DNA of 64,000 bases, taken from contig NZ_KI911563.1 of assembly GCF_000515335.1 (NCBI RefSeq), positions 3,491,158-3,555,157 of the forward strand, in the 5' to 3' direction. Origin of the DNA: Cohnella panacarvi Gsoil 349. GTDB taxonomy: Bacteria; Bacillota; Bacilli; Paenibacillales; Paenibacillaceae. Shown one piece after another: positions 1 to 64,000 of the stretch. The notes under the pieces are model-generated. The model was not told the origin of the DNA. It ran no database searches and saw only the letters and a program-made list of their open reading frames with translations. The position numbers were made by a program, and so were the translations under genes. The first letter of the stretch is position 1. Every line of letters starts with the position of its first letter.

Positions 1-80
1 AACACGAGGTTGATAGGCTCGGGGTGGAAGCGCGGCAACGCGTGGAGCTGACGAGTACTAATCGGTCGAGGGCTTATCCT
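1..80 (+). rRNA. rrl: 23S ribosomal RNA, 3' end (partial)
   Basis: The first 80 bases match the conserved 3' end of bacterial 23S rRNA: the segment reading GTGGAGCTGACGAGTACTAA (44-63) followed by TCGGTCGAGGGCTTA is the family's usual ending. The 5' part lies outside the window. The exact mature end (79-80) is estimated by comparison with Bacillus 23S, which ends a few bases after the GAGGACTTA motif. No 5S gene follows before the terminator at 174-201, which is unusual for an rRNA operon. Confidence 0.95.
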
Positions 81-173
81 AATGACAACGGATGGCCAAG
101 ATGTTTCAAACTTTCACCAAACGCTTTGTTTCGCATCCAGTTTTCAAGGCGCAAGCCTACATAGGATTATAAA

Positions 174-201
174 AGCAGCGACTGCATGTCGCTGCTTTTT
201 T
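174..201 (+). terminator. Intrinsic terminator of the rRNA operon
   Basis: A perfect 9-bp stem (AGCAGCGAC with GTCGCTGCT) closes a 5-base loop and is followed by six T residues. It lies about 95 bases after the 23S end and is the only strong terminator there, so it probably ends the rRNA transcript without a 5S gene. Confidence 0.85.
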
Positions 202-280
202 GACATATCAGGGCATGTTCGTAGGTCCTGGCGTAATAGCCGCTATCGTGTGACCGTGAATACGGCCGCTCAGCGACGGA

Positions 281-302
281 GCGAATCCCGCTCTCTCCGC
301 CA
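281..302 (+). other. tRNA 3'-end-like fragment
   Basis: The 22 bases GCGAATCCCGCTCTCTCCGCCA look like the T-loop, T-stem and acceptor 3' half of a tRNA ending in an encoded CCA (serine-type tRNAs have similar tails). No matching 5' acceptor strand lies in the preceding 90 bases, and the T-stem partner is mismatched, so this is not an intact tRNA. It may be a recombination scar or old attachment site, or chance. Confidence 0.35.
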
Positions 303-494
303 ACCAATAGAACCTGCGATAGTACAGCTATTTCATAGAACCGGTAGGGTATGGAATCAATAAATGCAAATGCGCAGGTGATATCTAGCCGCGTGACTCC
401 ATTGAAGGTTTTGCAGGACTAATACCTGCACTTTTGCAGTATGAAGGATTAAACGAGCGATTACGGGTAGGATGAACTGCAGAATAGCAGGTGT

Positions 495-625
495 GCAGCG
501 ACTCCAGTGGAGGACAGAGTGTGCGAGCCCCCAATGCAGCGACTCCAGTGGAAGACAGAGTGTGCGAGTCCCCAATGCAGCGACTCCAGTGGAGGACAGA
601 GTGTGCGAGCCCCCAATGCAGCGAC
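495..625. repeat. 41-bp tandem repeat, 3.2 copies
   Basis: Three complete 41-bp units (495-535, 536-576, 577-617) and the first 8 bases of a fourth (618-625) stand head to tail. Units 1 and 3 are identical; unit 2 differs at two positions (A for G in GGAGGACAG, T for C in GAGCCCCC). The unit begins GCAGCGACTCCAGTGGAGGA. Because 41 is not a multiple of three, open frames across it shift phase in every copy, which argues against a coding role. Confidence 0.95.
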
Positions 626-781
626 GGAAGTAAGAAGGGCCGTCCATCCTGCCGCGCTCTGACGCACGCCGCCTTTGGTGCCCAAAGCGCACGCCAAGGG
701 AGCCGCCGGAAAAGATTCGGCAACGGTACCTTAGCGATTGAGGCGGGCACGACCGACCGATCCGAGTAGGATCGGTTTTTT
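623..781 (+). ncRNA. Candidate structured RNA ending in a terminator
   Basis: Directly after the tandem repeat comes a GC-rich run of potential hairpins: GACGG (623-627) with CCGTC (640-644); a 9-bp stem with GU pairs between 672-680 and 692-700; then the intrinsic terminator at 756-781. It could be a small RNA or a leader of the ger operon. I could not match it to a known riboswitch: no T-box motif and no recognisable GEMM or ydaO core. No clear promoter was found, so the call is tentative. Confidence 0.3.
756..781 (+). terminator. Intrinsic terminator upstream of ger operon
   Basis: An 8-bp perfect stem (ACCGATCC with GGATCGGT) around the loop GAGTA is followed by a run of six T residues. 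It ends 90 bases before the first ger gene, so it either ends a small upstream transcript or attenuates the operon. Confidence 0.85.
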
Positions 782-871
782 GCATGCGCGCGGAAGATTC
801 ATCTGAGTAATATCCCCTGTCCTGGGTAATCTTAAGAACAACGATTATGCGTGTCGAGGGGTCTTATTGCT

Positions 872-1975
872 ATGTCTTACCGATCTGAGCGTCTCGGAAT
901 ATTCCCCATCTATTGCATCGCGATGCTAGGGATCGGGCTGATGAATCACGTGATGGTACTGCCCATGCTGCTACAAGTGGCGAAGCGAAGCGCCTGGATC
1001 AGCGTATTGTTATCCGTGGTTCCATATTTGATATGGATCGCCGCCATGCATTTCATTATGAAGCGCTTGAAGCAACAAGCGCTTATGCCGTGGTTACGCA
1101 ATCGATTCGGCCCGCTCTCGAGCAGGCTCATGAGAATCGCCTTCCTGATCTACCTGTTCTTCATTTCGGGGATGACGTTGAAAGATACGGTGACTTGGAC
1201 GCACGGCACGTACTTGCCTCGGACGCCGGAGTTCGTGCTCAGTCTGACTTTAATGCTACTTTGCTTCTCGGCGTCGCGGCTCGGCATTCGCGCGATCGCG
1301 TACGTAGCCGGGATTCTGCTGCCCTTCGTCGTCCTATTCGGGGATTTCGTCATGAGCGCGAATCTTCCGCGCAAAAACTACAAGTTGTTAACCCCCATGC
1401 TGGAAGACGGCCTCATGCCGGTGCTTGGCGGAGCTTTGTATGTAGGAGGGGGACTGGCCGAACTAGTCATCCTATTACTCATACAGCATCAGTTAAAAAA
1501 AGAAGTTCGATACTGGTCATTGGCCGCGCTTGGAATTTTCTTGATCGTGTTGATCCTGGGACCGGTGACAGGCGCGATCGGGGAATTCGGCCCTGTCATA
1601 GCGGCAAGCTTGCGGTATCCCGCATTCGAAGAGTGGCGTCTTGTCAAGCTTGGCAGGTATATTCAGCACATTGATTTCCTTTCCATCTATCAGTGGTTAT
1701 CCGGAGCGTTCGTTCGCATCTCCGTAGCGGTCTTCCTCATGACGGAGATGATCACGGATGGGAAGCGCTCTAACGATAAACGAAGCGTCATCGCGCTAAT
1801 ATGCATATGCGTCATCCTGGTCGCGTTGATGTCGTTGCCTTTCAGCGATATGGAATATCTGAGTCTCCTGAAGATGTATTTGCCGTTATCGCTCTGTTTT
1901 GCCATTGGCGTGATCGTTATTTTGATGCTGCTAGTCTTTATCCCCGAGCGATCGAAGGTGAAGCCGAATGATTGA
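872..1975 (+). CDS. Spore germination permease, GerAB/YndE type
   Basis: B-type subunit of a GerA-family germinant receptor, an integral inner-membrane protein of the spore related to amino-acid/polyamine transporters, which senses small-molecule germinants. The 367-residue product is almost wholly hydrophobic, with about ten predicted membrane segments, the usual size and layout of the family. ATG 872 is preferred over GTG 851 because GAGGGG lies 9 to 12 bases upstream of 872 while 851 has no ribosome binding site. Its last 8 bases overlap the next gene, so the three ger genes are translationally coupled. The germinant cannot be read from the sequence. Confidence 0.9.
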   Translation: MSYRSERLGIFPIYCIAMLGIGLMNHVMVLPMLLQVAKRSAWISVLLSVVPYLIWIAAMHFIMKRLKQQALMPWLRNRFGPLSSRLMRIAFLIYLFFISGMTLKDTVTWTHGTYLPRTPEFVLSLTLMLLCFSASRLGIRAIAYVAGILLPFVVLFGDFVMSANLPRKNYKLLTPMLEDGLMPVLGGALYVGGGLAELVILLLIQHQLKKEVRYWSLAALGIFLIVLILGPVTGAIGEFGPVIAASLRYPAFEEWRLVKLGRYIQHIDFLSIYQWLSGAFVRISVAVFLMTEMITDGKRSNDKRSVIALICICVILVALMSLPFSDMEYLSLLKMYLPLSLCFAIGVIVILMLLVFIPERSKVKPND

Positions 1976-3413
1976 AAAGAACAACGATCTGACTCCGGAT
2001 ATCGTCCGCGAAATGTTCCAAGGGATCGAAGAATTCAAGATGAAGCGTTACGAGCTTGGAGATGGCGAATCCCCGACAAGCGTATATTTGCTGTATTGCG
2101 AAGGCATGATCCAATCGCAACAGATCAACGAGACGGTTATTCCCAAGTTGGACGGTCTACTCGCCGACAAGGAGGACGTAGACAATCTGGAACTTAAAAT
2201 GAACATCAGCCGACTGCACAAAGACGAGCTCGTTCTCGAAGTGTTCTCCGGGCGATTGGTCATGTATTTCGATCTTCAAGGCGTCCTCTACGGATTGGAT
2301 CTCGCAAGCATCCCGCAACGGCAGCCCCAAGAATCCAACACGGAGACGGCCGTTAAAGGGTCGAGAGATGCTTTCGTCGAGGAGTTGCTCCCCAACATAT
2401 CTTTGATCCGCAAACGGCTGCGTACGAACTCCTTGCGCTGCGAACGATTTATGATCGGCAAGCGAAGCCATACTGCCGTTGCCCTGCTCTATATTCAAGA
2501 TATCGCGAATCCCGACACGATCGAGGAGGCCAAGAATCGGCTAAACAGCATCGACATTGATTCATTAATGGGCAGCAGCCCGCTGGAAGAGTTGATCGCG
2601 GACAGTCCGAATTCCTTGTTTCCGTTAGTCGGCTATACGACCCGTCCCGACTTTGCCGTGGACTCGCTCATTCGCGGCCGATTCGTGGTCATCGCCGACG
2701 GAGCGCCGACGGCCGTCATCGCGCCCGCGAATTTATTCTACATGCTGCGTTCAGCGGAAGATGCATATTTCTCCTATTTACCGTCAAGCTTTAGTCTTAT
2801 TTTCCGTTACGTTGGTTTGTTGATATCCTTGTTTCTTCCCGGGTTTTACATCGCCATCACGTCCTTTAATGTGGAGCAACTTCCCTATCCTTTATTGGCT
2901 ACGATCGGGATGTCCCGCATCGGACTCCCGTTTCCGGGTCCGCTGGAAGCCTTCTTGATGGTTGGCATGTTCGAGGTGTTCCGGGAAGCAGGAGAGCGGT
3001 TGCCCAAAGCGGTAGGCTCGACGGTTTCGGTCGTCGGGGGGATCGTAGTGGGAGAAGCCGCGATTCGGGCGGGCCTGGCATCGTCCACCTTAATCGTCGT
3101 TGCGGCCATTACGGGGGTTGCAAGCTTCACGCTGGTCAATCAGACGCTTGTCCTCTCGGTCAGCATTACCCGAATCGTCATCATGATCTTTGCTTCCTTC
3201 CTCGGAATGTACGGATTCATGATTGCGGCAATGGGGCTGCTGTTATATCTCGCGTCGCTCAGTTCGTTCGGCTTGCCTTACCTTGCGCCGCTGACGCCGG
3301 TAACTTGGAGGGACTTGGCGCTCGTATTCAGCAGAGTGCCTTGGGTGAAGAAGAACTTTAGACCGCAAATGCTGAATACGGTCGACGATACGCGTCAGAA
3401 GAGGCGATCCTAA
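1968..3413 (+). CDS. Spore germination receptor A subunit (GerAA family)
   Basis: A-type subunit of the germinant receptor, 481 residues. A soluble N-terminal half (about residues 1-270) with the typical start containing VYLLYCEGMI is followed by a membrane half with the family signature region PSSFSLIFRYVGLL, LPGFYIA and LPFPGPLEAF, then several hydrophobic helices and a cytoplasmic tail. It starts with ATG inside the end of the permease gene (8-bp overlap), and its stop overlaps the next start by one base, as in a tightly coupled operon. The B-A-C order differs from the classical A-B-C of gerA. Confidence 0.93.
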   Translation: MIEKNNDLTPDIVREMFQGIEEFKMKRYELGDGESPTSVYLLYCEGMIQSQQINETVIPKLDGLLADKEDVDNLELKMNISRLHKDELVLEVFSGRLVMYFDLQGVLYGLDLASIPQRQPQESNTETAVKGSRDAFVEELLPNISLIRKRLRTNSLRCERFMIGKRSHTAVALLYIQDIANPDTIEEAKNRLNSIDIDSLMGSSPLEELIADSPNSLFPLVGYTTRPDFAVDSLIRGRFVVIADGAPTAVIAPANLFYMLRSAEDAYFSYLPSSFSLIFRYVGLLISLFLPGFYIAITSFNVEQLPYPLLATIGMSRIGLPFPGPLEAFLMVGMFEVFREAGERLPKAVGSTVSVVGGIVVGEAAIRAGLASSTLIVVAAITGVASFTLVNQTLVLSVSITRIVIMIFASFLGMYGFMIAAMGLLLYLASLSSFGLPYLAPLTPVTWRDLALVFSRVPWVKKNFRPQMLNTVDDTRQKRRS

Positions 3414-4570
3414 TGCGCCGGTTCGGAATGTCCATCCTATCGATCTGCCTGCTGCCTTTCCTGTTAACGGGGTGTTGGGATCTTAAGGATCTCCAGGAGA
3501 TTAACTATCTCACGGCGATCGGGTTCGACCTCGAGGGCGGAGATTTCATGGTTTACGGACAAATGCTCGATTTCACCACCGTAGCCAAGACCGAAGGAAG
3601 CAAGCCGGGCGCGACGCCGGTCTGGGTAGGTAAGGGCAGAGGAAAGACGCTCGTTCAAGCGATCGACGACTTATACCGGACGTCTCAACTCCGAATATTT
3701 TACGGCCATATCAATGCCATCGTCATCAGTGCGAAGGTGTTGAAAGATAGTTTCCTGATGGAGCAAATCGAGCAATTTTTCAGCCGGTTTTACGAACTGC
3801 GCTTTACGCCTTGGATATTCGGCACCTCGGAGTCGATCGACGAGGTGTTCAGCGCGACGTCCATATTCGATCTATCTCCGGAAATATCCATTCTGCATCA
3901 GCCTATGGAATCCTATAAGCAAAGATCGATCTTCACTCCGCTGAGCGTTCGTACTTATGCTTTAGAGACGAACGAGCCGAACCGGTCGGTCATGCTCCCT
4001 TCGATCTCCTTCTCCAAAAGAAAATGGACCAAATCAAACAAGCCTGAGAAACTGTTGGCCATTAATGGCGCGTACGCCATGGAAGGAGAAAAATTTCAAG
4101 GATGGTTTCCCAGTGAAAGTATGCTTGGGTTGACCTGGGTGGATCCTAATTCTTATCGGGGGCCTCTCGTCCTGTACGACGGGAAGGAACTTCTGGCTGG
4201 AATAACGGTGGAGAAGCCGAAAGTGACGATTCGTCCTCGGGTTCGCGGCGACAAGGCGGAGTACGCCATCAAGGTCGCGATGACCGGCACGATTAACATT
4301 CTGATGGTCCAGTTGCCGGAGGCGGAGCTCGAGCGCGAAGCGGCGAACGTCATTCGGGATCAAATAAGGGAGCTCTACAACGAAGGGTTAAAACATGACA
4401 CGGATATCCTTAATCTTACGACTTCGTTATACCGAAAAAAAAACCGGGAGTGGAAGAAACTTCGGAGCAGCGGCGGGCTTAAGCTGACATCCGAGTCGTT
4501 GGCGGCGATCGACGTATCGGTGAAGCTCAGGCGCTCGGGCAATATGAAGATGCAGCTTCGAATAAAGTAA
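3413..4570 (+). CDS. Spore germination lipoprotein, GerAC family
   Basis: C subunit of the germinant receptor, a membrane-anchored lipoprotein of 385 residues. A signal peptide ends in the lipobox LLTGC, giving Cys21 as the acylated residue, followed by the family-typical WDLKDLQEINYLTAIGFD. The rest is the soluble Ger(x)C fold and ends with a charged tail. A run of nine A residues (4435-4443) sits in the coding region near the 3' end and is a possible slippage site. No strong terminator follows; the ctsR promoter starts about 30 bases after the stop. Confidence 0.93.
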   Translation: MRRFGMSILSICLLPFLLTGCWDLKDLQEINYLTAIGFDLEGGDFMVYGQMLDFTTVAKTEGSKPGATPVWVGKGRGKTLVQAIDDLYRTSQLRIFYGHINAIVISAKVLKDSFLMEQIEQFFSRFYELRFTPWIFGTSESIDEVFSATSIFDLSPEISILHQPMESYKQRSIFTPLSVRTYALETNEPNRSVMLPSISFSKRKWTKSNKPEKLLAINGAYAMEGEKFQGWFPSESMLGLTWVDPNSYRGPLVLYDGKELLAGITVEKPKVTIRPRVRGDKAEYAIKVAMTGTINILMVQLPEAELEREAANVIRDQIRELYNEGLKHDTDILNLTTSLYRKKNREWKKLRSSGGLKLTSESLAAIDVSVKLRRSGNMKMQLRIK

Positions 4571-4600
4571 AATTCAACTCGCTCGCGGGATTCGCCCTTG

Positions 4601-4628
4601 TTGCAAATGTTCAGAAAATGCGTATAAT
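4601..4628 (+). promoter_or_regulatory. Sigma-A promoter of the ctsR operon
   Basis: TTGCAA (4601-4606) and a consensus TATAAT (4623-4628) are 16 bases apart. It lies directly upstream of the CtsR operator and 54 bases before the ctsR start codon. Confidence 0.75.
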
Positions 4629-4636
4629 ATGAATAT

Positions 4637-4653
4637 AGTCAAAGAAAGTCAAA
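4637..4653 (+). promoter_or_regulatory. CtsR operator (direct heptad repeat)
   Basis: Two direct copies of AGTCAAA (4637-4643 and 4647-4653) separated by GAA match the CtsR heptad box RGTCAAANANRGTCAAA. The site lies just downstream of the -10 element, around the expected transcription start, so CtsR bound there would block initiation. This implies autoregulation of the whole ctsR-mcsA-mcsB-clpC operon and heat induction. Confidence 0.9.
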
Positions 4654-4681
4654 GTCAGAACACTCCGGAAGGAGATGAGCG

Positions 4682-5143
4682 ATGCGTAACATTTCTGATC
4701 TAATCGAACATTACTTAAAACAAATTTTGCAGGACAGCTCGGAAGGTTCCGTCGAAATCCAAAGGAGCGAGTTAGCTGACAAATTTTCATGCGTCCCCTC
4801 CCAGATCAACTACGTAATCGGCACGCGGTTTACGCTGGAGAAGGGATACTACGTAGAGAGCAAACGCGGAGGCGGCGGATACATTCGCATTCAGCGAGTC
4901 GATCTTCCATCGCTCGAGGCCGTCCAGCGGCATGTGAGCCATACGGTCGGGTCGGAGATCGACCAAACCGCTGCGGAAGGTCTCATCTACCAGCTCGAAG
5001 AGGCCGAATTTCTGTCGGAACGCGAGGCGCGGCTCATTCGGGCGGCGATAAGCCGCGAGAACCTGACGATCGGCTTGCCGCTAAGGGATCAAATTCGCGC
5101 CAAGCTTCTCAAGGCGATGCTGATCACGCTGCTAGCCAAGTAG
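4682..5143 (+). CDS. ctsR: Transcriptional repressor CtsR
   Basis: Repressor of class III heat-shock genes; binds the heptad operators of clp operons and is inactivated and degraded on heat or protein stress through McsB and ClpC. The 153-residue product has the N-terminal winged helix-turn-helix with the glycine-rich wing RGGGGYIRI (about residues 62-70), the thermosensor and operator-contact element of the family, and a C-terminal four-helix dimer domain. AAGGAGATGAG just upstream provides the ribosome binding site. It is first in the operon behind its own operator. Confidence 0.97.
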   Translation: MRNISDLIEHYLKQILQDSSEGSVEIQRSELADKFSCVPSQINYVIGTRFTLEKGYYVESKRGGGGYIRIQRVDLPSLEAVQRHVSHTVGSEIDQTAAEGLIYQLEEAEFLSEREARLIRAAISRENLTIGLPLRDQIRAKLLKAMLITLLAK

Positions 5144-5184
5144 CGGCGTTGTTCGCTAACGGTATTTACTAAGGAGGCGATGCC

Positions 5185-5700
5185 ATGCAATGCCAAGAGT
5201 GCGGCAAGCGTCCGGCTACGCTGCATTTTACGAAAATCGTGAACGGAGAAAAGACGGAGCTCCATATTTGCGAATCGTGCGCGCGGGAGAAAGGCGAGCT
5301 GATTCCGGGTACGCAGAGCGGGTTCTCGATCCACAACTTGATTTCAGGCTTGCTCGACTTCGAAACCTCGGGTGCGGGCGCGATGGCGAAGCAACAAGCC
5401 GCGATCAAATGCGAGATATGCGGAATGACCTACGCGCAATTCAGCAAGATCGGACGATTCGGCTGCAGCCATTGCTATAAGCAGTTCGCGGAACGGCTGG
5501 ACCCTCTGTTGAAGAGAGTGCACGGCAACACCGTCCACGTCGGCAAAGTGCCGAAGCGCGCGGGCGGGCGCCTGAGGACGAAACGGGAGATCGATCGTCT
5601 GAAGAAGGAAATGCAAGGCCGCATCGAGCGAGAGGATTTCGAGTCGGCAGCCCAGTTGCGCGATCGCATTCGCGAGCTTGAGAAAGATATGAGCGGTTGA
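5185..5700 (+). CDS. mcsA: McsA, activator of protein arginine kinase
   Basis: Zinc-binding partner that activates the McsB arginine kinase and participates in CtsR control. 171 residues with two pairs of CxxC ligands in the N-terminal part (CQECG, CESC) and two more (CEICG, CSHC), followed by a C-terminal UVR-type coiled coil (about residues 135-170, with ESAAQLRDRIRELEKD) like that in UvrB and ClpC. A good AAGGAGG ribosome binding site precedes ATG 5185. It is placed between ctsR and mcsB, as is standard. Confidence 0.96.
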   Translation: MQCQECGKRPATLHFTKIVNGEKTELHICESCAREKGELIPGTQSGFSIHNLISGLLDFETSGAGAMAKQQAAIKCEICGMTYAQFSKIGRFGCSHCYKQFAERLDPLLKRVHGNTVHVGKVPKRAGGRLRTKREIDRLKKEMQGRIEREDFESAAQLRDRIRELEKDMSG

Positions 5701-5717
5701 AAGGCAGGTAAGACGCG

Positions 5718-6785
5718 ATGGCCATTCGAAAATATGTGAAGCACGCGCTCAGCGAGTGGATGGATGCGGCAGGGGCAACGGACTCCGATGTCGTGATCAG
5801 CAGCCGCGTGCGAATCGCCCGCAACTTGCGGGGAATGCCTTTTCCGATGATGGCGACGCCGGCGCATTCTTCGGCAGTAGCGGACCAGTTGCTCGGAGTC
5901 GCGGAGAGCGGCAGGCTGAACGGACTCGGCAAGCTGGAGCAGATTCGGCTGACCGAGCTGACCGAGCTCGAGAAGCTCGTCATGGTCGAGAAGCATTTGA
6001 TCAGCCCGAATTTGGCGAATGAATCGCGGGGGGGCGCATTAATATTAAGCAGTAAAGAAGACATCAGCATCATGATTAACGAGGAGGACCATCTTCGCAT
6101 CCAATGTCTTAGCCCGGGATTCCAAATAAGGGAGACATGGGATCGGGCCACGAAAATCGACGATATTTTCGAGGAGCAGGTGGATTACGCCTTCGATGAA
6201 AAGCACGGCTACTTAACGAGCTGTCCGACCAACGTAGGCACGGGCATTCGCGTATCCGTCATGATGCACCTGCCCGCGCTAGTCATGACGGGGCAGATCA
6301 ATCGCATTCTGACCGCCGTCACCCAAGTCGGCTTGGCCGTGAGAGGGCTGTACGGAGAAGGCAGCGAAGCGACGGGCAACCTGTTCCAGGTGTCCAATCA
6401 GATTACGCTTGGTCAATCCGAGCAGGAGATTATCGAGAATTTGTACCAGGTCGCCAAGCAGATGATCGAACACGAGAGAGCCGCCAGAGGCAAGCTGTTC
6501 GCGGACAATCGCCCACGGGTCGAGGACCGCATCCGCCGGTCGTACGGCGTGCTGTCGCAGGCGATCATCATGGATTCGAAGGAAGCGGCTCAGCGGCTGT
6601 CCGACTTAAGGCTTGGCGTTCATCTCGGCTTGATGCCAGAGCTGAACGACCGCACGCTGAACGAATTGCTCGTGGCGACGCAGCCGGGCTTCCTTCAGAT
6701 CACGTACGGGGAAGCGATGAACCCGGACGACCGGGATCGGTCGAGAGCCCAATTTATCCGCTCCAGACTGGCAACTCATTCATAA
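5718..6785 (+). CDS. mcsB: Protein arginine kinase McsB
   Basis: Phosphorylates arginine residues of CtsR and misfolded proteins, marking them for ClpC-ClpP. The 355-residue protein has the guanidino-kinase fold: nucleotide-binding [12 protein letters not shown] (residues 28-39), the catalytic cysteine in SCPTNVGTG (Cys169) and the [13 protein letters not shown] segment. The C-terminal RDRSRA matches the RDxxRA motif that binds phosphoarginine allosterically. No key residue appears missing, so the system should be active. It lies 17 bases after mcsA and 37 before clpC. Confidence 0.97.
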
Positions 6786-6822
6786 ATGCTTTATTCTAAC
6801 TTTAATAGGGAGGTGTTGTCTC

Positions 6823-9267
6823 ATGATGTTCGGAAGATTCACTGAACGCGCACAGAAAGTATTGGCACTCGCTCAGGAAGAAGCTGTGCGGCTGGGACAC
6901 AACAATATCGGCACGGAGCACATTCTGCTCGGGCTGATCCGCGAAGGAGAGAGCATCGCCGCTAAGGCGTTGATCGCATTGGGTCTGGGACTGGAGAAAA
7001 TCCAGGACGAAGTGGAATCGCTCATCGGCCGCGGTCAAGAACAACCTACCAACATCGCATATACGCCGCGCGCCAAGAAGGTTATCGAGCTTTCGATGGA
7101 CGAGGCGCGCAAATTAGGCCACACGTACGTCGGCACGGAGCATATCCTTCTCGGCTTGATCCGCGAAGGAGAAGGCGTTGCCGCTCGCGTGTTGAACAAC
7201 TTGGGCATTAGCTTGAACAAGGCTCGCCAGCAAGTGCTTCAATTGCTCGGCAGCAACGAAAGCGTACAATCCAATCACGGTCCGTCTTCGAACGTCAGCA
7301 CGCCGACGCTCGACGGTCTTGCCCGCGACTTGACCGCAAGCGCGCGCGACGGCCATATCGATCCGGTGATCGGCCGTCAGAAGGAAATCGAGCGGGTCAT
7401 TCAAGTGCTGTCCCGCCGCACGAAGAACAACCCGGTTCTGATCGGCGAACCGGGCGTCGGTAAGACCGCCATCGCCGAAGGCTTGGCGCAACGCATCATC
7501 AACAACGAAATTCCGGAGACGCTTCGCGATAAGCGCGTCATGACGCTCGATATGGGCTCCGTCGTTGCCGGTACGAAGTACCGCGGGGAGTTCGAGGATC
7601 GGCTCAAGAAGATCATGGACGAAATTCGCCAAGCCGGCAACGTCATCCTGTTCATCGACGAGCTTCATACGCTCATCGGCGCGGGCGGCGCGGAAGGCGC
7701 GATCGACGCCTCCAACATCCTTAAGCCGGCTCTTGCCCGCGGCGAGCTTCAATGCATCGGCGCGACGACGCTGGACGAATACCGCAAGTACATCGAGAAA
7801 GACGCCGCGCTCGAGCGCCGGTTCCAGCCGATCACGGTCGACCAGCCGACGCCCGAAGAGGCGATTCAGATTCTTACCGGCTTGCGCGACCGTTACGAAG
7901 CGCATCACCGCGTGAAAATTACCGACGATGCGATCGTAGCGGCGGTGAAGCTGTCCGACCGTTATATCACCGACAGATTCCTGCCGGACAAAGCGATCGA
8001 CCTAATCGACGAGGCAGGCTCCAAGGTTAGACTGAACTCTTATACGGTACCGCCTAACCTGAAGCAATTGGAGTCCCGTCTCGAGGATATTCGCAAGGAG
8101 AAAGACGCCGCAGTCCAAAGCCAGGAGTTCGAGAAAGCGGCAGCCCTGCGCGATACCGAACAGAAAATCCGCGAAGAGCTCGACATGACGAAGAACCAAT
8201 GGAAAGAGAAGCAAGGACGCACCGATTCCGAGGTTACACCGGAGGATATCGCTCAAGTCGTCGCTAGCTGGACCGGCATTCCGGTCAGCAAGCTGGCAGA
8301 GGAAGAAACCGAGCGCCTGCTGAATATGGAGAGCATCCTGCACGATCGCGTCATCGGCCAAGAAGAAGCGGTCAGGTCCGTGTCCCGCGCCATCCGCCGC
8401 GCTCGCGCCGGACTCAAAGATCCGAAGCGTCCGATGGGCTCGTTCATCTTCCTTGGCCCCACGGGCGTCGGTAAAACCGAGCTTGCCCGGGCTATCGCGG
8501 AAGCGATGTTCGGCGACGAGAACGCCGTCATCCGCATCGACATGTCGGAGTATATGGAGAAGCACTCCACGTCCCGTCTCGTCGGTGCGCCTCCGGGATA
8601 CGTCGGTTACGAAGAAGGCGGCCAATTGACGGAGAAAGTCCGCCGCAAGCCATACTCGGTCGTCCTGCTCGACGAAATCGAGAAAGCTCACCCTGAAGTG
8701 TTCAACGTGCTGCTGCAAGTGCTCGAGGACGGCCGACTGACCGATTCCAAAGGCCGCTCCGTAGACTTCCGCAACACGTTGATCATCATGACGTCCAACG
8801 TCGGCGCGGAGCAGATCAAGAGAAATTCGACGCTTGGTTTTACCGCCGCCCAGGATGCAGGCAGAGACTATCAGAATATGAAGGACAAAGTGCTCGCCGA
8901 GCTGAAGAAGTCGTTCCGTCCGGAGTTCTTGAACCGGATCGACGAATCGATCGTCTTCCATCCGCTGGGCGAGGAGCATATCGCTCAGATCGTGTCGCTG
9001 ATGGCCGACGACCTCCGCAAGCGCCTCATCGAGCAAGACGTTCGCTTCGATCTTACCGAGGCCGCCAAGAACTTCCTTGCCAAAGAAGGCTTCGACCCGC
9101 AATACGGCGCCAGACCGCTTCGCCGCGCGATCCAGAAGCATATCGAGGACCGGTTGTCCGAAGATCTGCTCATGGGCAAAATCCACAAAGGCGATACGCT
9201 CGTCATCGACGAGGAAGAAGGCGGGTTAGTCGTCAAGCAGCAAGACGAAGTCGTCTCGCCAAGCTAA
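6823..9267 (+). CDS. clpC: ATP-dependent Clp protease ATPase subunit ClpC
   Basis: Hsp100 unfoldase that feeds arginine-phosphorylated and adaptor-bound proteins to ClpP. 814 residues: two N-terminal Clp repeats (about 1-145, which bind phosphoarginine and MecA), first AAA+ domain with Walker A GEPGVGKT (208-215), a middle UVR coiled coil (about 411-453) and a second AAA+ domain with GPTGVGKT (545-552), then the D2-small domain. The start is ATG-ATG with GGGAGGTG upstream; either ATG is possible. It is last in the ctsR operon and is followed by a terminator at 9376. Confidence 0.98.
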
Positions 9268-9375
9268 ACCGCATGAAAGATTAAGTCGTTAAATAATCGC
9301 ATAATCAAATGATTATATAGAACCTTCGGGCGCGCCTAGCCATAAGCTAGCATAAGCGCTGCGCGGTTCGAACAG

Positions 9376-9422
9376 CTCCCCGTGCCGCCGTTCATTCGGC
9401 GAATCGCCCGGGGAGTTTTTTA
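9376..9422 (+). terminator. Terminator of the ctsR-clpC operon
   Basis: CTCCCCG (9376-9382) pairs with CGGGGAG (9409-9415), with an inner GCCG/CGGC stem, and is followed by six T residues. It lies about 110 bases after the clpC stop. Confidence 0.8.
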
Positions 9423-9452
9423 TGTTGCGGGCCCCAAGCAGGAGGGATAGGC

Positions 9453-9635
9453 ATGTTTGGAGGAAAAGGCGGCCGCGGCGGGTGGAATCGAATCATTCGC
9501 GATCTGGCCGGAGGAATAATTGCCGTAATATTGCTCATCGTATTCCTGAAGCTATTCATGGTGCTCGTATGGATGTCCGGCGGGTTTATCGTACTGCTGT
9601 TTCTGCTGTGGCTGGCATGGAAATGGTTCCGCTAA
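9453..9635 (+). CDS. Small two-helix membrane protein
   Basis: A 60-residue product with a glycine- and arginine-rich start (MFGGKGGRGGWNRIIRD), then two closely spaced hydrophobic segments (about 18-35 and 39-57) ending in KWFR. An AGGAGGG ribosome binding site lies 6 to 7 bases before the ATG, so translation is likely. I do not recognise a named family. It sits alone between the clpC terminator and radA and may share radA's transcript. Its role is unknown. Confidence 0.7.
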   Translation: MFGGKGGRGGWNRIIRDLAGGIIAVILLIVFLKLFMVLVWMSGGFIVLLFLLWLAWKWFR

Positions 9636-9699
9636 GGTTTCTCTCTCGGCCTGGACATGGTAAACTCTAACTTATAGAGGGAAGGGGTAACACCAGTCC

Positions 9700-11067
9700 A
9701 TGGCCAAAGTCAAAGTGAAGTTCGCCTGCACCGAGTGCGGGACGGAATCGCCCAAATGGTTAGGCAAGTGTCCGGGCTGCGGCGCCTGGAACACGATGAT
9801 CGAAGAGACGGAAACCGTCGTCAAGGCACCTGTCGGACGGGGCGAGCTTCTTCGCACGAAAGAAAAAGCACGCCCGATCATACATATAGAAAGTGGTCGC
9901 GAACCGCGCGTTCCGACCGGCTTGTCCGAGCTGAACCGCGTGCTTGGGGGAGGACTCGTACCGGGCTCGTTGCTTCTCGTCGGCGGCGATCCGGGCATCG
10001 GGAAATCGACGCTGCTGCTGCAAACCTCGCATGCCCTGTCCGCCCAAGGTTTGAAAGTGCTGTACGTCTCGGGAGAGGAATCGGTCAAACAGACGAAGCT
10101 GCGCGCGGATCGGCTAGGCGCGCTTAACGATAGGTTATATGTGCTTTGCGAGACGAATCTTGAAACGATCGAAGAGTCGATTATGGAGATCGAGCCCGAT
10201 TTCCTCGTCATCGACTCCATCCAGACCGTGTATCGACCGGAGATCGCCTCCGCGCCCGGCAGCGTCGCGCAGGTGCGGGAGTGTACGGCCCACTGCATGC
10301 GAATCGCCAAGGTGAAGGGCGTCGCGACCGTGCTCGTCGGCCACGTGACCAAAGAAGGGGCGATCGCCGGTCCGCGCCTTCTCGAGCATATGGTCGACTG
10401 CGTGCTTTATTTCGAAGGCGAGCGGCATCATTCTTATCGGATATTGCGAGCGGTGAAAAACCGTTTCGGTTCCACGAACGAGATCGGAATCTTCGATATG
10501 ACGGAGGACGGGCTGCGGGAAGTGACGAATCCGTCCGAGCTGTTCTTGTCCGAGAGGCCGCTCGGCGTATCCGGCTCGACCGTCGTCGCCAGCATGGAAG
10601 GGACGAGGCCGGTGCTCGTGGAGCTGCAGGCGCTCGTCGCCCCGACGCATTTTCCGTCTCCGCGGCGAATGTCGTCCGGCTTGGATCATCACCGGATGTC
10701 GCTCGTCATCGCGGTATTAGAGAAGCGGATGGGCATGTTCCTTCAGAATCAAGACGCTTATCTGAACGTAGCCGGCGGCGTCAAGCTGGATGAGCCCGCG
10801 ACCGATTTGGCCGCGGCGGTCAGCTTGGCTTCGAGCTTCAAAGATGCTCCGACGCGTCCTTATGACGTCGTATTCGGGGAAGTCGGGTTGACAGGCGAGG
10901 TGCGTGCGGTTTCAAGGGCGGAGCAGCGAGTGAAGGAAGCGCATAAGCTTGGTTTCAAGCGGGTTATCCTGCCTGAAGCCAGCATGAAGGGGTGGCAGCC
11001 GCCGGCAGGCATCGAGCTGCGGGGAGTCAAGTCGGTCGCCGAAGCGCTTAAAGCAGCGTTGGAATAG
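9700..11067 (+). CDS. radA: DNA repair protein RadA
   Basis: RecA-related branch-migration ATPase acting in homologous recombination and repair. 455 residues: N-terminal zinc finger with Cys10, Cys13, Cys24 and Cys27, Walker [10 protein letters not shown] (96-104), the RadA-specific KNRFG motif (253-257), and a C-terminal Lon-protease-like domain. Length and domain order match the family. Only 17 bases separate it from disA, which agrees with the known functional pairing of RadA and DisA in genome integrity checks. Confidence 0.97.
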
Positions 11068-11084
11068 GGGGAATCGTTCACATC

Positions 11085-12191
11085 ATGAAAGAAACGAAAG
11101 ATAAAGAACCTAAAGATAAAGAACAACTGCAGCAGGAAACGATGAACCAGCTGCTTCAGATGGTCGCTCCGGGCACCCCTTTCAGGGCCGGTTTGGAGAA
11201 CGTACTGCGTGCCAAGACAGGCGCGCTTATTGTCGTGGGTAATAGTCCCGAACTGATGGAGCTGGTTGACGGAGGCTTCTCCATCAACTGCGAATTCAGT
11301 CCCAATTATTTATACGAGCTGGCCAAGATGGACGGCGCGATTATTCTCAGCGAGGATGCCAAACGAATTTTGTACGCGAATACGCAGCTTATTCCGAGCC
11401 CCTCCATCACGTCAACGGAGACGGGCATTCGCCACCGTACAGCAGAGCGAGTCGCGAAGCAGACGGGTAAGCTCGTCGTATCGATCTCGCAGCGACGGAA
11501 CGTGATTACGTTATACCAGGGACAGCTCCGCTATGCGTTGAAGGATATGAGCGTCATCCTGACGAAGGCGAACCAGGCCATTCAGACGCTGGAGAAGTAC
11601 CGGGCGGTTCTGACGCAAGCGCTTACGAACTTGTCGGCTTTAGAATACGAAGAATTGGTTACGATGCACGAGGTCGCGCACGTGTTCCAACGCGCGGAGA
11701 TGGTACTACGCATTAAGAATGAAATCAACCGATACGTGCTGGAGCTCGGCAACGAGGGCCGTCTGATCAGCATGCAGAAAGACGAGCTTGTCGGCACTGC
11801 AGAGGAAGAAGCCTGGCTGTTGCTCAAAGATTACGCGAAGGAAGACAGCGACGAGAAAATCAAGGAGATTCAGGCTGCCGTTCGCAAGCTGTCCTCGGAG
11901 GAGTTGCTCGATTCGGCTCTGCTCATCCGTCTACTCGGATATCCGTCCTTGAGCACGGTTACCGAAGAAGGGCTCATGCCGCGAGGGTACCGCATGCTTA
12001 GCAAGATTCCAAGATTGCCTAGCGTGATCATCCATAATCTCGTCGATCGTTTCAACGCGCTGCCGCATATCGTGATGGCTACGATCGAGGAGCTGGACGA
12101 AGTCGACGGGATCGGCGAAGTCAGGGCGCGTACCATTAAGGACGGCTTGAAGCGTATTCAAGAGCAGGTGTTTATTGACAGACAGATATAA
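11085..12191 (+). CDS. disA: DNA integrity scanning protein DisA, diadenylate cyclase
   Basis: Makes c-di-AMP from two ATP and scans DNA for branched structures, signalling damage before sporulation. 368 residues: an N-terminal DAC domain with both catalytic motifs, DGA (83-85) and RHR (116-118), a helical linker, and a C-terminal helix-hairpin-helix DNA-binding domain ([17 protein letters not shown]). The first 20 residues are unusually rich in K, E and D. It is co-directional with radA and probably in one transcript. Confidence 0.97.
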
Positions 12192-12302
12192 CGGGAATAC
12201 AATTGAGGTTGGTCTTCATCAGGCAATATTAACTACTTTCGCGTCCTTGCGAGACGCTTAACCTTCGAACCGATAGGGCATAGTAAAGTCGAGGTGGCAA
12301 AC

Positions 12303-13043
12303 ATGATCACTAAATCCATACCGAATATGTTCACGATTGGGAATCTATTCCTAGGCGTGATCGCGATAATAATGGCGTTCAACGACGAGCCGAATACGGC
12401 GGCATTGCTCGTAATCATCGCCATGCTTCTGGATGGACTGGATGGTCGCGTCGCACGCGCGCTTAACGCGCAAAGCGAATTCGGCAAAGAATTGGATTCG
12501 TTATCCGATGTCATCTCCTTTGGCGTCGCACCCGCATTCATTATGTATCAGGCAGCTTTCCAAGACGTTAATCCAGCGATGGCATGGATCGTTACGGCAA
12601 TCTTCCCGATATGCGGAGCCCTGAGGCTTGCGCGCTTCAACGTGATCGCAGGCATCCCCGGTTACTTCATCGGCTTGCCGATTCCGGCCGCGGGCGGCGT
12701 GCTCGCTACGCTTGCCTTGTTTAACTCGGAGCTGCATTTCTCGATGCTGCTGATTAGCACGCTTGCTTTATCGTTCTTAATGATTAGCAATATGAAATAT
12801 CCGAACTTCAAGAAGCTCGGCTTGCCGAAAGCGGCGATGTGGTCGATCCCGATCGTCGTAGCGGGCGCGGCCGCGCTTGCCTATACGTTCCAAGAAGCGA
12901 TTCCGAAGATGATTCTCGCGTTGCTTCTCTTGTACGCGCTCTGGGGCCTAAAAAAAAACGTTGATCGACTGCTCCCAAGAAAACTCAGAAGCAAGAGCAG
13001 GCTTACGCACGAAGAGGAAGAAACGCGCAAACATAGCGCATAG
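12303..13043 (+). CDS. pssA: CDP-diacylglycerol-serine O-phosphatidyltransferase
   Basis: Membrane enzyme making phosphatidylserine from CDP-diacylglycerol and serine, the first step to phosphatidylethanolamine. 246 residues with the CDP-alcohol phosphotransferase motif DGx2ARx8Gx3Dx3D intact (Asp47, Gly48, Ala51, Arg52, Gly61, Asp65, Asp69), followed by several membrane helices. ATG 12303 is chosen over GTG 12294 because GAGGTGG sits 6 to 7 bases upstream and because the family begins close to this point. A nine-A run (12950-12958) lies in the codons before the basic C-terminal tail. A terminator follows at once. Confidence 0.93.
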   Translation: MITKSIPNMFTIGNLFLGVIAIIMAFNDEPNTAALLVIIAMLLDGLDGRVARALNAQSEFGKELDSLSDVISFGVAPAFIMYQAAFQDVNPAMAWIVTAIFPICGALRLARFNVIAGIPGYFIGLPIPAAGGVLATLALFNSELHFSMLLISTLALSFLMISNMKYPNFKKLGLPKAAMWSIPIVVAGAAALAYTFQEAIPKMILALLLLYALWGLKKNVDRLLPRKLRSKSRLTHEEEETRKHSA

Positions 13044-13059
13044 CGCCCAAGATGCCGAA

Positions 13060-13098
13060 AGCATCGGACAACCCGACTAGGGACTCCGGTGCTTTTTT
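13060..13098 (+). terminator. Terminator after pssA
   Basis: AGCATCGG (13060-13067) pairs with CCGGTGCT (13086-13093, one GT pair), followed by six T residues. It ends the radA-disA-pssA group. Confidence 0.8.
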
Positions 13099-13230
13099 AC
13101 TTTCCGATCTCTATGAAGCTGACGAACCGATAGCATCACCGCAGATTACTCGCGCGACGTTCACGATGGCCGACATCGCCGGAGAAGTCAAAAGCATTCT
13201 GGACTGGGCTTCATCTAACGAATAAACAAC

Positions 13231-13271
13231 AACGCCTCCGACCCTTCGGACATCGAAGGAGCGGAGGCGTT
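13231..13271 (-). terminator. Terminator of the minus-strand gene
   Basis: A perfect 10-bp stem (AACGCCTCCG with CGGAGGCGTT) lies just past the 3' end of the minus-strand gene at 13292. On the minus strand it is followed by the T-rich GTTGTTTA; on the plus strand the following bases are not T-rich. Confidence 0.65.
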
Positions 13272-13291
13272 ATTCGTTATGGCTGCATGCG

Positions 13292-13687
13292 TTAAGTTAA
13301 ATTAAACCATCCCAGCGTGGAGCACTTCTCGGCTTCCTTATTGACGACTTCTTGCAGATTAATATCCAGCGCGTTGCATAGTGCGGTCATATAGAACAAG
13401 TTCTTGCCCATCTCGCCCCGGATCGCGTCGCGGCAATGCTCGCAGAGATGGCCCTCCATGTGAGACTTGGATTGCCGGTTCGCTTGATCCAGCTCCATGT
13501 CGGCGGAAAAGCCTTGGTGTCTAGCAGTTAATTCGATGCAGCCGCACTCGGTTATGGATTTGGCTACGGCCCGATTCACGGATGCATTGGATTGGCTGTA
13601 CTTGGTTACGACATCGAGCAAGCTGCGATGACGGAGCAACAGTTCCGACACCTGACTCTGAAATTGCTGGAGCGTAGGTGCGCTCAT
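13292..13687 (-). CDS. Conserved-looking hypothetical protein with CxC and CxxC motifs
   Basis: 131 residues, no signal peptide or membrane segment. The N-terminal half is helical; the middle has ECGCIEL and CEHCRD, which could bind a metal. The C-terminal part (GKNLFYMTALCNALDINLQE) resembles the helix pair of MazG-like pyrophosphohydrolases (pattern GDLLFYLAALANxLGIDLEE), but the acidic metal-binding residues of active MazG are not evident. A GAGGTGGGAACGG leader and a good promoter support expression. It is the only minus-strand gene in the first 41 kb and splits pssA from yacL. Function unknown. Confidence 0.8.
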   Translation of the reverse strand: MSAPTLQQFQSQVSELLLRHRSLLDVVTKYSQSNASVNRAVAKSITECGCIELTARHQGFSADMELDQANRQSKSHMEGHLCEHCRDAIRGEMGKNLFYMTALCNALDINLQEVVNKEAEKCSTLGWFNLT

Positions 13688-13730
13688 CCGTTCCCACCTC
13701 GGTTACCTTTAGTTTACTTTTCCACCTTTC

Positions 13731-13759
13731 ATTATAGAGCAAGGAGCTACGAAATTCAA
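13731..13759 (-). promoter_or_regulatory. Promoter of the minus-strand hypothetical gene
   Basis: Read on the minus strand, TTGAAT (13759-13754) and TATAAT (13736-13731) are 17 bases apart, about 45 bases before the start codon of the 131-residue protein. Confidence 0.7.
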
Positions 13760-13879
13760 AAGAAGTTAGCGAATTGGGCCAACCTGGAATACAAGGGGCG
13801 GGGACGATTAGTTTTACGAAAAATGGAACATACTAGTAACGGAATTTCGATTTTTTAGAAGTTAGGGAGTGATTTATTA

Positions 13880-14971
13880 ATGATGATGAGAAGAGTCATC
13901 CAGATCGTCGGCGTGCTGATCGGGGCTTTGCTCGGTCAACAAATGTCGGCGTGGCGGACGACGGGCGGCGCGCAGTGGATGGACCCGCTGATCGGCATGA
14001 ATTCAGGCTCGGGGAGCGTGTTCGCGACGGCTGTCGGCGCGTTCGTAGGCTTGATGCTTGCCACCTCGATCGCTGCTCCGCTGGCCCGCGCGATTCAGAA
14101 AGGCATCGATAGGCTTTCGGTATTTCCGATGGCGGATCTGCTGTCGGGTTCGGTAGGGCTTACGTTCGGGCTTGCGCTATCGTCTTTCCTGTATCCGTTC
14201 ATTACCGATATTCCGCAAATCGGAGGCGTGCTGGCGGCCGGCGTTGCATTGACGCTAGGCTATGCGGGCATACGGCTAGGCATCCATAAGCGCGAGGAGA
14301 TCGGAGACTGGATCAGCACGCGGAAAGCGCCGGAGCCGGTCAAAGAGGAAAGCCCTCGCTACGAGGAACACAAAATTCTCGATACGAGCGTTATTATCGA
14401 CGGCCGAATCGCCGATATATGCAAGACCGGATTCATCGAAGGGACGCTCGTCATTCCCGAGTTCGTGCTCGAGGAGCTGCAGCATATCGCGGATTCTTCC
14501 GACTTGCTCAAGCGTAATCGCGGCCGCAGAGGTCTCGATATTCTGAACAAAATCCAAAAAGAACTCGACGTTCGGGTGCTGATCTACGAGGACGCGTCGG
14601 AGGAACCGGGCGAAGTGGACAGCAAGCTCGTCAAGCTGGCGAAAGCGATGAAAGGCAAAGTCGTCACGAACGATTTCAACCTGAACAAGGTATGCGAGCT
14701 GCAAGGAGTGTCGGTGCTTAACATCAACGATCTCGCCAACGCGGTCAAACCTGTCGTGCTGCCCGGCGAGGAGATCGTCGTGCAAGTGATCAAGGACGGC
14801 AAGGAGCACGGGCAAGGCGTCGCTTACTTGGACGACGGCACGATGATCGTCGTCGAGGGCGGACGGGAATTCATCGGGACGACGATGGAAGTGCTCGTGA
14901 CGAGCGTATTGCAGACGTCGGCGGGGCGCATGATCTTCGCGAAGCCGAAGCTATTGGAAAAAGCGCTCTGA
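13880..14971 (+). CDS. yacL: PIN/TRAM domain membrane protein, YacL type
   Basis: 363 residues. Four hydrophobic segments fill about the first 140 residues, then comes a PIN nuclease-like domain starting [12 protein letters not shown] (about residue 166), with further acidic residues in the region that usually binds metal, and a TRAM-type RNA-binding domain near the C-terminus (about 290-350). The family is a membrane-tethered putative RNase found beside ispD in Bacillota. Three successive ATG codons occur at the start; TAGGGAGTG upstream fits any of them. Confidence 0.93.
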
Positions 14972-15056
14972 CAAGGTATGATATTAAGAATACGGGCGGG
15001 ACGCGCGTTACGGTCCCGTCTTTGTTATTTTTGCTCGGCTAGAGGGGAATGCGCGG

Positions 15057-15746
15057 ATGGATTGGGGAGCCGTCATCGTCGCCGCCGGACGGGGAACCCG
15101 CATGGGTTCGGCGGACAACAAAATATATTTGTCGCTGGACGGACGCCCGGTGCTGGCTCATGCCCTCGCGGCGTTCGAGTCATGCCCGGCGGTTACGTCC
15201 GTCGTGATCGTGGCCGCGCCGGGCGAAGAGCAGAGAATCGCCGATATCGTGGCCGCCGAACGCCTCTCGAAGGTAACGGAGATCGTAGCCGGGGGGACCG
15301 AGCGGCAAGACAGCGTGTACAACGGACTGTCGGCGCTGCGGACGGAAGGCGTGCTCGTTCATGACGCGGCTAGACCGCTCGTAACGCCCGAGCAGATCGA
15401 GGCTTGCTGCCGGTCGGCGGAAGTTCACGGCGCATCCGCCTTGGCGGTTCCCGTTAAAGATACGATCAAGGTTGTAGACGGCGACGGATTTATCGCGGCG
15501 ACGCCCGAACGCAAGTCGTTGTGGGGCGTGCAGACCCCGCAGGCTTTCCGGCGCGACGAACTGATGGACGCGCACAGGCAGGCGCTTGCCGATCGGGCAT
15601 CGGCTACCGACGACGCGATGTTGCTCGAGCGGCTTGGCAAGAAGGTAGCCATCGTGAGCGGAGACTACAGCAACCTAAAAATAACGACGCCGGAAGATTT
15701 GCCTGTCGCGGAGCTGCTGCTCTCCCGTCGTCGGAAGGAGAACTGA
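15057..15746 (+). CDS. ispD: 2-C-methyl-D-erythritol 4-phosphate cytidylyltransferase
   Basis: Third step of the MEP isoprenoid pathway: joins CTP to MEP giving CDP-ME. 229 residues. The nucleotidyltransferase loop AAGRGTRMG near the N-terminus, the HDAARPLV segment and the conserved GVQTPQAF are all present. GAGGGGAATG provides the ribosome binding site. Its stop is 5 bases before the ispF start, so the two pathway genes are co-translated. Confidence 0.96.
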
Positions 15747-15751
15747 CGGAT

Positions 15752-16231
15752 ATGATACGAGTGGGACAAGGCTTCGACGTGCATCAACTGGTGGAGGGCA
15801 GGCCGTGCATAATCGGCGGCGTTACGATTCCGTACGACAAAGGGCTTCTCGGCCATTCCGACGCGGACGTGCTGCTGCACGCGATCAGCGACGCGGTGCT
15901 GGGGGCGCTTGCGCTGGGCGACATCGGCAAACATTTTCCGGATACGGACCCAGCCTATAAAGACGCAGATAGCGTGAAGCTGCTGGAGCGCGTATGGGCG
16001 CTCGCAACGGAGCGGGGCTATAAGCTCGGCAACGTCGACGCGACGATCATCGCCCAAGCCCCGAAGATGGCGCCTTATATCGGCCGAATGGTATCGGTCA
16101 TCGCCAAGGCGCTCGGCGGAGAGGAAACCGAAGTCAACGTGAAAGCGACGACATCGGAGAAGCTCGGCTTTACAGGCCGCGGCGAAGGGATCGCCGCTCA
16201 AGCGGTCGTTTGCCTCGTTAAAACTTCCTGA
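15752..16231 (+). CDS. ispF: 2-C-methyl-D-erythritol 2,4-cyclodiphosphate synthase
   Basis: Converts CDP-ME 2-phosphate to MEcPP, a later step of the same pathway as IspD. 159 residues, the usual family size. Zinc ligands Asp9, His11 and His43 are visible in GFDVH and LLHAISDA; the C-terminal [13 protein letters not shown] is the conserved end. The open frame extends upstream through ispD, but ATG 15752, with GGAAGGAG before it, gives the family-standard N-terminus [11 protein letters not shown]. Confidence 0.97.
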
Positions 16232-16342
16232 TATCTCATCCGTCACGGTAAATCGAAGCGAATTGAAATAACGGTTGTTATTTTGCGGGCGAGTTGAAGT
16301 GGATGGCAGGGTGAAAAGATCGATATACAAGGAGGAATTATT

Positions 16343-17812
16343 ATGTCTACTAAAGTTCGCGTTCGCTACGCGCCGAGCCCGACGGGACATCTGCATATCG
16401 GAGGCGCGCGCACGGCATTGTTCACCTACTTGTTCGCTCGGAAACACGGCGGGCAATTTATCCTTCGCATCGAGGACACCGATCTGGACCGCAACGTGTC
16501 GGGCGCCGCTGAGGAGTTCTACAACGGTCTACGTTGGCTCGGCGTCGAATGGGACGAAGGAGAAGACATCGGTGGCAAGTACGGTCCGTATCGTTGTACC
16601 GATCGTATGGACATCTACCGTGAACACATCGGACAATTGCTAAAGGAAGATCGGGCTTATTATTGCTACTGCTCGGAAGAGGATCTGGCGAAGGAGCGCG
16701 ATGCGCAGATCGCCGCCGGAGAGACGGCTAAGTATTCGGGGCACTGCCGCCATTTGACTCCGGAGCAGCGAGCGGCGTATGAAGCCGAAGGGCGCGGACG
16801 CACGGTTCGACTTCGCACTTCTTCCGGCGAGACGCTTGCGTTTAATGATATGGTCCGCGGGGGCATCTCGTTCGAGTCGGACGGCAACGACTTCGTTATC
16901 GTCAAATCGAACGGAATGCCGACCTACAATCTGGCCGTCGTCATTGATGATCATCTGATGGAAATTACCCATGTGACGCGGGGCGAAGAGCATATATCCA
17001 ACACGCCGCGGCAAATGCAGATTTATCGTGCGTTCGGCTGGGACGTGCCGGAGTTCGCTCACTTCAATCTGATCCTGAACGAGGAAGGCAAGAAACTTTC
17101 CAAGCGGGATGAATCGATACTGCAGTTTATCTCCCAATACCGCGACCTCGGATATTTAGAAGAAGCGATTCTAAACTTCCTCGCCTTGCTCGGTTGGTCG
17201 CCGGGTACTGAGGAAGAGATTTTCTCGAAGCAGGAGCTGATCGAGCGATTCTCCTTCGAACGCGTCAATAAATCCGGCTCAATCTTCGACCAGCGGAAGC
17301 TATCGTGGATGAACAACCATTATTTCAAGAAGGCTGAGCTGGATCGAATCGTCAGGCTGTGCGTGCCGCAGCTGCAGCAAGCGAGCCGTTTGCCGGCGAC
17401 ATTGGATGAAGCCCAGGAAGCTTGGGTGAACGTTCTGGTGATTCTCCATCAGGAGAAAATGAACAGCGCATCGGACATCGTGCCTTTGACTGATCTGTTC
17501 TTCGCGGACGTGCCTGAGCTTGACGAAGAATCGAAGCAAGTGATGTCGGAGGCAACGGTGCAGGCGGTTCTTGCCGCGTTCCGCAACCAAGTGGAATCCG
17601 CGGGCGAAGCCGGATTCACGGTCGAGAATATGAAGGCGCTGATTAAAGCCGTGCAGTCCGAGACGGGCGTCAAAGGCAAAGGCTTGTTCATGCCGATCCG
17701 CATCGCGCTTACGGGACAAATGCACGGGCCGGATTTGAACGGAACGATCTGGCTGCTCGGTCGCGAGCGCGTGCTGAAGCGGCTGAGCGATAGCTTGGCA
17801 GCACGGCAATAA
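16343..17812 (+). CDS. gltX: Glutamyl-tRNA synthetase
   Basis: Class I synthetase charging tRNA-Glu; in Bacillota usually also mischarges tRNA-Gln, which is then amidated. 489 residues with the HIGH-type motif PSPTGHLHIGGAR at the N-terminus, the KMSKS-type KKLSKRDE at about residue 249, and an all-helical anticodon-binding C-terminal domain. AAGGAGG lies before ATG 16343. It follows ispF by 111 bases and precedes the cysteine T-box region, the order seen in Bacillus. Confidence 0.97.
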   Translation: MSTKVRVRYAPSPTGHLHIGGARTALFTYLFARKHGGQFILRIEDTDLDRNVSGAAEEFYNGLRWLGVEWDEGEDIGGKYGPYRCTDRMDIYREHIGQLLKEDRAYYCYCSEEDLAKERDAQIAAGETAKYSGHCRHLTPEQRAAYEAEGRGRTVRLRTSSGETLAFNDMVRGGISFESDGNDFVIVKSNGMPTYNLAVVIDDHLMEITHVTRGEEHISNTPRQMQIYRAFGWDVPEFAHFNLILNEEGKKLSKRDESILQFISQYRDLGYLEEAILNFLALLGWSPGTEEEIFSKQELIERFSFERVNKSGSIFDQRKLSWMNNHYFKKAELDRIVRLCVPQLQQASRLPATLDEAQEAWVNVLVILHQEKMNSASDIVPLTDLFFADVPELDEESKQVMSEATVQAVLAAFRNQVESAGEAGFTVENMKALIKAVQSETGVKGKGLFMPIRIALTGQMHGPDLNGTIWLLGRERVLKRLSDSLAARQ

Positions 17813-17819
17813 GCGTTAC

Positions 17820-17848
17820 TTGTCACCTTTACGGCGTTGGGATATACT
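17820..17848 (+). promoter_or_regulatory. Promoter of the cysE-cysS T-box operon
   Basis: TTGTCA (17820-17825) and TATACT (17843-17848) are 17 bases apart, immediately upstream of the T-box leader and right after the gltX stop. Confidence 0.8.
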
Positions 17849-17855
17849 TGCTTTA

Positions 17856-18183
17856 TATCGAACATGTGCGACGAACAGGAAAGTACGTTTCGCCCCGCGA
17901 ATGTCCAGAGAAGACGGCCTAGGCTGAGAGCCGTCCCATTCCGACGAGACCGAATTGCGCCTGGGAGCTGCGCCGCTGATTGGAAAGCCGACGGACGGCA
18001 TCGCGAAGCGAACGCCTCGAATCGTCCGAACGCATAGCCAGGTAAGCGGTGCCGGGTTGTTCCCGTTACCAGCCGAAGGAGTTCGCCGACGTTAACCCGA
18101 TCCGGGGCATTGCGACGGCGCAAGCAGAGTGGGACCGCGTATGATACACGTCTCTGCAGCGAAAGCTGCAGGGGCGTTTTTAT
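17856..18183 (+). promoter_or_regulatory. T-box leader, cysteine specificity, with terminator
   Basis: A tRNA-sensing riboswitch controlling cysE-cysS. The T-box sequence AGAGTGGGACCGCG is at 18126-18139. The probable specifier codon TGC (Cys) is at 17956-17958 in the stem I loop context CGAATTGCGCC. An intrinsic terminator with a 13-bp stem, GAAA loop and T-run occupies 18148-18183. Uncharged tRNA-Cys would pair with the specifier and with the T-box bulge, favouring the antiterminator and expression. The cysteine genes downstream confirm the specificity. The 5' end is inferred from the promoter. Confidence 0.93.
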
Positions 18184-18227
18184 TATTCCGAAGGAGATTA
18201 AGAGAGGCAATAAATGGGGGAATAGTC

Positions 18228-18953
18228 ATGGGGTTCTGGAGCAACGTGAAGTCCGATATCGACGTCATTCTCGAGAACGATCCGGCGGCACGAAGCCGGT
18301 TCGAGGTCGTTTTCTCTTATTCGGGTCTGCACGCCATATGGTCTCATCGCATCGCGCATTTTTTTTACAGGCATAGGTGGTTTACGGTCGCTAGGTTCAT
18401 CTCGCAAATCAGCCGGTTTTTCACCGGTATCGAAATCCATCCGGGCGCTAAGATCGGACGCAAGCTGTTCATCGACCACGGGATGGGCGTCGTCATCGGC
18501 GAAACGTGCGAGATCGGGGACGAGGTCGTCATCTATCAGGGCGTAACGCTTGGGGGAACCGGCAAGGAAAAAGGGAAACGGCATCCGACGATCGGCAATC
18601 GGGTCGTCATCGCCTCGGGCGTGAAGGTGCTCGGCTCGTTCACGGTCGGAGACAACTCCAGCATCGGAGCGAACTCGGTCGTCCTGCGCGAAGTGCCCCC
18701 GAACAGCACGGTCGTGGGAATCCCCGGCCGGGTCGTGAAGCGCAACGGGCAGCGGGTCGGGGATCGGCTCAACCATACGAATTTGCCCGATCCGGTCATC
18801 GAGACGTTCCGTTTCATGCAGAAGGAAATCAACGAGCTTAAACGCGAAGTGGAACGCCTGAAGGGCGAGAGCTGCCCGACCGAGGAAGAGCAGAAGAAGA
18901 AAGACGAGCAAGCGGCGGAAGCCGTGGGCGCAGCTTACCTGTACGATATTTAA
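18228..18953 (+). CDS. cysE: Serine O-acetyltransferase
   Basis: Acetylates serine with acetyl-CoA, the committing step of cysteine synthesis. 241 residues: helical N-terminal part, then left-handed beta-helix hexapeptide repeats from about residue 68, with the conserved [10 protein letters not shown] and GVTLGGTGK active-site segments. A long charged C-terminal tail ([20 protein letters not shown]) follows. The frame is open far upstream through the T-box, but ATG 18228 with GGGGGA before it gives the family start. First gene after the cysteine T-box. Confidence 0.96.
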
Positions 18954-18971
18954 CTAAAGGAGCATGAACTT

Positions 18972-20384
18972 GTGAACCTGAAGATCTATAATAGCATGAC
19001 GAGGACGGAAGAGCTTTTCGTTCCGCGCGAAGAGGGCAAAGTAAACATGTACGTATGCGGACCGACGGTGTACGACTACATTCATATCGGCAACGCCCGC
19101 CCGGTTATTTTCTTCGACGTGGCCCGCAGATACTTGGAATCGCTCGGCCTCGAGGTTAACTATATCGTGAACTTCACGGACGTCGACGATAAGATGATAC
19201 GCAAAGCGAACGAGCTCGGCATCACCGTGCCCGAGCTGGCGGAGAAGTTCATCGAAGCGTTCAAGGAGGACCGCGACGGCCTCGGCGCTCGTCCGGCAAC
19301 GATTCAACCTCGCGTGACGGAGACGATTCCGGAAATCATCGACTTCATCGACGGCCTGGTGAAGAAAGGCGCGGCGTACGAGAACGGGGGAGACGTCTAT
19401 TTCCGCACGGCGACGTTCCCGGAGTACGGCAAGCTGTCGCACAAGAACTTGGACGAACTGCAGTACGGCATCCGCATCGACGTCGACGAGCGCAAGGAAA
19501 GTCCGCAGGACTTCGTGCTGTGGAAAGCCGCGAAGCCGGGCGAAATTTACTGGCCGAGCCCTTGGGGCAACGGGCGTCCGGGGTGGCATATCGAGTGCTC
19601 CGCCATGGTGCGCAAATACGCGGGCGATACGCTCGACATCCACGGGGGCGGCCACGATCTGCAATTCCCGCACCACGAATGCGAGATCGCGCAGTCGGAG
19701 TCGCTGACGGAGGAGCCGCTGTCCCGTTATTGGATGCATAACGGCTTCGTCAACATCGACAACCAGAAGATGTCGAAGTCGCTGGGCAACGGGATTAACG
19801 TCCGCAACCTTCTTAAATTGGCGAAGAAAGAGCCGATTCGCTATCTGATGCTCGCGACGCACTATCGCAGCCCGCTCAATTTCAGCGAGGAGATCCTGAA
19901 GCAGGCGGACAGAAGCGTGGAACGGCTGGCGAACAGCCGGGACAACGTCGTGCATCGCCTGTCGACGGTCGCCAAAGGCTCGCTGTCGCTCGCGAAGGAC
20001 GAGGTGCTTCAATCGCGGCTAGCCGAGCTGCAGGCGCAGTTCAACGCCAGCATGGACGACGATTTCGGCACGCCGGACGCCATCACGGCCTGGTTCGGTC
20101 TCGTGACGGAGGCGAATAACTACCTTCAGCGGGAATCGGTGAGCGAGGCGGATCTGCTCTCGATTCTGGAGCGGTTCGAAGCGATGGACGACGTGCTCGG
20201 CTTGCTCCCTGCGCGGGAAGAAGCGGACTTGCTCGATGAAGAGGTCGACGCGTTGATCGCCGAGCGCGCGGAAGCGAGAAGCAACCGCGACTGGAAGCGC
20301 GCGGACGAAATCCGCGATTTATTGGCGGAGCGTGGTATCGTATTGGAAGACACGCCGCAAGGCATGCGTTGGCGCCGCAAATGA
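18972..20384 (+). CDS. cysS: Cysteinyl-tRNA synthetase
   Basis: Class I synthetase charging tRNA-Cys. 470 residues with zinc ligand Cys29 ([10 protein letters not shown]), the HIGH-type HIGNARP (38-44), and KMSKS at 266-270, plus the C-terminal DALR-like helical domain. The start is GTG 18972, with AAAGGAG 9 bases upstream; the nearer ATG at 18963 is in another frame and stops at once. The stop overlaps the mrnC start by 4 bases. Controlled with cysE by the T-box. Confidence 0.96.
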
Positions 20385-20812
20385 CGAAGGAGACGAACCG
20401 CGATCTGCCTGCCGTCATTGCGCCTGTAGTGCCGCCGGATACGCCGGTGAATTTGCTTAATCCCGTCGTGCTCGCCTATGTCGGCGACGCGGTGTTCGAA
20501 GTGTATATTCGTCAACGTCTCGTGGCCGGGCGAGCTCGCAAGCCGCACGAGCTGCACCGCGCGGCGACCCGTTACGTGTCCGCGGCCGCGCAAGCGAAGC
20601 TGCTGCAGCGCTGGCATCCGCTTCTGTCGGAAGAGGAGGCGGATATCGTGCGGCGCGGCCGCAATACGAAGTCGGGCCAGCCGCCGAGGAACGCCGATCC
20701 CGCCGATTACCGGCAGGCGACCGCGCTCGAATGCTTGATCGGCTACTTATACTACCGCGGCGAGAAGGAGCGGCTTGAGCAGTTGATCGGGCTTGCGTTC
20801 GAGGAAGCTTGA
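20381..20812 (+). CDS. mrnC: Mini-ribonuclease III
   Basis: Double-strand RNase lacking the dsRBD; matures the ends of 23S rRNA in Bacillus. 143 residues forming a lone RNase III catalytic domain, with the signature region NPVVLAYVGDAVFEVYIR and the second acidic motif in ATALECLIGYLYY. ATG 20381 overlaps the cysS stop as ATGA, so it is coupled to cysS; an in-frame TTG at 20369 lies within cysS and is less likely. Confidence 0.94.
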   Translation: MTKETNRDLPAVIAPVVPPDTPVNLLNPVVLAYVGDAVFEVYIRQRLVAGRARKPHELHRAATRYVSAAAQAKLLQRWHPLLSEEEADIVRRGRNTKSGQPPRNADPADYRQATALECLIGYLYYRGEKERLEQLIGLAFEEA

Positions 20813-20840
20813 TGGCGGATTGTGAGCCTGTCTGTGAAGG

Positions 20841-21025
20841 AATAACAACGAATCTATAGTTATTTGTTTGAAAATCGTCTGTTTACGGTTGAATACCAAC
20901 GGATCGACAGTTATTTTTCGTAGTTTGCCACCGACTGTGGCTCCCGAGCCGAAATAGCTGCAAATGGTTGTTATTTGCTTGATGGGTGGGAGTTTGGCCG
21001 AATTTAGCTGCAAATGGTTGCTATT
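20841..21025. repeat. Cluster of four short palindromic repeats
   Basis: Between mrnC and rlmB four related 23-25 bp elements begin at 20841, 20892, 20953 and 21002 (spaced 51, 61 and 49 bases). Each has ends of the type AATANC ... GTTATT in inverted orientation; the last two share the identical core TAGCTGCAAATGGTTG. They look like copies of a dispersed intergenic palindrome. No gene is seen in the 265-base interval. Confidence 0.75.
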
Positions 21026-21077
21026 CTCGTAGTCTGCTCCGACAGGATTACGGTTTCTAGATGAAAGGACGATACAG

Positions 21078-22001
21078 ATGAATAATCGTAAGGAAGGCGG
21101 CAAGTTCGGCGGTGGACGGGCATCCTCCAAAGGACCGGACAAGCGCCAAAGCGGGGGATGGAACCGTTCGAACGGAGGCGATCGCAAGAGTTCGGTTTCC
21201 GCCGCATCGAGTTCCGTGGTAGACGAATTCGCCGAGGATACGGAAACCCGCAACGGCAACGAAGAGGAACTCATCGCCGGCAAGCATCCGGTGCTGGAAG
21301 CGATGAAGGCGGGCCGCGCGCTCAACAAAATTTTCTTATACAAAGAGGCTCAGCGTCATCTCGTTCAGCCTATCATAGAGGAAGCGAAAGCCCGCGGCAT
21401 CGTCGTGCAGCTCGTCGACAAGCGCAAGCTCGATCAGCTCGCGCCGGAGATGCAGCATCAGGGCGTCGTTGCCCAGGCGGCCGCGATCGCTTATGCGGAA
21501 GTCGAGGATTTGCTGGCCCTCGCCGTGCAGCGGGGCGAAGCGCCTTTCATCGTACTGCTCGACGAGATCGAAGACCCGCACAATCTCGGCTCCATCTTGC
21601 GCACCGCCGATTGCACCGGCGTCCATGGCGTGATCGTGCCTAAGCGCAGAAGCGCCGGCCTTACCGCCGTCGTGGCGAAAACTTCCGCAGGAGCGGTCGA
21701 GTACGTGCCGGTCGCTCGCGTGGCCAATCTCGTTCAGACGATGGAAAAGCTGAAGGAAGCCGGGCTTTGGATCGCCGGCGCCGATGCCGGAGCCCCGCAA
21801 AGCTTTCATCGGACGAAGCTGACGGGTCCGCTCGCGGTCGTGATCGGCAGCGAGGGCAAAGGGTTGTCCCGACTAGTAAGGGAGAAGTGCGATTTCATTT
21901 TATCGCTTCCGATGTTCGGCCACGTGAATTCGCTGAACGCATCCGTCGCGGCAGGCGTTATCCTATACGAGGTCGTTCGCCAGCGTCATGCGGAAGCGTG
22001 A
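21078..22001 (+). CDS. rlmB: 23S rRNA (guanosine-2'-O)-methyltransferase RlmB
   Basis: SpoU-family (SPOUT) methyltransferase for the 2'-O of a 23S rRNA guanosine (G2251 in E. coli numbering). 307 residues: a low-complexity, G/S/K/R-rich N-terminal extension of about 65 residues, a substrate-binding domain (from GKHPVLEAMKAG), and the knotted domain with motif 1 (DPHNLGSILR), motif 2 (IGSEGKGLSRLV) and motif 3 (SLNASVAAGVILYE). AAAGGACG precedes the ATG. The last 14 bases overlap the next gene. Confidence 0.95.
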   Translation: MNNRKEGGKFGGGRASSKGPDKRQSGGWNRSNGGDRKSSVSAASSSVVDEFAEDTETRNGNEEELIAGKHPVLEAMKAGRALNKIFLYKEAQRHLVQPIIEEAKARGIVVQLVDKRKLDQLAPEMQHQGVVAQAAAIAYAEVEDLLALAVQRGEAPFIVLLDEIEDPHNLGSILRTADCTGVHGVIVPKRRSAGLTAVVAKTSAGAVEYVPVARVANLVQTMEKLKEAGLWIAGADAGAPQSFHRTKLTGPLAVVIGSEGKGLSRLVREKCDFILSLPMFGHVNSLNASVAAGVILYEVVRQRHAEA

Positions 22002-22542
22002 AGACGTCCTGCTGGTCGACGGCTATAACATCATCGGAGCCTGGCCGGAGCTTGCCGCGCTCAAGAACGAGAAGCTGGAGAATGCCCGAGATCGATTGCT
22101 GGAGTTGCTAGCGGATTACCAAAGCTATTCCGGCGTTCGCGTTATCGTCGTGTTCGATGCCTATCACGTGGCCGGCGGTTTAGGTTCGGATTACAGGCAT
22201 CGCAATGTTCGGGTCATGTTCACGCGGGAGAGGGAGACGGCGGACGAATGCATCGAGCGCCTCGTGGGGGATTGGATTTCCGCGCGGCGCAACGTGTACG
22301 TGGCGACGTCCGATTTGACCGAACAGCACGTCGCCTTCGGAAAAGGGGCGCTAAGGGTAACGGCCCGAGAGCTTAAGATCGCCGTAGAGCAAAGCAGCAA
22401 CGATATCCAAACGACGATAAAACGTGACCCTAAGCCTAAGCGCAACGAGCTTGGCAGCGCTCTGAGCGACGATATATGGCGAAAACTGGAGAATATGAGG
22501 CGAGGCCTTGACGCGAATGGGTCAAAAGGTGGAGAAAATTAA
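21988..22542 (+). CDS. rae1: NYN-domain ribonuclease Rae1 (YacP family)
   Basis: Ribosome-associated endoribonuclease; the Bacillus protein cleaves mRNA in the A site. 184 residues with a PIN-like NYN fold beginning LLVDGYNIIGAWPEL, further acidic residues in VFDAYHV, RERETADECIE and ATSDLTEQ that usually bind metal, and a basic C-terminal tail. It starts inside the end of rlmB (14-bp overlap), the standard rlmB-rae1-sigH order. Confidence 0.94.
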   Translation: MRKREDVLLVDGYNIIGAWPELAALKNEKLENARDRLLELLADYQSYSGVRVIVVFDAYHVAGGLGSDYRHRNVRVMFTRERETADECIERLVGDWISARRNVYVATSDLTEQHVAFGKGALRVTARELKIAVEQSSNDIQTTIKRDPKPKRNELGSALSDDIWRKLENMRRGLDANGSKGGEN

Positions 22543-22586
22543 CAATTTTGCCACTGTCATTCCGAGGGCGGATAGGTTCAAATCCA

Positions 22587-22615
22587 TTGACGCTATAGGG
22601 TTTATCAAGTATATT
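22587..22615 (+). promoter_or_regulatory. Promoter of sigH
   Basis: TTGACG (22587-22592) and TATATT (22610-22615) are 17 bases apart, about 59 bases upstream of the sigH start. It looks like a housekeeping promoter; no clear AbrB or Spo0A box was recognised. Confidence 0.7.
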
Positions 22616-22673
22616 GTTAATAGTTTGTAAGATTTGCAGGTCCCAGCACGCTGAGCAGACCGGAGGGATATAC

Positions 22674-23324
22674 GTGAGCGTCGACTTGGAGAGGCTGGCA
22701 ACACGTGAATACGACTTCAAGACCGACGAGGACATCGTAGAAGACGTCCGTCTAGGAGACAGCGAAGCGCTGGAGTTCTTGATCAACAAGTACCGCAACT
22801 TCGTTAGGGCGAAGGCGCGATCTTACTTTTTGATCGGCGCGGAGCGGGAAGACATCGTGCAAGAAGGCATGATCGGGCTGTACAAGGCCATTCGCGACTT
22901 TAAAGGCGATAAGCTGGCATCCTTCAAAGCGTTCGCCGAGTTGTGCATCACCCGCCAGATTATTACCGCAATCAAGACCGCGACGCGGCAGAAGCATATA
23001 CCGCTTAATTCCTACGTATCTTTGGACAAGCCGATATACGACGAAGATTCGGATCGAACGTTGCTGGACGTTATATGCGGTTCGAGGGTGTGCGACCCGG
23101 AAGAGATGATCATCAACCAGGAAGAGTTTTTCGGCCTCGAAGACAAGATGTCGGAAATTCTAAGCGATCTGGAACGCAAAGTGCTCATGCTTTACCTTGA
23201 CGGGAGATCCTATCAGGAAATCGCCGTCGATCTCGACCGTCACGTCAAATCCATCGATAACGCTCTCCAGCGGGTCAAGCGAAAGCTGGAGCGGTATTTG
23301 GAAGTTCGCGACGTCGGAAGCTGA
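22674..23324 (+). CDS. sigH: RNA polymerase sigma-H factor
   Basis: Sigma factor for the transition to stationary phase and start of sporulation. 216 residues. Region 2 is nearly the Bacillus sequence (KYRNFVRAKARSYFLIGA, EREDIVQEGMIGLYKAIRDF) and region 4 ends with YQEIAVDLDRHVKSIDNALQ. The frame is open upstream, but GTG 22674 with GGAGGG 6 to 7 bases before it gives the right length. The sequence supports a sporulating host. Confidence 0.97.
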   Translation: MSVDLERLATREYDFKTDEDIVEDVRLGDSEALEFLINKYRNFVRAKARSYFLIGAEREDIVQEGMIGLYKAIRDFKGDKLASFKAFAELCITRQIITAIKTATRQKHIPLNSYVSLDKPIYDEDSDRTLLDVICGSRVCDPEEMIINQEEFFGLEDKMSEILSDLERKVLMLYLDGRSYQEIAVDLDRHVKSIDNALQRVKRKLERYLEVRDVGS

Positions 23325-23359
23325 GATTCCTGCCCTTATCCATACTTATCGAACGACCG

Positions 23360-23386
23360 AGCAGCGTACCGAGAGCTGCTTTTTTA
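23360..23386 (+). terminator. Terminator after sigH
   Basis: AGCAGC (23360-23365) pairs with GCTGCT (23375-23380), followed by seven T residues counted from the end of the stem. It lies 36 bases after the sigH stop. Confidence 0.75.
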
Positions 23387-23579
23387 TTTGCCCGAATCCT
23401 TTCTAGTCATAGACGGCTACGAATCTTTCAATTCATAGACGATTAAACGCGGCGAAAAGTTGGAAGAATGGTGCTAGGCTCTGAGGCCGATCGTCAACTC
23501 CTCTCGCGGTCTTTGCGCGACGAGCATAGAAGAGCGACTTCTATTAAGTGATTGCCAGCGTTTCTCACGACGGTTTTCG

Positions 23580-23608
23580 TTGACATCGATTTAGCCCTGT
23601 GATAAATT
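23580..23608 (+). promoter_or_regulatory. Promoter of the rpmG-secE-nusG operon
   Basis: A consensus TTGACA (23580-23585) is followed after 17 bases by TAAATT (23603-23608); GATAAA (23601-23606) at 15 bases is an alternative -10. It is the only promoter-like sequence between the sigH terminator and rpmG. Confidence 0.65.
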
Positions 23609-23636
23609 GTTTTAGTAACCTTAAAGGTGGCTTCTT

Positions 23637-23684
23637 ATGCGCAGGTCTGAATCATCGGCGAAACACCAGGAAATGTTGTCGTGA
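23637..23684 (+). CDS. Putative 15-residue leader peptide
   Basis: A short frame MRRSESSAKHQEMLS begins at ATG 23637, 6 bases after AAAGGTGG, a ribosome binding site nearly identical in context (AACCT-AAAGGTGGCTT) to that of nusG at 24170-24185. It stops right at the foot of a hairpin (23685-23711). It is too short to judge by composition; the case rests on the ribosome binding site and its position between promoter and terminator. Confidence 0.35.
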   Translation: MRRSESSAKHQEMLS

Positions 23685-23714
23685 CGGAACGCCGTCGCGA
23701 GAGCGATTCCGACT

Positions 23715-23761
23715 ACAGCCTTGGTTCACCAAGCTGGAGTTTCCGCTGATGGTTGTTTTTT
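23715..23761 (+). terminator. Possible attenuator ahead of rpmG
   Basis: ACAGCC (23715-23720) can pair with GGTTGT (23751-23756, one GT pair), followed by six T residues (23756-23761); inside it, CAG-C-CTTGG with a TTCA loop (23716-23736) is a competing 8-bp hairpin. Another hairpin, CGGAACGC with GCG-A-TTCCG, spans 23685-23711. The arrangement could allow conditional termination before rpmG, but the outer stem is only 6 bp. Confidence 0.4.
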
Positions 23762-23791
23762 ATGAAGTTGTTATCCCGGGAGGTGGAAGGG

Positions 23792-23941
23792 ATGCGGGTG
23801 ATCATCACTCTGGCTTGCACGAACTGCAAGCAACGTAACTATACGTCGAGCAAGAACAAGCGGACACACTCCGATCGCATCGAGTTGAAGAAGTTCTGCA
23901 GATACTGCAACGAACATACTCCTCATCGCGAGACGCGCTAA
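23792..23941 (+). CDS. rpmG: 50S ribosomal protein L33
   Basis: Small 50S protein of 49 residues near the E site. It is the zinc-containing (C+) form, with CxxC at 9-12 and 36-39 (ACTNCK, CRYCNE). The frame is open to 23753, but ATG 23792, preceded by GGGAGGTGG, gives the family length and N-terminus (MRVIITLAC). It heads the rpmG-secE-nusG cluster. Confidence 0.95.
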
Positions 23942-23959
23942 GTCCTAGGAGGTTTTGAC

Positions 23960-24163
23960 GTGCTGGCCAAAATGAAACAGAGCTTTGGGTCCTTTTTTTC
24001 GTTTTTCGGCGACAGTTGGGGCGAGCTTAAGAAAGTCCGTTGGCCCAGCCGGAAAGAACTTGTCAGCTACACGATCGTCGTTATCGTGACCGTGCTGCTG
24101 ATAACGGTATACTTCTGGGGACTGGACATCGGCATCTCATCCCTCGTTGAACTAGTCGTTTGA
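23960..24163 (+). CDS. secE: Preprotein translocase subunit SecE
   Basis: Essential small subunit of the SecYEG channel. 67 residues: an amphipathic cytoplasmic helix with the conserved WGELKKVRWPSRKEL and a single membrane helix (about 38-57). The start is GTG 23960 with TAGGAGG before it. It overlaps nothing and lies 26 bases before nusG, the usual pairing. Confidence 0.95.
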   Translation: MLAKMKQSFGSFFSFFGDSWGELKKVRWPSRKELVSYTIVVIVTVLLITVYFWGLDIGISSLVELVV

Positions 24164-24189
24164 CGCAGGAACCTAAAGGTGGCTTTTCC

Positions 24190-24723
24190 ATGGAGAAAAG
24201 ATGGTATGTAGTGCACACGTACTCCGGTTACGAGAACAAGGTTAAGGCGAACCTGGAGAAACGCGTGGAATCTATGGGCATGCAGGACAAGATCTTCCGC
24301 GTCCTAGTGCCGATGGAAGAAGAGATTGTCAATAAGGACGGCAAGAAGAAAACCGTGATGCGCAAAGTGTATCCCGGCTATGTTCTTGTTGAAATGATTC
24401 AGACGGACGATTCTTGGTACGTCGTGCGCAACACGCCGGGAGTTACCGGCTTTGTTGGCTCAACGGGATCGGGATCGAAGCCGACTGCTCTATTGCCCGA
24501 AGAAGTGGATCAGATTCTGCATCACATGGGCATGGAGGAGCCGAAGCCGGTTATCGACTTCGAGCTTAAGGAGAACGTCCGCGTTAAGGTCGGGCCTTTC
24601 GCTGATTTCGTCGGGTCGGTCGAAGAGATTCTTCCCGAGAAAAGCAAGCTGAAGGTTCACGTTAACATGTTCGGCAGGGAAACCCCGCTTGAGTTGGATT
24701 TCACTCAGGTGGAAAAGATATAA
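24190..24723 (+). CDS. nusG: Transcription termination/antitermination protein NusG
   Basis: Binds RNA polymerase at the clamp to modulate pausing and couples to S10. 177 residues: NGN domain starting KRWYVVHTYSGYENKVKANL, and C-terminal KOW domain with VRVKVGPFADFVGSVEEI. ATG 24190 with AAAGGTGG upstream is preferred over the in-frame ATG at 24160, which overlaps secE. Standard position before rplK. Confidence 0.97.
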   Translation: MEKRWYVVHTYSGYENKVKANLEKRVESMGMQDKIFRVLVPMEEEIVNKDGKKKTVMRKVYPGYVLVEMIQTDDSWYVVRNTPGVTGFVGSTGSGSKPTALLPEEVDQILHHMGMEEPKPVIDFELKENVRVKVGPFADFVGSVEEILPEKSKLKVHVNMFGRETPLELDFTQVEKI

Positions 24724-24814
24724 ATCATGGTTGGGGTTTCTTGAAAGAGCGGGAGAGATTGGATCTTTAATGAGATCTCGTTAAACCGCATTACTGGGCA
24801 AGGAGGTGTGCATC

Positions 24815-25240
24815 ATGGCAAAAAAGGTCATCAAATTGGTGAAGCTGCAAGTACCAGCGGGTAAAGCTAACCCTGCGCCGCCGATCGGTCCTGCACTCGG
24901 TCAAGCTGGCGTAAACATCATGGCTTTCTGTAAGGAATTCAATGCACGTACCGCTGACCAAGCTGGATTGATTATTCCGGTTGTAATCTCGGTATATGAG
25001 GACCGTTCATTCGACTTCGTGACTAAGACTCCGCCAGCTGCTGTATTGCTGCGTGTCGCTGCAGGTATCCCTAAAGGATCCGGCGAGCCGAACAAGAAGA
25101 AAGTCGCTACGGTTAAACGCGCGAAAGTACGCGAAATCGCCGAGCAAAAAATGCAAGATCTTAACGCGGCTTCCGTTGAAGCGGCTATGCGTATGGTCGA
25201 AGGTACTGCCCGTTCGATGGGCGTTACGATCGAAGACTAA
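24815..25240 (+). CDS. rplK: 50S ribosomal protein L11
   Basis: Forms the GTPase-associated centre with 23S rRNA and is needed for RelA activation and factor binding. 141 residues, family length; the N-terminal [20 protein letters not shown] is the conserved domain and thiopeptide site. ATG 24815 lies behind AAGGAGGTG; the earlier ATG at 24806 is too close to the binding site. Confidence 0.97.
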
Positions 25241-25291
25241 TCGCCGACTAGGATATTCCTTATCGGATAGACGGATAGCTTGACAACTGCC

Positions 25292-25341
25292 CCGATGGCC
25301 TAGAGCTAGCGGATCGGTTGCAATCGGGTCCGTCGGTTTTT
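25292..25341 (+). terminator. Terminator-like hairpin between rplK and rplA
   Basis: CCGATGG (25292-25298) pairs with CCGTCGG (25330-25336), followed by five T residues; the 31-base interior may fold further. It may attenuate between L11 and L1, whose ratio must stay equal, so readthrough or another promoter is likely. Confidence 0.5.
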
Positions 25342-25360
25342 GCGGATTCGTTCGCAAGGA

Positions 25361-25391
25361 CTGTGGGAGGAGACTTCCGTTAAAACCACAC
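25361..25391 (+). promoter_or_regulatory. Putative L1-binding site in the rplA leader
   Basis: TGTGG (25362-25366) pairs with CCACA (25386-25390) around GAGGAGACTTCC, an asymmetric stem-loop like the known mRNA targets of ribosomal protein L1, which mimic its 23S site. It ends immediately before the AAGGAGG of rplA, suggesting translational feedback by L1. Assigned by shape and place only. Confidence 0.5.
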
Positions 25392-25405
25392 AAGGAGGAG
25401 CACAC

Positions 25406-26098
25406 ATGGCTAAACACGGCAAGAAGTACAATGAATCCGCTAAGCTGATCGACCGCGACGCTACTTACACGTCCGCCGAAGCGATCGAGCTTGTGAAGAA
25501 AGCCGCGAAAGCGAAGTTCGACGAAACCGTCGAAGCGGCCGTCCGTCTCGGCGTCGATCCGAGAAAGCAAGACCAGAACGTGCGCGGCGTTGTCGTCCTG
25601 CCTCACGGCACGGGTAAAACGCAACGCGTCCTCGTATTCGCGAAAGGCGATAAGCTCAAAGAAGCTGAAGCCGCCGGCGCGGATTACGTAGGGGATGCTG
25701 ACCTCATCCAGAAGATCCAACAAGGTTGGTTCGAGTTCGACGTCTGCGTAGCAACGCCGGACATGATGGGCGAAGTCGGTAAACTGGGCCGTATTCTCGG
25801 GGGCAAAGGCTTGATGCCGAACCCTAAAGCGGGCACGGTAACGAACGACGTTGCTAAGGCTATCGCTGAGATTAAAGCCGGTAAGATCGAATACCGTCTA
25901 GACAAAGCTGGACAAATCCACGCTCCGATCGGCAAGGTTTCCTTCGATGCTGAAAAGCTCAATGACAACCTTAAAGCGCTGATCGACGCGTTGAACCGCG
26001 CGAAACCTGCTTCTTCGAAAGGCGTATACCTGAAAAACATCTCGATCTCCTCGACGATGGGCCCAGGCGCACGCGTAGACGTAGCTGCGTATCGCTAA
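25406..26098 (+). CDS. rplA: 50S ribosomal protein L1
   Basis: L1-stalk protein moving the E-site tRNA, and a translational repressor of its own operon in many bacteria. 230 residues; conserved LPHGTGK and the PNPKAGTVT segment are present. ATG 25406 has AAGGAGGAG before it; the frame is open upstream through the leader to 25340, but the start at MAKHGKKY matches the family. Confidence 0.97.
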
Positions 26099-26137
26099 TC
26101 GAATCGGTTTCGGCCGGTATGGCGGTAAAAACTAACT

Positions 26138-26167
26138 TTGACATCGGAATATCCCTCGTGGTAAGCT
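26138..26167 (+). promoter_or_regulatory. Promoter of rplJ-rplL
   Basis: TTGACA (26138-26143) is followed after 18 bases by TAAGCT (26162-26167), a weak -10. It precedes the L10 leader by about 25 bases, the expected start of a dedicated rplJL transcript. Confidence 0.5.
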
Positions 26168-26190
26168 GATGGAGTTGAAATCGAATATGG

Positions 26191-26350
26191 ATACCGTAGA
26201 CCGTAGGTGCAGCATGTCGTCCACGCGATAACGTGCGCTTAATTTCCTACCGAGGTGTGTGGATATAATTTTCCGTTGCGCGGGATGCTTGCGTCTTGTT
26301 GCCTGGTGAAAACGATCATGCCTCCGCTTAGTCTGCGGGGGCATTATTTA
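26191..26350 (+). promoter_or_regulatory. L10 leader with terminator, autoregulation of rplJL
   Basis: The core CCGTAGACCGTAGGTGC (26194-26210) and the later TTAATTTCCTACCGAGGT (26239-26256) match the Bacillota L10(L12)4-binding leader (Rfam-type L10_leader). Downstream a perfect-length 10-bp stem, ATGCCTCCGC (26318-26327) with GCGGGGGCAT (26335-26344, one GT pair), is followed by a T-rich tail and acts as the terminator. Excess L10-L12 complex would favour termination. No gene lies between rplA and rplJ. Confidence 0.85.
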
Positions 26351-26414
26351 TGCCTCCGAAAGACGGGGACGAGTATTATATTGCGGTATATTAAGACTTT
26401 AGGAGGTGTACACA

Positions 26415-26915
26415 ATGGCAAACGCAAAAATTATCGCGGCGAAACAGCAAGAAGTTGATGTGATCGCGGCGAAATTGCGCGAAAGCACGACGACGGTCGT
26501 CGCCGACTACCGCGGTCTGAACGTGGAGCAAGTTACTTTGCTTCGTAAACAGCTTCGCGAAGCAGGCGTTGAATTCCAAGTCCTTAAGAACTCTCTCGTA
26601 AGCCGCGCAGCGGCGAACATTGAGCTTGCCGAGCTGGATGCCATCCTGACCGGCCCGACGGCTGTCGCTTTCTCGAAAGACGTGGTCGCTCCCGCGAAAA
26701 TCATCAGCGATTTCGCGAAGAAGAACGATGCGCTGAAAGTTAAAGGCGGCGTTGTCGAAGGTCGTTACGTCGATGCGGCTCAAATCAAAGCGCTGGCAGA
26801 TCTGCCTTCCCGCGAAGGTTTGCTCTCCATGTTGCTTAGCGTCCTGCAAGCGCCGATGCGCAACGTTGCGCTCGCTGTCAAAGCGGTCGCGGAGAAGAAC
26901 GAAGCAAGCGCGTAA
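26415..26915 (+). CDS. rplJ: 50S ribosomal protein L10
   Basis: Base of the ribosomal stalk that carries L7/L12 dimers; also the leader-binding repressor of this transcript. 166 residues: globular RNA-binding N-terminal domain ([20 protein letters not shown]) and a C-terminal helix for L12 docking. AGGAGGTG lies before ATG 26415. 59 bases separate it from rplL. Confidence 0.97.
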
Positions 26916-26974
26916 CCCAAGCACGAACAAACTTAAGAAGATCCTATGATCTCAAATAAACGGAGGGTAATCCC

Positions 26975-27340
26975 ATGAGTAAAGAGCAAATCTTGGAAGC
27001 CATCAAGGCTATGACCGTTCTTGAACTGAACGATCTCGTTAAAGCAATCGAAGAAGAATTCGGCGTAACGGCTGCAGCTCCGGTTGCGTTGGTTGCCGGC
27101 GGCGCTGCTGCTGCTGAAGTTGAAGAGCAAACGGAGTTCGACGTTGTTCTTACGGACGCAGGCGCTTCCAAAATCAACGTTATCAAAGTCGTTCGCGAAA
27201 TCACGGGTCTTGGCTTGAAAGAAGCTAAAGACGTCGTTGACAATGCTCCTAAAGCTGTCAAAGAAAAAGTTTCCAAAGCTGATGCTGACGCGATCAAAGC
27301 TAAGCTCGAAGAAGCTGGCGCTAAAGTCGAAGTTAAGTAA
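26975..27340 (+). CDS. rplL: 50S ribosomal protein L7/L12
   Basis: Stalk protein present in several copies per ribosome that recruits translational GTPases. 121 residues: N-terminal dimer domain, alanine-rich hinge ([16 protein letters not shown]) and the factor-binding C-terminal domain with [20 protein letters not shown] strong ribosome binding site (CGGAGGG) fits its high copy number. Confidence 0.98.
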
Positions 27341-27354
27341 GAAGCAATTGGGCG

Positions 27355-27384
27355 AACCCCTTGGAGATTTTCTTCGAGGGGTTT
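27355..27384 (+). terminator. Terminator after rplL
   Basis: AACCCCTT(GG) at 27355-27364 pairs with the segment ending GAGGGGTTT at 27376-27384. The T-run is short (TTTGTT), so some readthrough into the methyltransferase gene is likely. Confidence 0.65.
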
Positions 27385-27429
27385 GTTCATGTCTATATTG
27401 GCGTATGATGATTAAGGGTGAGAATCGAT

Positions 27430-28035
27430 ATGAACGATCACTACTATTCGAGCAAGCCGCAGTCGGCTAGCAACCGACAGGCGTTCACGGCTACGCTTCG
27501 AGGCTTTCATTTACGGCTGACATCGGACGCGGGCGTGTTTTCGCGGGACGGGGTGGACTACGGTAGCCGAGTGCTTATCGACTTGATGGAGATCAAGCCG
27601 GATGACCAAGTGCTCGACGTCGGTTGCGGTTACGGGCCGATGGGACTGACGGCAGCACGCCTTGCGCCGCAAGGACATGTGACGATGATCGATATCAACG
27701 AGAGGGCGGTCGAGCTGGCCGAGCTCAACGCGAAGGAGAACGGCATCGTTAACGTGACGTTCCAACCTAGCGATTTGTTCGATGCGGTAAAGGGTCGGAC
27801 GTTCGACGTCATTCTATCGAATCCTCCGATTCGAGCGGGTAAAGCGGTCGTACACATGTTATTGGCGGATGCCGCCCGCCATCTGAACTCTGGCGGTTCT
27901 CTATGGATCGTCATTCAGAACAAGCAGGGAGCTCCAAGCGCCCGCGCGAAGCTGGAAGAAGTATTCGGCGAGGAGAACGTCGTCGAAATCGGCAAAGACA
28001 AAGGCTTCCGAGTGTATAGAAGTACCAAGGTATAA
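27430..28035 (+). CDS. ybxB: Class I SAM methyltransferase, YbxB (RsmC-like)
   Basis: Small methyltransferase related to RsmC, probably modifying a guanine N2 of 16S rRNA, though the Bacillus substrate is not certain to me. 201 residues: SAM-binding loop DVGCGYGPMG (about residues 56-65) and the catalytic NPPIRAGK typical of base N-methyltransferases. ATG 27430 gives the family start MNDHYYSSKP; GTG 27418 is closer to the binding site. It is located between rplL and rpoB as in Bacillus. Confidence 0.92.
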   Translation: MNDHYYSSKPQSASNRQAFTATLRGFHLRLTSDAGVFSRDGVDYGSRVLIDLMEIKPDDQVLDVGCGYGPMGLTAARLAPQGHVTMIDINERAVELAELNAKENGIVNVTFQPSDLFDAVKGRTFDVILSNPPIRAGKAVVHMLLADAARHLNSGGSLWIVIQNKQGAPSARAKLEEVFGEENVVEIGKDKGFRVYRSTKV

Positions 28036-28040
28036 AACAT

Positions 28041-28069
28041 TTGACTTGACATTTCCGCTGTGGTATTAT
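28041..28069 (+). promoter_or_regulatory. Promoter of rpoB-rpoC
   Basis: TTGACT (28041-28046) and TATTAT (28064-28069) lie 17 bases apart, just after the ybxB stop; a leader of about 200 bases follows before rpoB. A second TATAAT at 28166-28171 lacks a good -35. The leader contains a small GCCG/CGGC hairpin near 28213 and a T-rich stretch at 28233-28250, but no recognised regulatory RNA. Confidence 0.65.
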
Positions 28070-28280
28070 TAAAAAATGTCAGTATTAGGATGGGCTAATT
28101 GTCTTCCGAAATAACGTGCTCGAAACTCCGATCCTTTCCCAGGAATAAATACCAGCCGTTTGGCGTATAATGGGTTTGTTTTGGGGTAAGGACAGGATGG
28201 GTTGCCATTGTGCCGCCAACCGGCGCATAAGGGCTTTTCTTTATTTTTGTGTTGAAGCAGACTTAAGGGGTGAGGTTAAG

Positions 28281-31200
28281 TTGGCAGGACATCTTGTTCA
28301 GTATGGCCGCCGCACGCGGCGCAGCTACGCCCGCATTAATGAAGTGTTGGACGTCCCGAACCTGATCGAAATCCAGCAGCAATCGTACCAGAAGTTTTTG
28401 GACGAAGGACTGCGCGAGATTTTCCAGGACATTTCGCCGATTTCGGACTTCACGGGCAATCTCGTGCTGGAATTCATCGATTACAGCTTAGGCGAACCGA
28501 AATATTCCGTCGATGAAGCGAAGGAACGCGATGTTACTTATGCGGCTCCATTGCGCGTTAAAGTACGGCTGCTCAACAAGGAGACCGGCGAGGTCAAAGA
28601 ACAGGAAGTGTTCATGGGCGATTTCCCGCTTATGACGGAAACCGGCACGTTCATTATCAATGGTGCGGAACGGGTTATCGTCAGCCAGCTGGTACGCTCC
28701 CCGAGCGTCTACTACAGCACGAAAGTAGACAAAAACGGCAAGAAGACGTACACGGCTACCGTAATCCCGAACCGCGGCGCATGGCTCGAGCTCGAGACGG
28801 ATGCTAAAGATATTATTTACGTTCGTATCGACCGCACGCGGAAAATTCCGGTGACGGTGCTTCTGCGTTCCCTCGGTTTCGGTACGGACGCGGAAATTCT
28901 CGACCTCCTCGGTCAAGACGAATATATTCGCAACACGCTAGAGAAGGACAACACGGATTCTACCGAGAAAGCGCTCATCGAGATTTACGAGCGTCTTCGC
29001 CCGGGCGAACCGCCGACGCTGGAGAACGCGCGCAGCTTGCTGATCGCACGTTTCTTCGATCCGAAGCGTTATGACCTTGCTAACGTAGGTCGCTATAAAA
29101 TCAACAAAAAGCTTCATATCAAGAACCGGTTGTTCAATCAACGGCTTGCCGAAACGCTCGTGGACCCGTCCACCGGCGAAATTATCGCAGAAGCCGGCCA
29201 GATGATCGATCGCCGTCTGCTGGATCAAATTCTCCCTATGCTGGAGAACAACGTCGGCTTCAGAACGTACCACGTGGTAGGCGGCGTCATGGAATCGGAC
29301 GATATTCCGTTGCAATGCGTCAGCGTGTTCTCTCCGATCGAAGACGGCAAAGTCGTGAAGGTTATCTCGAACGGCATCATCGACAAATCGGTGAAGAACA
29401 TTACGCCGGCGGATATTATCTCTTCGATCAACTATTTCATGAACTTACTGCACGGCATCGGCAGCACGGACGATATCGACCACTTGGGCAATCGTCGTCT
29501 GCGCTCCGTGGGCGAGTTGCTGCAGAACCAGTTCCGTATCGGTTTATCCCGTATGGAACGGGTCGTTCGCGAACGGATGTCTATCCAGGATCAGAACGCG
29601 ATCACGCCGCAAGCGTTGATCAACATTCGTCCCGTCATCGCGGCAATCAAGGAGTTCTTCGGCTCCTCGCAACTGTCCCAGTTCATGGATCAGACGAATC
29701 CGCTTGCGGAACTTACGCATAAGCGCCGTCTATCCGCGCTCGGTCCGGGCGGTTTGACCCGCGAACGCGCAGGCTTCGAAGTCCGCGACGTTCACCACTC
29801 GCACTATGGACGGATGTGCCCGATCGAGACGCCGGAAGGTCCGAACATCGGTCTGATCAACTCGCTGTCTACTTTCGCGCGCATTAACGAGTACGGCTTC
29901 ATTGAAGCCCCTTACCGTAAAGTAGATCCGAACACGAACGCGGTAACCGACGAGATCGTCTACATGACCGCGGACGAGGAAGACAACTATATCATCGCCC
30001 AGGCGAACGCGAAGCTGAACCCGGACGGCACCTTCACGGACGACCAGGTCATCGTGCGGATCAACAGACAGACGGACAACATCCAGACGATGTCCTCCGA
30101 TCGCGTTGACTACATGGACGTATCTCCGAAGCAGGTCGTATCCGTCGCGACGGCGATGATTCCGTTCCTCGAGAACGATGACTCGAACCGCGCGCTGATG
30201 GGTTCCAACATGCAACGTCAGGCCGTGCCTTTGCTCGTGCCTGAAGCGCCTTTCGTCGGCACCGGCATGGAGTACAAGTCCGCGAAAGATTCCGGGGTAT
30301 GTATTGTGTCCAAATACGACGGAATCATCGAACGCGTGTCTGCCAATGAAATCCAGCTTCGCCGCGTCGAGACGATCGACGGCAAGGAAGTCAAAGGCGA
30401 TATTATCAAGTACAAGCTTCAGAAATTCATGCGTTCCAACCAAGGAACTTGCATTAACCAACGTCCGCTCGTCAAACGCGGCGAAGTGATCAAGAAGGGC
30501 GACATTCTCGCCGACGGTCCTTCGACCGAGACCGGGGAACTGGCGCTCGGCCGCAACGTCGTCGTTGCGTTCATGACGTGGGAAGGCTACAACTACGAGG
30601 ATGCGATCCTCCTCTCCGAGAAGCTAGTGCGCGAAGACGTGTACACTTCGATTCATATCGAAGAATACGAGTCCGAAGCTCGCGACACGAAGCTTGGACC
30701 GGAAGAGATCACGCGCGACATCCCGAACGTCGGCGAAGACGCGCTTCGCAACCTCGATGAGCGCGGCATTATCCGCGTCGGCGCGGAGATCAGCGCGGGG
30801 GATATCCTCGTCGGTAAAGTTACGCCTAAGGGCGTTACCGAGTTGACGGCGGAAGAACGCCTCCTGCACGCGATTTTCGGCGAGAAGGCGCGCGAAGTTC
30901 GCGACACGTCGCTCCGCGTACCTCACGGTACGGACGGCATCGTCGTAGACGTGAAGGTGTTCACTCGGGAGAACGGCGACGAGCTGCCTCCTGGCGTTAA
31001 CCAATTGGTACGCGCTTATATCGCTCAGAAACGTAAGATTTCCGAAGGCGATAAGATGGCCGGCCGCCACGGTAATAAAGGGGTTATCGCCCGCATTCTG
31101 CCGGAAGAAGACATGCCGTTCCTGCCGGACGGTACGCCTGTACAGGTCGTACTGAACCCGCTGGGGGTTCCTTCCCGGATGAACATCGGCCAGGTGCTCG

Positions 31201-31826
31201 AAGTTCACCTTGGCATGGCTTGCCGGTTGCTCGGCATCCATGCGTCAACGCCGGTATTCGACGGCGCTACCGAGTACGACGTATTCGACACGATGGAAGA
31301 AGCCGGCATGCAGCGCAACGGCAAGTGGCGTCTGCGCGACGGACGCTCGGGCGAAGAGTTCGAGCGCGAAGTTACCGTCGGCGTTATGTATATGATCAAG
31401 CTGGCGCACATGGTCGACGATAAGATCCATGCCCGCTCCACGGGACCATACTCGCTCGTTACGCAGCAGCCTTTGGGCGGTAAAGCTCAATTCGGCGGCC
31501 AGCGCTTCGGGGAGATGGAAGTGTGGGCGCTCGAGGCCTACGGCGCGGCGTATACGCTGCAAGAGATTCTTACGGTCAAATCCGACGACGTGGTCGGCCG
31601 CGTGAAGACGTACGAATCGATCGTCAAAGGCGAGAACGTGCCGGAACCGGGAGTACCGGAATCGTTCAAGGTTCTGATCAAAGAGCTTCAGAGCTTGGGT
31701 ATGGACGTTAAGATCTTGTCCGGCGACGAAACAGAGATCGAAATGAAAGAAATCGACGATGAAGACGATGCCGCTGGAGATAAGCTGAACCTCAATCTAG
31801 AAGGCTCTGAAGTCGGTGTAGAATAA
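28281..31826 (+). CDS. rpoB: RNA polymerase subunit beta
   Basis: Catalytic-core subunit of RNA polymerase, 1181 residues. It starts at TTG 28281 ([19 protein letters not shown]), matching the TTG start of Bacillus rpoB, with AAGGGGTGAGG upstream; the open frame continues 111 bases further but without family similarity. The rifampicin-pocket region ([20 protein letters not shown] then [10 protein letters not shown]) is wild-type. The C-terminal region ends with an acidic tail. 91 bases separate it from rpoC. Confidence 0.98.
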
Positions 31827-31917
31827 CTCAACCTTTAATCGGTGTCCCTGCAAGCCGCCGCGATAAGCTTCGAACGGTCGCGCGGCATTGCCGGGTAAAT
31901 TAAGGAGGGCTTGCTCC

Positions 31918-35541
<3,624 letters not shown>

Positions 35542-35552
35542 TCCATTCCGGA

Positions 35553-35585
35553 AAGCGGGTACCCTCGAGGTATCCGCTTTTTTTT
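35553..35585 (+). terminator. Terminator of rpoBC
   Basis: An 11-bp stem (35553-35563 with 35569-35579, one GT pair) with a CTCGA loop and a T-run that continues to 35585. It lies 12 bases after the rpoC stop and cuts the following ABC genes off from the rpo transcript. Confidence 0.9.
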
Positions 35586-35618
35586 GCTAGACAGGCGATA
35601 ATGATGGGGGCGTAGTCT

Positions 35619-36464
35619 ATGGATTCGTACTTATTGCGCTTGCGCGACGTATCCAAAGAGATAGCGGGACAATACGTGCTGAACGATCTTATGCTCGAGA
35701 TCAAGCCTGGCCGAGCGGTGGCGATCGTAGGAGCTAACGGTTCCGGCAAAAGCACGCTTCTTAAGATATTAAGCGGTCTAGGAAAATTTGATAAAGGTCA
35801 GCGGATCGTCGAATCGAGCGAAGGCCGCTTGTCGATCGGTTACGTGCCGGAACGATTCCCTAAATTAAACTTTAATGCCGTCGATTATTTACGTAGTATG
35901 GGGAAGATGCAAGGTATCCCGGGCGACAAGCTCTCGGCGAGAATAGAAGAGTTGGTGACTCGATTCGGACTTGATCCCGCCGATCGCAGAACGATGAAGC
36001 GATATTCCAAAGGAATGCTTCAGAAAGTGAATCTTATACAGGGGATGCTAGCCGCTCCGGAGTTATTATTGCTCGATGAGCCGTTCTCCGGACTCGATCA
36101 TAACGCCCAAGAAGAACTCGTGGCCGCGCTCAATGCGATCAAGCGGCAAGGTCAAGCGATCGTGATGACGACTCACGAGCCGTCGTTCGTCGAACGGGTT
36201 GCCGATCGGACGCTGCGGCTTCGGGACGGCCGACTAAGCGTGGCGGATGATCGATCGGCGCAAGAGCCGCTCAAGAGACTGGAATTCGAACTTCACGATC
36301 CGTCTGCTTTACAGTCGAACGCGGTGAGCCGGTTTCAGCGGCAAGGAAGTTCGTGCGTCGCGTGGGTGGAGCGTAAGCATTCCGATAGCGTCATCCGCGC
36401 CATTCTCGAAGCAGGCGGTTCGATTGCGTACGTCGGGGACGAGAGGACGGGTAACGTATCATGA
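35619..36464 (+). CDS. ABC transporter ATP-binding protein
   Basis: 281-residue ATPase of an ABC-2 type exporter. Walker A GANGSGKST (38-46), signature YSKGMLQKV (about 129-137), Walker B LLLLDEPFSGLD (about 149-160) and the switch histidine region (TTHEPS) are present; the C-terminal 60 residues are an extra domain. GGGGGCG lies 8 bases before the ATG. Its end overlaps the permease by 4 bases. The substrate cannot be told. These two genes stand where Bacillus has the L7Ae-like gene, and no promoter is obvious in the 33-base gap after the rpoC terminator. Confidence 0.93.
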   Translation: MDSYLLRLRDVSKEIAGQYVLNDLMLEIKPGRAVAIVGANGSGKSTLLKILSGLGKFDKGQRIVESSEGRLSIGYVPERFPKLNFNAVDYLRSMGKMQGIPGDKLSARIEELVTRFGLDPADRRTMKRYSKGMLQKVNLIQGMLAAPELLLLDEPFSGLDHNAQEELVAALNAIKRQGQAIVMTTHEPSFVERVADRTLRLRDGRLSVADDRSAQEPLKRLEFELHDPSALQSNAVSRFQRQGSSCVAWVERKHSDSVIRAILEAGGSIAYVGDERTGNVS

Positions 36465-37165
36465 TGGCCGCCTTGTCGTATTTATTCCGTTATTATGTTC
36501 GTTCCTACAGATATGTCGCTCCGCTCATCGTGTATATGACCGTTATTATTTTCATCTATGGCGTCGTTCCGAATCCGGTGCTCTCCAGCTATGGCCTTAC
36601 GTCGACCGTGCTATTCCTGGTCATGGCGTGGCTTTGTTTCGCCTACATAGATGTTGAAGACCGCACCCAACAAACGATAACCGTACTTCACTTGGGCAGC
36701 ACGACCAAATACTATATGGCGAAAATGGCTGTTATTGCGCTTATCGGAACGATCTTGGCACTATGCACGGCAGTCTATCCCGTCGTATTCGGCAAATTTT
36801 CGGCGCAGCCTACGGCAGAGCAGTTCATCGTCGGTCTCGTCAGCCATGTATTGCTTTCATATCTCGGTATTGCGATCTCGGCGATCTTTACGTCCAAGCT
36901 GATTCTTAAGCTTAACTATTCGATTCTTGGCCTTTTCCTCGTCCTATCGATATCGCTCGCAGGCTCGGGAATAACGGAACGATTACCGGATCAATTCGCT
37001 TTCGTAACCTGGCTGATCCCTCCGTCTTATCGCGTTATGGCGATGCTCAATGAGGATGCCGACATCGACGCGCAAGAAGCGCTAATGACTTTCGCGGCCG
37101 TATTCGTCTACGTAATGGCGCTGCAAATCATGTTCCTCCGATGGATGAAAAAGAGATTGTTCTGA
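36461..37165 (+). CDS. ABC-2 type transporter permease
   Basis: 234 residues with about six membrane helices and a short cytoplasmic N-terminus; partner of the preceding ATPase, whose stop it overlaps (ATGATG at 36461; either ATG may serve). One ATPase plus one permease is typical for small efflux pumps for lipids, peptides or antibiotics, but nothing in the sequence fixes the substrate. It ends 15 bases before the promoter of the str operon. Confidence 0.9.
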   Translation: MMAALSYLFRYYVRSYRYVAPLIVYMTVIIFIYGVVPNPVLSSYGLTSTVLFLVMAWLCFAYIDVEDRTQQTITVLHLGSTTKYYMAKMAVIALIGTILALCTAVYPVVFGKFSAQPTAEQFIVGLVSHVLLSYLGIAISAIFTSKLILKLNYSILGLFLVLSISLAGSGITERLPDQFAFVTWLIPPSYRVMAMLNEDADIDAQEALMTFAAVFVYVMALQIMFLRWMKKRLF

Positions 37166-37180
37166 GCGTAAGATCATTCC

Positions 37181-37209
37181 TTGACATAGGCAAAGTGAAG
37201 TGATAATAT
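37181..37209 (+). promoter_or_regulatory. Promoter of the str operon (rpsL-rpsG-fusA-tuf)
   Basis: TTGACA (37181-37186) and TAATAT (37204-37209) are 17 bases apart; a transcript would have a leader of about 285 bases. This replaces the readthrough from rpoC that is possible when no ABC insertion is present. Confidence 0.7.
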
Positions 37210-37272
37210 GTTCTAGTGTGTGCCGGACGTGTGCCTTTCTGTGGCCGCCGATCGGCATGGACTAAGCGCATA

Positions 37273-37350
37273 GGCATTGAAGCCGGCGCAGCAATGGCTG
37301 CGATCGTTGAGGATAAGGTTGTTGGGTTTGGCTCGGATTCGTCTCGATAG
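37273..37350 (+). pseudogene. Possible 3' relic of the L7Ae-like gene (rplGB/ybxF)
   Basis: The frame reads [17 protein letters not shown] and stops at TAG 37350. The first 12 residues closely resemble the C-terminus of the L7Ae-like protein YbxF/RplGB (Bacillus ends CGIEVGAAAVAIIL), and this gene normally lies directly before rpsL. Upstream sequence in the same frame (SAWTKRI) only faintly fits the rest of the family, and no start codon with a binding site is found, so the gene appears truncated or decayed. A chance match over so few residues cannot be excluded. Confidence 0.45.
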
Positions 37351-37499
37351 GTGCAAATCTTGAAGGAGGAAGTCCGGTCGAGCCCTTTCTCGTCTCTCAA
37401 AATGAACCGCCTGGGTCTGTGGACTACGCAAACGGCGAAGCGGTCGTGTCGTCTTCATTACTTTTTATCATGCATGTATCATCGGAAGGGGGTGGCAAC

Positions 37500-37922
37500 A
37501 TGCCAACAATTAACCAGCTCGTACGTAAAGGTCGTCAACCGAAGGTCGTCAAATCGAAATCCCCTGCACTGCAAAAAGGCTTCAACGCCCTGAAGCGTGA
37601 GGAAACGGATTTGAGCGCGCCACAAAAACGCGGTGTTTGCACTCGCGTAGGCACGATGACGCCTAAGAAACCGAACTCTGCACTTCGTAAATACGCGCGC
37701 GTACGTCTAACGAACCGTGTCGAGGTGACAGCGTACATCCCAGGTATCGGTCATAACTTGCAAGAGCACAGCGTCGTTCTGATTCGCGGTGGTCGGGTAA
37801 AAGACCTTCCAGGGGTTCGTTATCACATCGTTCGCGGCGCATTGGACACTGCAGGCGTTAACAACCGTATGCAGGCTCGTTCCAAATACGGCACGAAGAG
37901 ACCTAAAGCCAAGAAATCCTAA
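37500..37922 (+). CDS. rpsL: 30S ribosomal protein S12
   Basis: Decoding-centre protein of 140 residues. The loop [14 protein letters not shown] has the wild-type lysines associated with streptomycin sensitivity. An in-frame GTG at 37419 exists upstream, but ATG 37500, with GGGGGTGG before it and the family start [12 protein letters not shown], is right. Confidence 0.97.
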
Positions 37923-37995
37923 TATGCCGGCAGGCGATTTAATCGCTTGATCCGCGCATAATGAACACAAGCAAGGAGAAAGGAGGAATTTTTCG

Positions 37996-38466
37996 ATGCC
38001 ACGTAAAGGACCAGTAACGAAACGGGACGTGCTCCCGGATCCGATATATAACAGCAAGCTCGTTACGCGCCTTATCAACCGCATTATGATCGACGGTAAG
38101 AGAGGCGTTGCTTCGCAACTTCTGTATGATGCATTCAACTTGATTAAAGAGCGTTCGGGTAAAGATCCAATGGAGGTCTTCGAAGCCGCTATCAAGAACA
38201 TCATGCCAGTGCTTGAGGTTAAAGCTCGTCGCGTCGGTGGTGCGAACTACCAAGTGCCGATCGAGGTTAAGCCTGAGCGCCGTACGTCCCTCGGACTGCG
38301 TTGGCTCGTCAACTACTCCCGCAACCGCGGCGAGAAGACGATGGAAGAACGTTTGGCGGCTGAAATCCTGGATGCTTCCAACAACACGGGAGCTGCAGTG
38401 AAGAAGCGCGAGGATACGCACAAGATGGCGGAAGCGAACAGAGCGTTCGCTCACTACCGCTGGTAG
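37996..38466 (+). CDS. rpsG: 30S ribosomal protein S7
   Basis: Head-assembly protein that binds 16S rRNA and contacts the E site, 156 residues. [20 protein letters not shown] is the conserved start, and the C-terminal [12 protein letters not shown] is typical. AAAGGAGG precedes ATG 37996. It follows rpsL by 73 bases. Confidence 0.97.
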
Positions 38467-38505
38467 GATTTGCTTAAGCAAGTCATATGAAGGGAGTAAC
38501 ACCGC

Positions 38506-40584
38506 ATGCCAAGAGAGTTCTCCTTGCAGAATACGCGCAACATCGGCATTATGGCGCATATTGATGCGGGTAAAACCACGACGACAGAACGGATCTTGTT
38601 CTATACGGGTCGTACCCACAAAATCGGCGAAGTGCACGAAGGCGCTGCGACGATGGACTGGATGGAACAAGAACAAGAGCGCGGCATCACGATTACGTCT
38701 GCCGCTACGACTGCTCAGTGGAAGAACCATCGCATCAATATTATCGACACTCCGGGTCACGTTGACTTTACGGTAGAGGTCGAGCGCTCTCTGCGCGTAT
38801 TGGACGGAGCAGTAGGCGTGTTCAGTGCCAAAGAAGGCGTTGAGCCGCAATCCGAGACGGTATGGCGCCAAGCTGACCGTTACGGCGTCCCACGTATCGC
38901 TTACGTTAACAAAATGGACATCATCGGCGCAGACTACCTGAACGTCGTTAAAGACATGAAGGAACGTCTTGGCGCCAATGCTGTCGCCATCCAACTGCCG
39001 ATCGGCGCAGAGAACCACTTCTTAGGTATGATCGACCTCGTTGAGATGGTCGCTTATAAATACCAAGACGATCTCGGCAAAGATCCGGTAACGGAAGAAA
39101 TTCCTGCCGATCTGAAAGATCAGGCGGAAGCGCTTCGCGCGGATCTGGTCGAGAAAGTCGCTGAACTCGACGAAGAGCTCATGATGAAGTATCTGGAAGG
39201 CGAAGAAATCAGCATTCCGGAGCTGAAGGCAGCTCTCCGTAAAGGCGTCTGCGAAGTGAAGATCTTCCCAGTCGTATGCGGCTCTTCTTACCGCAACAAA
39301 GGCGTTCAGCCGATGTTGGACGCGGTCGTAGCTTACCTCCCGGCGCCTACGGATGTTCCTGACATCAAAGGTCACCTGGAAGACGGTACGGAAACGGTTC
39401 GCAAATCGGATGACAACCAACCGTTCGCGGCGTTGGCATTCAAAATCATGACGGACCCGTTCGTCGGCAAGCTGACGTTCTTCCGCGTATACTCCGGTGT
39501 ATTGACTTCCGGATCCTACGTCGTGAATGCAACGAAAGGCAAACGCGAGCGGATCGGACGTATTCTTCAGATGCACGCGAACAGCCGTCAAGAAATCAGC
39601 GAAGTTTACGCAGGCGATATCGCCGCAGCCGTAGGCCTCAAAGATACGACGACCGGCGATACGCTGTGCGACGAGAAGAATCCGGTCATCCTCGAATCCA
39701 TGAACTTCGCCGAGCCTGTTATCCAGCTTGCTGTCGAGCCTAAGACGAAGGCCGACCAAGACAAGATGGGTATCGCTCTTCAGAAGCTCACGGAGGAAGA
39801 TCCGACTTTCCGTGCCCACACGGACGAAGAAACGGGACAAACGATCATCTCCGGGATGGGCGAGCTCCACTTGGAAATCATGGTCGACCGTATGCTTCGC
39901 GAATTCAAAGTCGAGACGAACGTCGGTAAACCGCAAGTTGCTTACCGCGAAACGTTCACGCTTGCTGCTAAGGTCGAAGGCAAGTTCGTTCGTCAGTCCG
40001 GCGGCCGTGGTCAATATGGCCATTGTTGGGTTGAGTTCGAACCGCAAGAAGCCGGTACAGGCTTCATCTTCGAAAGCAAAGTCGTCGGCGGAGCGATTCC
40101 GAAAGAGTACATTGCTCCTATCGGCGCAGGTATCGAAGAATCGATGAAGAACGGCGTCTTGGCGGGCTTCCCGCTCGTAGACGTCAAAGCTACCGTATTC
40201 GACGGATCTTACCATGACGTCGACTCTAACGAGATGGCGTTCAAAATCGCAGGTTCCATGGCGCTTAAAGCTGCTAAGGATAAATGTAAGCCGATTTTGC
40301 TCGAGCCGATCATGAAAGTCGAAGTTACGGTGCCGGAAGAATATTTCGGCGACGTAATGGGCATGCTGAGCTCCCGCCGTGGACGCATCGAAGGTTCCGA
40401 CATGCGTTTCGGCGCGCAGATCATTCGTGCGAAAGTGCCGCTTTCCGAGATGTTCGGATATTCCACGACGCTACGTTCCGGTACGCAAGGCCGCGGCGTG
40501 TTCTCGATGGAACTGTCCCACTACGAAGAGGTGCCTAAGAACATCTCCGAAGAGATCATCTCGAAGCACAAAGGCAAAGAATAA
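38506..40584 (+). CDS. fusA: Elongation factor G
   Basis: GTPase that drives translocation and ribosome recycling, 692 residues. G1 [10 protein letters not shown]3 DTPGH, G4 NKMD are intact; domains II-V follow with the typical C-terminus around [14 protein letters not shown]. It sits 39 bases after rpsG behind GGGAG. Confidence 0.98.
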
Positions 40585-40680
40585 GCATTGTTGGAAGTGG
40601 ACGGGTAAGAGGGACGCCGCATAAGCGCTCCTCCCCGCCAAATAATATAATTCTTTTCCTTATTAAGGAGGAACTGACCA

Positions 40681-41874
40681 ATGGCAAAAGCTAAGTTTGA
40701 ACGTACAAAACCACACGTTAACATCGGTACGATCGGTCACGTTGACCACGGTAAAACGACGACTACTGCTGCAATCACGACGGTGTTGAACAAAAAATAC
40801 GGCAGCGGCGCTGCTGTAGCGTTCGACCAAATCGACAAAGCTCCAGAAGAGCGCGAGCGCGGCATCACGATCTCCACGGCTCACGTTGAGTACGAGACGC
40901 CTAACCGTCACTATGCTCACGTTGACTGCCCTGGACACGCCGACTACGTTAAGAACATGATCACCGGTGCTGCTCAGATGGACGGCGCAATCCTCGTCGT
41001 TTCCGCTGCTGACGGCCCAATGCCGCAAACGCGCGAGCACATCCTGCTCTCCCGCCAAGTAGGCGTACCTTACATCGTCGTATTCTTGAACAAATGCGAC
41101 ATGGTTGAAGACGAAGAGTTGCTTGAGCTTGTTGAGATGGAAGTTCGCGACCTTCTGAGCGAGTACGAGTTCCCGGGCGATGACACTCCAATCATCCGCG
41201 GCGCTGCTCGTGAAGCTCTTGCTAACCCAGACGGCCCTTGGGCTGACAAAATCATCGAGCTGTTCGACGCAATCGACAGCTACATCCCAACGCCTGAGCG
41301 CGCGACTGACAAGCCTTTCTTGATGCCAGTCGAGGACGTGTTCACGATCACGGGCCGCGGTACGGTTGCTACGGGTCGCGTTGAGCGCGGTATCGTTAAA
41401 GTAGGCGACGAGGTTGAAATCGTTGGTCTGCACGAAGAAACTCGCAAAACGGTTGTTACAGGCGTTGAAATGTTCCGCAAATTGCTCGACCAAGCGCAAG
41501 CTGGCGACAACATCGGCGCATTGCTTCGCGGCGTAGACCGTAAAGATATCGAGCGCGGACAAGTTTTGGCTAAGACGGGTTCCGTTAAGCCGCACACGGA
41601 GTTCACGGCTCAAATCTACGTTCTGACTTCCGCTGAGGGCGGCCGTCATAAGCCTTTCTTCACGGGCTACCGTCCGCAGTTCTACTTCCGTACGACTGAC
41701 GTTACGGGCATCATCAACCTGCCAGAAGGTACGGAGATGGTTATGCCAGGCGATAACATCACGGTTACGGTTCAACTGATCTCCCCAATCGCTATCGAAG
41801 ACGGCACTCGCTTCGCTATCCGCGAAGGCGGCCGTACGGTAGGCGCTGGCGCAGTTGCTTCCATCCAAAAGTAA
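40681..41874 (+). CDS. tuf: Elongation factor Tu
   Basis: Delivers aminoacyl-tRNA to the ribosome. 397 residues; G1 GHVDHGKT, effector [13 protein letters not shown] and NKCD motifs are intact, and the C-terminal barrel ends [22 protein letters not shown] precedes the ATG. It is followed by a strong two-way terminator that ends the str operon. Confidence 0.98.
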
Positions 41875-41878
41875 TCGC

Positions 41879-41928
41879 AGTACAATAAGAAAAGCCCTCT
41901 GGCGACAGAGGGCTTTTCTTATTGTACT
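41879..41928. terminator. Bidirectional terminator between tuf and the minus-strand genes
   Basis: A perfect 23-bp inverted repeat (41879-41901 with 41906-41928) around a GCGA loop. Both arms carry AAGAAAAGCC or GGCTTTTCTT, so each strand has a T-rich 3' arm. It serves tuf from the left and the YitT-like gene from the right; the latter's stop codon overlaps its edge. Confidence 0.92.
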
Positions 41929-42526
41929 ATTGTATTTTTTTCGCGGAAGGAACGGCTGTAAACAAGCTCGTGGTGATCCCGCCGGCGCTTACGGTAGCGA
42001 CGGATAGGAAGAACGTATCTGCGCTGAACAAAAGACCGCCGATGCTAACGATGATCGCATCCAATATCCACAGAATGATTCCGACGTTCATTCGCTTTTC
42101 GTCCGTAATCAGTTTCGCCAGAAGATCCAATCCGCCGGTGCTCGTATCGTAACGAAGCAAGGTGCCGAATCCGACGCCGATCAGTAATCCTCCGATGACG
42201 GAACTCGTGAATGGGTTCATTCGGAATTCGTATCTGAAGTGATACATATAAGGTTCAAGGATATCGATGAAGTAGGAGAGGAAGAGCATCCCGTAGAGAC
42301 TGTAGAACACGATCGTCCTATCCTTGAACCATGCATAGACGAATACGGGAATGCTGCACAAGAAAAGGAAAAGTCCGACTCTGACTTCAAACAAGTAGTT
42401 GGCGATCAACGCAATTCCGATTATTCCGCCGTCCAGTACTTTGATCGGCATGAGGAAGAAGTCGATTCCAGCGGCGATTAGCAAGCAACCAATGACAATA
42501 GCGAATAGCTTCGGGAACGAGAGCAA
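41927..42526 (-). CDS. YitT family membrane protein
   Basis: 199 residues with five to six hydrophobic segments. The family hallmarks are present: an early DGGIIGIAL segment after the first helix, and GGLLIGVGFGTLLRYDTSTGG then LDLLAKLI in the second half. It lacks the C-terminal DUF2179 domain of many members. A stop codon lies just upstream, so TTG 42526, with GAAAGGG before it, is the only start I can support. Family function is unknown (a transporter is suspected). Confidence 0.88.
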   Translation of the reverse strand: MLSFPKLFAIVIGCLLIAAGIDFFLMPIKVLDGGIIGIALIANYLFEVRVGLFLFLCSIPVFVYAWFKDRTIVFYSLYGMLFLSYFIDILEPYMYHFRYEFRMNPFTSSVIGGLLIGVGFGTLLRYDTSTGGLDLLAKLITDEKRMNVGIILWILDAIIVSIGGLLFSADTFFLSVATVSAGGITTSLFTAVPSAKKIQ

Positions 42527-42614
42527 TGCCGATCAACCCTTTCGGTCAGCCTGTCTTATCTATATGGCGGACGCGAAGCGCTGATGTGCGACGGGTCGAT
42601 ATTTTTATCCGCGT

Positions 42615-43313
42615 TCAATGAATCCCGCGATTCGGCCGATCGTAGGGATCCAGATAAAGCTTGTTCTGGGAGTCGACTTGCGCAAGGAAGATGTGTTCGG
42701 GCGAAGTGCCTAATTGTTTAAGCTTGGCGTTCAACCAATTCTCGTTCAATCCGACCTTCTTGAGCGAATCGGCCAACACTTGACCGTCCATGATGACTGT
42801 CATCGGGGCGGACTCCGGCTTGACGGCTAAGCCGATGTCCTTGGGCGTCAGAGGCTGATGCTCCTTCTTCAATAGCACGTTAAGTTCCCCGCTCGTATCG
42901 AGAATCGCGAACTCCACCGTATCGATATTGAATACGTTGTTCCTCCTCAGCATCTCGAGCAGCTCGTCCGACGTCGTGCGCTCCTTACGCAAATTTTTCT
43001 CGAGAATTTTGCCGTTCTTAATGAGTACGGTAGCTTTACCGTCGAAGAAATCGCGCCCGCGTTTGCTCTTGAGCTGGATCCATTCGATGGCAAGCGAGAA
43101 GGCGACCCACACGATGATGGCGGCTAGACCGAGCGTCCAATGGTTATCGGTGTCCAAGGACAAATACGCGGCCAAGTTGCCGATCGATAATCCCGTAATG
43201 TATTCGAACGTAGATAGCTGCGAGACTTGCCGCTTGCCGAGCAGGCGCGTCAACAAGAATAAAACGATCACGGCCATAGTAGTCCGCAAAGTAACCTGCA
43301 ACAATTCCGACAT
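42615..43313 (-). CDS. YetF/DUF421 family membrane protein
   Basis: 232 residues: three N-terminal membrane helices (with TRLLGKRQVSQLSTFEYITG, the family's most conserved stretch) and a cytoplasmic domain containing the RGRDFFDGKATVLIKNGKI and LLRRNN-like segments. ATG 43313 with GCGGAGGG upstream is preferred over the much earlier in-frame start near 43475, which would add a sequence unlike the family. The genes YitT-like and YetF-like form a minus-strand pair. Role unknown. Confidence 0.9.
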   Translation of the reverse strand: MSELLQVTLRTTMAVIVLFLLTRLLGKRQVSQLSTFEYITGLSIGNLAAYLSLDTDNHWTLGLAAIIVWVAFSLAIEWIQLKSKRGRDFFDGKATVLIKNGKILEKNLRKERTTSDELLEMLRRNNVFNIDTVEFAILDTSGELNVLLKKEHQPLTPKDIGLAVKPESAPMTVIMDGQVLADSLKKVGLNENWLNAKLKQLGTSPEHIFLAQVDSQNKLYLDPYDRPNRGIH

Positions 43314-43954
<641 letters not shown>

Positions 43955-44005
43955 TAAAGAGATCAACAACCATAACTAGATCCATGAAGGAAAAGAGGTG
44001 TCAAC

Positions 44006-44626
44006 ATGCCAGGAATCTTGGGACGTAAACTCGGAATGACTCAAATCTTCGCGGCAGACGGTAGCGTCGTGCCTGTAACGGTTATTGAAGCGACTCCGAA
44101 CGTTGTTCTCCAGAAGAAAGACGCGGGTAACGACGGATACGAAGCAATCCAGCTCGGCTTCGCGGACAAACGCGAGAAGCTAGCGACTAAACCAGCCATC
44201 GGCCATGCTAAAAAAGCAGGCACGGCGCCCAAGCGCTTCATTCGCGAAATCAGCGGTTCGTCCGACCTTGAAGTCGGTGCGGAAGTTAAAGTTGACGTAT
44301 TCGCAGAAGGCGCTTTTGTTGACGTAACGGGTATTTCCAAAGGTAAAGGTACTGCCGGCGCGATCAAGCGTTGGGGCTTCCAACGCGGCAAGATGACGCA
44401 CGGTTCCAAGTACCACCGCGGTAACGGTTCACTCGCGACGATTCGTGACGCTAACCGCGTACCTAAAGGCAAGAAAATGCACGGCCGTATGGGCAGCGAA
44501 ACGATCACGGTTCAGAACCTCGAAGTCGTTAAAGTCGATGTAGAGCGCAACGTGCTTCTGATCAAAGGCTCCGTACCGGGCGCGCGCAACAGCTATCTCA
44601 AAATCCGCTCTTCGGTGAAGAAATAA
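44006..44626 (+). CDS. rplC: 50S ribosomal protein L3
   Basis: Early assembly protein whose loop reaches the peptidyl transferase centre. 206 residues; the conserved [13 protein letters not shown] start and the central [14 protein letters not shown] loop are intact. AAAAGAGGTG lies before the ATG. Confidence 0.97.
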
Positions 44627-44656
44627 TTCACAACGATTTAGAAAGGAGGACCACTC

Positions 44657-45280
44657 ATGCCTAAAGTATCTGTATACAACGTAGAGGGCAAAACGGTTGG
44701 CGAACTGGAATTGGCGGAAGCTATTTTCGGATTGCAGCCTAACACCCACGTTATGCACAGTGCGGTGTTGCTTCAACAAGCTTCGCTTCGCGCGGGAACT
44801 CACGACGTCAAAGGACGTTCCGAAGTTAGAGGCGGCGGACGCAAGCCTTGGAAACAAAAAGGAACCGGCCGTGCTCGTCAAGGCTCCATTCGTTCGCCGC
44901 AATGGAAAGGCGGCGGTATCGTCTTCGGACCTACGCCACGCAGCTACGGTTTCAAACTGCCTCGTAAAGTTCGCCGTTTGGCGATTAAATCGGCTTTGTC
45001 CAGCAAAGTCATTGAGAACCAAATCATCGTTCTGGATCAACTGAGCTTGTCCGCTCCTAAGACGAAGGACTTCGCGAAGATCCTGAACAACCTCAAAGTC
45101 GCGCGCAAAGCGCTGGTCGTTACCGCTGACTTTGATAACAATGTGGCCCTGTCCGCACGCAACATCCCTGGCGTCAAATTCGTCGCTGCAGAGGGAATCA
45201 ACGTGCTTGACGTCCTGAAACATGATCAACTGATCATCACGAAGGATGCGGTCGCTAAAGTTGAGGAGGTGTTCGCGTAA
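44657..45280 (+). CDS. rplD: 50S ribosomal protein L4
   Basis: Lines the exit tunnel through its long loop ([19 protein letters not shown]), the macrolide-associated region, which is wild-type here. 207 residues. AAAGGAGG precedes the ATG. The stop overlaps the rplW start by one base. Confidence 0.97.
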
Positions 45281-45573
45281 TGAAGAACCCCCGCGATGTG
45301 ATCAAGCGTCCGGTAATTACCGAGCGCACGAGCGAGTTCATCGAACAACAGAAATACGTGTTCGAAGTCGACCTCAAAGCGAACAAGACGGAAATCAAGC
45401 AAGCGATCGAAGCGATCTTCAAAGTTAAGGTCGTTAACGTTAACACGCTGCGCGTTCCTGCTAAGCCTAAGCGCTACGGCAGACACAGCGGATATACTTC
45501 CGAATGGAAGAAAGCGTTCGTGACGCTGTCCGCAGATAGCAAACCACTCGAGTTCTTCGAGGCTTCGGTTTAA
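45280..45573 (+). CDS. rplW: 50S ribosomal protein L23
   Basis: Docking site at the tunnel exit for trigger factor and SRP. 97 residues, with the typical [14 protein letters not shown] start and an internal extended loop. It begins in the last base of rplD; GAGGTG inside rplD is the ribosome binding site. Confidence 0.97.
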
Positions 45574-45602
45574 TCAGTCTCTAAAGTAAGGAGGGAAACC
45601 AA

Positions 45603-46433
45603 GTGCCAGTTAAAAAGTTTAATCCGACAACGCCAAGCCGTCGTCAAATGACGGTGTCGACGTTCGAAGAAATCACGACATCCACGCCGGAGAAATCTTT
45701 GCTCGCACCTCTGAGCAAGCGCGCCGGCCGTAACCACCAAGGCAAACTGACGGTTCGCCATCATGGCGGCGGTCATAAGCGCAAATACCGGATCATCGAC
45801 TTCAAGCGCACGAAGGACGGCATTCCCGGCCGCGTAGCGTCGATCGAGTACGATCCGAACCGTACGTCTTATATCGCTCTGATCAACTATGTTGACGGCG
45901 AGAAGGCATACATTATCGCACCTAAAGGCCTGAAAGTCGGAGATACGATCTTCTCCGGACCGGACGCCGACATCAAGATCGGTAACGCTCTTCCTCTGGA
46001 GAACATTCCGGTCGGTACGATGATCCACAACATCGAGCTGAAACCAGGCAAAGGCGGCCAATTGGTACGCGCTGCTGGTACGGAAGCTCAATTGCTCGGT
46101 AAAGAATCGACTTACGTGACCATTCGTTTGGCATCCGGCGAAATTCGCCGCATACTCAAACAATGCCGCGCAACGATCGGTACCGTAGGTAACCAAGACC
46201 ATGAGTTGATCAATATCGGTAAAGCGGGACGTAACCGCTGGCTCGGCAAACGCCCAGTCGTTCGCGGCGTCGTCATGAACCCGGTCGATCACCCGCACGG
46301 CGGTGGCGAAGGCCGCGCTCCAATCGGCCGCAAATCCCCGCTATCTCCATGGGGCAAGCCTACGCTTGGTTACAAAACTCGCAAGAAGAAAAAAGCATCG
46401 AGCCAATACATCGTTCGTCGCCGCAGCAAGTAA
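45603..46433 (+). CDS. rplB: 50S ribosomal protein L2
   Basis: Required for subunit joining and the peptidyl transferase region. 276 residues, including the conserved [17 protein letters not shown] segment with the functional histidine. The start is GTG 45603 behind AAGGAGGG. Confidence 0.98.
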
Positions 46434-46479
46434 TTGCTTAGCGGCGTGAACGCACTCGTTGTGAAGGGAGGAGCATTCC

Positions 46480-46761
46480 ATGGGTCGCAGTTTGAAAAAA
46501 GGACCTTTCGTGGATGGCTATCTGCTGAAAAAAGTGGAAGAGCAATCCGATTCGAATAAGAAAGCCGTAATCAAAACTTGGTCTCGTCGTTCGACGATCT
46601 TCCCTCAATTCGTTGGCCACACTTTCGCCGTGTATGACGGACGTAAGCACGTGCCAGTATACGTAACTGAGGACATGGTCGGACACAAGCTCGGAGAATT
46701 CGCGCCAACGCGCACGTTCAAAGGCCACACCGACGACGACAAGAAGACAGGCAAACGATAA
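46480..46761 (+). CDS. rpsS: 30S ribosomal protein S19
   Basis: Forms a complex with S13 in the 30S head. 93 residues; the [19 protein letters not shown] start and the [16 protein letters not shown] end are conserved. GGGAGGAG lies before the ATG. Confidence 0.98.
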
Positions 46762-46799
46762 GCCTTACAGTTAGTTAACGTAAGGGAGGAGGTACTTCG

Positions 46800-47138
46800 A
46801 TGTCTCAACAAGCGAAAGCTGTTGTGAATAACATTCGCATTCCGGCACGTAAAGTTCGTCTGGTCGTAGACCTGATTCGCGGCAAGAAGGTCGGCGAGGC
46901 TATTGCAATCCTGCGCCACACGCCGCGTTCGGCATCTCCAGTCGTGGAGAAGCTGTTGAACTCCGCTATCGCCAACGCTGAACATAACTACCAGCTCGAC
47001 GTGAACAAACTGGTCGTTTCCGAAGTCTTCGTTAACGAAGGTGCTACGATGAAACGATTCCAGCCGCGTTCCCAAGGTCGCGCATTCAGCATCTTTAAGC
47101 GTTCCAGCCACATTACGCTGGTCGTATCCGAAAAATAA
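46800..47138 (+). CDS. rplV: 50S ribosomal protein L22
   Basis: Exit-tunnel protein contacting all 23S domains. 112 residues; the C-terminal hairpin with [20 protein letters not shown] is the tunnel loop and looks unaltered. GGGAGGAGG precedes the ATG. Confidence 0.97.
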
Positions 47139-47151
47139 GGAGGGACAACGT

Positions 47152-47814
47152 GTGGGTCAAAAAGTAAATCCGGTCGGTCTTCGCATCGGCGTTATCCGCG
47201 ATTGGGAATCCAAATGGTACGCTGACAAAGATTTCGGCGATCTTCTGATGGAAGACGTTAAAATCCGCGAATTCCTCAAAAATAAACTTAAAGAAGCGGC
47301 GGTTTCCAAGATCGAAATCGAACGCGCCGCGAACCGCGTTAACGTAACGATTCATACGGCTAAGCCGGGCATCGTAATCGGTAAAGGCGGCTCTGAAGTA
47401 GAAGTGCTTCGCGGACAGCTGACGAAGTTGTCTGGCGGCAAGAAAGTACACATCAACATCTCCGAGATCAAAAATCCGGAAATGGACGCGATTCTCGTTG
47501 CTGAGTCCATCGCTCAACAACTTGAACGCCGCGTATCGTTCCGCCGCGCAATGAAACAAGCGATGCAACGCACGCAACGCGCCGGCGCGAAAGGTATCAA
47601 AACTTCCGTTAGCGGTCGTCTGGGCGGCGCTGAAATCGCGCGTACAGAAGGCTACAGCGAAGGCACCGTGCCATTGCACACGCTGCGCGCTGACATCGAT
47701 TACGGTACTGCGGAAGCTCATACGACTTACGGCCGCATCGGCGTAAAAGTATGGATCTATCGTGGCGAAGTCCTTCCGACGAAGAAAAGAGCTGCACAGG
47801 AAGGAGGCAACTAA
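47152..47814 (+). CDS. rpsC: 30S ribosomal protein S3
   Basis: mRNA-entry protein with helicase activity; 220 residues with a KH domain ([20 protein letters not shown]) and the C-terminal S3 domain. GTG 47152 is the start, behind AAGGAGGG. It ends two bases before rplP. Confidence 0.97.
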
Positions 47815-47816
47815 TC

Positions 47817-48254
47817 ATGTTGGTACCTAAACGCGTAAAACACCGCAAAGAACACCGCGGTAAAATGAAAGGCCGCGCTAAAGGCGGCGCTGAAGTGCAT
47901 TTCGGCGAATTCGGTTTGCAAGCCATGGAGCCTTCCTGGGTAACGAACCGTCAGATCGAAGCTGCCCGTATCGCCATGACTCGTTATATCAAGCGCGGCG
48001 GTAAAGTATGGATCAAAATTTTCCCTGCTAAGCCAATTACCCAGAAGCCTCTCGAAGTGCGGATGGGTAGCGGTAAAGGTAACGTTGAGAAATGGGTTGC
48101 CGTTGTTAAGCCGGGCAAAGTATTGTTTGAGCTTGCAGGCGTATCCGAGGAGATCGCACGTGAAGCTATGCGTCTTGCAGCGCACAAGCTGCCTATCAAG
48201 ACGAAGTTCGTGAAACGTGCAGAACTGGGTGGTGAAGCAAATGAAGGCCAGTGA
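47817..48254 (+). CDS. rplP: 50S ribosomal protein L16
   Basis: Helps position A-site tRNA. 145 residues starting [19 protein letters not shown]. The frame is open into rpsC from 47751, but ATG 47817, behind GGAAGGAGG at the end of rpsC, gives the family length. It overlaps rpmC by 14 bases. Confidence 0.97.
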
Positions 48255-48438
48255 GTTTCGTAACCTGACTTCGGCGGAACTCGAGCAGAAGATCGCCGGT
48301 TTCAAGGAAGAGCTGTTCAACCTCCGCTTCCAACTGGCTACAGGCCAACTGGACAACCCGCATCGTCTTGGCGACCTGCGGAAAGAAATTGCTCGGGCCA
48401 AAACGATTTTGCGCGAGCGCGAACTCGGCATCGGCTAA
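48241..48438 (+). CDS. rpmC: 50S ribosomal protein L29
   Basis: Two-helix protein near the tunnel exit, 65 residues ([20 protein letters not shown]). ATG 48241 lies inside the end of rplP after GGGTGGTG; a longer in-frame reading from 48217 is not needed. Translational coupling with rplP is likely. Confidence 0.96.
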
Positions 48439-48462
48439 TAACCCGGGAAAAGGAGGATTACC

Positions 48463-48729
48463 ATGAGCGAACGTAGCAACAACCGTAAAGTCCAGATCGG
48501 TAAAGTCGTAAGCGACAAGATGGACAAAACGATTGTGGTAGCTGTCGAAACGTACAAGAAGCACAGCCTGTACCACAAGCGGATTAAATACACGAAGAAA
48601 TTCAAGGCGCACGATGAGAACAATCAAGCTCAAATCGGCGACACAGTAAAGATCATGGAGACCCGCCCATTGTCGAAAGACAAGAACTGGCGCTTGGTCG
48701 AAATCGTCGAGAAAGCCGTATTGGTATAA
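48463..48729 (+). CDS. rpsQ: 30S ribosomal protein S17
   Basis: Primary 16S rRNA-binding protein, OB fold, 88 residues. The [20 protein letters not shown] stretch is the conserved start, and [19 protein letters not shown] the end. AAAGGAGG precedes the ATG. Confidence 0.97.
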
Positions 48730-48763
48730 TCGACCGATCAGTGACTGAAAGGAGGACTTTGCG

Positions 48764-49132
48764 ATGATTCAACCGTTTACGCGTCTTGCAGTTGCTGACA
48801 ACTCCGGCGCTAAAGAATTGATGTGCATCCGCGTGCTTGGCGGTACAGGCCGCCGCGTAGGACACATCGGTGATCTGATCGTAGCTTCCGTAAAACAAGC
48901 AACACCAGGCGGCGTTGTCAAAAAAGGCGACGTAGTCAAATGCGTTATCGTTCGTACGAAACGCTCGGTGCGCCGTAAAGACGGATCCTATATCGCGTTC
49001 GACGAGAACGCTGCAGTAATCGTTAAAGAAGATAAGAGCCCGCGCGGTACTCGTATCTTTGGACCAGTCGCACGCGAGCTTCGCGAGCGCGATTTTATGA
49101 AAATCATTTCCCTGGCACCGGAAGTTCTATAA
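48764..49132 (+). CDS. rplN: 50S ribosomal protein L14
   Basis: Interface protein bridging to 16S helix 14, 122 residues, the standard length. [20 protein letters not shown] and the [20 protein letters not shown] end are highly conserved. AAAGGAGG lies before the ATG. Confidence 0.98.
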
Positions 49133-49175
49133 CTAACGGTTTCGGAACCGAAGAATCAGGCTAGGAGGTGGACCC

Positions 49176-49529
49176 ATGCCCCGTTTGAAAAAAGTGCTCG
49201 AATCGCACAACAATAAACTGCACGTGAAGAAAGACGATAACGTTATCGTCATCACGGGTAAAGATAAAGGCAAGAAAGGCCGCATTATCGCAGCGTATCC
49301 GCGCGAGAATCGCGTGCTTGTGGAAGGCGTCAATATGGTTAAGCGCCATACGCGTCCTAACCCGCAAAACCAACAAGGCGGTATCATCGAGCGCGAAGCG
49401 CCGATTCACGTGTCCAACGTGATGCATATCGATCCTAAGAGCGGCAAACCGACTCGTATCGGTTACAAAACGCTCGAGAACGGCAAGAAAATCCGGATCG
49501 CTAAGAAATCCGGCCAAGAGATCGATTAA
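49176..49529 (+). CDS. rplX: 50S ribosomal protein L24
   Basis: Assembly initiator with an N-terminal KOW motif ([19 protein letters not shown]), 117 residues, slightly longer than the Bacillus protein because of its N-terminus. AGGAGGTG precedes ATG 49176. Confidence 0.97.
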
Positions 49530-49564
49530 TCGAAAGTAAGATGGAAAGGAGGTCATTGTGACTC

Positions 49565-50107
49565 ATGGCAGCAAGAATGAAGGAACGTTTTCTTAACGAA
49601 ATCACTCCTGCTCTGATGCAGAAGTTCAGCTACAAATCGGTCATGCAAGTTCCTAAGATCGAGAAGGTCGTCATCAACATGGGTGTCGGCGAAGCTGTTT
49701 CTAACTCCAAAATCATGGACAATGCCGTTGAAGACATGCAGAAGATCGCCGGTCAAAAACCGGTAATCACGCGCTCCAAGAAATCGATCGCAGGTTTCCG
49801 CCTTCGCGAGAACGTGGCAATCGGCGCGAAAGTAACGCTGCGCGGCGACCGCATGTACTACTTCCTGGACAAATTGTTCAACATTTCCTTGCCACGCGTA
49901 CGCGACTTCCGCGGCGTATCGACCAAATCGTTCGACGGACGCGGCAACTACACGCTTGGCTTGAAAGAACAATTGATCTTCCCTGAGATCGAGTACGATC
50001 AGATTGATAAAGTTCGCGGGATGGACATTGTCATCGTAACGACGGCGCAATCGGACGAAGAAGCGCGTGAGCTGCTGACCCAATTGGGTATGCCGTTTGC
50101 GAAGTGA
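49565..50107 (+). CDS. rplE: 50S ribosomal protein L5
   Basis: Binds 5S rRNA in the central protuberance. 180 residues; conserved [16 protein letters not shown] and [27 protein letters not shown] lies upstream of ATG 49565; the nearby GTG at 49558 is out of frame. Confidence 0.97.
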
Positions 50108-50157
50108 CGCCCACCCGGCCAAATTAGCAAAAGGTACCCATTGGAGGTGTAAAGCAA

Positions 50158-50343
50158 GTGGCAAAAACGTCGATGAAAATCAAGCAACAGCGTGCGCCGA
50201 AGTTTAAGGTCCAAGCTTACACGCGTTGCGAACGTTGCGGTCGCCCGCATTCCGTTTTGCAAAAGTTCAAAATCTGCCGGATCTGTTTCCGTGAGTTGGC
50301 ATACAAAGGCCAGATTCCTGGCGTCAAAAAAGCGAGCTGGTAA
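50158..50343 (+). CDS. rpsN: 30S ribosomal protein S14 type Z
   Basis: Short zinc-binding S14 of 61 residues with [10 protein letters not shown] and CRICFRELA supplying four cysteines. This is the C+ form; no zinc-free paralogue lies in the window. GTG 50158 is the start behind GGAGGTG. Confidence 0.97.
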
Positions 50344-50373
50344 TCAGCCTAGTTCGGGAAGGAGGTTTACCCC

Positions 50374-50772
50374 ATGGTTATGTCTGATCCAATTGCAGAT
50401 ATGCTGACGCGCATTCGCAACGCGAATCTGGTGCGTCACGAGTCGGTGGAACTGCCTGCATCCACGGTTAAGAAGCAAATTGCTGAAATCCTTAAGCGTG
50501 AAGGCTTTATCCGCGACGCTGAATATGTAGAAGATAACAAACAAGGTTTGATCCGTATTTTCTTGAAATACGGTCCGAACAACGAGCGCGTTATTACGGG
50601 CCTCAAGCGTATTAGCAAACCCGGTCTGCGCGTATACACGAAATCGAGTGAAGTACCGCGCGTGCTGGGTGGCCTCGGCATCGCGATCATTTCCACATCC
50701 AAAGGCATCGTAACCGACAAGGAAGCCCGTCAAGGGAAAGCCGGCGGCGAAGTGCTTTGCTACGTTTGGTAA
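50374..50772 (+). CDS. rpsH: 30S ribosomal protein S8
   Basis: Primary binder of 16S helix 21 and, in some bacteria, the repressor of the spc operon. 132 residues; [15 protein letters not shown] and the C-terminal GGEVLCYVW are conserved. ATG 50374 or 50380 may be used (MVMSDP); GGAGG lies closer to the first. Confidence 0.97.
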
Positions 50773-50802
50773 TTTAACCGTCACAAGATTGGAGGTGTAC
50801 CC

Positions 50803-51345
50803 ATGTCCCGTATTGGACGCAAACCGATCCAGGTGCCTAACGGCGTGAACGTGAACCTGGAGAACAACGTAATCACGGTTAAAGGTCCGAAAGGAACTTT
50901 ATCCCGCGAATTGCACAAAGATATGAAGGTTTCCTTCGCGGAGAACGTTATCTCCGTAGAACGTCCTTCCGACAATAAGATTCACCGTTCCCTGCACGGT
51001 ACGACGCGCAGCGTCGTTGCCAACATGGTAAACGGCGTAACCGAAGGTTACTTCAAGAACCTTGAGCTGGTAGGCGTAGGTTACCGCGCTAACAAGACTG
51101 GCGACAAGCTGGTACTTAGCGTTGGCTATTCCCACCCCGTAGAATTCGTCCCCGAGAAGGGCATCGAGTTCGAAGTTCCTGCTCAGAACAAAATCGTCGT
51201 TAAAGGCATCGACAAAGAACTCGTCGGCGCAGTTGCAGCGAAGATCCGTGCCGTACGCGAACCTGAGCCATACAAAGGCAAAGGGATCAAGTACGAAAAC
51301 GAGCGTATCCTTCGTAAAGAAGGTAAAGCCGGTAAGAAGAAATAA
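50803..51345 (+). CDS. rplF: 50S ribosomal protein L6
   Basis: Two-domain protein near the sarcin-ricin loop, 180 residues. [15 protein letters not shown] and the signature [14 protein letters not shown] near the C-terminus are intact. GGAGGTG precedes the ATG. Confidence 0.98.
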
Positions 51346-51415
51346 GTTGAGCGTTAAGTTGCGGGTGGCTTAGAAGCTGCCCACATGCAACAACAACTTG
51401 AAGGGAGCCTTTCGA

Positions 51416-51781
51416 ATGATTACTAAAGGCGATAAGAATAAAGCACGCTTGAAGCGTCACCTTCGCGTACGCAAGAAGATCACAGGTACGAACGAGCGTC
51501 CTCGCTTGTCCGTATTCCGTTCTTCCAAGCACATCTATGCACAGCTGATCGACGACGTTAAAGGCGTAACGATCGCTAGCGCATCCACGGTCGATAAAGA
51601 GTTTGCAGGTCAAGGAAACGGCGGTAACGTCGAATCCGCTGCTAAAGTAGGCGAGCTTGTCGCTAAGCGCGCGCTTGCTAAAGGTTACGAGAACGTCGTG
51701 TTCGATCGCGGCGGCTACTTGTACCATGGACGTATCCAAGCACTGGCTGACGCGGCTCGCGAAGCCGGACTTAAGTTTTAA
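51416..51781 (+). CDS. rplR: 50S ribosomal protein L18
   Basis: 5S rRNA-binding protein, 121 residues. Conserved [20 protein letters not shown] and the C-terminal [23 protein letters not shown] 51416 with AAGGGAG upstream is preferred over the in-frame TTG at 51398. Confidence 0.97.
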
Positions 51782-51809
51782 TTCACTTTGAAACAAGGAG
51801 GGAAACGAC

Positions 51810-52307
51810 TTGCGTGTAGATCCGAATACGTTGGAACTAACGGAAAAAATGGTTCAAATCAACCGCGTCTCTAAAACCGTAAAAGGCGGACGTCGGATGA
51901 GCTTCAGCGCTCTCGTCGTTGTCGGCGACGGCAAAGGCTGGGTTGGCGCCGGTATCGGCAAAGCTTCCGAAGTCCAAGACGCGATCCGTAAAGGCGTCGA
52001 CGACGCGAAGAAAAAATTGATTCACGTTCCATTGGTCGGCACGACCATTCCGCACACGGTTGAGGGACAATTCGGCGCCGGCAAAGTGTTGCTGAAACCT
52101 GCTTCCGAAGGTACGGGAGTTATCGCGGGCGGTCCTGTCCGCGCCGTACTGGAGCTCGCTGGGGTCGGCGATATTTTGACGAAATCGCTTGGTTCTTCCA
52201 ACTCCATTAACATGATCAATGCGACGTTGGAAGGGCTCTCCCGCCTGAAGCGCGCTGAAGAAGTAGCTAAACTGCGCGGCAAAACCGTAGCAGAGCTATT
52301 CCGTTAA
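51810..52307 (+). CDS. rpsE: 30S ribosomal protein S5
   Basis: Decoding-fidelity protein of 165 residues; the loop VVKGGRRM-type segment (here [19 protein letters not shown]) associated with spectinomycin is wild-type. The start is TTG 51810, behind AAGGAGGG; no ATG or GTG is available at the right place. Confidence 0.96.
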
Positions 52308-52320
52308 GGAGGGGAAACAG

Positions 52321-52500
52321 ATGGCACAGCTTCAAATCACCCTCGTGCGCAGTTTGATCGGCCGTCCCGAGAATCAACGCCAAACGGTTAAGACGCTCGG
52401 ACTCGCTAAGCTGCATCAGACTGTAGTCAGAGAAGATAACGTGGCAACCCGCGGTCTTATTAACACGGTTAGCCACTTGGTCGAAGTTAAAGAAGTTTAA
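52321..52500 (+). CDS. rpmD: 50S ribosomal protein L30
   Basis: A 59-residue product translated from ATG 52321: [16 protein letters not shown], then [17 protein letters not shown], the typical short L30. AAGGAGGGG lies at the end of rpsE. Position between rpsE and rplO is standard. Confidence 0.97.
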
Positions 52501-52539
52501 GATTGAATTAGCATAACTCTCAAGGAGGTGCGACGTACG

Positions 52540-52982
52540 ATGAAATTGCATGAGCTTGCTCCTAATGCTGGCGCAACTTCGACGCGCAAGCGCGTTGGAC
52601 GCGGTGCCGGTAGCGGTCTCGGCAAAACGTCCGGTCGCGGTCATAAAGGGCAAAACGCTCGCTCCGGCGGTGGCGTTCGTCCTGGATTCGAGGGTGGTCA
52701 AAACCCACTTTACCGTCGAGTTCCGAAACGCGGCTTCAACAATGATCGTTTTGCATATGACTTCGCAATTGTTAACCTGAACCAACTGAACCGTTTTGCG
52801 GCTGGTACGGAAGTTACCCCAGAATTGCTGCTTTCCGAGGGCATTCTGAAAAACGCGAAAGACGGCATCAAGATTCTGGGCAATGGCGAACTGAACGTAG
52901 GGCTGACAGTAAAAGCTCACAAGTTTTCTCAATCCGCGATTGAGAAAATTCAGGCCGCCGGCGGTAAAACCGAGGTGATCTA

Positions 52983-52983
<1 letters not shown>
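52540..52983 (+). CDS. rplO: 50S ribosomal protein L15
   Basis: Late-assembly 50S protein, 147 residues, with the glycine- and arginine-rich N-terminal extension ([20 protein letters not shown]) that threads into 23S rRNA. ATG 52540 behind AAGGAGGTG is chosen over the in-frame GTG at 52528. The stop overlaps the secY start by one base. Confidence 0.97.
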
Positions 52984-54946
<1,963 letters not shown>

Positions 54947-54952
54947 TCGGCC

Positions 54953-55699
54953 ATGATCGTATGCAAGTCTGAGAAAGAACTGATCTTGATGCGCGAAGCC
55001 GGGCGGATCGTGGCGGAAACTCATCGTTTGATGAAGCAGGCTATCCAGCCTGGCGTCACTACCGCCGAATTGGACCGGATAGCGGACACGTATATTCGAA
55101 GCCAAGGCGCCTTCCCCTCTTTTAAAGGTTACAACGGTTTTCCAGCCAGCATATGCGCTTCCACGAACGAGGAGCTCGTCCATGGGTTTCCCGGACCTCG
55201 GAAGCTTGTAGAAGGCGACATCATCAGCATCGATATCGGCGCGCAGTACAAAGGCTACCATGGCGATTCCGCTTGGACCTACGGCGTCGGTCGCATCTCC
55301 GATGAAGCGCAACGGCTGCTCGACGTGACCGAAGCATCGCTCTATGCGGGGCTTGAGCTCGTCAAGCCGGATGTTCGACTGTTTACCGTCTCGCACGGCA
55401 TTCAGAAAGTCATCGAAGAAGCAGGTTTCTCGGTGGTCAGGGAGTATGTAGGACACGGAGTCGGCAAGGACCTCCACGAGGAACCGCAAATTCCGAACTA
55501 CGGTATTCCGGACCGCGGGCCGCGGCTCAAACCGGGGATGACCCTTGCGATCGAACCGATGGTCGTCGTAGGAGAACGCTACGTGAAGACGCTATCCGAT
55601 AATTGGACCGTCGTCACGGTCGACGGATCGCTGTGCGCGCATTTCGAGCATACGATTGCCGTAACCGAAGACGGGTACGAAATCCTAACCCGTGCGTAA
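54953..55699 (+). CDS. map: Methionine aminopeptidase, type I
   Basis: Removes the initiator methionine from new proteins. 248 residues of the short type Ia form without an N-terminal zinc finger. The metal-binding residues lie in [16 protein letters not shown], the [12 protein letters not shown] histidine, and two C-terminal glutamates ([16 protein letters not shown]). The ATG comes 7 bases after the adk stop. Confidence 0.97.
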
Positions 55700-55714
55700 A
55701 GCTAGGTGAATGCA

Positions 55715-56065
55715 ATGACGCTAAACGTGAAGCTCGTACCCGGAGACATCGTGAGAAGCCGGCGTGGAAGAGACGAGGGAGAACTGCTAGTCGTAATCTC
55801 CATCGTTGATGAGCGATTCGCGCTCGTGGCTGACGGCGGCAACCGCCGATTCGATCGGCCCAAACGCAAAAACGTGCTGCATCTCGAACCGCTCGGGTTC
55901 CATAGCGATGAAGTCGCGAATAGCATTCGCGATACCGGACGCGTTACGAACGCGAAGCTCCGGTTCGCTATCGGACAATTCGAACACGTGACGAATGAAG
56001 GACGGACTTCGGAGAACGCTCCGGAGCTCGCACTTGATGCGCATGCTGAAGAGAAAGGAGAATGA
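55715..56065 (+). CDS. KOW-domain RNA-binding protein (L14e-like)
   Basis: 116 residues beginning with an SH3-like KOW domain ([20 protein letters not shown] ... [11 protein letters not shown]), then a less conserved tail. Proteins of this kind occur between map and infA in many Bacillota and are thought to bind rRNA; exact function is not known to me. ATG 55715, with TAGGTG 7 bases upstream, is preferred over GTG 55706. Its stop is 2 bases before the infA start. Confidence 0.85.
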
Positions 56066-56067
56066 CG

Positions 56068-56283
56068 GTGGCCAAAGAGGACGTCATCGAGGTGGAAGGA
56101 ACGGTCATTGAACCGCTGCCGAATGCGATGTTCAAGGTAGAACTCGAGAACGGACATCAGATTCTGGCGCATGTTTCCGGGAAGCTTCGGATGCATTTCA
56201 TCCGTATTCTGACGGGAGACAAAGTTGTCATCCAGCTGTCGCCCTATGATCTGACGCGGGGCCGTATCACTTACCGCAAATAA
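56068..56283 (+). CDS. infA: Translation initiation factor IF-1
   Basis: Binds the ribosomal A site during initiation. 71 residues, OB fold; [20 protein letters not shown] and [14 protein letters not shown] match the family. GTG 56068 is chosen: AAAGGAG lies 7 bases before it, whereas ATG 56062 would overlap the binding site. Confidence 0.96.
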
Positions 56284-56484
<201 letters not shown>

Positions 56485-56504
56485 TCTAGAGGAGGTGCTC
56501 ATTA

Positions 56505-56873
56505 ATGGCACGTATTGCTGGTGTTGACCTTCCACGCGACAAACGCGTAGAAATCGCCCTCACTTACATCTTCGGAATTGGCAAAGCCACTTCCCAGAAG
56601 CTGCTTGCATCTACGGGCGTCAATCCCGACACACGCGTTCGCGATCTGACTGAAGACGAGCTTGCAAAGCTTCGTGAAGCGATCGACAAATCGCAAAAGG
56701 TCGAGGGCGACTTGCGTCGCGAAATTGCACTAAACATCAAGCGACTGATCGAGATTGGCTGCTACCGCGGCGTCCGTCATCGCCGCGGCCTCCCGGTTCG
56801 CGGTCAACGTTCGAAGACGAACGCGCGTACGCGCAAAGGTCCTCGTCGTACAGTAGCGAACAAGAAGAAGTAA
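56505..56873 (+). CDS. rpsM: 30S ribosomal protein S13
   Basis: Head protein contacting the P-site tRNA and L5. 122 residues; [20 protein letters not shown] and the [20 protein letters not shown] tail are conserved. GAGGAGGTG precedes the ATG. Confidence 0.98.
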
Positions 56874-56891
56874 TAAGGGGGGTTAATAAAC

Positions 56892-57290
56892 ATGGCACAA
56901 AAAGGCAAGAAAGTCGTTCGTACCAAGCGTCGTGACCGGAAAAATATCGATTCGGGCGTTGCACATATCCGTTCGACGTTCAACAACACGATCGTGACGA
57001 TTACGGATCCGCACGGCAATGCGGTATCCTGGGCGAGCTCCGGCAACCTTGGCTTTAAAGGCTCCCGCAAAAGCACGCCGTACGCAGCCCAAATGGCAGC
57101 GGAATCTGCAGCGCGCGCTGCGATGGAGCACGGTATGCGTCTCGTAGAAGTCATGGTTAAAGGTCCTGGCGCCGGCCGCGAAGCCGCGATCCGTTCGCTT
57201 CAAGCCGCTGGTCTTGAAGTCAGCATGATCAAAGACGTGACTCCGATCCCGCATAACGGATGCCGTCCTCCGAAGCGCCGCCGCGTATAA
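56892..57290 (+). CDS. rpsK: 30S ribosomal protein S11
   Basis: Platform protein next to the mRNA exit. 132 residues; the conserved [20 protein letters not shown] and the C-terminal [18 protein letters not shown] are intact. Binding site AAGGGGGG. Confidence 0.98.
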
Positions 57291-57465
57291 GCCGCGTTGC
57301 TCCTGTGGTATCAAACAAGAACAACTTGAGAATAATGGTTGTAACGGTTAGGCATACTACATGGTTTACCCGATTAACAATTAGCCTCATGCAATGAGCG
57401 CTTAATGAATGCATTCAGGGTGAGCAATCGGCAACGTCTGGCGACGTTCGAAGGAGGTTATGGTT

Positions 57466-58410
57466 GTGATAGTGATCGAGAAACCAAAAATCGATTCGGT
57501 GGAAATTCAAGACGATAAGAGATACGGCAAATTCGTCGTTGAGCCGCTTGAGCGCGGCTACGGCATGACGCTGGGTAACTCTCTTCGCCGAATTCTGTTG
57601 TCGTCCTTGCCGGGCGCAGCCGTCATATCGGTACAGATCGATGGCGTGCTTCATGAATTTTCCACGATTCCGGGCGTCATGGAAGACGTGACGGAAATTA
57701 TCCTCAACCTGAAGCGATTGTCCCTCAAGATTCACTCCGACGAGGAGAAAGTGCTTGAGATCGACGCGGAAGGCGATGGCGTAGTCACGGCTGGAGATAT
57801 CCGGGCGGATAGCGACGTGGAGATCCTTAATCCGGATCTGCATATCGCTACGCTTGCCGCAGGCAGCAGACTTCATATGCGCATCTTCGCTAGACAGGGA
57901 CGCGGTTACGTTCCGGCGGATCGCAATAAGAAGGAAGACCAGCCGATCGGAGTTATTCCAATCGATTCGATCTACACGCCGATTACGCGCGTGAATTATC
58001 AAGTCGAGAATACCCGCGTCGGCCAAGTGACGAACTATGACAAGCTTACGCTCGAAGTATGGACGGACGGAAGCATTCGGCCGGAAGAAGCGGTTAGCTT
58101 GGGCGCCAAGATCCTGACGGATCATTTGTCGCTGTTCGTCGGCCTGACGGATGAAGCCAAAGACACGGAAACGATGAAGGAGAAGGAAGAGGACAAGAAA
58201 GAGAAAGTGCTCGAGATGACGATCGAAGAGCTCGATCTTTCCGTCCGTTCCTACAACTGCCTCAAACGCGCCGGCATTAACACCGTTCAAGAGCTGATCA
58301 CGAAAACCGAAGAGGACATGATGAAGGTTCGTAACCTGGGCCGTAAATCCCTCGAGGAAGTACAAGAGAAGCTCGAAGAGCTGGGCCTCGGCCTGCGTTT
58401 CGAGGAATAG
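57466..58410 (+). CDS. rpoA: RNA polymerase subunit alpha
   Basis: Assembly scaffold and activator target of RNA polymerase. 314 residues: N-terminal dimer domain ([20 protein letters not shown]) and C-terminal DNA-binding domain ([19 protein letters not shown]), joined by an acidic linker. GTG 57466 is preferred over ATG 57460 because AAGGAGG is 8 to 9 bases upstream of it and it gives the exact Bacillus length. Confidence 0.97.
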
Positions 58411-58473
58411 CATCGTGAATGAGAGATAGCAGCAAGTGATGAGCGATCATCACGTACAAGGGAGGGAAAACAG

Positions 58474-58839
58474 ATGGCTTATCAAAAACTGAGTCGCGAT
58501 TCCAGCTCGCGGAAAGCTTTGTTCCGTGATTTGGTTACCGACCTGTTCCTGAACGAGCGCATTCAGACGACCGAAGCGAAAGCGAAGGAAGTCCGCTCCA
58601 TCGCCGAGAAGTTAATTACTCTCGCTAAACGCGGTGACCTGCACGCGCGTCGTCAGGTAGCAGCATTCGTGCGTCGTGAGACCCTTAACGGTGATCAAGA
58701 CGCCATCCAAAAACTGTTCTCCGATTTGGCGCCGCGCTATGCGGAACGTCCAGGTGGATATACTCGCATTCTGAAGCTTGGGCCTCGCCGCGGTGATTCC
58801 GCTCCGATGGTGTATCTCGAGCTTGTAGACCGCGCGTAA
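58474..58839 (+). CDS. rplQ: 50S ribosomal protein L17
   Basis: Last gene of the alpha operon, 121 residues; [20 protein letters not shown] and the C-terminal [15 protein letters not shown] are typical. GGGAGGG precedes the ATG. A terminator follows at 58926. Confidence 0.97.
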
Positions 58840-58925
58840 GAGCGGAGCAAACAGGATGCATGCCCGAGCAGTCGAATAAGTCGGCCAGCAGGGTGTGCAG
58901 TCGGCTAAGTCGACGACCAGGGGAA

Positions 58926-58963
58926 GGATGGACCGAATCATGCATTCGGATCATCCTTTTTTT
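58926..58963 (+). terminator. Terminator of the S10-spc-alpha superoperon
   Basis: GGATG-ACCGAAT (58926-58937, imperfect) pairs with ATTCGG-CATCC (58944-58956), followed by about eight T residues. It lies between rplQ and truA. Confidence 0.85.
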
Positions 58964-58992
58964 GTTGGAGATTGCAGGGAGGAGGCGTGCCG

Positions 58993-59814
58993 GTGCGTAA
59001 TATCGGACTGCTCATCAGCTATGACGGAACCGACTATTTCGGCTTTCAAAGCCAGCCTGGAGGCAATACGATTCAGGATAAGCTGGAGGACGCCATATTC
59101 GCGTTGTCGGGCGAGAGGGTGAAGCTCATCGGTTCCGGCCGAACGGATGCCGGCGTTCACGCGAGAGGCCAAGTCGCCAACTTTTGTACCGAGTCGAGCA
59201 TACCTGCCGAACGCTGGGCCATCGCCCTTAACTCGAGACTGCCGGGAGATATCGTCGTACAGTCTGCCTTCGACGTCCCCGATCACTTCCACTCGAGACG
59301 CGGCGCCGTTCGCAAGACGTATCGCTACTCGATCAACTGCAATCGGATTCCGGATCTGTTCCGTCGCAGATATGAATTTCATCATCCCGCGCCGCTGAAC
59401 TTGGAGGCGATGCGCAGCGGGCTCGTGCATCTGCTCGGAGAGAACGATTTCTCTTCGTTCACTTCGCCGTTGTCGACGAAGCCGAGTCACGTCCGAACCG
59501 TTCTCGAGGCTAGGATTGAAGTCGAGAAGCCTGCACAGATCGAGTTCGGCGTTCCTAACGCCTATCATTCCGCAGCCTGGGATGGCGCGAAATACCCCGG
59601 CAAAGAACGAGGGGTAGCACACCTGTATATTACGGGCAACGGATTCTTATACAATATGGTTCGCATTATCGCAGGAACGCTTATCCAGGTCGGCGAAGGC
59701 AAACGCCAACCGGAAGATATCGCGACGATCTTGGCAGCGTGCGATCGGGCCAAAGCCGGACCGACGGCGATGCCGCACGGATTAACGCTGTGGGAAGTCG
59801 CGTATGATTCCTGA
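58993..59814 (+). CDS. truA: tRNA pseudouridine synthase A
   Basis: Makes pseudouridine at positions 38-40 of tRNA. 273 residues with the catalytic aspartate Asp52 in GSGRTDAGVHARGQ. GTG 58993 is chosen because GGGAGGAG is 8 bases upstream; GTG 58987 would be too close. In Bacillus the energy-coupling factor transporter genes separate rplQ from truA; here they are absent. Confidence 0.96.
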   Translation: MRNIGLLISYDGTDYFGFQSQPGGNTIQDKLEDAIFALSGERVKLIGSGRTDAGVHARGQVANFCTESSIPAERWAIALNSRLPGDIVVQSAFDVPDHFHSRRGAVRKTYRYSINCNRIPDLFRRRYEFHHPAPLNLEAMRSGLVHLLGENDFSSFTSPLSTKPSHVRTVLEARIEVEKPAQIEFGVPNAYHSAAWDGAKYPGKERGVAHLYITGNGFLYNMVRIIAGTLIQVGEGKRQPEDIATILAACDRAKAGPTAMPHGLTLWEVAYDS

Positions 59815-59825
59815 ATAATTATTGC

Positions 59826-59854
59826 TTGCGCATATCGTCTATATCATGTACAAT
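59826..59854 (+). promoter_or_regulatory. Promoter of rplM-rpsI
   Basis: TTGCGC (59826-59831) and TACAAT (59849-59854) are 17 bases apart, with a TG one base before the -10 (extended -10 type). It lies 12 bases after the truA stop and drives the L13 leader. Confidence 0.65.
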
Positions 59855-59860
59855 ATATTT

Positions 59861-59945
59861 TGTGCTTTCTTCACGGCTACCCACGGCCCCAAGTGAAGAA
59901 TCGACACGCTATTTTGCTGTGTATGAGGCATCGGTTTCTCCCTAG
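59861..59945 (+). promoter_or_regulatory. Putative L13 leader
   Basis: CTTCAC (59869-59874) pairs with GTGAAG (59893-59898), followed by CGACACGCTATTTTG and a second ACAC/GTGT pairing (59904-59907 with 59919-59922). The arrangement and the ACACGCTATT stretch resemble the Bacillota L13 leader RNA, thought to mediate autoregulation by L13. The identification is from memory of the motif; a covariance search would settle it. Confidence 0.6.
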
Positions 59946-60069
59946 ATCGGATAATCGATCATGCGTCAGCGAAATCACGACCAAACAACTAATGAAACGA
60001 ATTAGACGGAACTGATGGATCACATACAAGCAGGGCTAGTATGGCATAACCCCCAAAGGAGGATCTTAC

Positions 60070-60507
60070 ATGCGTACCACTTACATGGCTAAGACGAACC
60101 AAGTCGAGCGCAAATGGCTTCTGGTCGACGCGGCCGGCCAAACGCTCGGTCGTCTCGCAAGCGAAGTAGCTGCTCTTATCCGCGGCAAACACAAACCTGA
60201 ATTTACCCCTCATGTCGACACGGGTGATTTCGTAGTCGTTATCAACGCCGACAAGATCGTATTGACGGGCAAGAAGCTCCAACAGAAGAAATACTACACG
60301 CACTCTCACTATCCAGGCGGTCTCAAGACGACGACTGCTCAAGAGATGCTGAACAAGAAGCCTGCCCGCATCATTGAACTTGCGGTATATGGCATGCTTC
60401 CGCACAACAAACTCGGCCACCAACTGCAAGGCAAGCTTAAAGTCTACGCAGGCGCCGAGCATCCACATGCAGCACAACAACCTGAAGTTTACGAACTTCG
60501 CGGATAA
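60070..60507 (+). CDS. rplM: 50S ribosomal protein L13
   Basis: Early assembly protein, 145 residues; [20 protein letters not shown] and the [16 protein letters not shown] stretch are typical, ending [17 protein letters not shown] precedes ATG 60070. Paired with rpsI 21 bases downstream. Confidence 0.98.
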
Positions 60508-60528
60508 TCAATAAAGGAGGACTTACGA

Positions 60529-60921
60529 ATGGCTCAAGCACAATACATTGGAACGGGTCGCCGGAAGCACTCCGTTGCGCGAGTTCGTCTCGTGCCGGGT
60601 GAAGGCCGCATCGTTATCAACAAACGCGAAATCAACGACTACTTCGACCTCGAAACGTTGAAGCTGATCGTTAAACAACCGCTTAACCTGACCGATACGG
60701 TCACTAAATACGATATCCACATCCTCGCTCATGGCGGCGGTACTTCCGGCCAAGCTGGCGCAATCCGTCACGGTATTTCCCGTGCTTTGCTCAAAGCGGA
60801 TCCAGAACTTCGCTCTGCCCTTAAGAAAGCAGGATTCCTGACTCGCGACCCACGCATGAAAGAACGTAAGAAATACGGCTTGAAAGCTGCTCGTCGCGCG
60901 CCTCAGTTCTCCAAACGTTAA
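60529..60921 (+). CDS. rpsI: 30S ribosomal protein S9
   Basis: 130 residues; [19 protein letters not shown] start and the C-terminal tail ending [17 protein letters not shown], which reaches the P-site tRNA. AAAGGAGG precedes the ATG. A terminator follows 8 bases after the stop. Confidence 0.98.
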
Positions 60922-60928
60922 TTCGAAC

Positions 60929-60961
60929 AATGCCTTTCTCCATTCGGGGAAAGGCATTTTT
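60929..60961 (+). terminator. Terminator after rpsI
   Basis: A 13-bp stem (60929-60941 with 60946-60958, one GT pair) with the loop ATTC and a short T-run. Confidence 0.88.
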
Positions 60962-61010
60962 GCGTACTTAGGCATATGATGGGTACGTGGCATCCGCATT
61001 TTAATTCTAA

Positions 61011-61039
61011 TTGAACTAACGGGCACGAAGTCGTATAAT
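61011..61039 (+). promoter_or_regulatory. Promoter of cysH
   Basis: TTGAAC (61011-61016) and a consensus TATAAT (61034-61039), 17 bases apart. AATTCATATAAAGTTACTTG (61040-61059) just downstream loosely resembles a CymR-type cysteine regulator box, but I cannot confirm it. Confidence 0.75.
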
Positions 61040-61084
61040 TAATTCATATAAAGTTACTTGGGTTTATAAGGGAGGGCCATGGCT

Positions 61085-61777
61085 ATGAACTTGCTAGAAA
61101 AAGAAGCGTTAATCCGAAAGATGGAAGTCGAACTGGAGAATGAGACGCCAGAGGCGATTATACAATGGGCGGTCGAAACGTTCCCGAATATCACGTTCGC
61201 GTGCAGCTTCGGAGCGGAAGATGTCGTCCTCGTCGATATGCTGCAGAAGGTAAGCCCGAAAACCGACATTTTCTACCTCGATACCGATTTTCACTTTAAG
61301 GAAACGTACGAGACGCGCGATAAGTTGATCGAGAGATACGGCTTGAATTTCGTAGAGATGAAGCCGTTGATTACGCCGGAAGAGCAGGCCGCGCAACACG
61401 GCGACGAACTGTGGAAGAGCGATCCGACGTCTTGCTGCAACATTCGCAAGGTCGATCCGCTCACGCGCGTATTGGGCCGCTACGAAGCTTGGATCACCGG
61501 TATTCGCCGCGATCAGGCGCCAACCCGCGCCAATGCGAAGAAGATCGAGTACGACGTGAAGTTCGGCCTCGTGAAGTTCAATCCGATCGCATCTTGGACA
61601 TCCGAAGACGTCTGGAACTATATCCGCGAGAACAATGTACCTTACAACCCGCTGCACGATCAGAACTATCCGAGCATCGGCTGCGAGCACTGCACGCGAC
61701 CGGTCATGCCAGGGGAAGACCCGCGCGCGGGTCGCTGGTCGGGTAATGAGAAAACAGAGTGCGGTCTGCATAAGTAA
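61085..61777 (+). CDS. cysH: Phosphoadenylyl/adenylyl-sulfate reductase
   Basis: Reduces activated sulfate (PAPS or APS) to sulfite in assimilatory sulfate reduction. 230 residues: PP-loop-like SFGAEDVVL (41-49); Cys117-Cys118 and Cys200-x2-Cys203 form the [4Fe-4S] set that marks the APS-reducing or bifunctional type; catalytic Cys226 is in ECGLH at the C-terminus. ATG 61085 is preferred over ATG 61079 because GGGAGGG is 8 bases upstream of it. Cysteine metabolism genes continue with cysD after the LacI-type gene. Confidence 0.95.
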   Translation: MNLLEKEALIRKMEVELENETPEAIIQWAVETFPNITFACSFGAEDVVLVDMLQKVSPKTDIFYLDTDFHFKETYETRDKLIERYGLNFVEMKPLITPEEQAAQHGDELWKSDPTSCCNIRKVDPLTRVLGRYEAWITGIRRDQAPTRANAKKIEYDVKFGLVKFNPIASWTSEDVWNYIRENNVPYNPLHDQNYPSIGCEHCTRPVMPGEDPRAGRWSGNEKTECGLHK

Positions 61778-61790
61778 GGCTAGAACGGTT

Positions 61791-61836
61791 TTCGGCCGTC
61801 AGAGTGCCTCATGGCGCTTTGACGGCCGAATTGTAT
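61791..61836. terminator. Terminator after cysH
   Basis: A long stem (61791-61808 with 61813-61830, near-perfect) around a TCAT loop, followed by TTGTATT on the plus strand. Because the LacI-type gene ends at 61861 on the other strand, the same hairpin may serve both directions. Confidence 0.75.
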
Positions 61837-61860
61837 TACTGCTTCGATTGTTCAAGGGGA

Positions 61861-62892
61861 TTAACCTATAATAATTCTCTTTGCGACGCTTTCCCGAATA
61901 ATCAGCTTATTCGGCAGGAACACTTTGGCCGGCAGCTTGTGGCGCTTGCTAAGACGTTCGATTAAGAGCTGAACCGCCCAGTTCCCCATTTCGACGATCG
62001 GCATTCCTACGGTCGTCAGCATCGGAGATACATAACCGGACAGCTCGATATTGTCCATGCTAATAATCGATAACTGCTCGGGCACCTTGATTTTGGCCTC
62101 CGTGAATCGTCGCAGCGCGGCTATTGCCGCAATGTCGGTCGCGCAGAATACCGCAGTCGGTAGCGGGGAAGCTTTCGCCAGCAGCTCCTCGGCTCCCTGG
62201 TAGCCGCCGGGACCGTTCTGCGGACAGTTGCTCACCCAGTGATCCGAGTATTCCAATTCGTATTTGCGAGCGATATCGCAGTAGGCCTCATACCTTACCT
62301 CGTTTAACGTCTCGCCGATATATCCGATTCGTTTGTGTCCATTCGCAATCAGGTGCATCATCGCGATTTCGGTAGCTTCATACCCGTCGCAGATGACCTG
62401 ATCACAGTTGACAGCAATGATATTGCGCCCAACATAAACCAAATTTTTATAATGCTTTTCTAGAAAGCTCATGCTGTCGTTACTGAACCGGCCTAATATG
62501 ATTGCGCCGTCCGTATGCGAGGATTCGATCTGTTCAAGCAAGGTATCGGCTTCGATATCGAAGAGCGAATAAGAATGACGGACGGCATAACCCAGGTCCA
62601 TCGCTTGCTGTTCGATGGCACGCGACATCTGCGCAAAGAAAGGATCGTCATCCAATTGTCTGGTGCGCCCCAAGATACACGAGATGGAAGGAGGGGACGA
62701 CCTGCGGAGCGTACGTCGGCCAAGCTTGAGCTCTCTGGCATTCCGATCCGGTACATAGCCGGTTTCTCTCGCAAACTTCCAAACCCTGTCGCGAACTTCT
62801 TTCGTAGCGAAGCTGTTGTCAGGGGAATTCAAAATGCGCGATACCGTTGAGATAGATACGCCCGCCATATTCGCGATCTGCTTTAAAGTCAT
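61861..62892 (-). CDS. LacI family transcriptional regulator
   Basis: 343 residues: N-terminal helix-turn-helix (TLKQIANMAGVSISTVSRIL) and hinge, then a periplasmic-binding-protein-like effector domain with the FCATDIAAIAALRRF and ISMDNIELSGY segments typical of the sugar-responsive EbgR/GanR-like branch. ATG 62892 with GAGGGAAG upstream gives the family start; the frame is open to 62916. It is oriented against and inserted between cysH and cysD. Its ligand is unknown; a sugar is expected from the family. Confidence 0.93.
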   Translation of the reverse strand: MTLKQIANMAGVSISTVSRILNSPDNSFATKEVRDRVWKFARETGYVPDRNARELKLGRRTLRRSSPPSISCILGRTRQLDDDPFFAQMSRAIEQQAMDLGYAVRHSYSLFDIEADTLLEQIESSHTDGAIILGRFSNDSMSFLEKHYKNLVYVGRNIIAVNCDQVICDGYEATEIAMMHLIANGHKRIGYIGETLNEVRYEAYCDIARKYELEYSDHWVSNCPQNGPGGYQGAEELLAKASPLPTAVFCATDIAAIAALRRFTEAKIKVPEQLSIISMDNIELSGYVSPMLTTVGMPIVEMGNWAVQLLIERLSKRHKLPAKVFLPNKLIIRESVAKRIIIG

Positions 62893-62944
62893 TAGACTTC
62901 CCTCGCGTTCCTGCATGTTTATTGGTTATGATAGCTGGTTTTAA

Positions 62945-63013
62945 CGCAAATGAAAAGCGAGTTTGCGCAAATCGAACGCAAATTTTGCGAAATAATCAAG
63001 TAAAACGTTTGCG
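62945..63013. promoter_or_regulatory. Cluster of CGCAAA/TTTGCG half-sites, probable LacI-type operators
   Basis: Six copies of the hexamer CGCAAA or its complement lie in 69 bases: 62945, 62962 and 62966 (forming TTTGCGCAAA), 62977 and 62984 (forming CGCAAATTTTGCG) and 63008. Palindromes centred on CG, such as TTTGCGCAAA and AAACGTTT (63003-63010), are typical of LacI-family sites. They sit 53 to 121 bases upstream of the LacI-type start and just before the cysD promoter, so autoregulation, and possibly control of cysD, is suggested. Confidence 0.6.
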
Positions 63014-63023
63014 TAATCAATAC

Positions 63024-63052
63024 TGGTCACCCAAGTCGAAAATACATATACT
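63024..63052 (+). promoter_or_regulatory. Possible promoter of cysD
   Basis: TGGTCA (63024-63029) and TATACT (63047-63052) are 17 bases apart, 49 bases before the cysD start and directly after the half-site cluster. Confidence 0.5.
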
Positions 63053-63100
63053 TAGATGAACATTGTGCTGATTCATATTGGCCATATAGGAGTGATACAC

Positions 63101-63997
63101 TTGTCGCTGACACACTTGGATAAACTTGAGGCAGAGGCGATCTACATTTTCCGGGAGGTTGCCGCTGAATGCGAGCGCCCGGTTATGCTTTATTCGATAG
63201 GTAAAGATTCGTCGGTCATGCTTCATCTCGCGCTGAAAGCTTTCTACCCCGAAAAACCGCCATTTCCGCTGCTTCGAATCGATACGGGCTGGAAATTCCG
63301 CGAAATGAATGAGTTCTGTAACCGTAAAACGCAGGAGCTTGGCGTGGACCTGATTGTTCACCGCAACGAAGCTGCTATTGCTCAGGGCATTAATCCGTTC
63401 GATCACGGTTCGGCCTATACGGACATTATGAAAACGCAGGCGCTCAAAGAGGCCCTGACGAAGTATCAGTTCACCGCCGCTTTCGGAGGCGGACGACGCG
63501 ACGAGGAAAAGTCCCGCGCCAAGGAGCGTATCTTCTCGTTCCGGAACGAACAGCATACGTGGGATCCTAAAAACCAACGTCCTGAAATGTGGAAGCTATA
63601 CAATACCCGTATCAATAAGGGTGAAAGCATGCGCGTTTTTCCGATCTCCAACTGGACGGAGAAGGACATTTGGCAATATATCCTGCGCGAGAATATAGAG
63701 ATTGTTCCGTTGTATTTTGCGGCTGAACGTCCGGTTGTTTATCGCGACGGCAATATTATTATGGTGGACGATAGCCGCATGCGGCTGCTGCCGGGAGAAA
63801 CTCCCGAGATGAAAAAGGTGCGGTTCCGTACGTTAGGTTGTTACCCTCTCACAGGCGGGGTCGAGTCGGAAGCCGATACGCTGGATGAGGTCATCGCAGA
63901 GACGCTGTCGGCAACGACTTCCGAACGCACAAGCCGCGTCATTGACAAGGAAGCTGCGGGCAGCATGGAGCGGCGCAAACGGGAGGGGTATTTCTAA
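63101..63997 (+). CDS. cysD: Sulfate adenylyltransferase subunit 2
   Basis: Forms APS from ATP and sulfate together with the GTPase CysN. 298 residues of the PP-loop ATP pyrophosphatase family: [14 protein letters not shown] near residue 33 and [20 protein letters not shown] in the middle, with the C-terminal [12 protein letters not shown] 63101, with AGGAGTG 6 bases upstream, gives the family start ([15 protein letters not shown]); ATG 63056 has no binding site. GGGAGGGG before the stop would serve the next gene. Confidence 0.93.
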
Positions 63998-64000
63998 TGA
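63997..64000 (+). CDS. Start of the next gene, probably cysN or cysNC (cut by window end)
   Basis: ATG 63997-63999 overlaps the cysD stop (TAATGA) and has GGGAGGGG 8 to 14 bases upstream. In this pathway the partner subunit gene normally follows cysD with such an overlap. Only four bases are present, so identity is inferred from context alone. Confidence 0.35.

Follow-up and report, generated by a model that had tools for sequence, protein, structure and literature searches.

A conserved leader RNA with the shape of an intrinsic terminator precedes rpmG-secE-nusG in Cohnella

The DNA analysed here (the window, 64,000 nucleotides) belongs to a genome represented by one contig of 4.77 Mb and is Cohnella-like (Paenibacillaceae); its NusG was 92–97% identical to the NusG proteins of named Cohnella contigs and of other genomes of the genus. 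The gene order at the locus is sigH, promoter, leader, rpmG, secE, nusG, and all features described below lie on the forward strand. A ribosome binding site read directly from the sequence (GGGAGGTGG, 23778–23786) precedes rpmG, which encodes ribosomal protein L33 with two CxxC motifs (23792–23941; NCBIfam NF001764, TIGR01023). It is followed by secE, encoding the preprotein translocase subunit SecE (23960–24163; TIGR00964), and nusG, encoding transcription factor NusG (24190–24723; TIGR00922). The region around the nusG ribosome binding site (GGAACC(T)AAAGGTGGCTTTT; 24168–24189 in the window, and its counterparts in relatives) is conserved beyond the Shine-Dalgarno (SD) sequence in many Cohnella, and AGGTGGCTTG is conserved upstream of nusG in many Paenibacillus. 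The window opens with the 3' end of a 23S rRNA gene (positions 1–81), and the same gene cluster holds the L10 (rplJ) leader, a known attenuator, at 26176–26359 (Rfam RF00557). At the leader stretch ahead of rpmG no Rfam family exceeded its gathering score; relaxing the limit to E values of 10 brought up two families of eukaryotic small RNAs, far below their gathering scores.

The promoter (23580–23608) is of the extended −10 type, with TTGACA at 23580–23585, a 17-nt spacer, TG before the −10 box and TAAATT at 23603–23608, and it would place the transcript start at about 23614 (23614/23615). It scored 10 of 12. Since promoter-like matches in the scanned region were not much commoner than in shuffled sequence (6 found, 4.1 expected), support for it was drawn from conservation. 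The promoter followed by AGTAACC was found upstream of rpmG-secE-nusG in 19/19 genus genomes searched, which bears out the promoter claimed for this operon by the initial annotation; one additional match to promoter plus AGTAACC lies elsewhere in the window's own genome. A 29-base leader pattern did not point to a regulon: of the 394 family genomes searched, 16 had a single match each, in 1 of 19 genera; the window's own leader escapes this pattern because of a 1-nt gap.

The leader is predicted to be highly structured. The segment 23612–23800 folded at −67.2 kcal/mol (z = −2.56), and 1 of 200 shuffled sequences was equally stable. Two hairpins and a T-run had been described here before, and all three are present: inner hairpin A at 23669–23710, inner hairpin B at 23716–23736 (CAGCCTTGGTTCACCAAGCTG) and the T-run at 23756–23761. 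The minimum-energy fold of the window's leader combines both hairpins with a further stem, P1, which had been overlooked. In P1 a 5' arm at 23650–23664 (AATCATCGGCGAAAC) pairs with a 3' arm at 23739–23754 (GTTTCCGCTGATGGTT), so that the stem encloses the two hairpins and abuts the T-run, with one G between stem and TTTTTT. As modelled, the 3' side of P1 running into the T-run gives the leader the shape of an intrinsic terminator. A simple terminator scan, restricted to loops of 3–8 nt, reported no site at the leader.

Leaders were compared within the genus, using 37 genomes (36 with NusG) plus 17 named Cohnella contigs. Of the 52 loci obtained, 17 lay on the named contigs and 35 in the other genomes; together they gave 33 distinct sequences, 14 of a short form and 19 of a long form that includes the window's; L108 was excluded, as the rpmG pattern found no rpmG there. 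All 33 begin with a block of ~66 nt, with the general pattern AGTA...GTGG...(A/G)TGC(G/A)C...G(A/G)AT...GTTG, which in the 33-sequence alignment corresponds to 23614–23679 of the window and holds an SD-like AAAGGTGG and an ATG. Mean pairwise identity was 82% in this block, 43% in the middle part that follows it and 72% at the third codon positions of rpmG. The 5' strand of P1 is conserved, whereas its 3' strand drifts yet still pairs with it. In an arm-swap test, duplexes of a leader's own arms averaged −20.9 kcal/mol versus −17.6 kcal/mol with permuted 3' arms, and 0/5000 permutations were as good. Sequence kinship inflates permutation tests of this kind, and exchanging arms between the two forms is more informative: long-form 5' arms gave −13.2 kcal/mol with short-form 3' arms versus −21.5 kcal/mol with their own, and short-form 5' arms −16.3 kcal/mol with long-form 3' arms versus −20.0 kcal/mol with their own.

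Pairing in the consensus structures was assessed against 500 column shuffles and slid controls; all slid controls were beaten, and most measures also beat the shuffles. In the short form 90.5% of cells pair (slid controls, 30.7–44.9%), and 6 pairs and 16 cells were changed on both sides versus 3.4 and 6.3 in shuffles. In the window's group (14 leaders) 94.4% of cells pair, and two-sided changes affect 6 pairs and 11 cells versus 2.8 and 3.8 in shuffles; further pair types in this group were no better than column shuffles (278 of 500). The closing stem itself is nearly invariant in the window's group, so its covariation support comes from the between-group comparison and from inner hairpin A, whose sequence varies while two-sided changes keep its pairing. 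These sequence comparisons support a stem conserved through compensatory change among the genus leaders; pairing in related species, raised as a check in the initial annotation, is kept.

A T-run of at least 5 nt starting no more than 16 nt from the stem was present in 25/33 leaders (0–2 nt away in 19, 6 nt away in the other 6). It was absent in 8/33, which form one short-form clade with AATATG or AATTTG in its place. A clade that has the stem without the T-run is what would be expected if the leader were a structured 5' UTR that affects the stability or processing of the mRNA, any termination being a by-product, and many Paenibacillus leaders are likewise hairpin-rich without a T-run adjoining a hairpin. 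The T-run in the other 25 leaders, together with an enrichment of early hairpins followed by T-runs in the order (see below), argues against this explanation, which we regard as unlikely.

P1 was part of the minimum-energy fold in 26/33 genus leaders and missing from it in 7 (L084, L095, L097, L100, L104, L109 and L115); the stems of L094 (−9.6 kcal/mol) and L095 (−13.5 kcal/mol) are weak. In 5 of these 7 (L097, L100, L104, L109 and L115) a competing fold wins: GAATC of the 5' arm is base-paired to GGTTC in hairpin B, and TAACC at the start of the transcript to GGTTG in the 3' arm. When GAATC:GGTTC pairing was forced in the 14 leaders of the window's group, the resulting fold ranged from 1.7 kcal/mol better to 4.1 kcal/mol worse than the terminator fold; for the window the values were −54.0 versus −57.4 kcal/mol (3.4 worse). 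By these calculated energies the GAATC:GGTTC fold is a candidate antiterminator, the two folds being mutually exclusive and nearly equal, as an attenuator needs. Short-form leaders have no hairpin B. Two other pairings were followed. A CCUG/CAGG hairpin overlapping the stem is intact in the 14 short-form leaders; inspection showed it disrupted in L099 and L100. A long-range pairing of AACCU with the rpmG SD, suggested by the consensus fold, is invariant in the short group and broken in 1/14 of the window's group.

We consider it probable that the leader is a transcription attenuator of rpmG-secE-nusG that serves the supply of SecE and NusG. RNA begun at about 23614 would carry the ~66-nt conserved block, the 3' part of which doubles as the 5' arm of the terminator stem. 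When free, this arm would pair with 23739–23754, enclosing the two further hairpins, and RNA polymerase would stop at the T-run near 23756–23764. When the arm is held, polymerase would continue into rpmG-secE-nusG. Pairing of the arm with GGTTC of hairpin B may be one way of holding it; possible triggers are translation initiation at 23637 and the action of a protein or elongation factor (NusG/NusA) on the nascent RNA. We infer that the stem acts as a terminator in vivo and that control lies in the switch from one fold to the other. A translational attenuator had been proposed for this leader. The attenuator-type arrangement, the conserved promoter and the compensated stem agree with that proposal, but the peptide is not conserved (see below). 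As the T-run points to control of transcription, the name is not the best one.

The proposed leader peptide is a 15-codon open frame (23637–23684) that runs from ATG at 23637 to TGA at 23682–23684, with the SD-like AAAGGTGG at 23623–23630. Frame and ribosome binding site are present in the window as described, but the frame is not conserved beyond its start codon, which was kept in 33/33 leaders (29 ATG, 4 GTG). Frame lengths were 4 codons in 20 leaders, 15 in 5, 19 in 4, 30 in 2, 32 in 1 and 36 in 1. On a tree of DNA slices of rpmG-secE and nusG, the 15-codon leaders (window, L088, L098, L103 and L104) were scattered rather than forming one clade; L098 paired with the 4-codon L100 at a support of 0.994, several other nodes of this tree being weakly supported. 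The 1-nt gap behind the frame-length difference sits in an otherwise rigid stretch. Frame length thus varies and its forms intermix on the tree, which argues that no peptide is conserved; by this comparison of sequences, the conserved element is the RNA and not a sequence-specific peptide. An attenuator that depends on the peptide itself, as initially proposed, would draw on the good SD of the window frame, but the same variation in length and sequence makes it extremely improbable. The context of the ribosome binding site had also been said to be nearly a copy of that of nusG. AAAGGTGGCTT does occur at both places in the window, but among the leaders it was found in 1/33, the window's own; the nusG site itself is widely kept. 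We therefore set aside mimicry of the nusG site, and the likeness looks like that of two good ribosome sites.

Leaders outside the genus were collected at the order and class levels. Of 118 loci, 107 were parsed and 11 were missed by the promoter pattern. The pattern itself demands a start of this type, so the start is common to 66/66 order-level leaders by construction. Other Paenibacillales showed the same promoter type with a start that was mostly AGGTAG..., otherwise AGGTAA..., AGTGACC... or GGGTG..., so that relatives keep an AGGUARCC-like transcript start. Early hairpins, which begin in the first 16 nt and have a T-run after them, were found in 30/66 distinct order-level leaders versus a mean of 11.7 in shuffled sequences (50 shuffles, maximum 18). 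The same test at the class level gave 5/23 versus a shuffled mean of 2.0 (maximum 4). Examples of such early hairpins are GCCTT..AAGGC-G-TTTTTTT (L139), CCCAT..ATGGG-GTTTTTTT (L153) and CCCT..AGGG-AC-TTTTTT (L129). Among the class-level leaders (L156–L212), an extended −10 promoter with an RGGTARCC-like start was observed in many Bacilli families (26/57 loci), and in 15/57 this start is directly followed by ATG or GTG; both counts are biased upward, as the promoter score included a bonus for the start motif.

Four of the genomes outside the genus bear on which gene the element serves. L050, L077, L135 and L153 have no rpmG frame before secE and retain the promoter and transcript start; L050, L135 and L153 also passed the early-hairpin test, which L077 failed. 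Promoter and start are thus kept without rpmG, which argues that the element serves secE-nusG rather than L33. An autoregulatory leader responding to L33 (RpmG), like other ribosomal-protein leaders, would account for the position of rpmG as first gene after the element and would have company in the L10 leader downstream. These four genomes argue against it, as does the similarity of the 5' block to the genome's 23S rRNA, which for five leaders lay within the shuffle range, and we consider such regulation very unlikely. Mimicry of rRNA by the leader gained no support from the same local alignments to 23S (five leaders, 60 shuffles each), a comparison that a mimic of structure only would escape. 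In three further leaders (L046, L048 and L130) rpmG was unrecognisable before secE, and remnants such as NHPDRMGMKN in L046 and L048 look as if rpmG were decaying.

One leader outside the genus hints at where the small frame comes from. The sequence AGCCCTAAATAGGCGTTTTTTATTATGGGTTCTGAATCACG in L063 (Paenibacillus mendelii) can be aligned by eye with AACCTTTAAGGTGGTTTCTTATGCGCAGGTACTGAATCATCG of the genus leader L087; the short hairpin of L063 fails the early-hairpin test. This single intermediate suggests, from its sequence, that the SD-like stretch and ATG may derive from an older arrangement of hairpin, T-run and ATG. The point matters for a version of attenuation in which a ribosome starting at the ATG at 23637, or ending a minimal frame, covers 23650–23664 and blocks the terminator, so that initiation matters and not the peptide. 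Conservation around the start codon fits such ribosome occupancy: ATG to GTG (in four leaders) is the sole change, GTGG upstream of the start codon is invariant, and in 33/33 leaders GAATC of the stem lies 12 or 13 nt downstream of the start codon's first base. Moreover, in the 20/33 leaders with a 4-codon frame a terminating ribosome would also cover the arm. The duplex with the 3' end of 16S rRNA, for which we used what we take to be its sequence, was −7.3 kcal/mol or better in 20/33 leaders but weak (−2.9 to −3.8 kcal/mol) in 13/33, and if the start-codon region descends from an older hairpin and T-run, as in L063, its conservation may reflect the RNA. We retain ribosome occupancy as a tentative possibility.

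A different trigger of the proposed transcription attenuator would be NusG itself. If the terminator were NusG-dependent (with NusA), ample NusG would lower transcription of its own operon, much as NusA does in Bacillus subtilis, where, according to passages of PMC12288461, NusA autoregulates through NusA-stimulated termination in the nusA 5' leader. In B. subtilis, NusG is reported to promote intrinsic termination (PMC8060035), and the window NusG has Y77, N81 and T82, the pause-motif residues named in passages of PMC12288461 and PMC8060035. TTGTTT, of the NusG pause-motif type TTNTTT, lies at 23753–23758 and overlaps the terminator tail, and the four genomes without rpmG before secE keep the promoter and start. 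However, TTNTTT was found near the tail in 16/33 genus leaders only (window included), and we rejected it as a universal signal on this count. The words secE, rpmGB and autoregulat do not occur in the main text of PMC8060035, and passages of PMC4538822 report that NusG had no effect on termination at the rplJL leader in vitro. Feedback by NusG is therefore doubtful in our judgement. The nusA leader and the present one are alike in that each carries an intrinsic terminator (putative here) and stands ahead of an operon for an elongation/termination factor. They differ in gene, they are likened by description and not by leader sequence, and NusG dependence is hypothetical here. In the review passages seen, PMC12288461 among them, NusA autoregulation in B. 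subtilis is mentioned and none is for NusG.

The closest known arrangement by position is the rplJL (L10) leader, a short way downstream. Passages of PMC4538822 describe it in B. subtilis as an attenuator with competing folds and a reported leader peptide. Both would control transcription of a ribosomal gene through competing folds (predicted for the present leader), but the rpmG leader gave no match to RF00557 and no L10 site was identified in it. Leader-peptide attenuators are known for amino-acid and antibiotic-resistance genes. The tlrB leader is named in a passage of PMC12288461. As in attenuators of this kind, a small frame overlaps one arm of a terminator-type stem; unlike in them, peptide sequence and length are not conserved here. 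The ribosomal leader candidates presented in PMC7247131 likewise consist of conserved RNA ahead of a ribosomal-protein gene, and its main text, searched by term, contains no L33, secE or nusG, its one rpmG match being a reference title. Across two RNA-discovery papers, PMC7247131 included, the main texts were without secE or nusG, and that reference title was the sole rpmG match. By titles and abstract openings among the matches listed, no paper dealt with an attenuator in an rpmG-secE-nusG leader, which agrees with the earlier remark that no described attenuator was known here. Attenuators of ribosomal and nus operons are already known; the leader of rpmG-secE-nusG would be a new one, with an unusual history.

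NusG and SecE are key factors in transcription and protein export. If the leader terminates as predicted, it is a small, testable element that would set the supply of both. It resembles a peptide attenuator, yet it is the RNA rather than the peptide that is conserved. A broader history can be sketched, which we consider quite unlikely as a whole. The secE-nusG transcripts of Bacilli would share a deeply conserved RGGUARCC start. This start would form the 5' arm of terminators that lie close to the promoter and evolve fast, and by way of them NusG would sense its supply and keep it within limits. Cohnella would have rebuilt this arrangement as a long branched attenuator, and the old hairpin and T-run would now be a ribosome-start signal that adds a translation input.

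Several Paenibacillales carry a leader of another type, of the form ACCC..TTGTC....GACAAT..GGGTT-CTTTA (approximately; L062, L065, L014, L070, L127 and L149). Its tail, GTTCTTTA, resembles a boxA.
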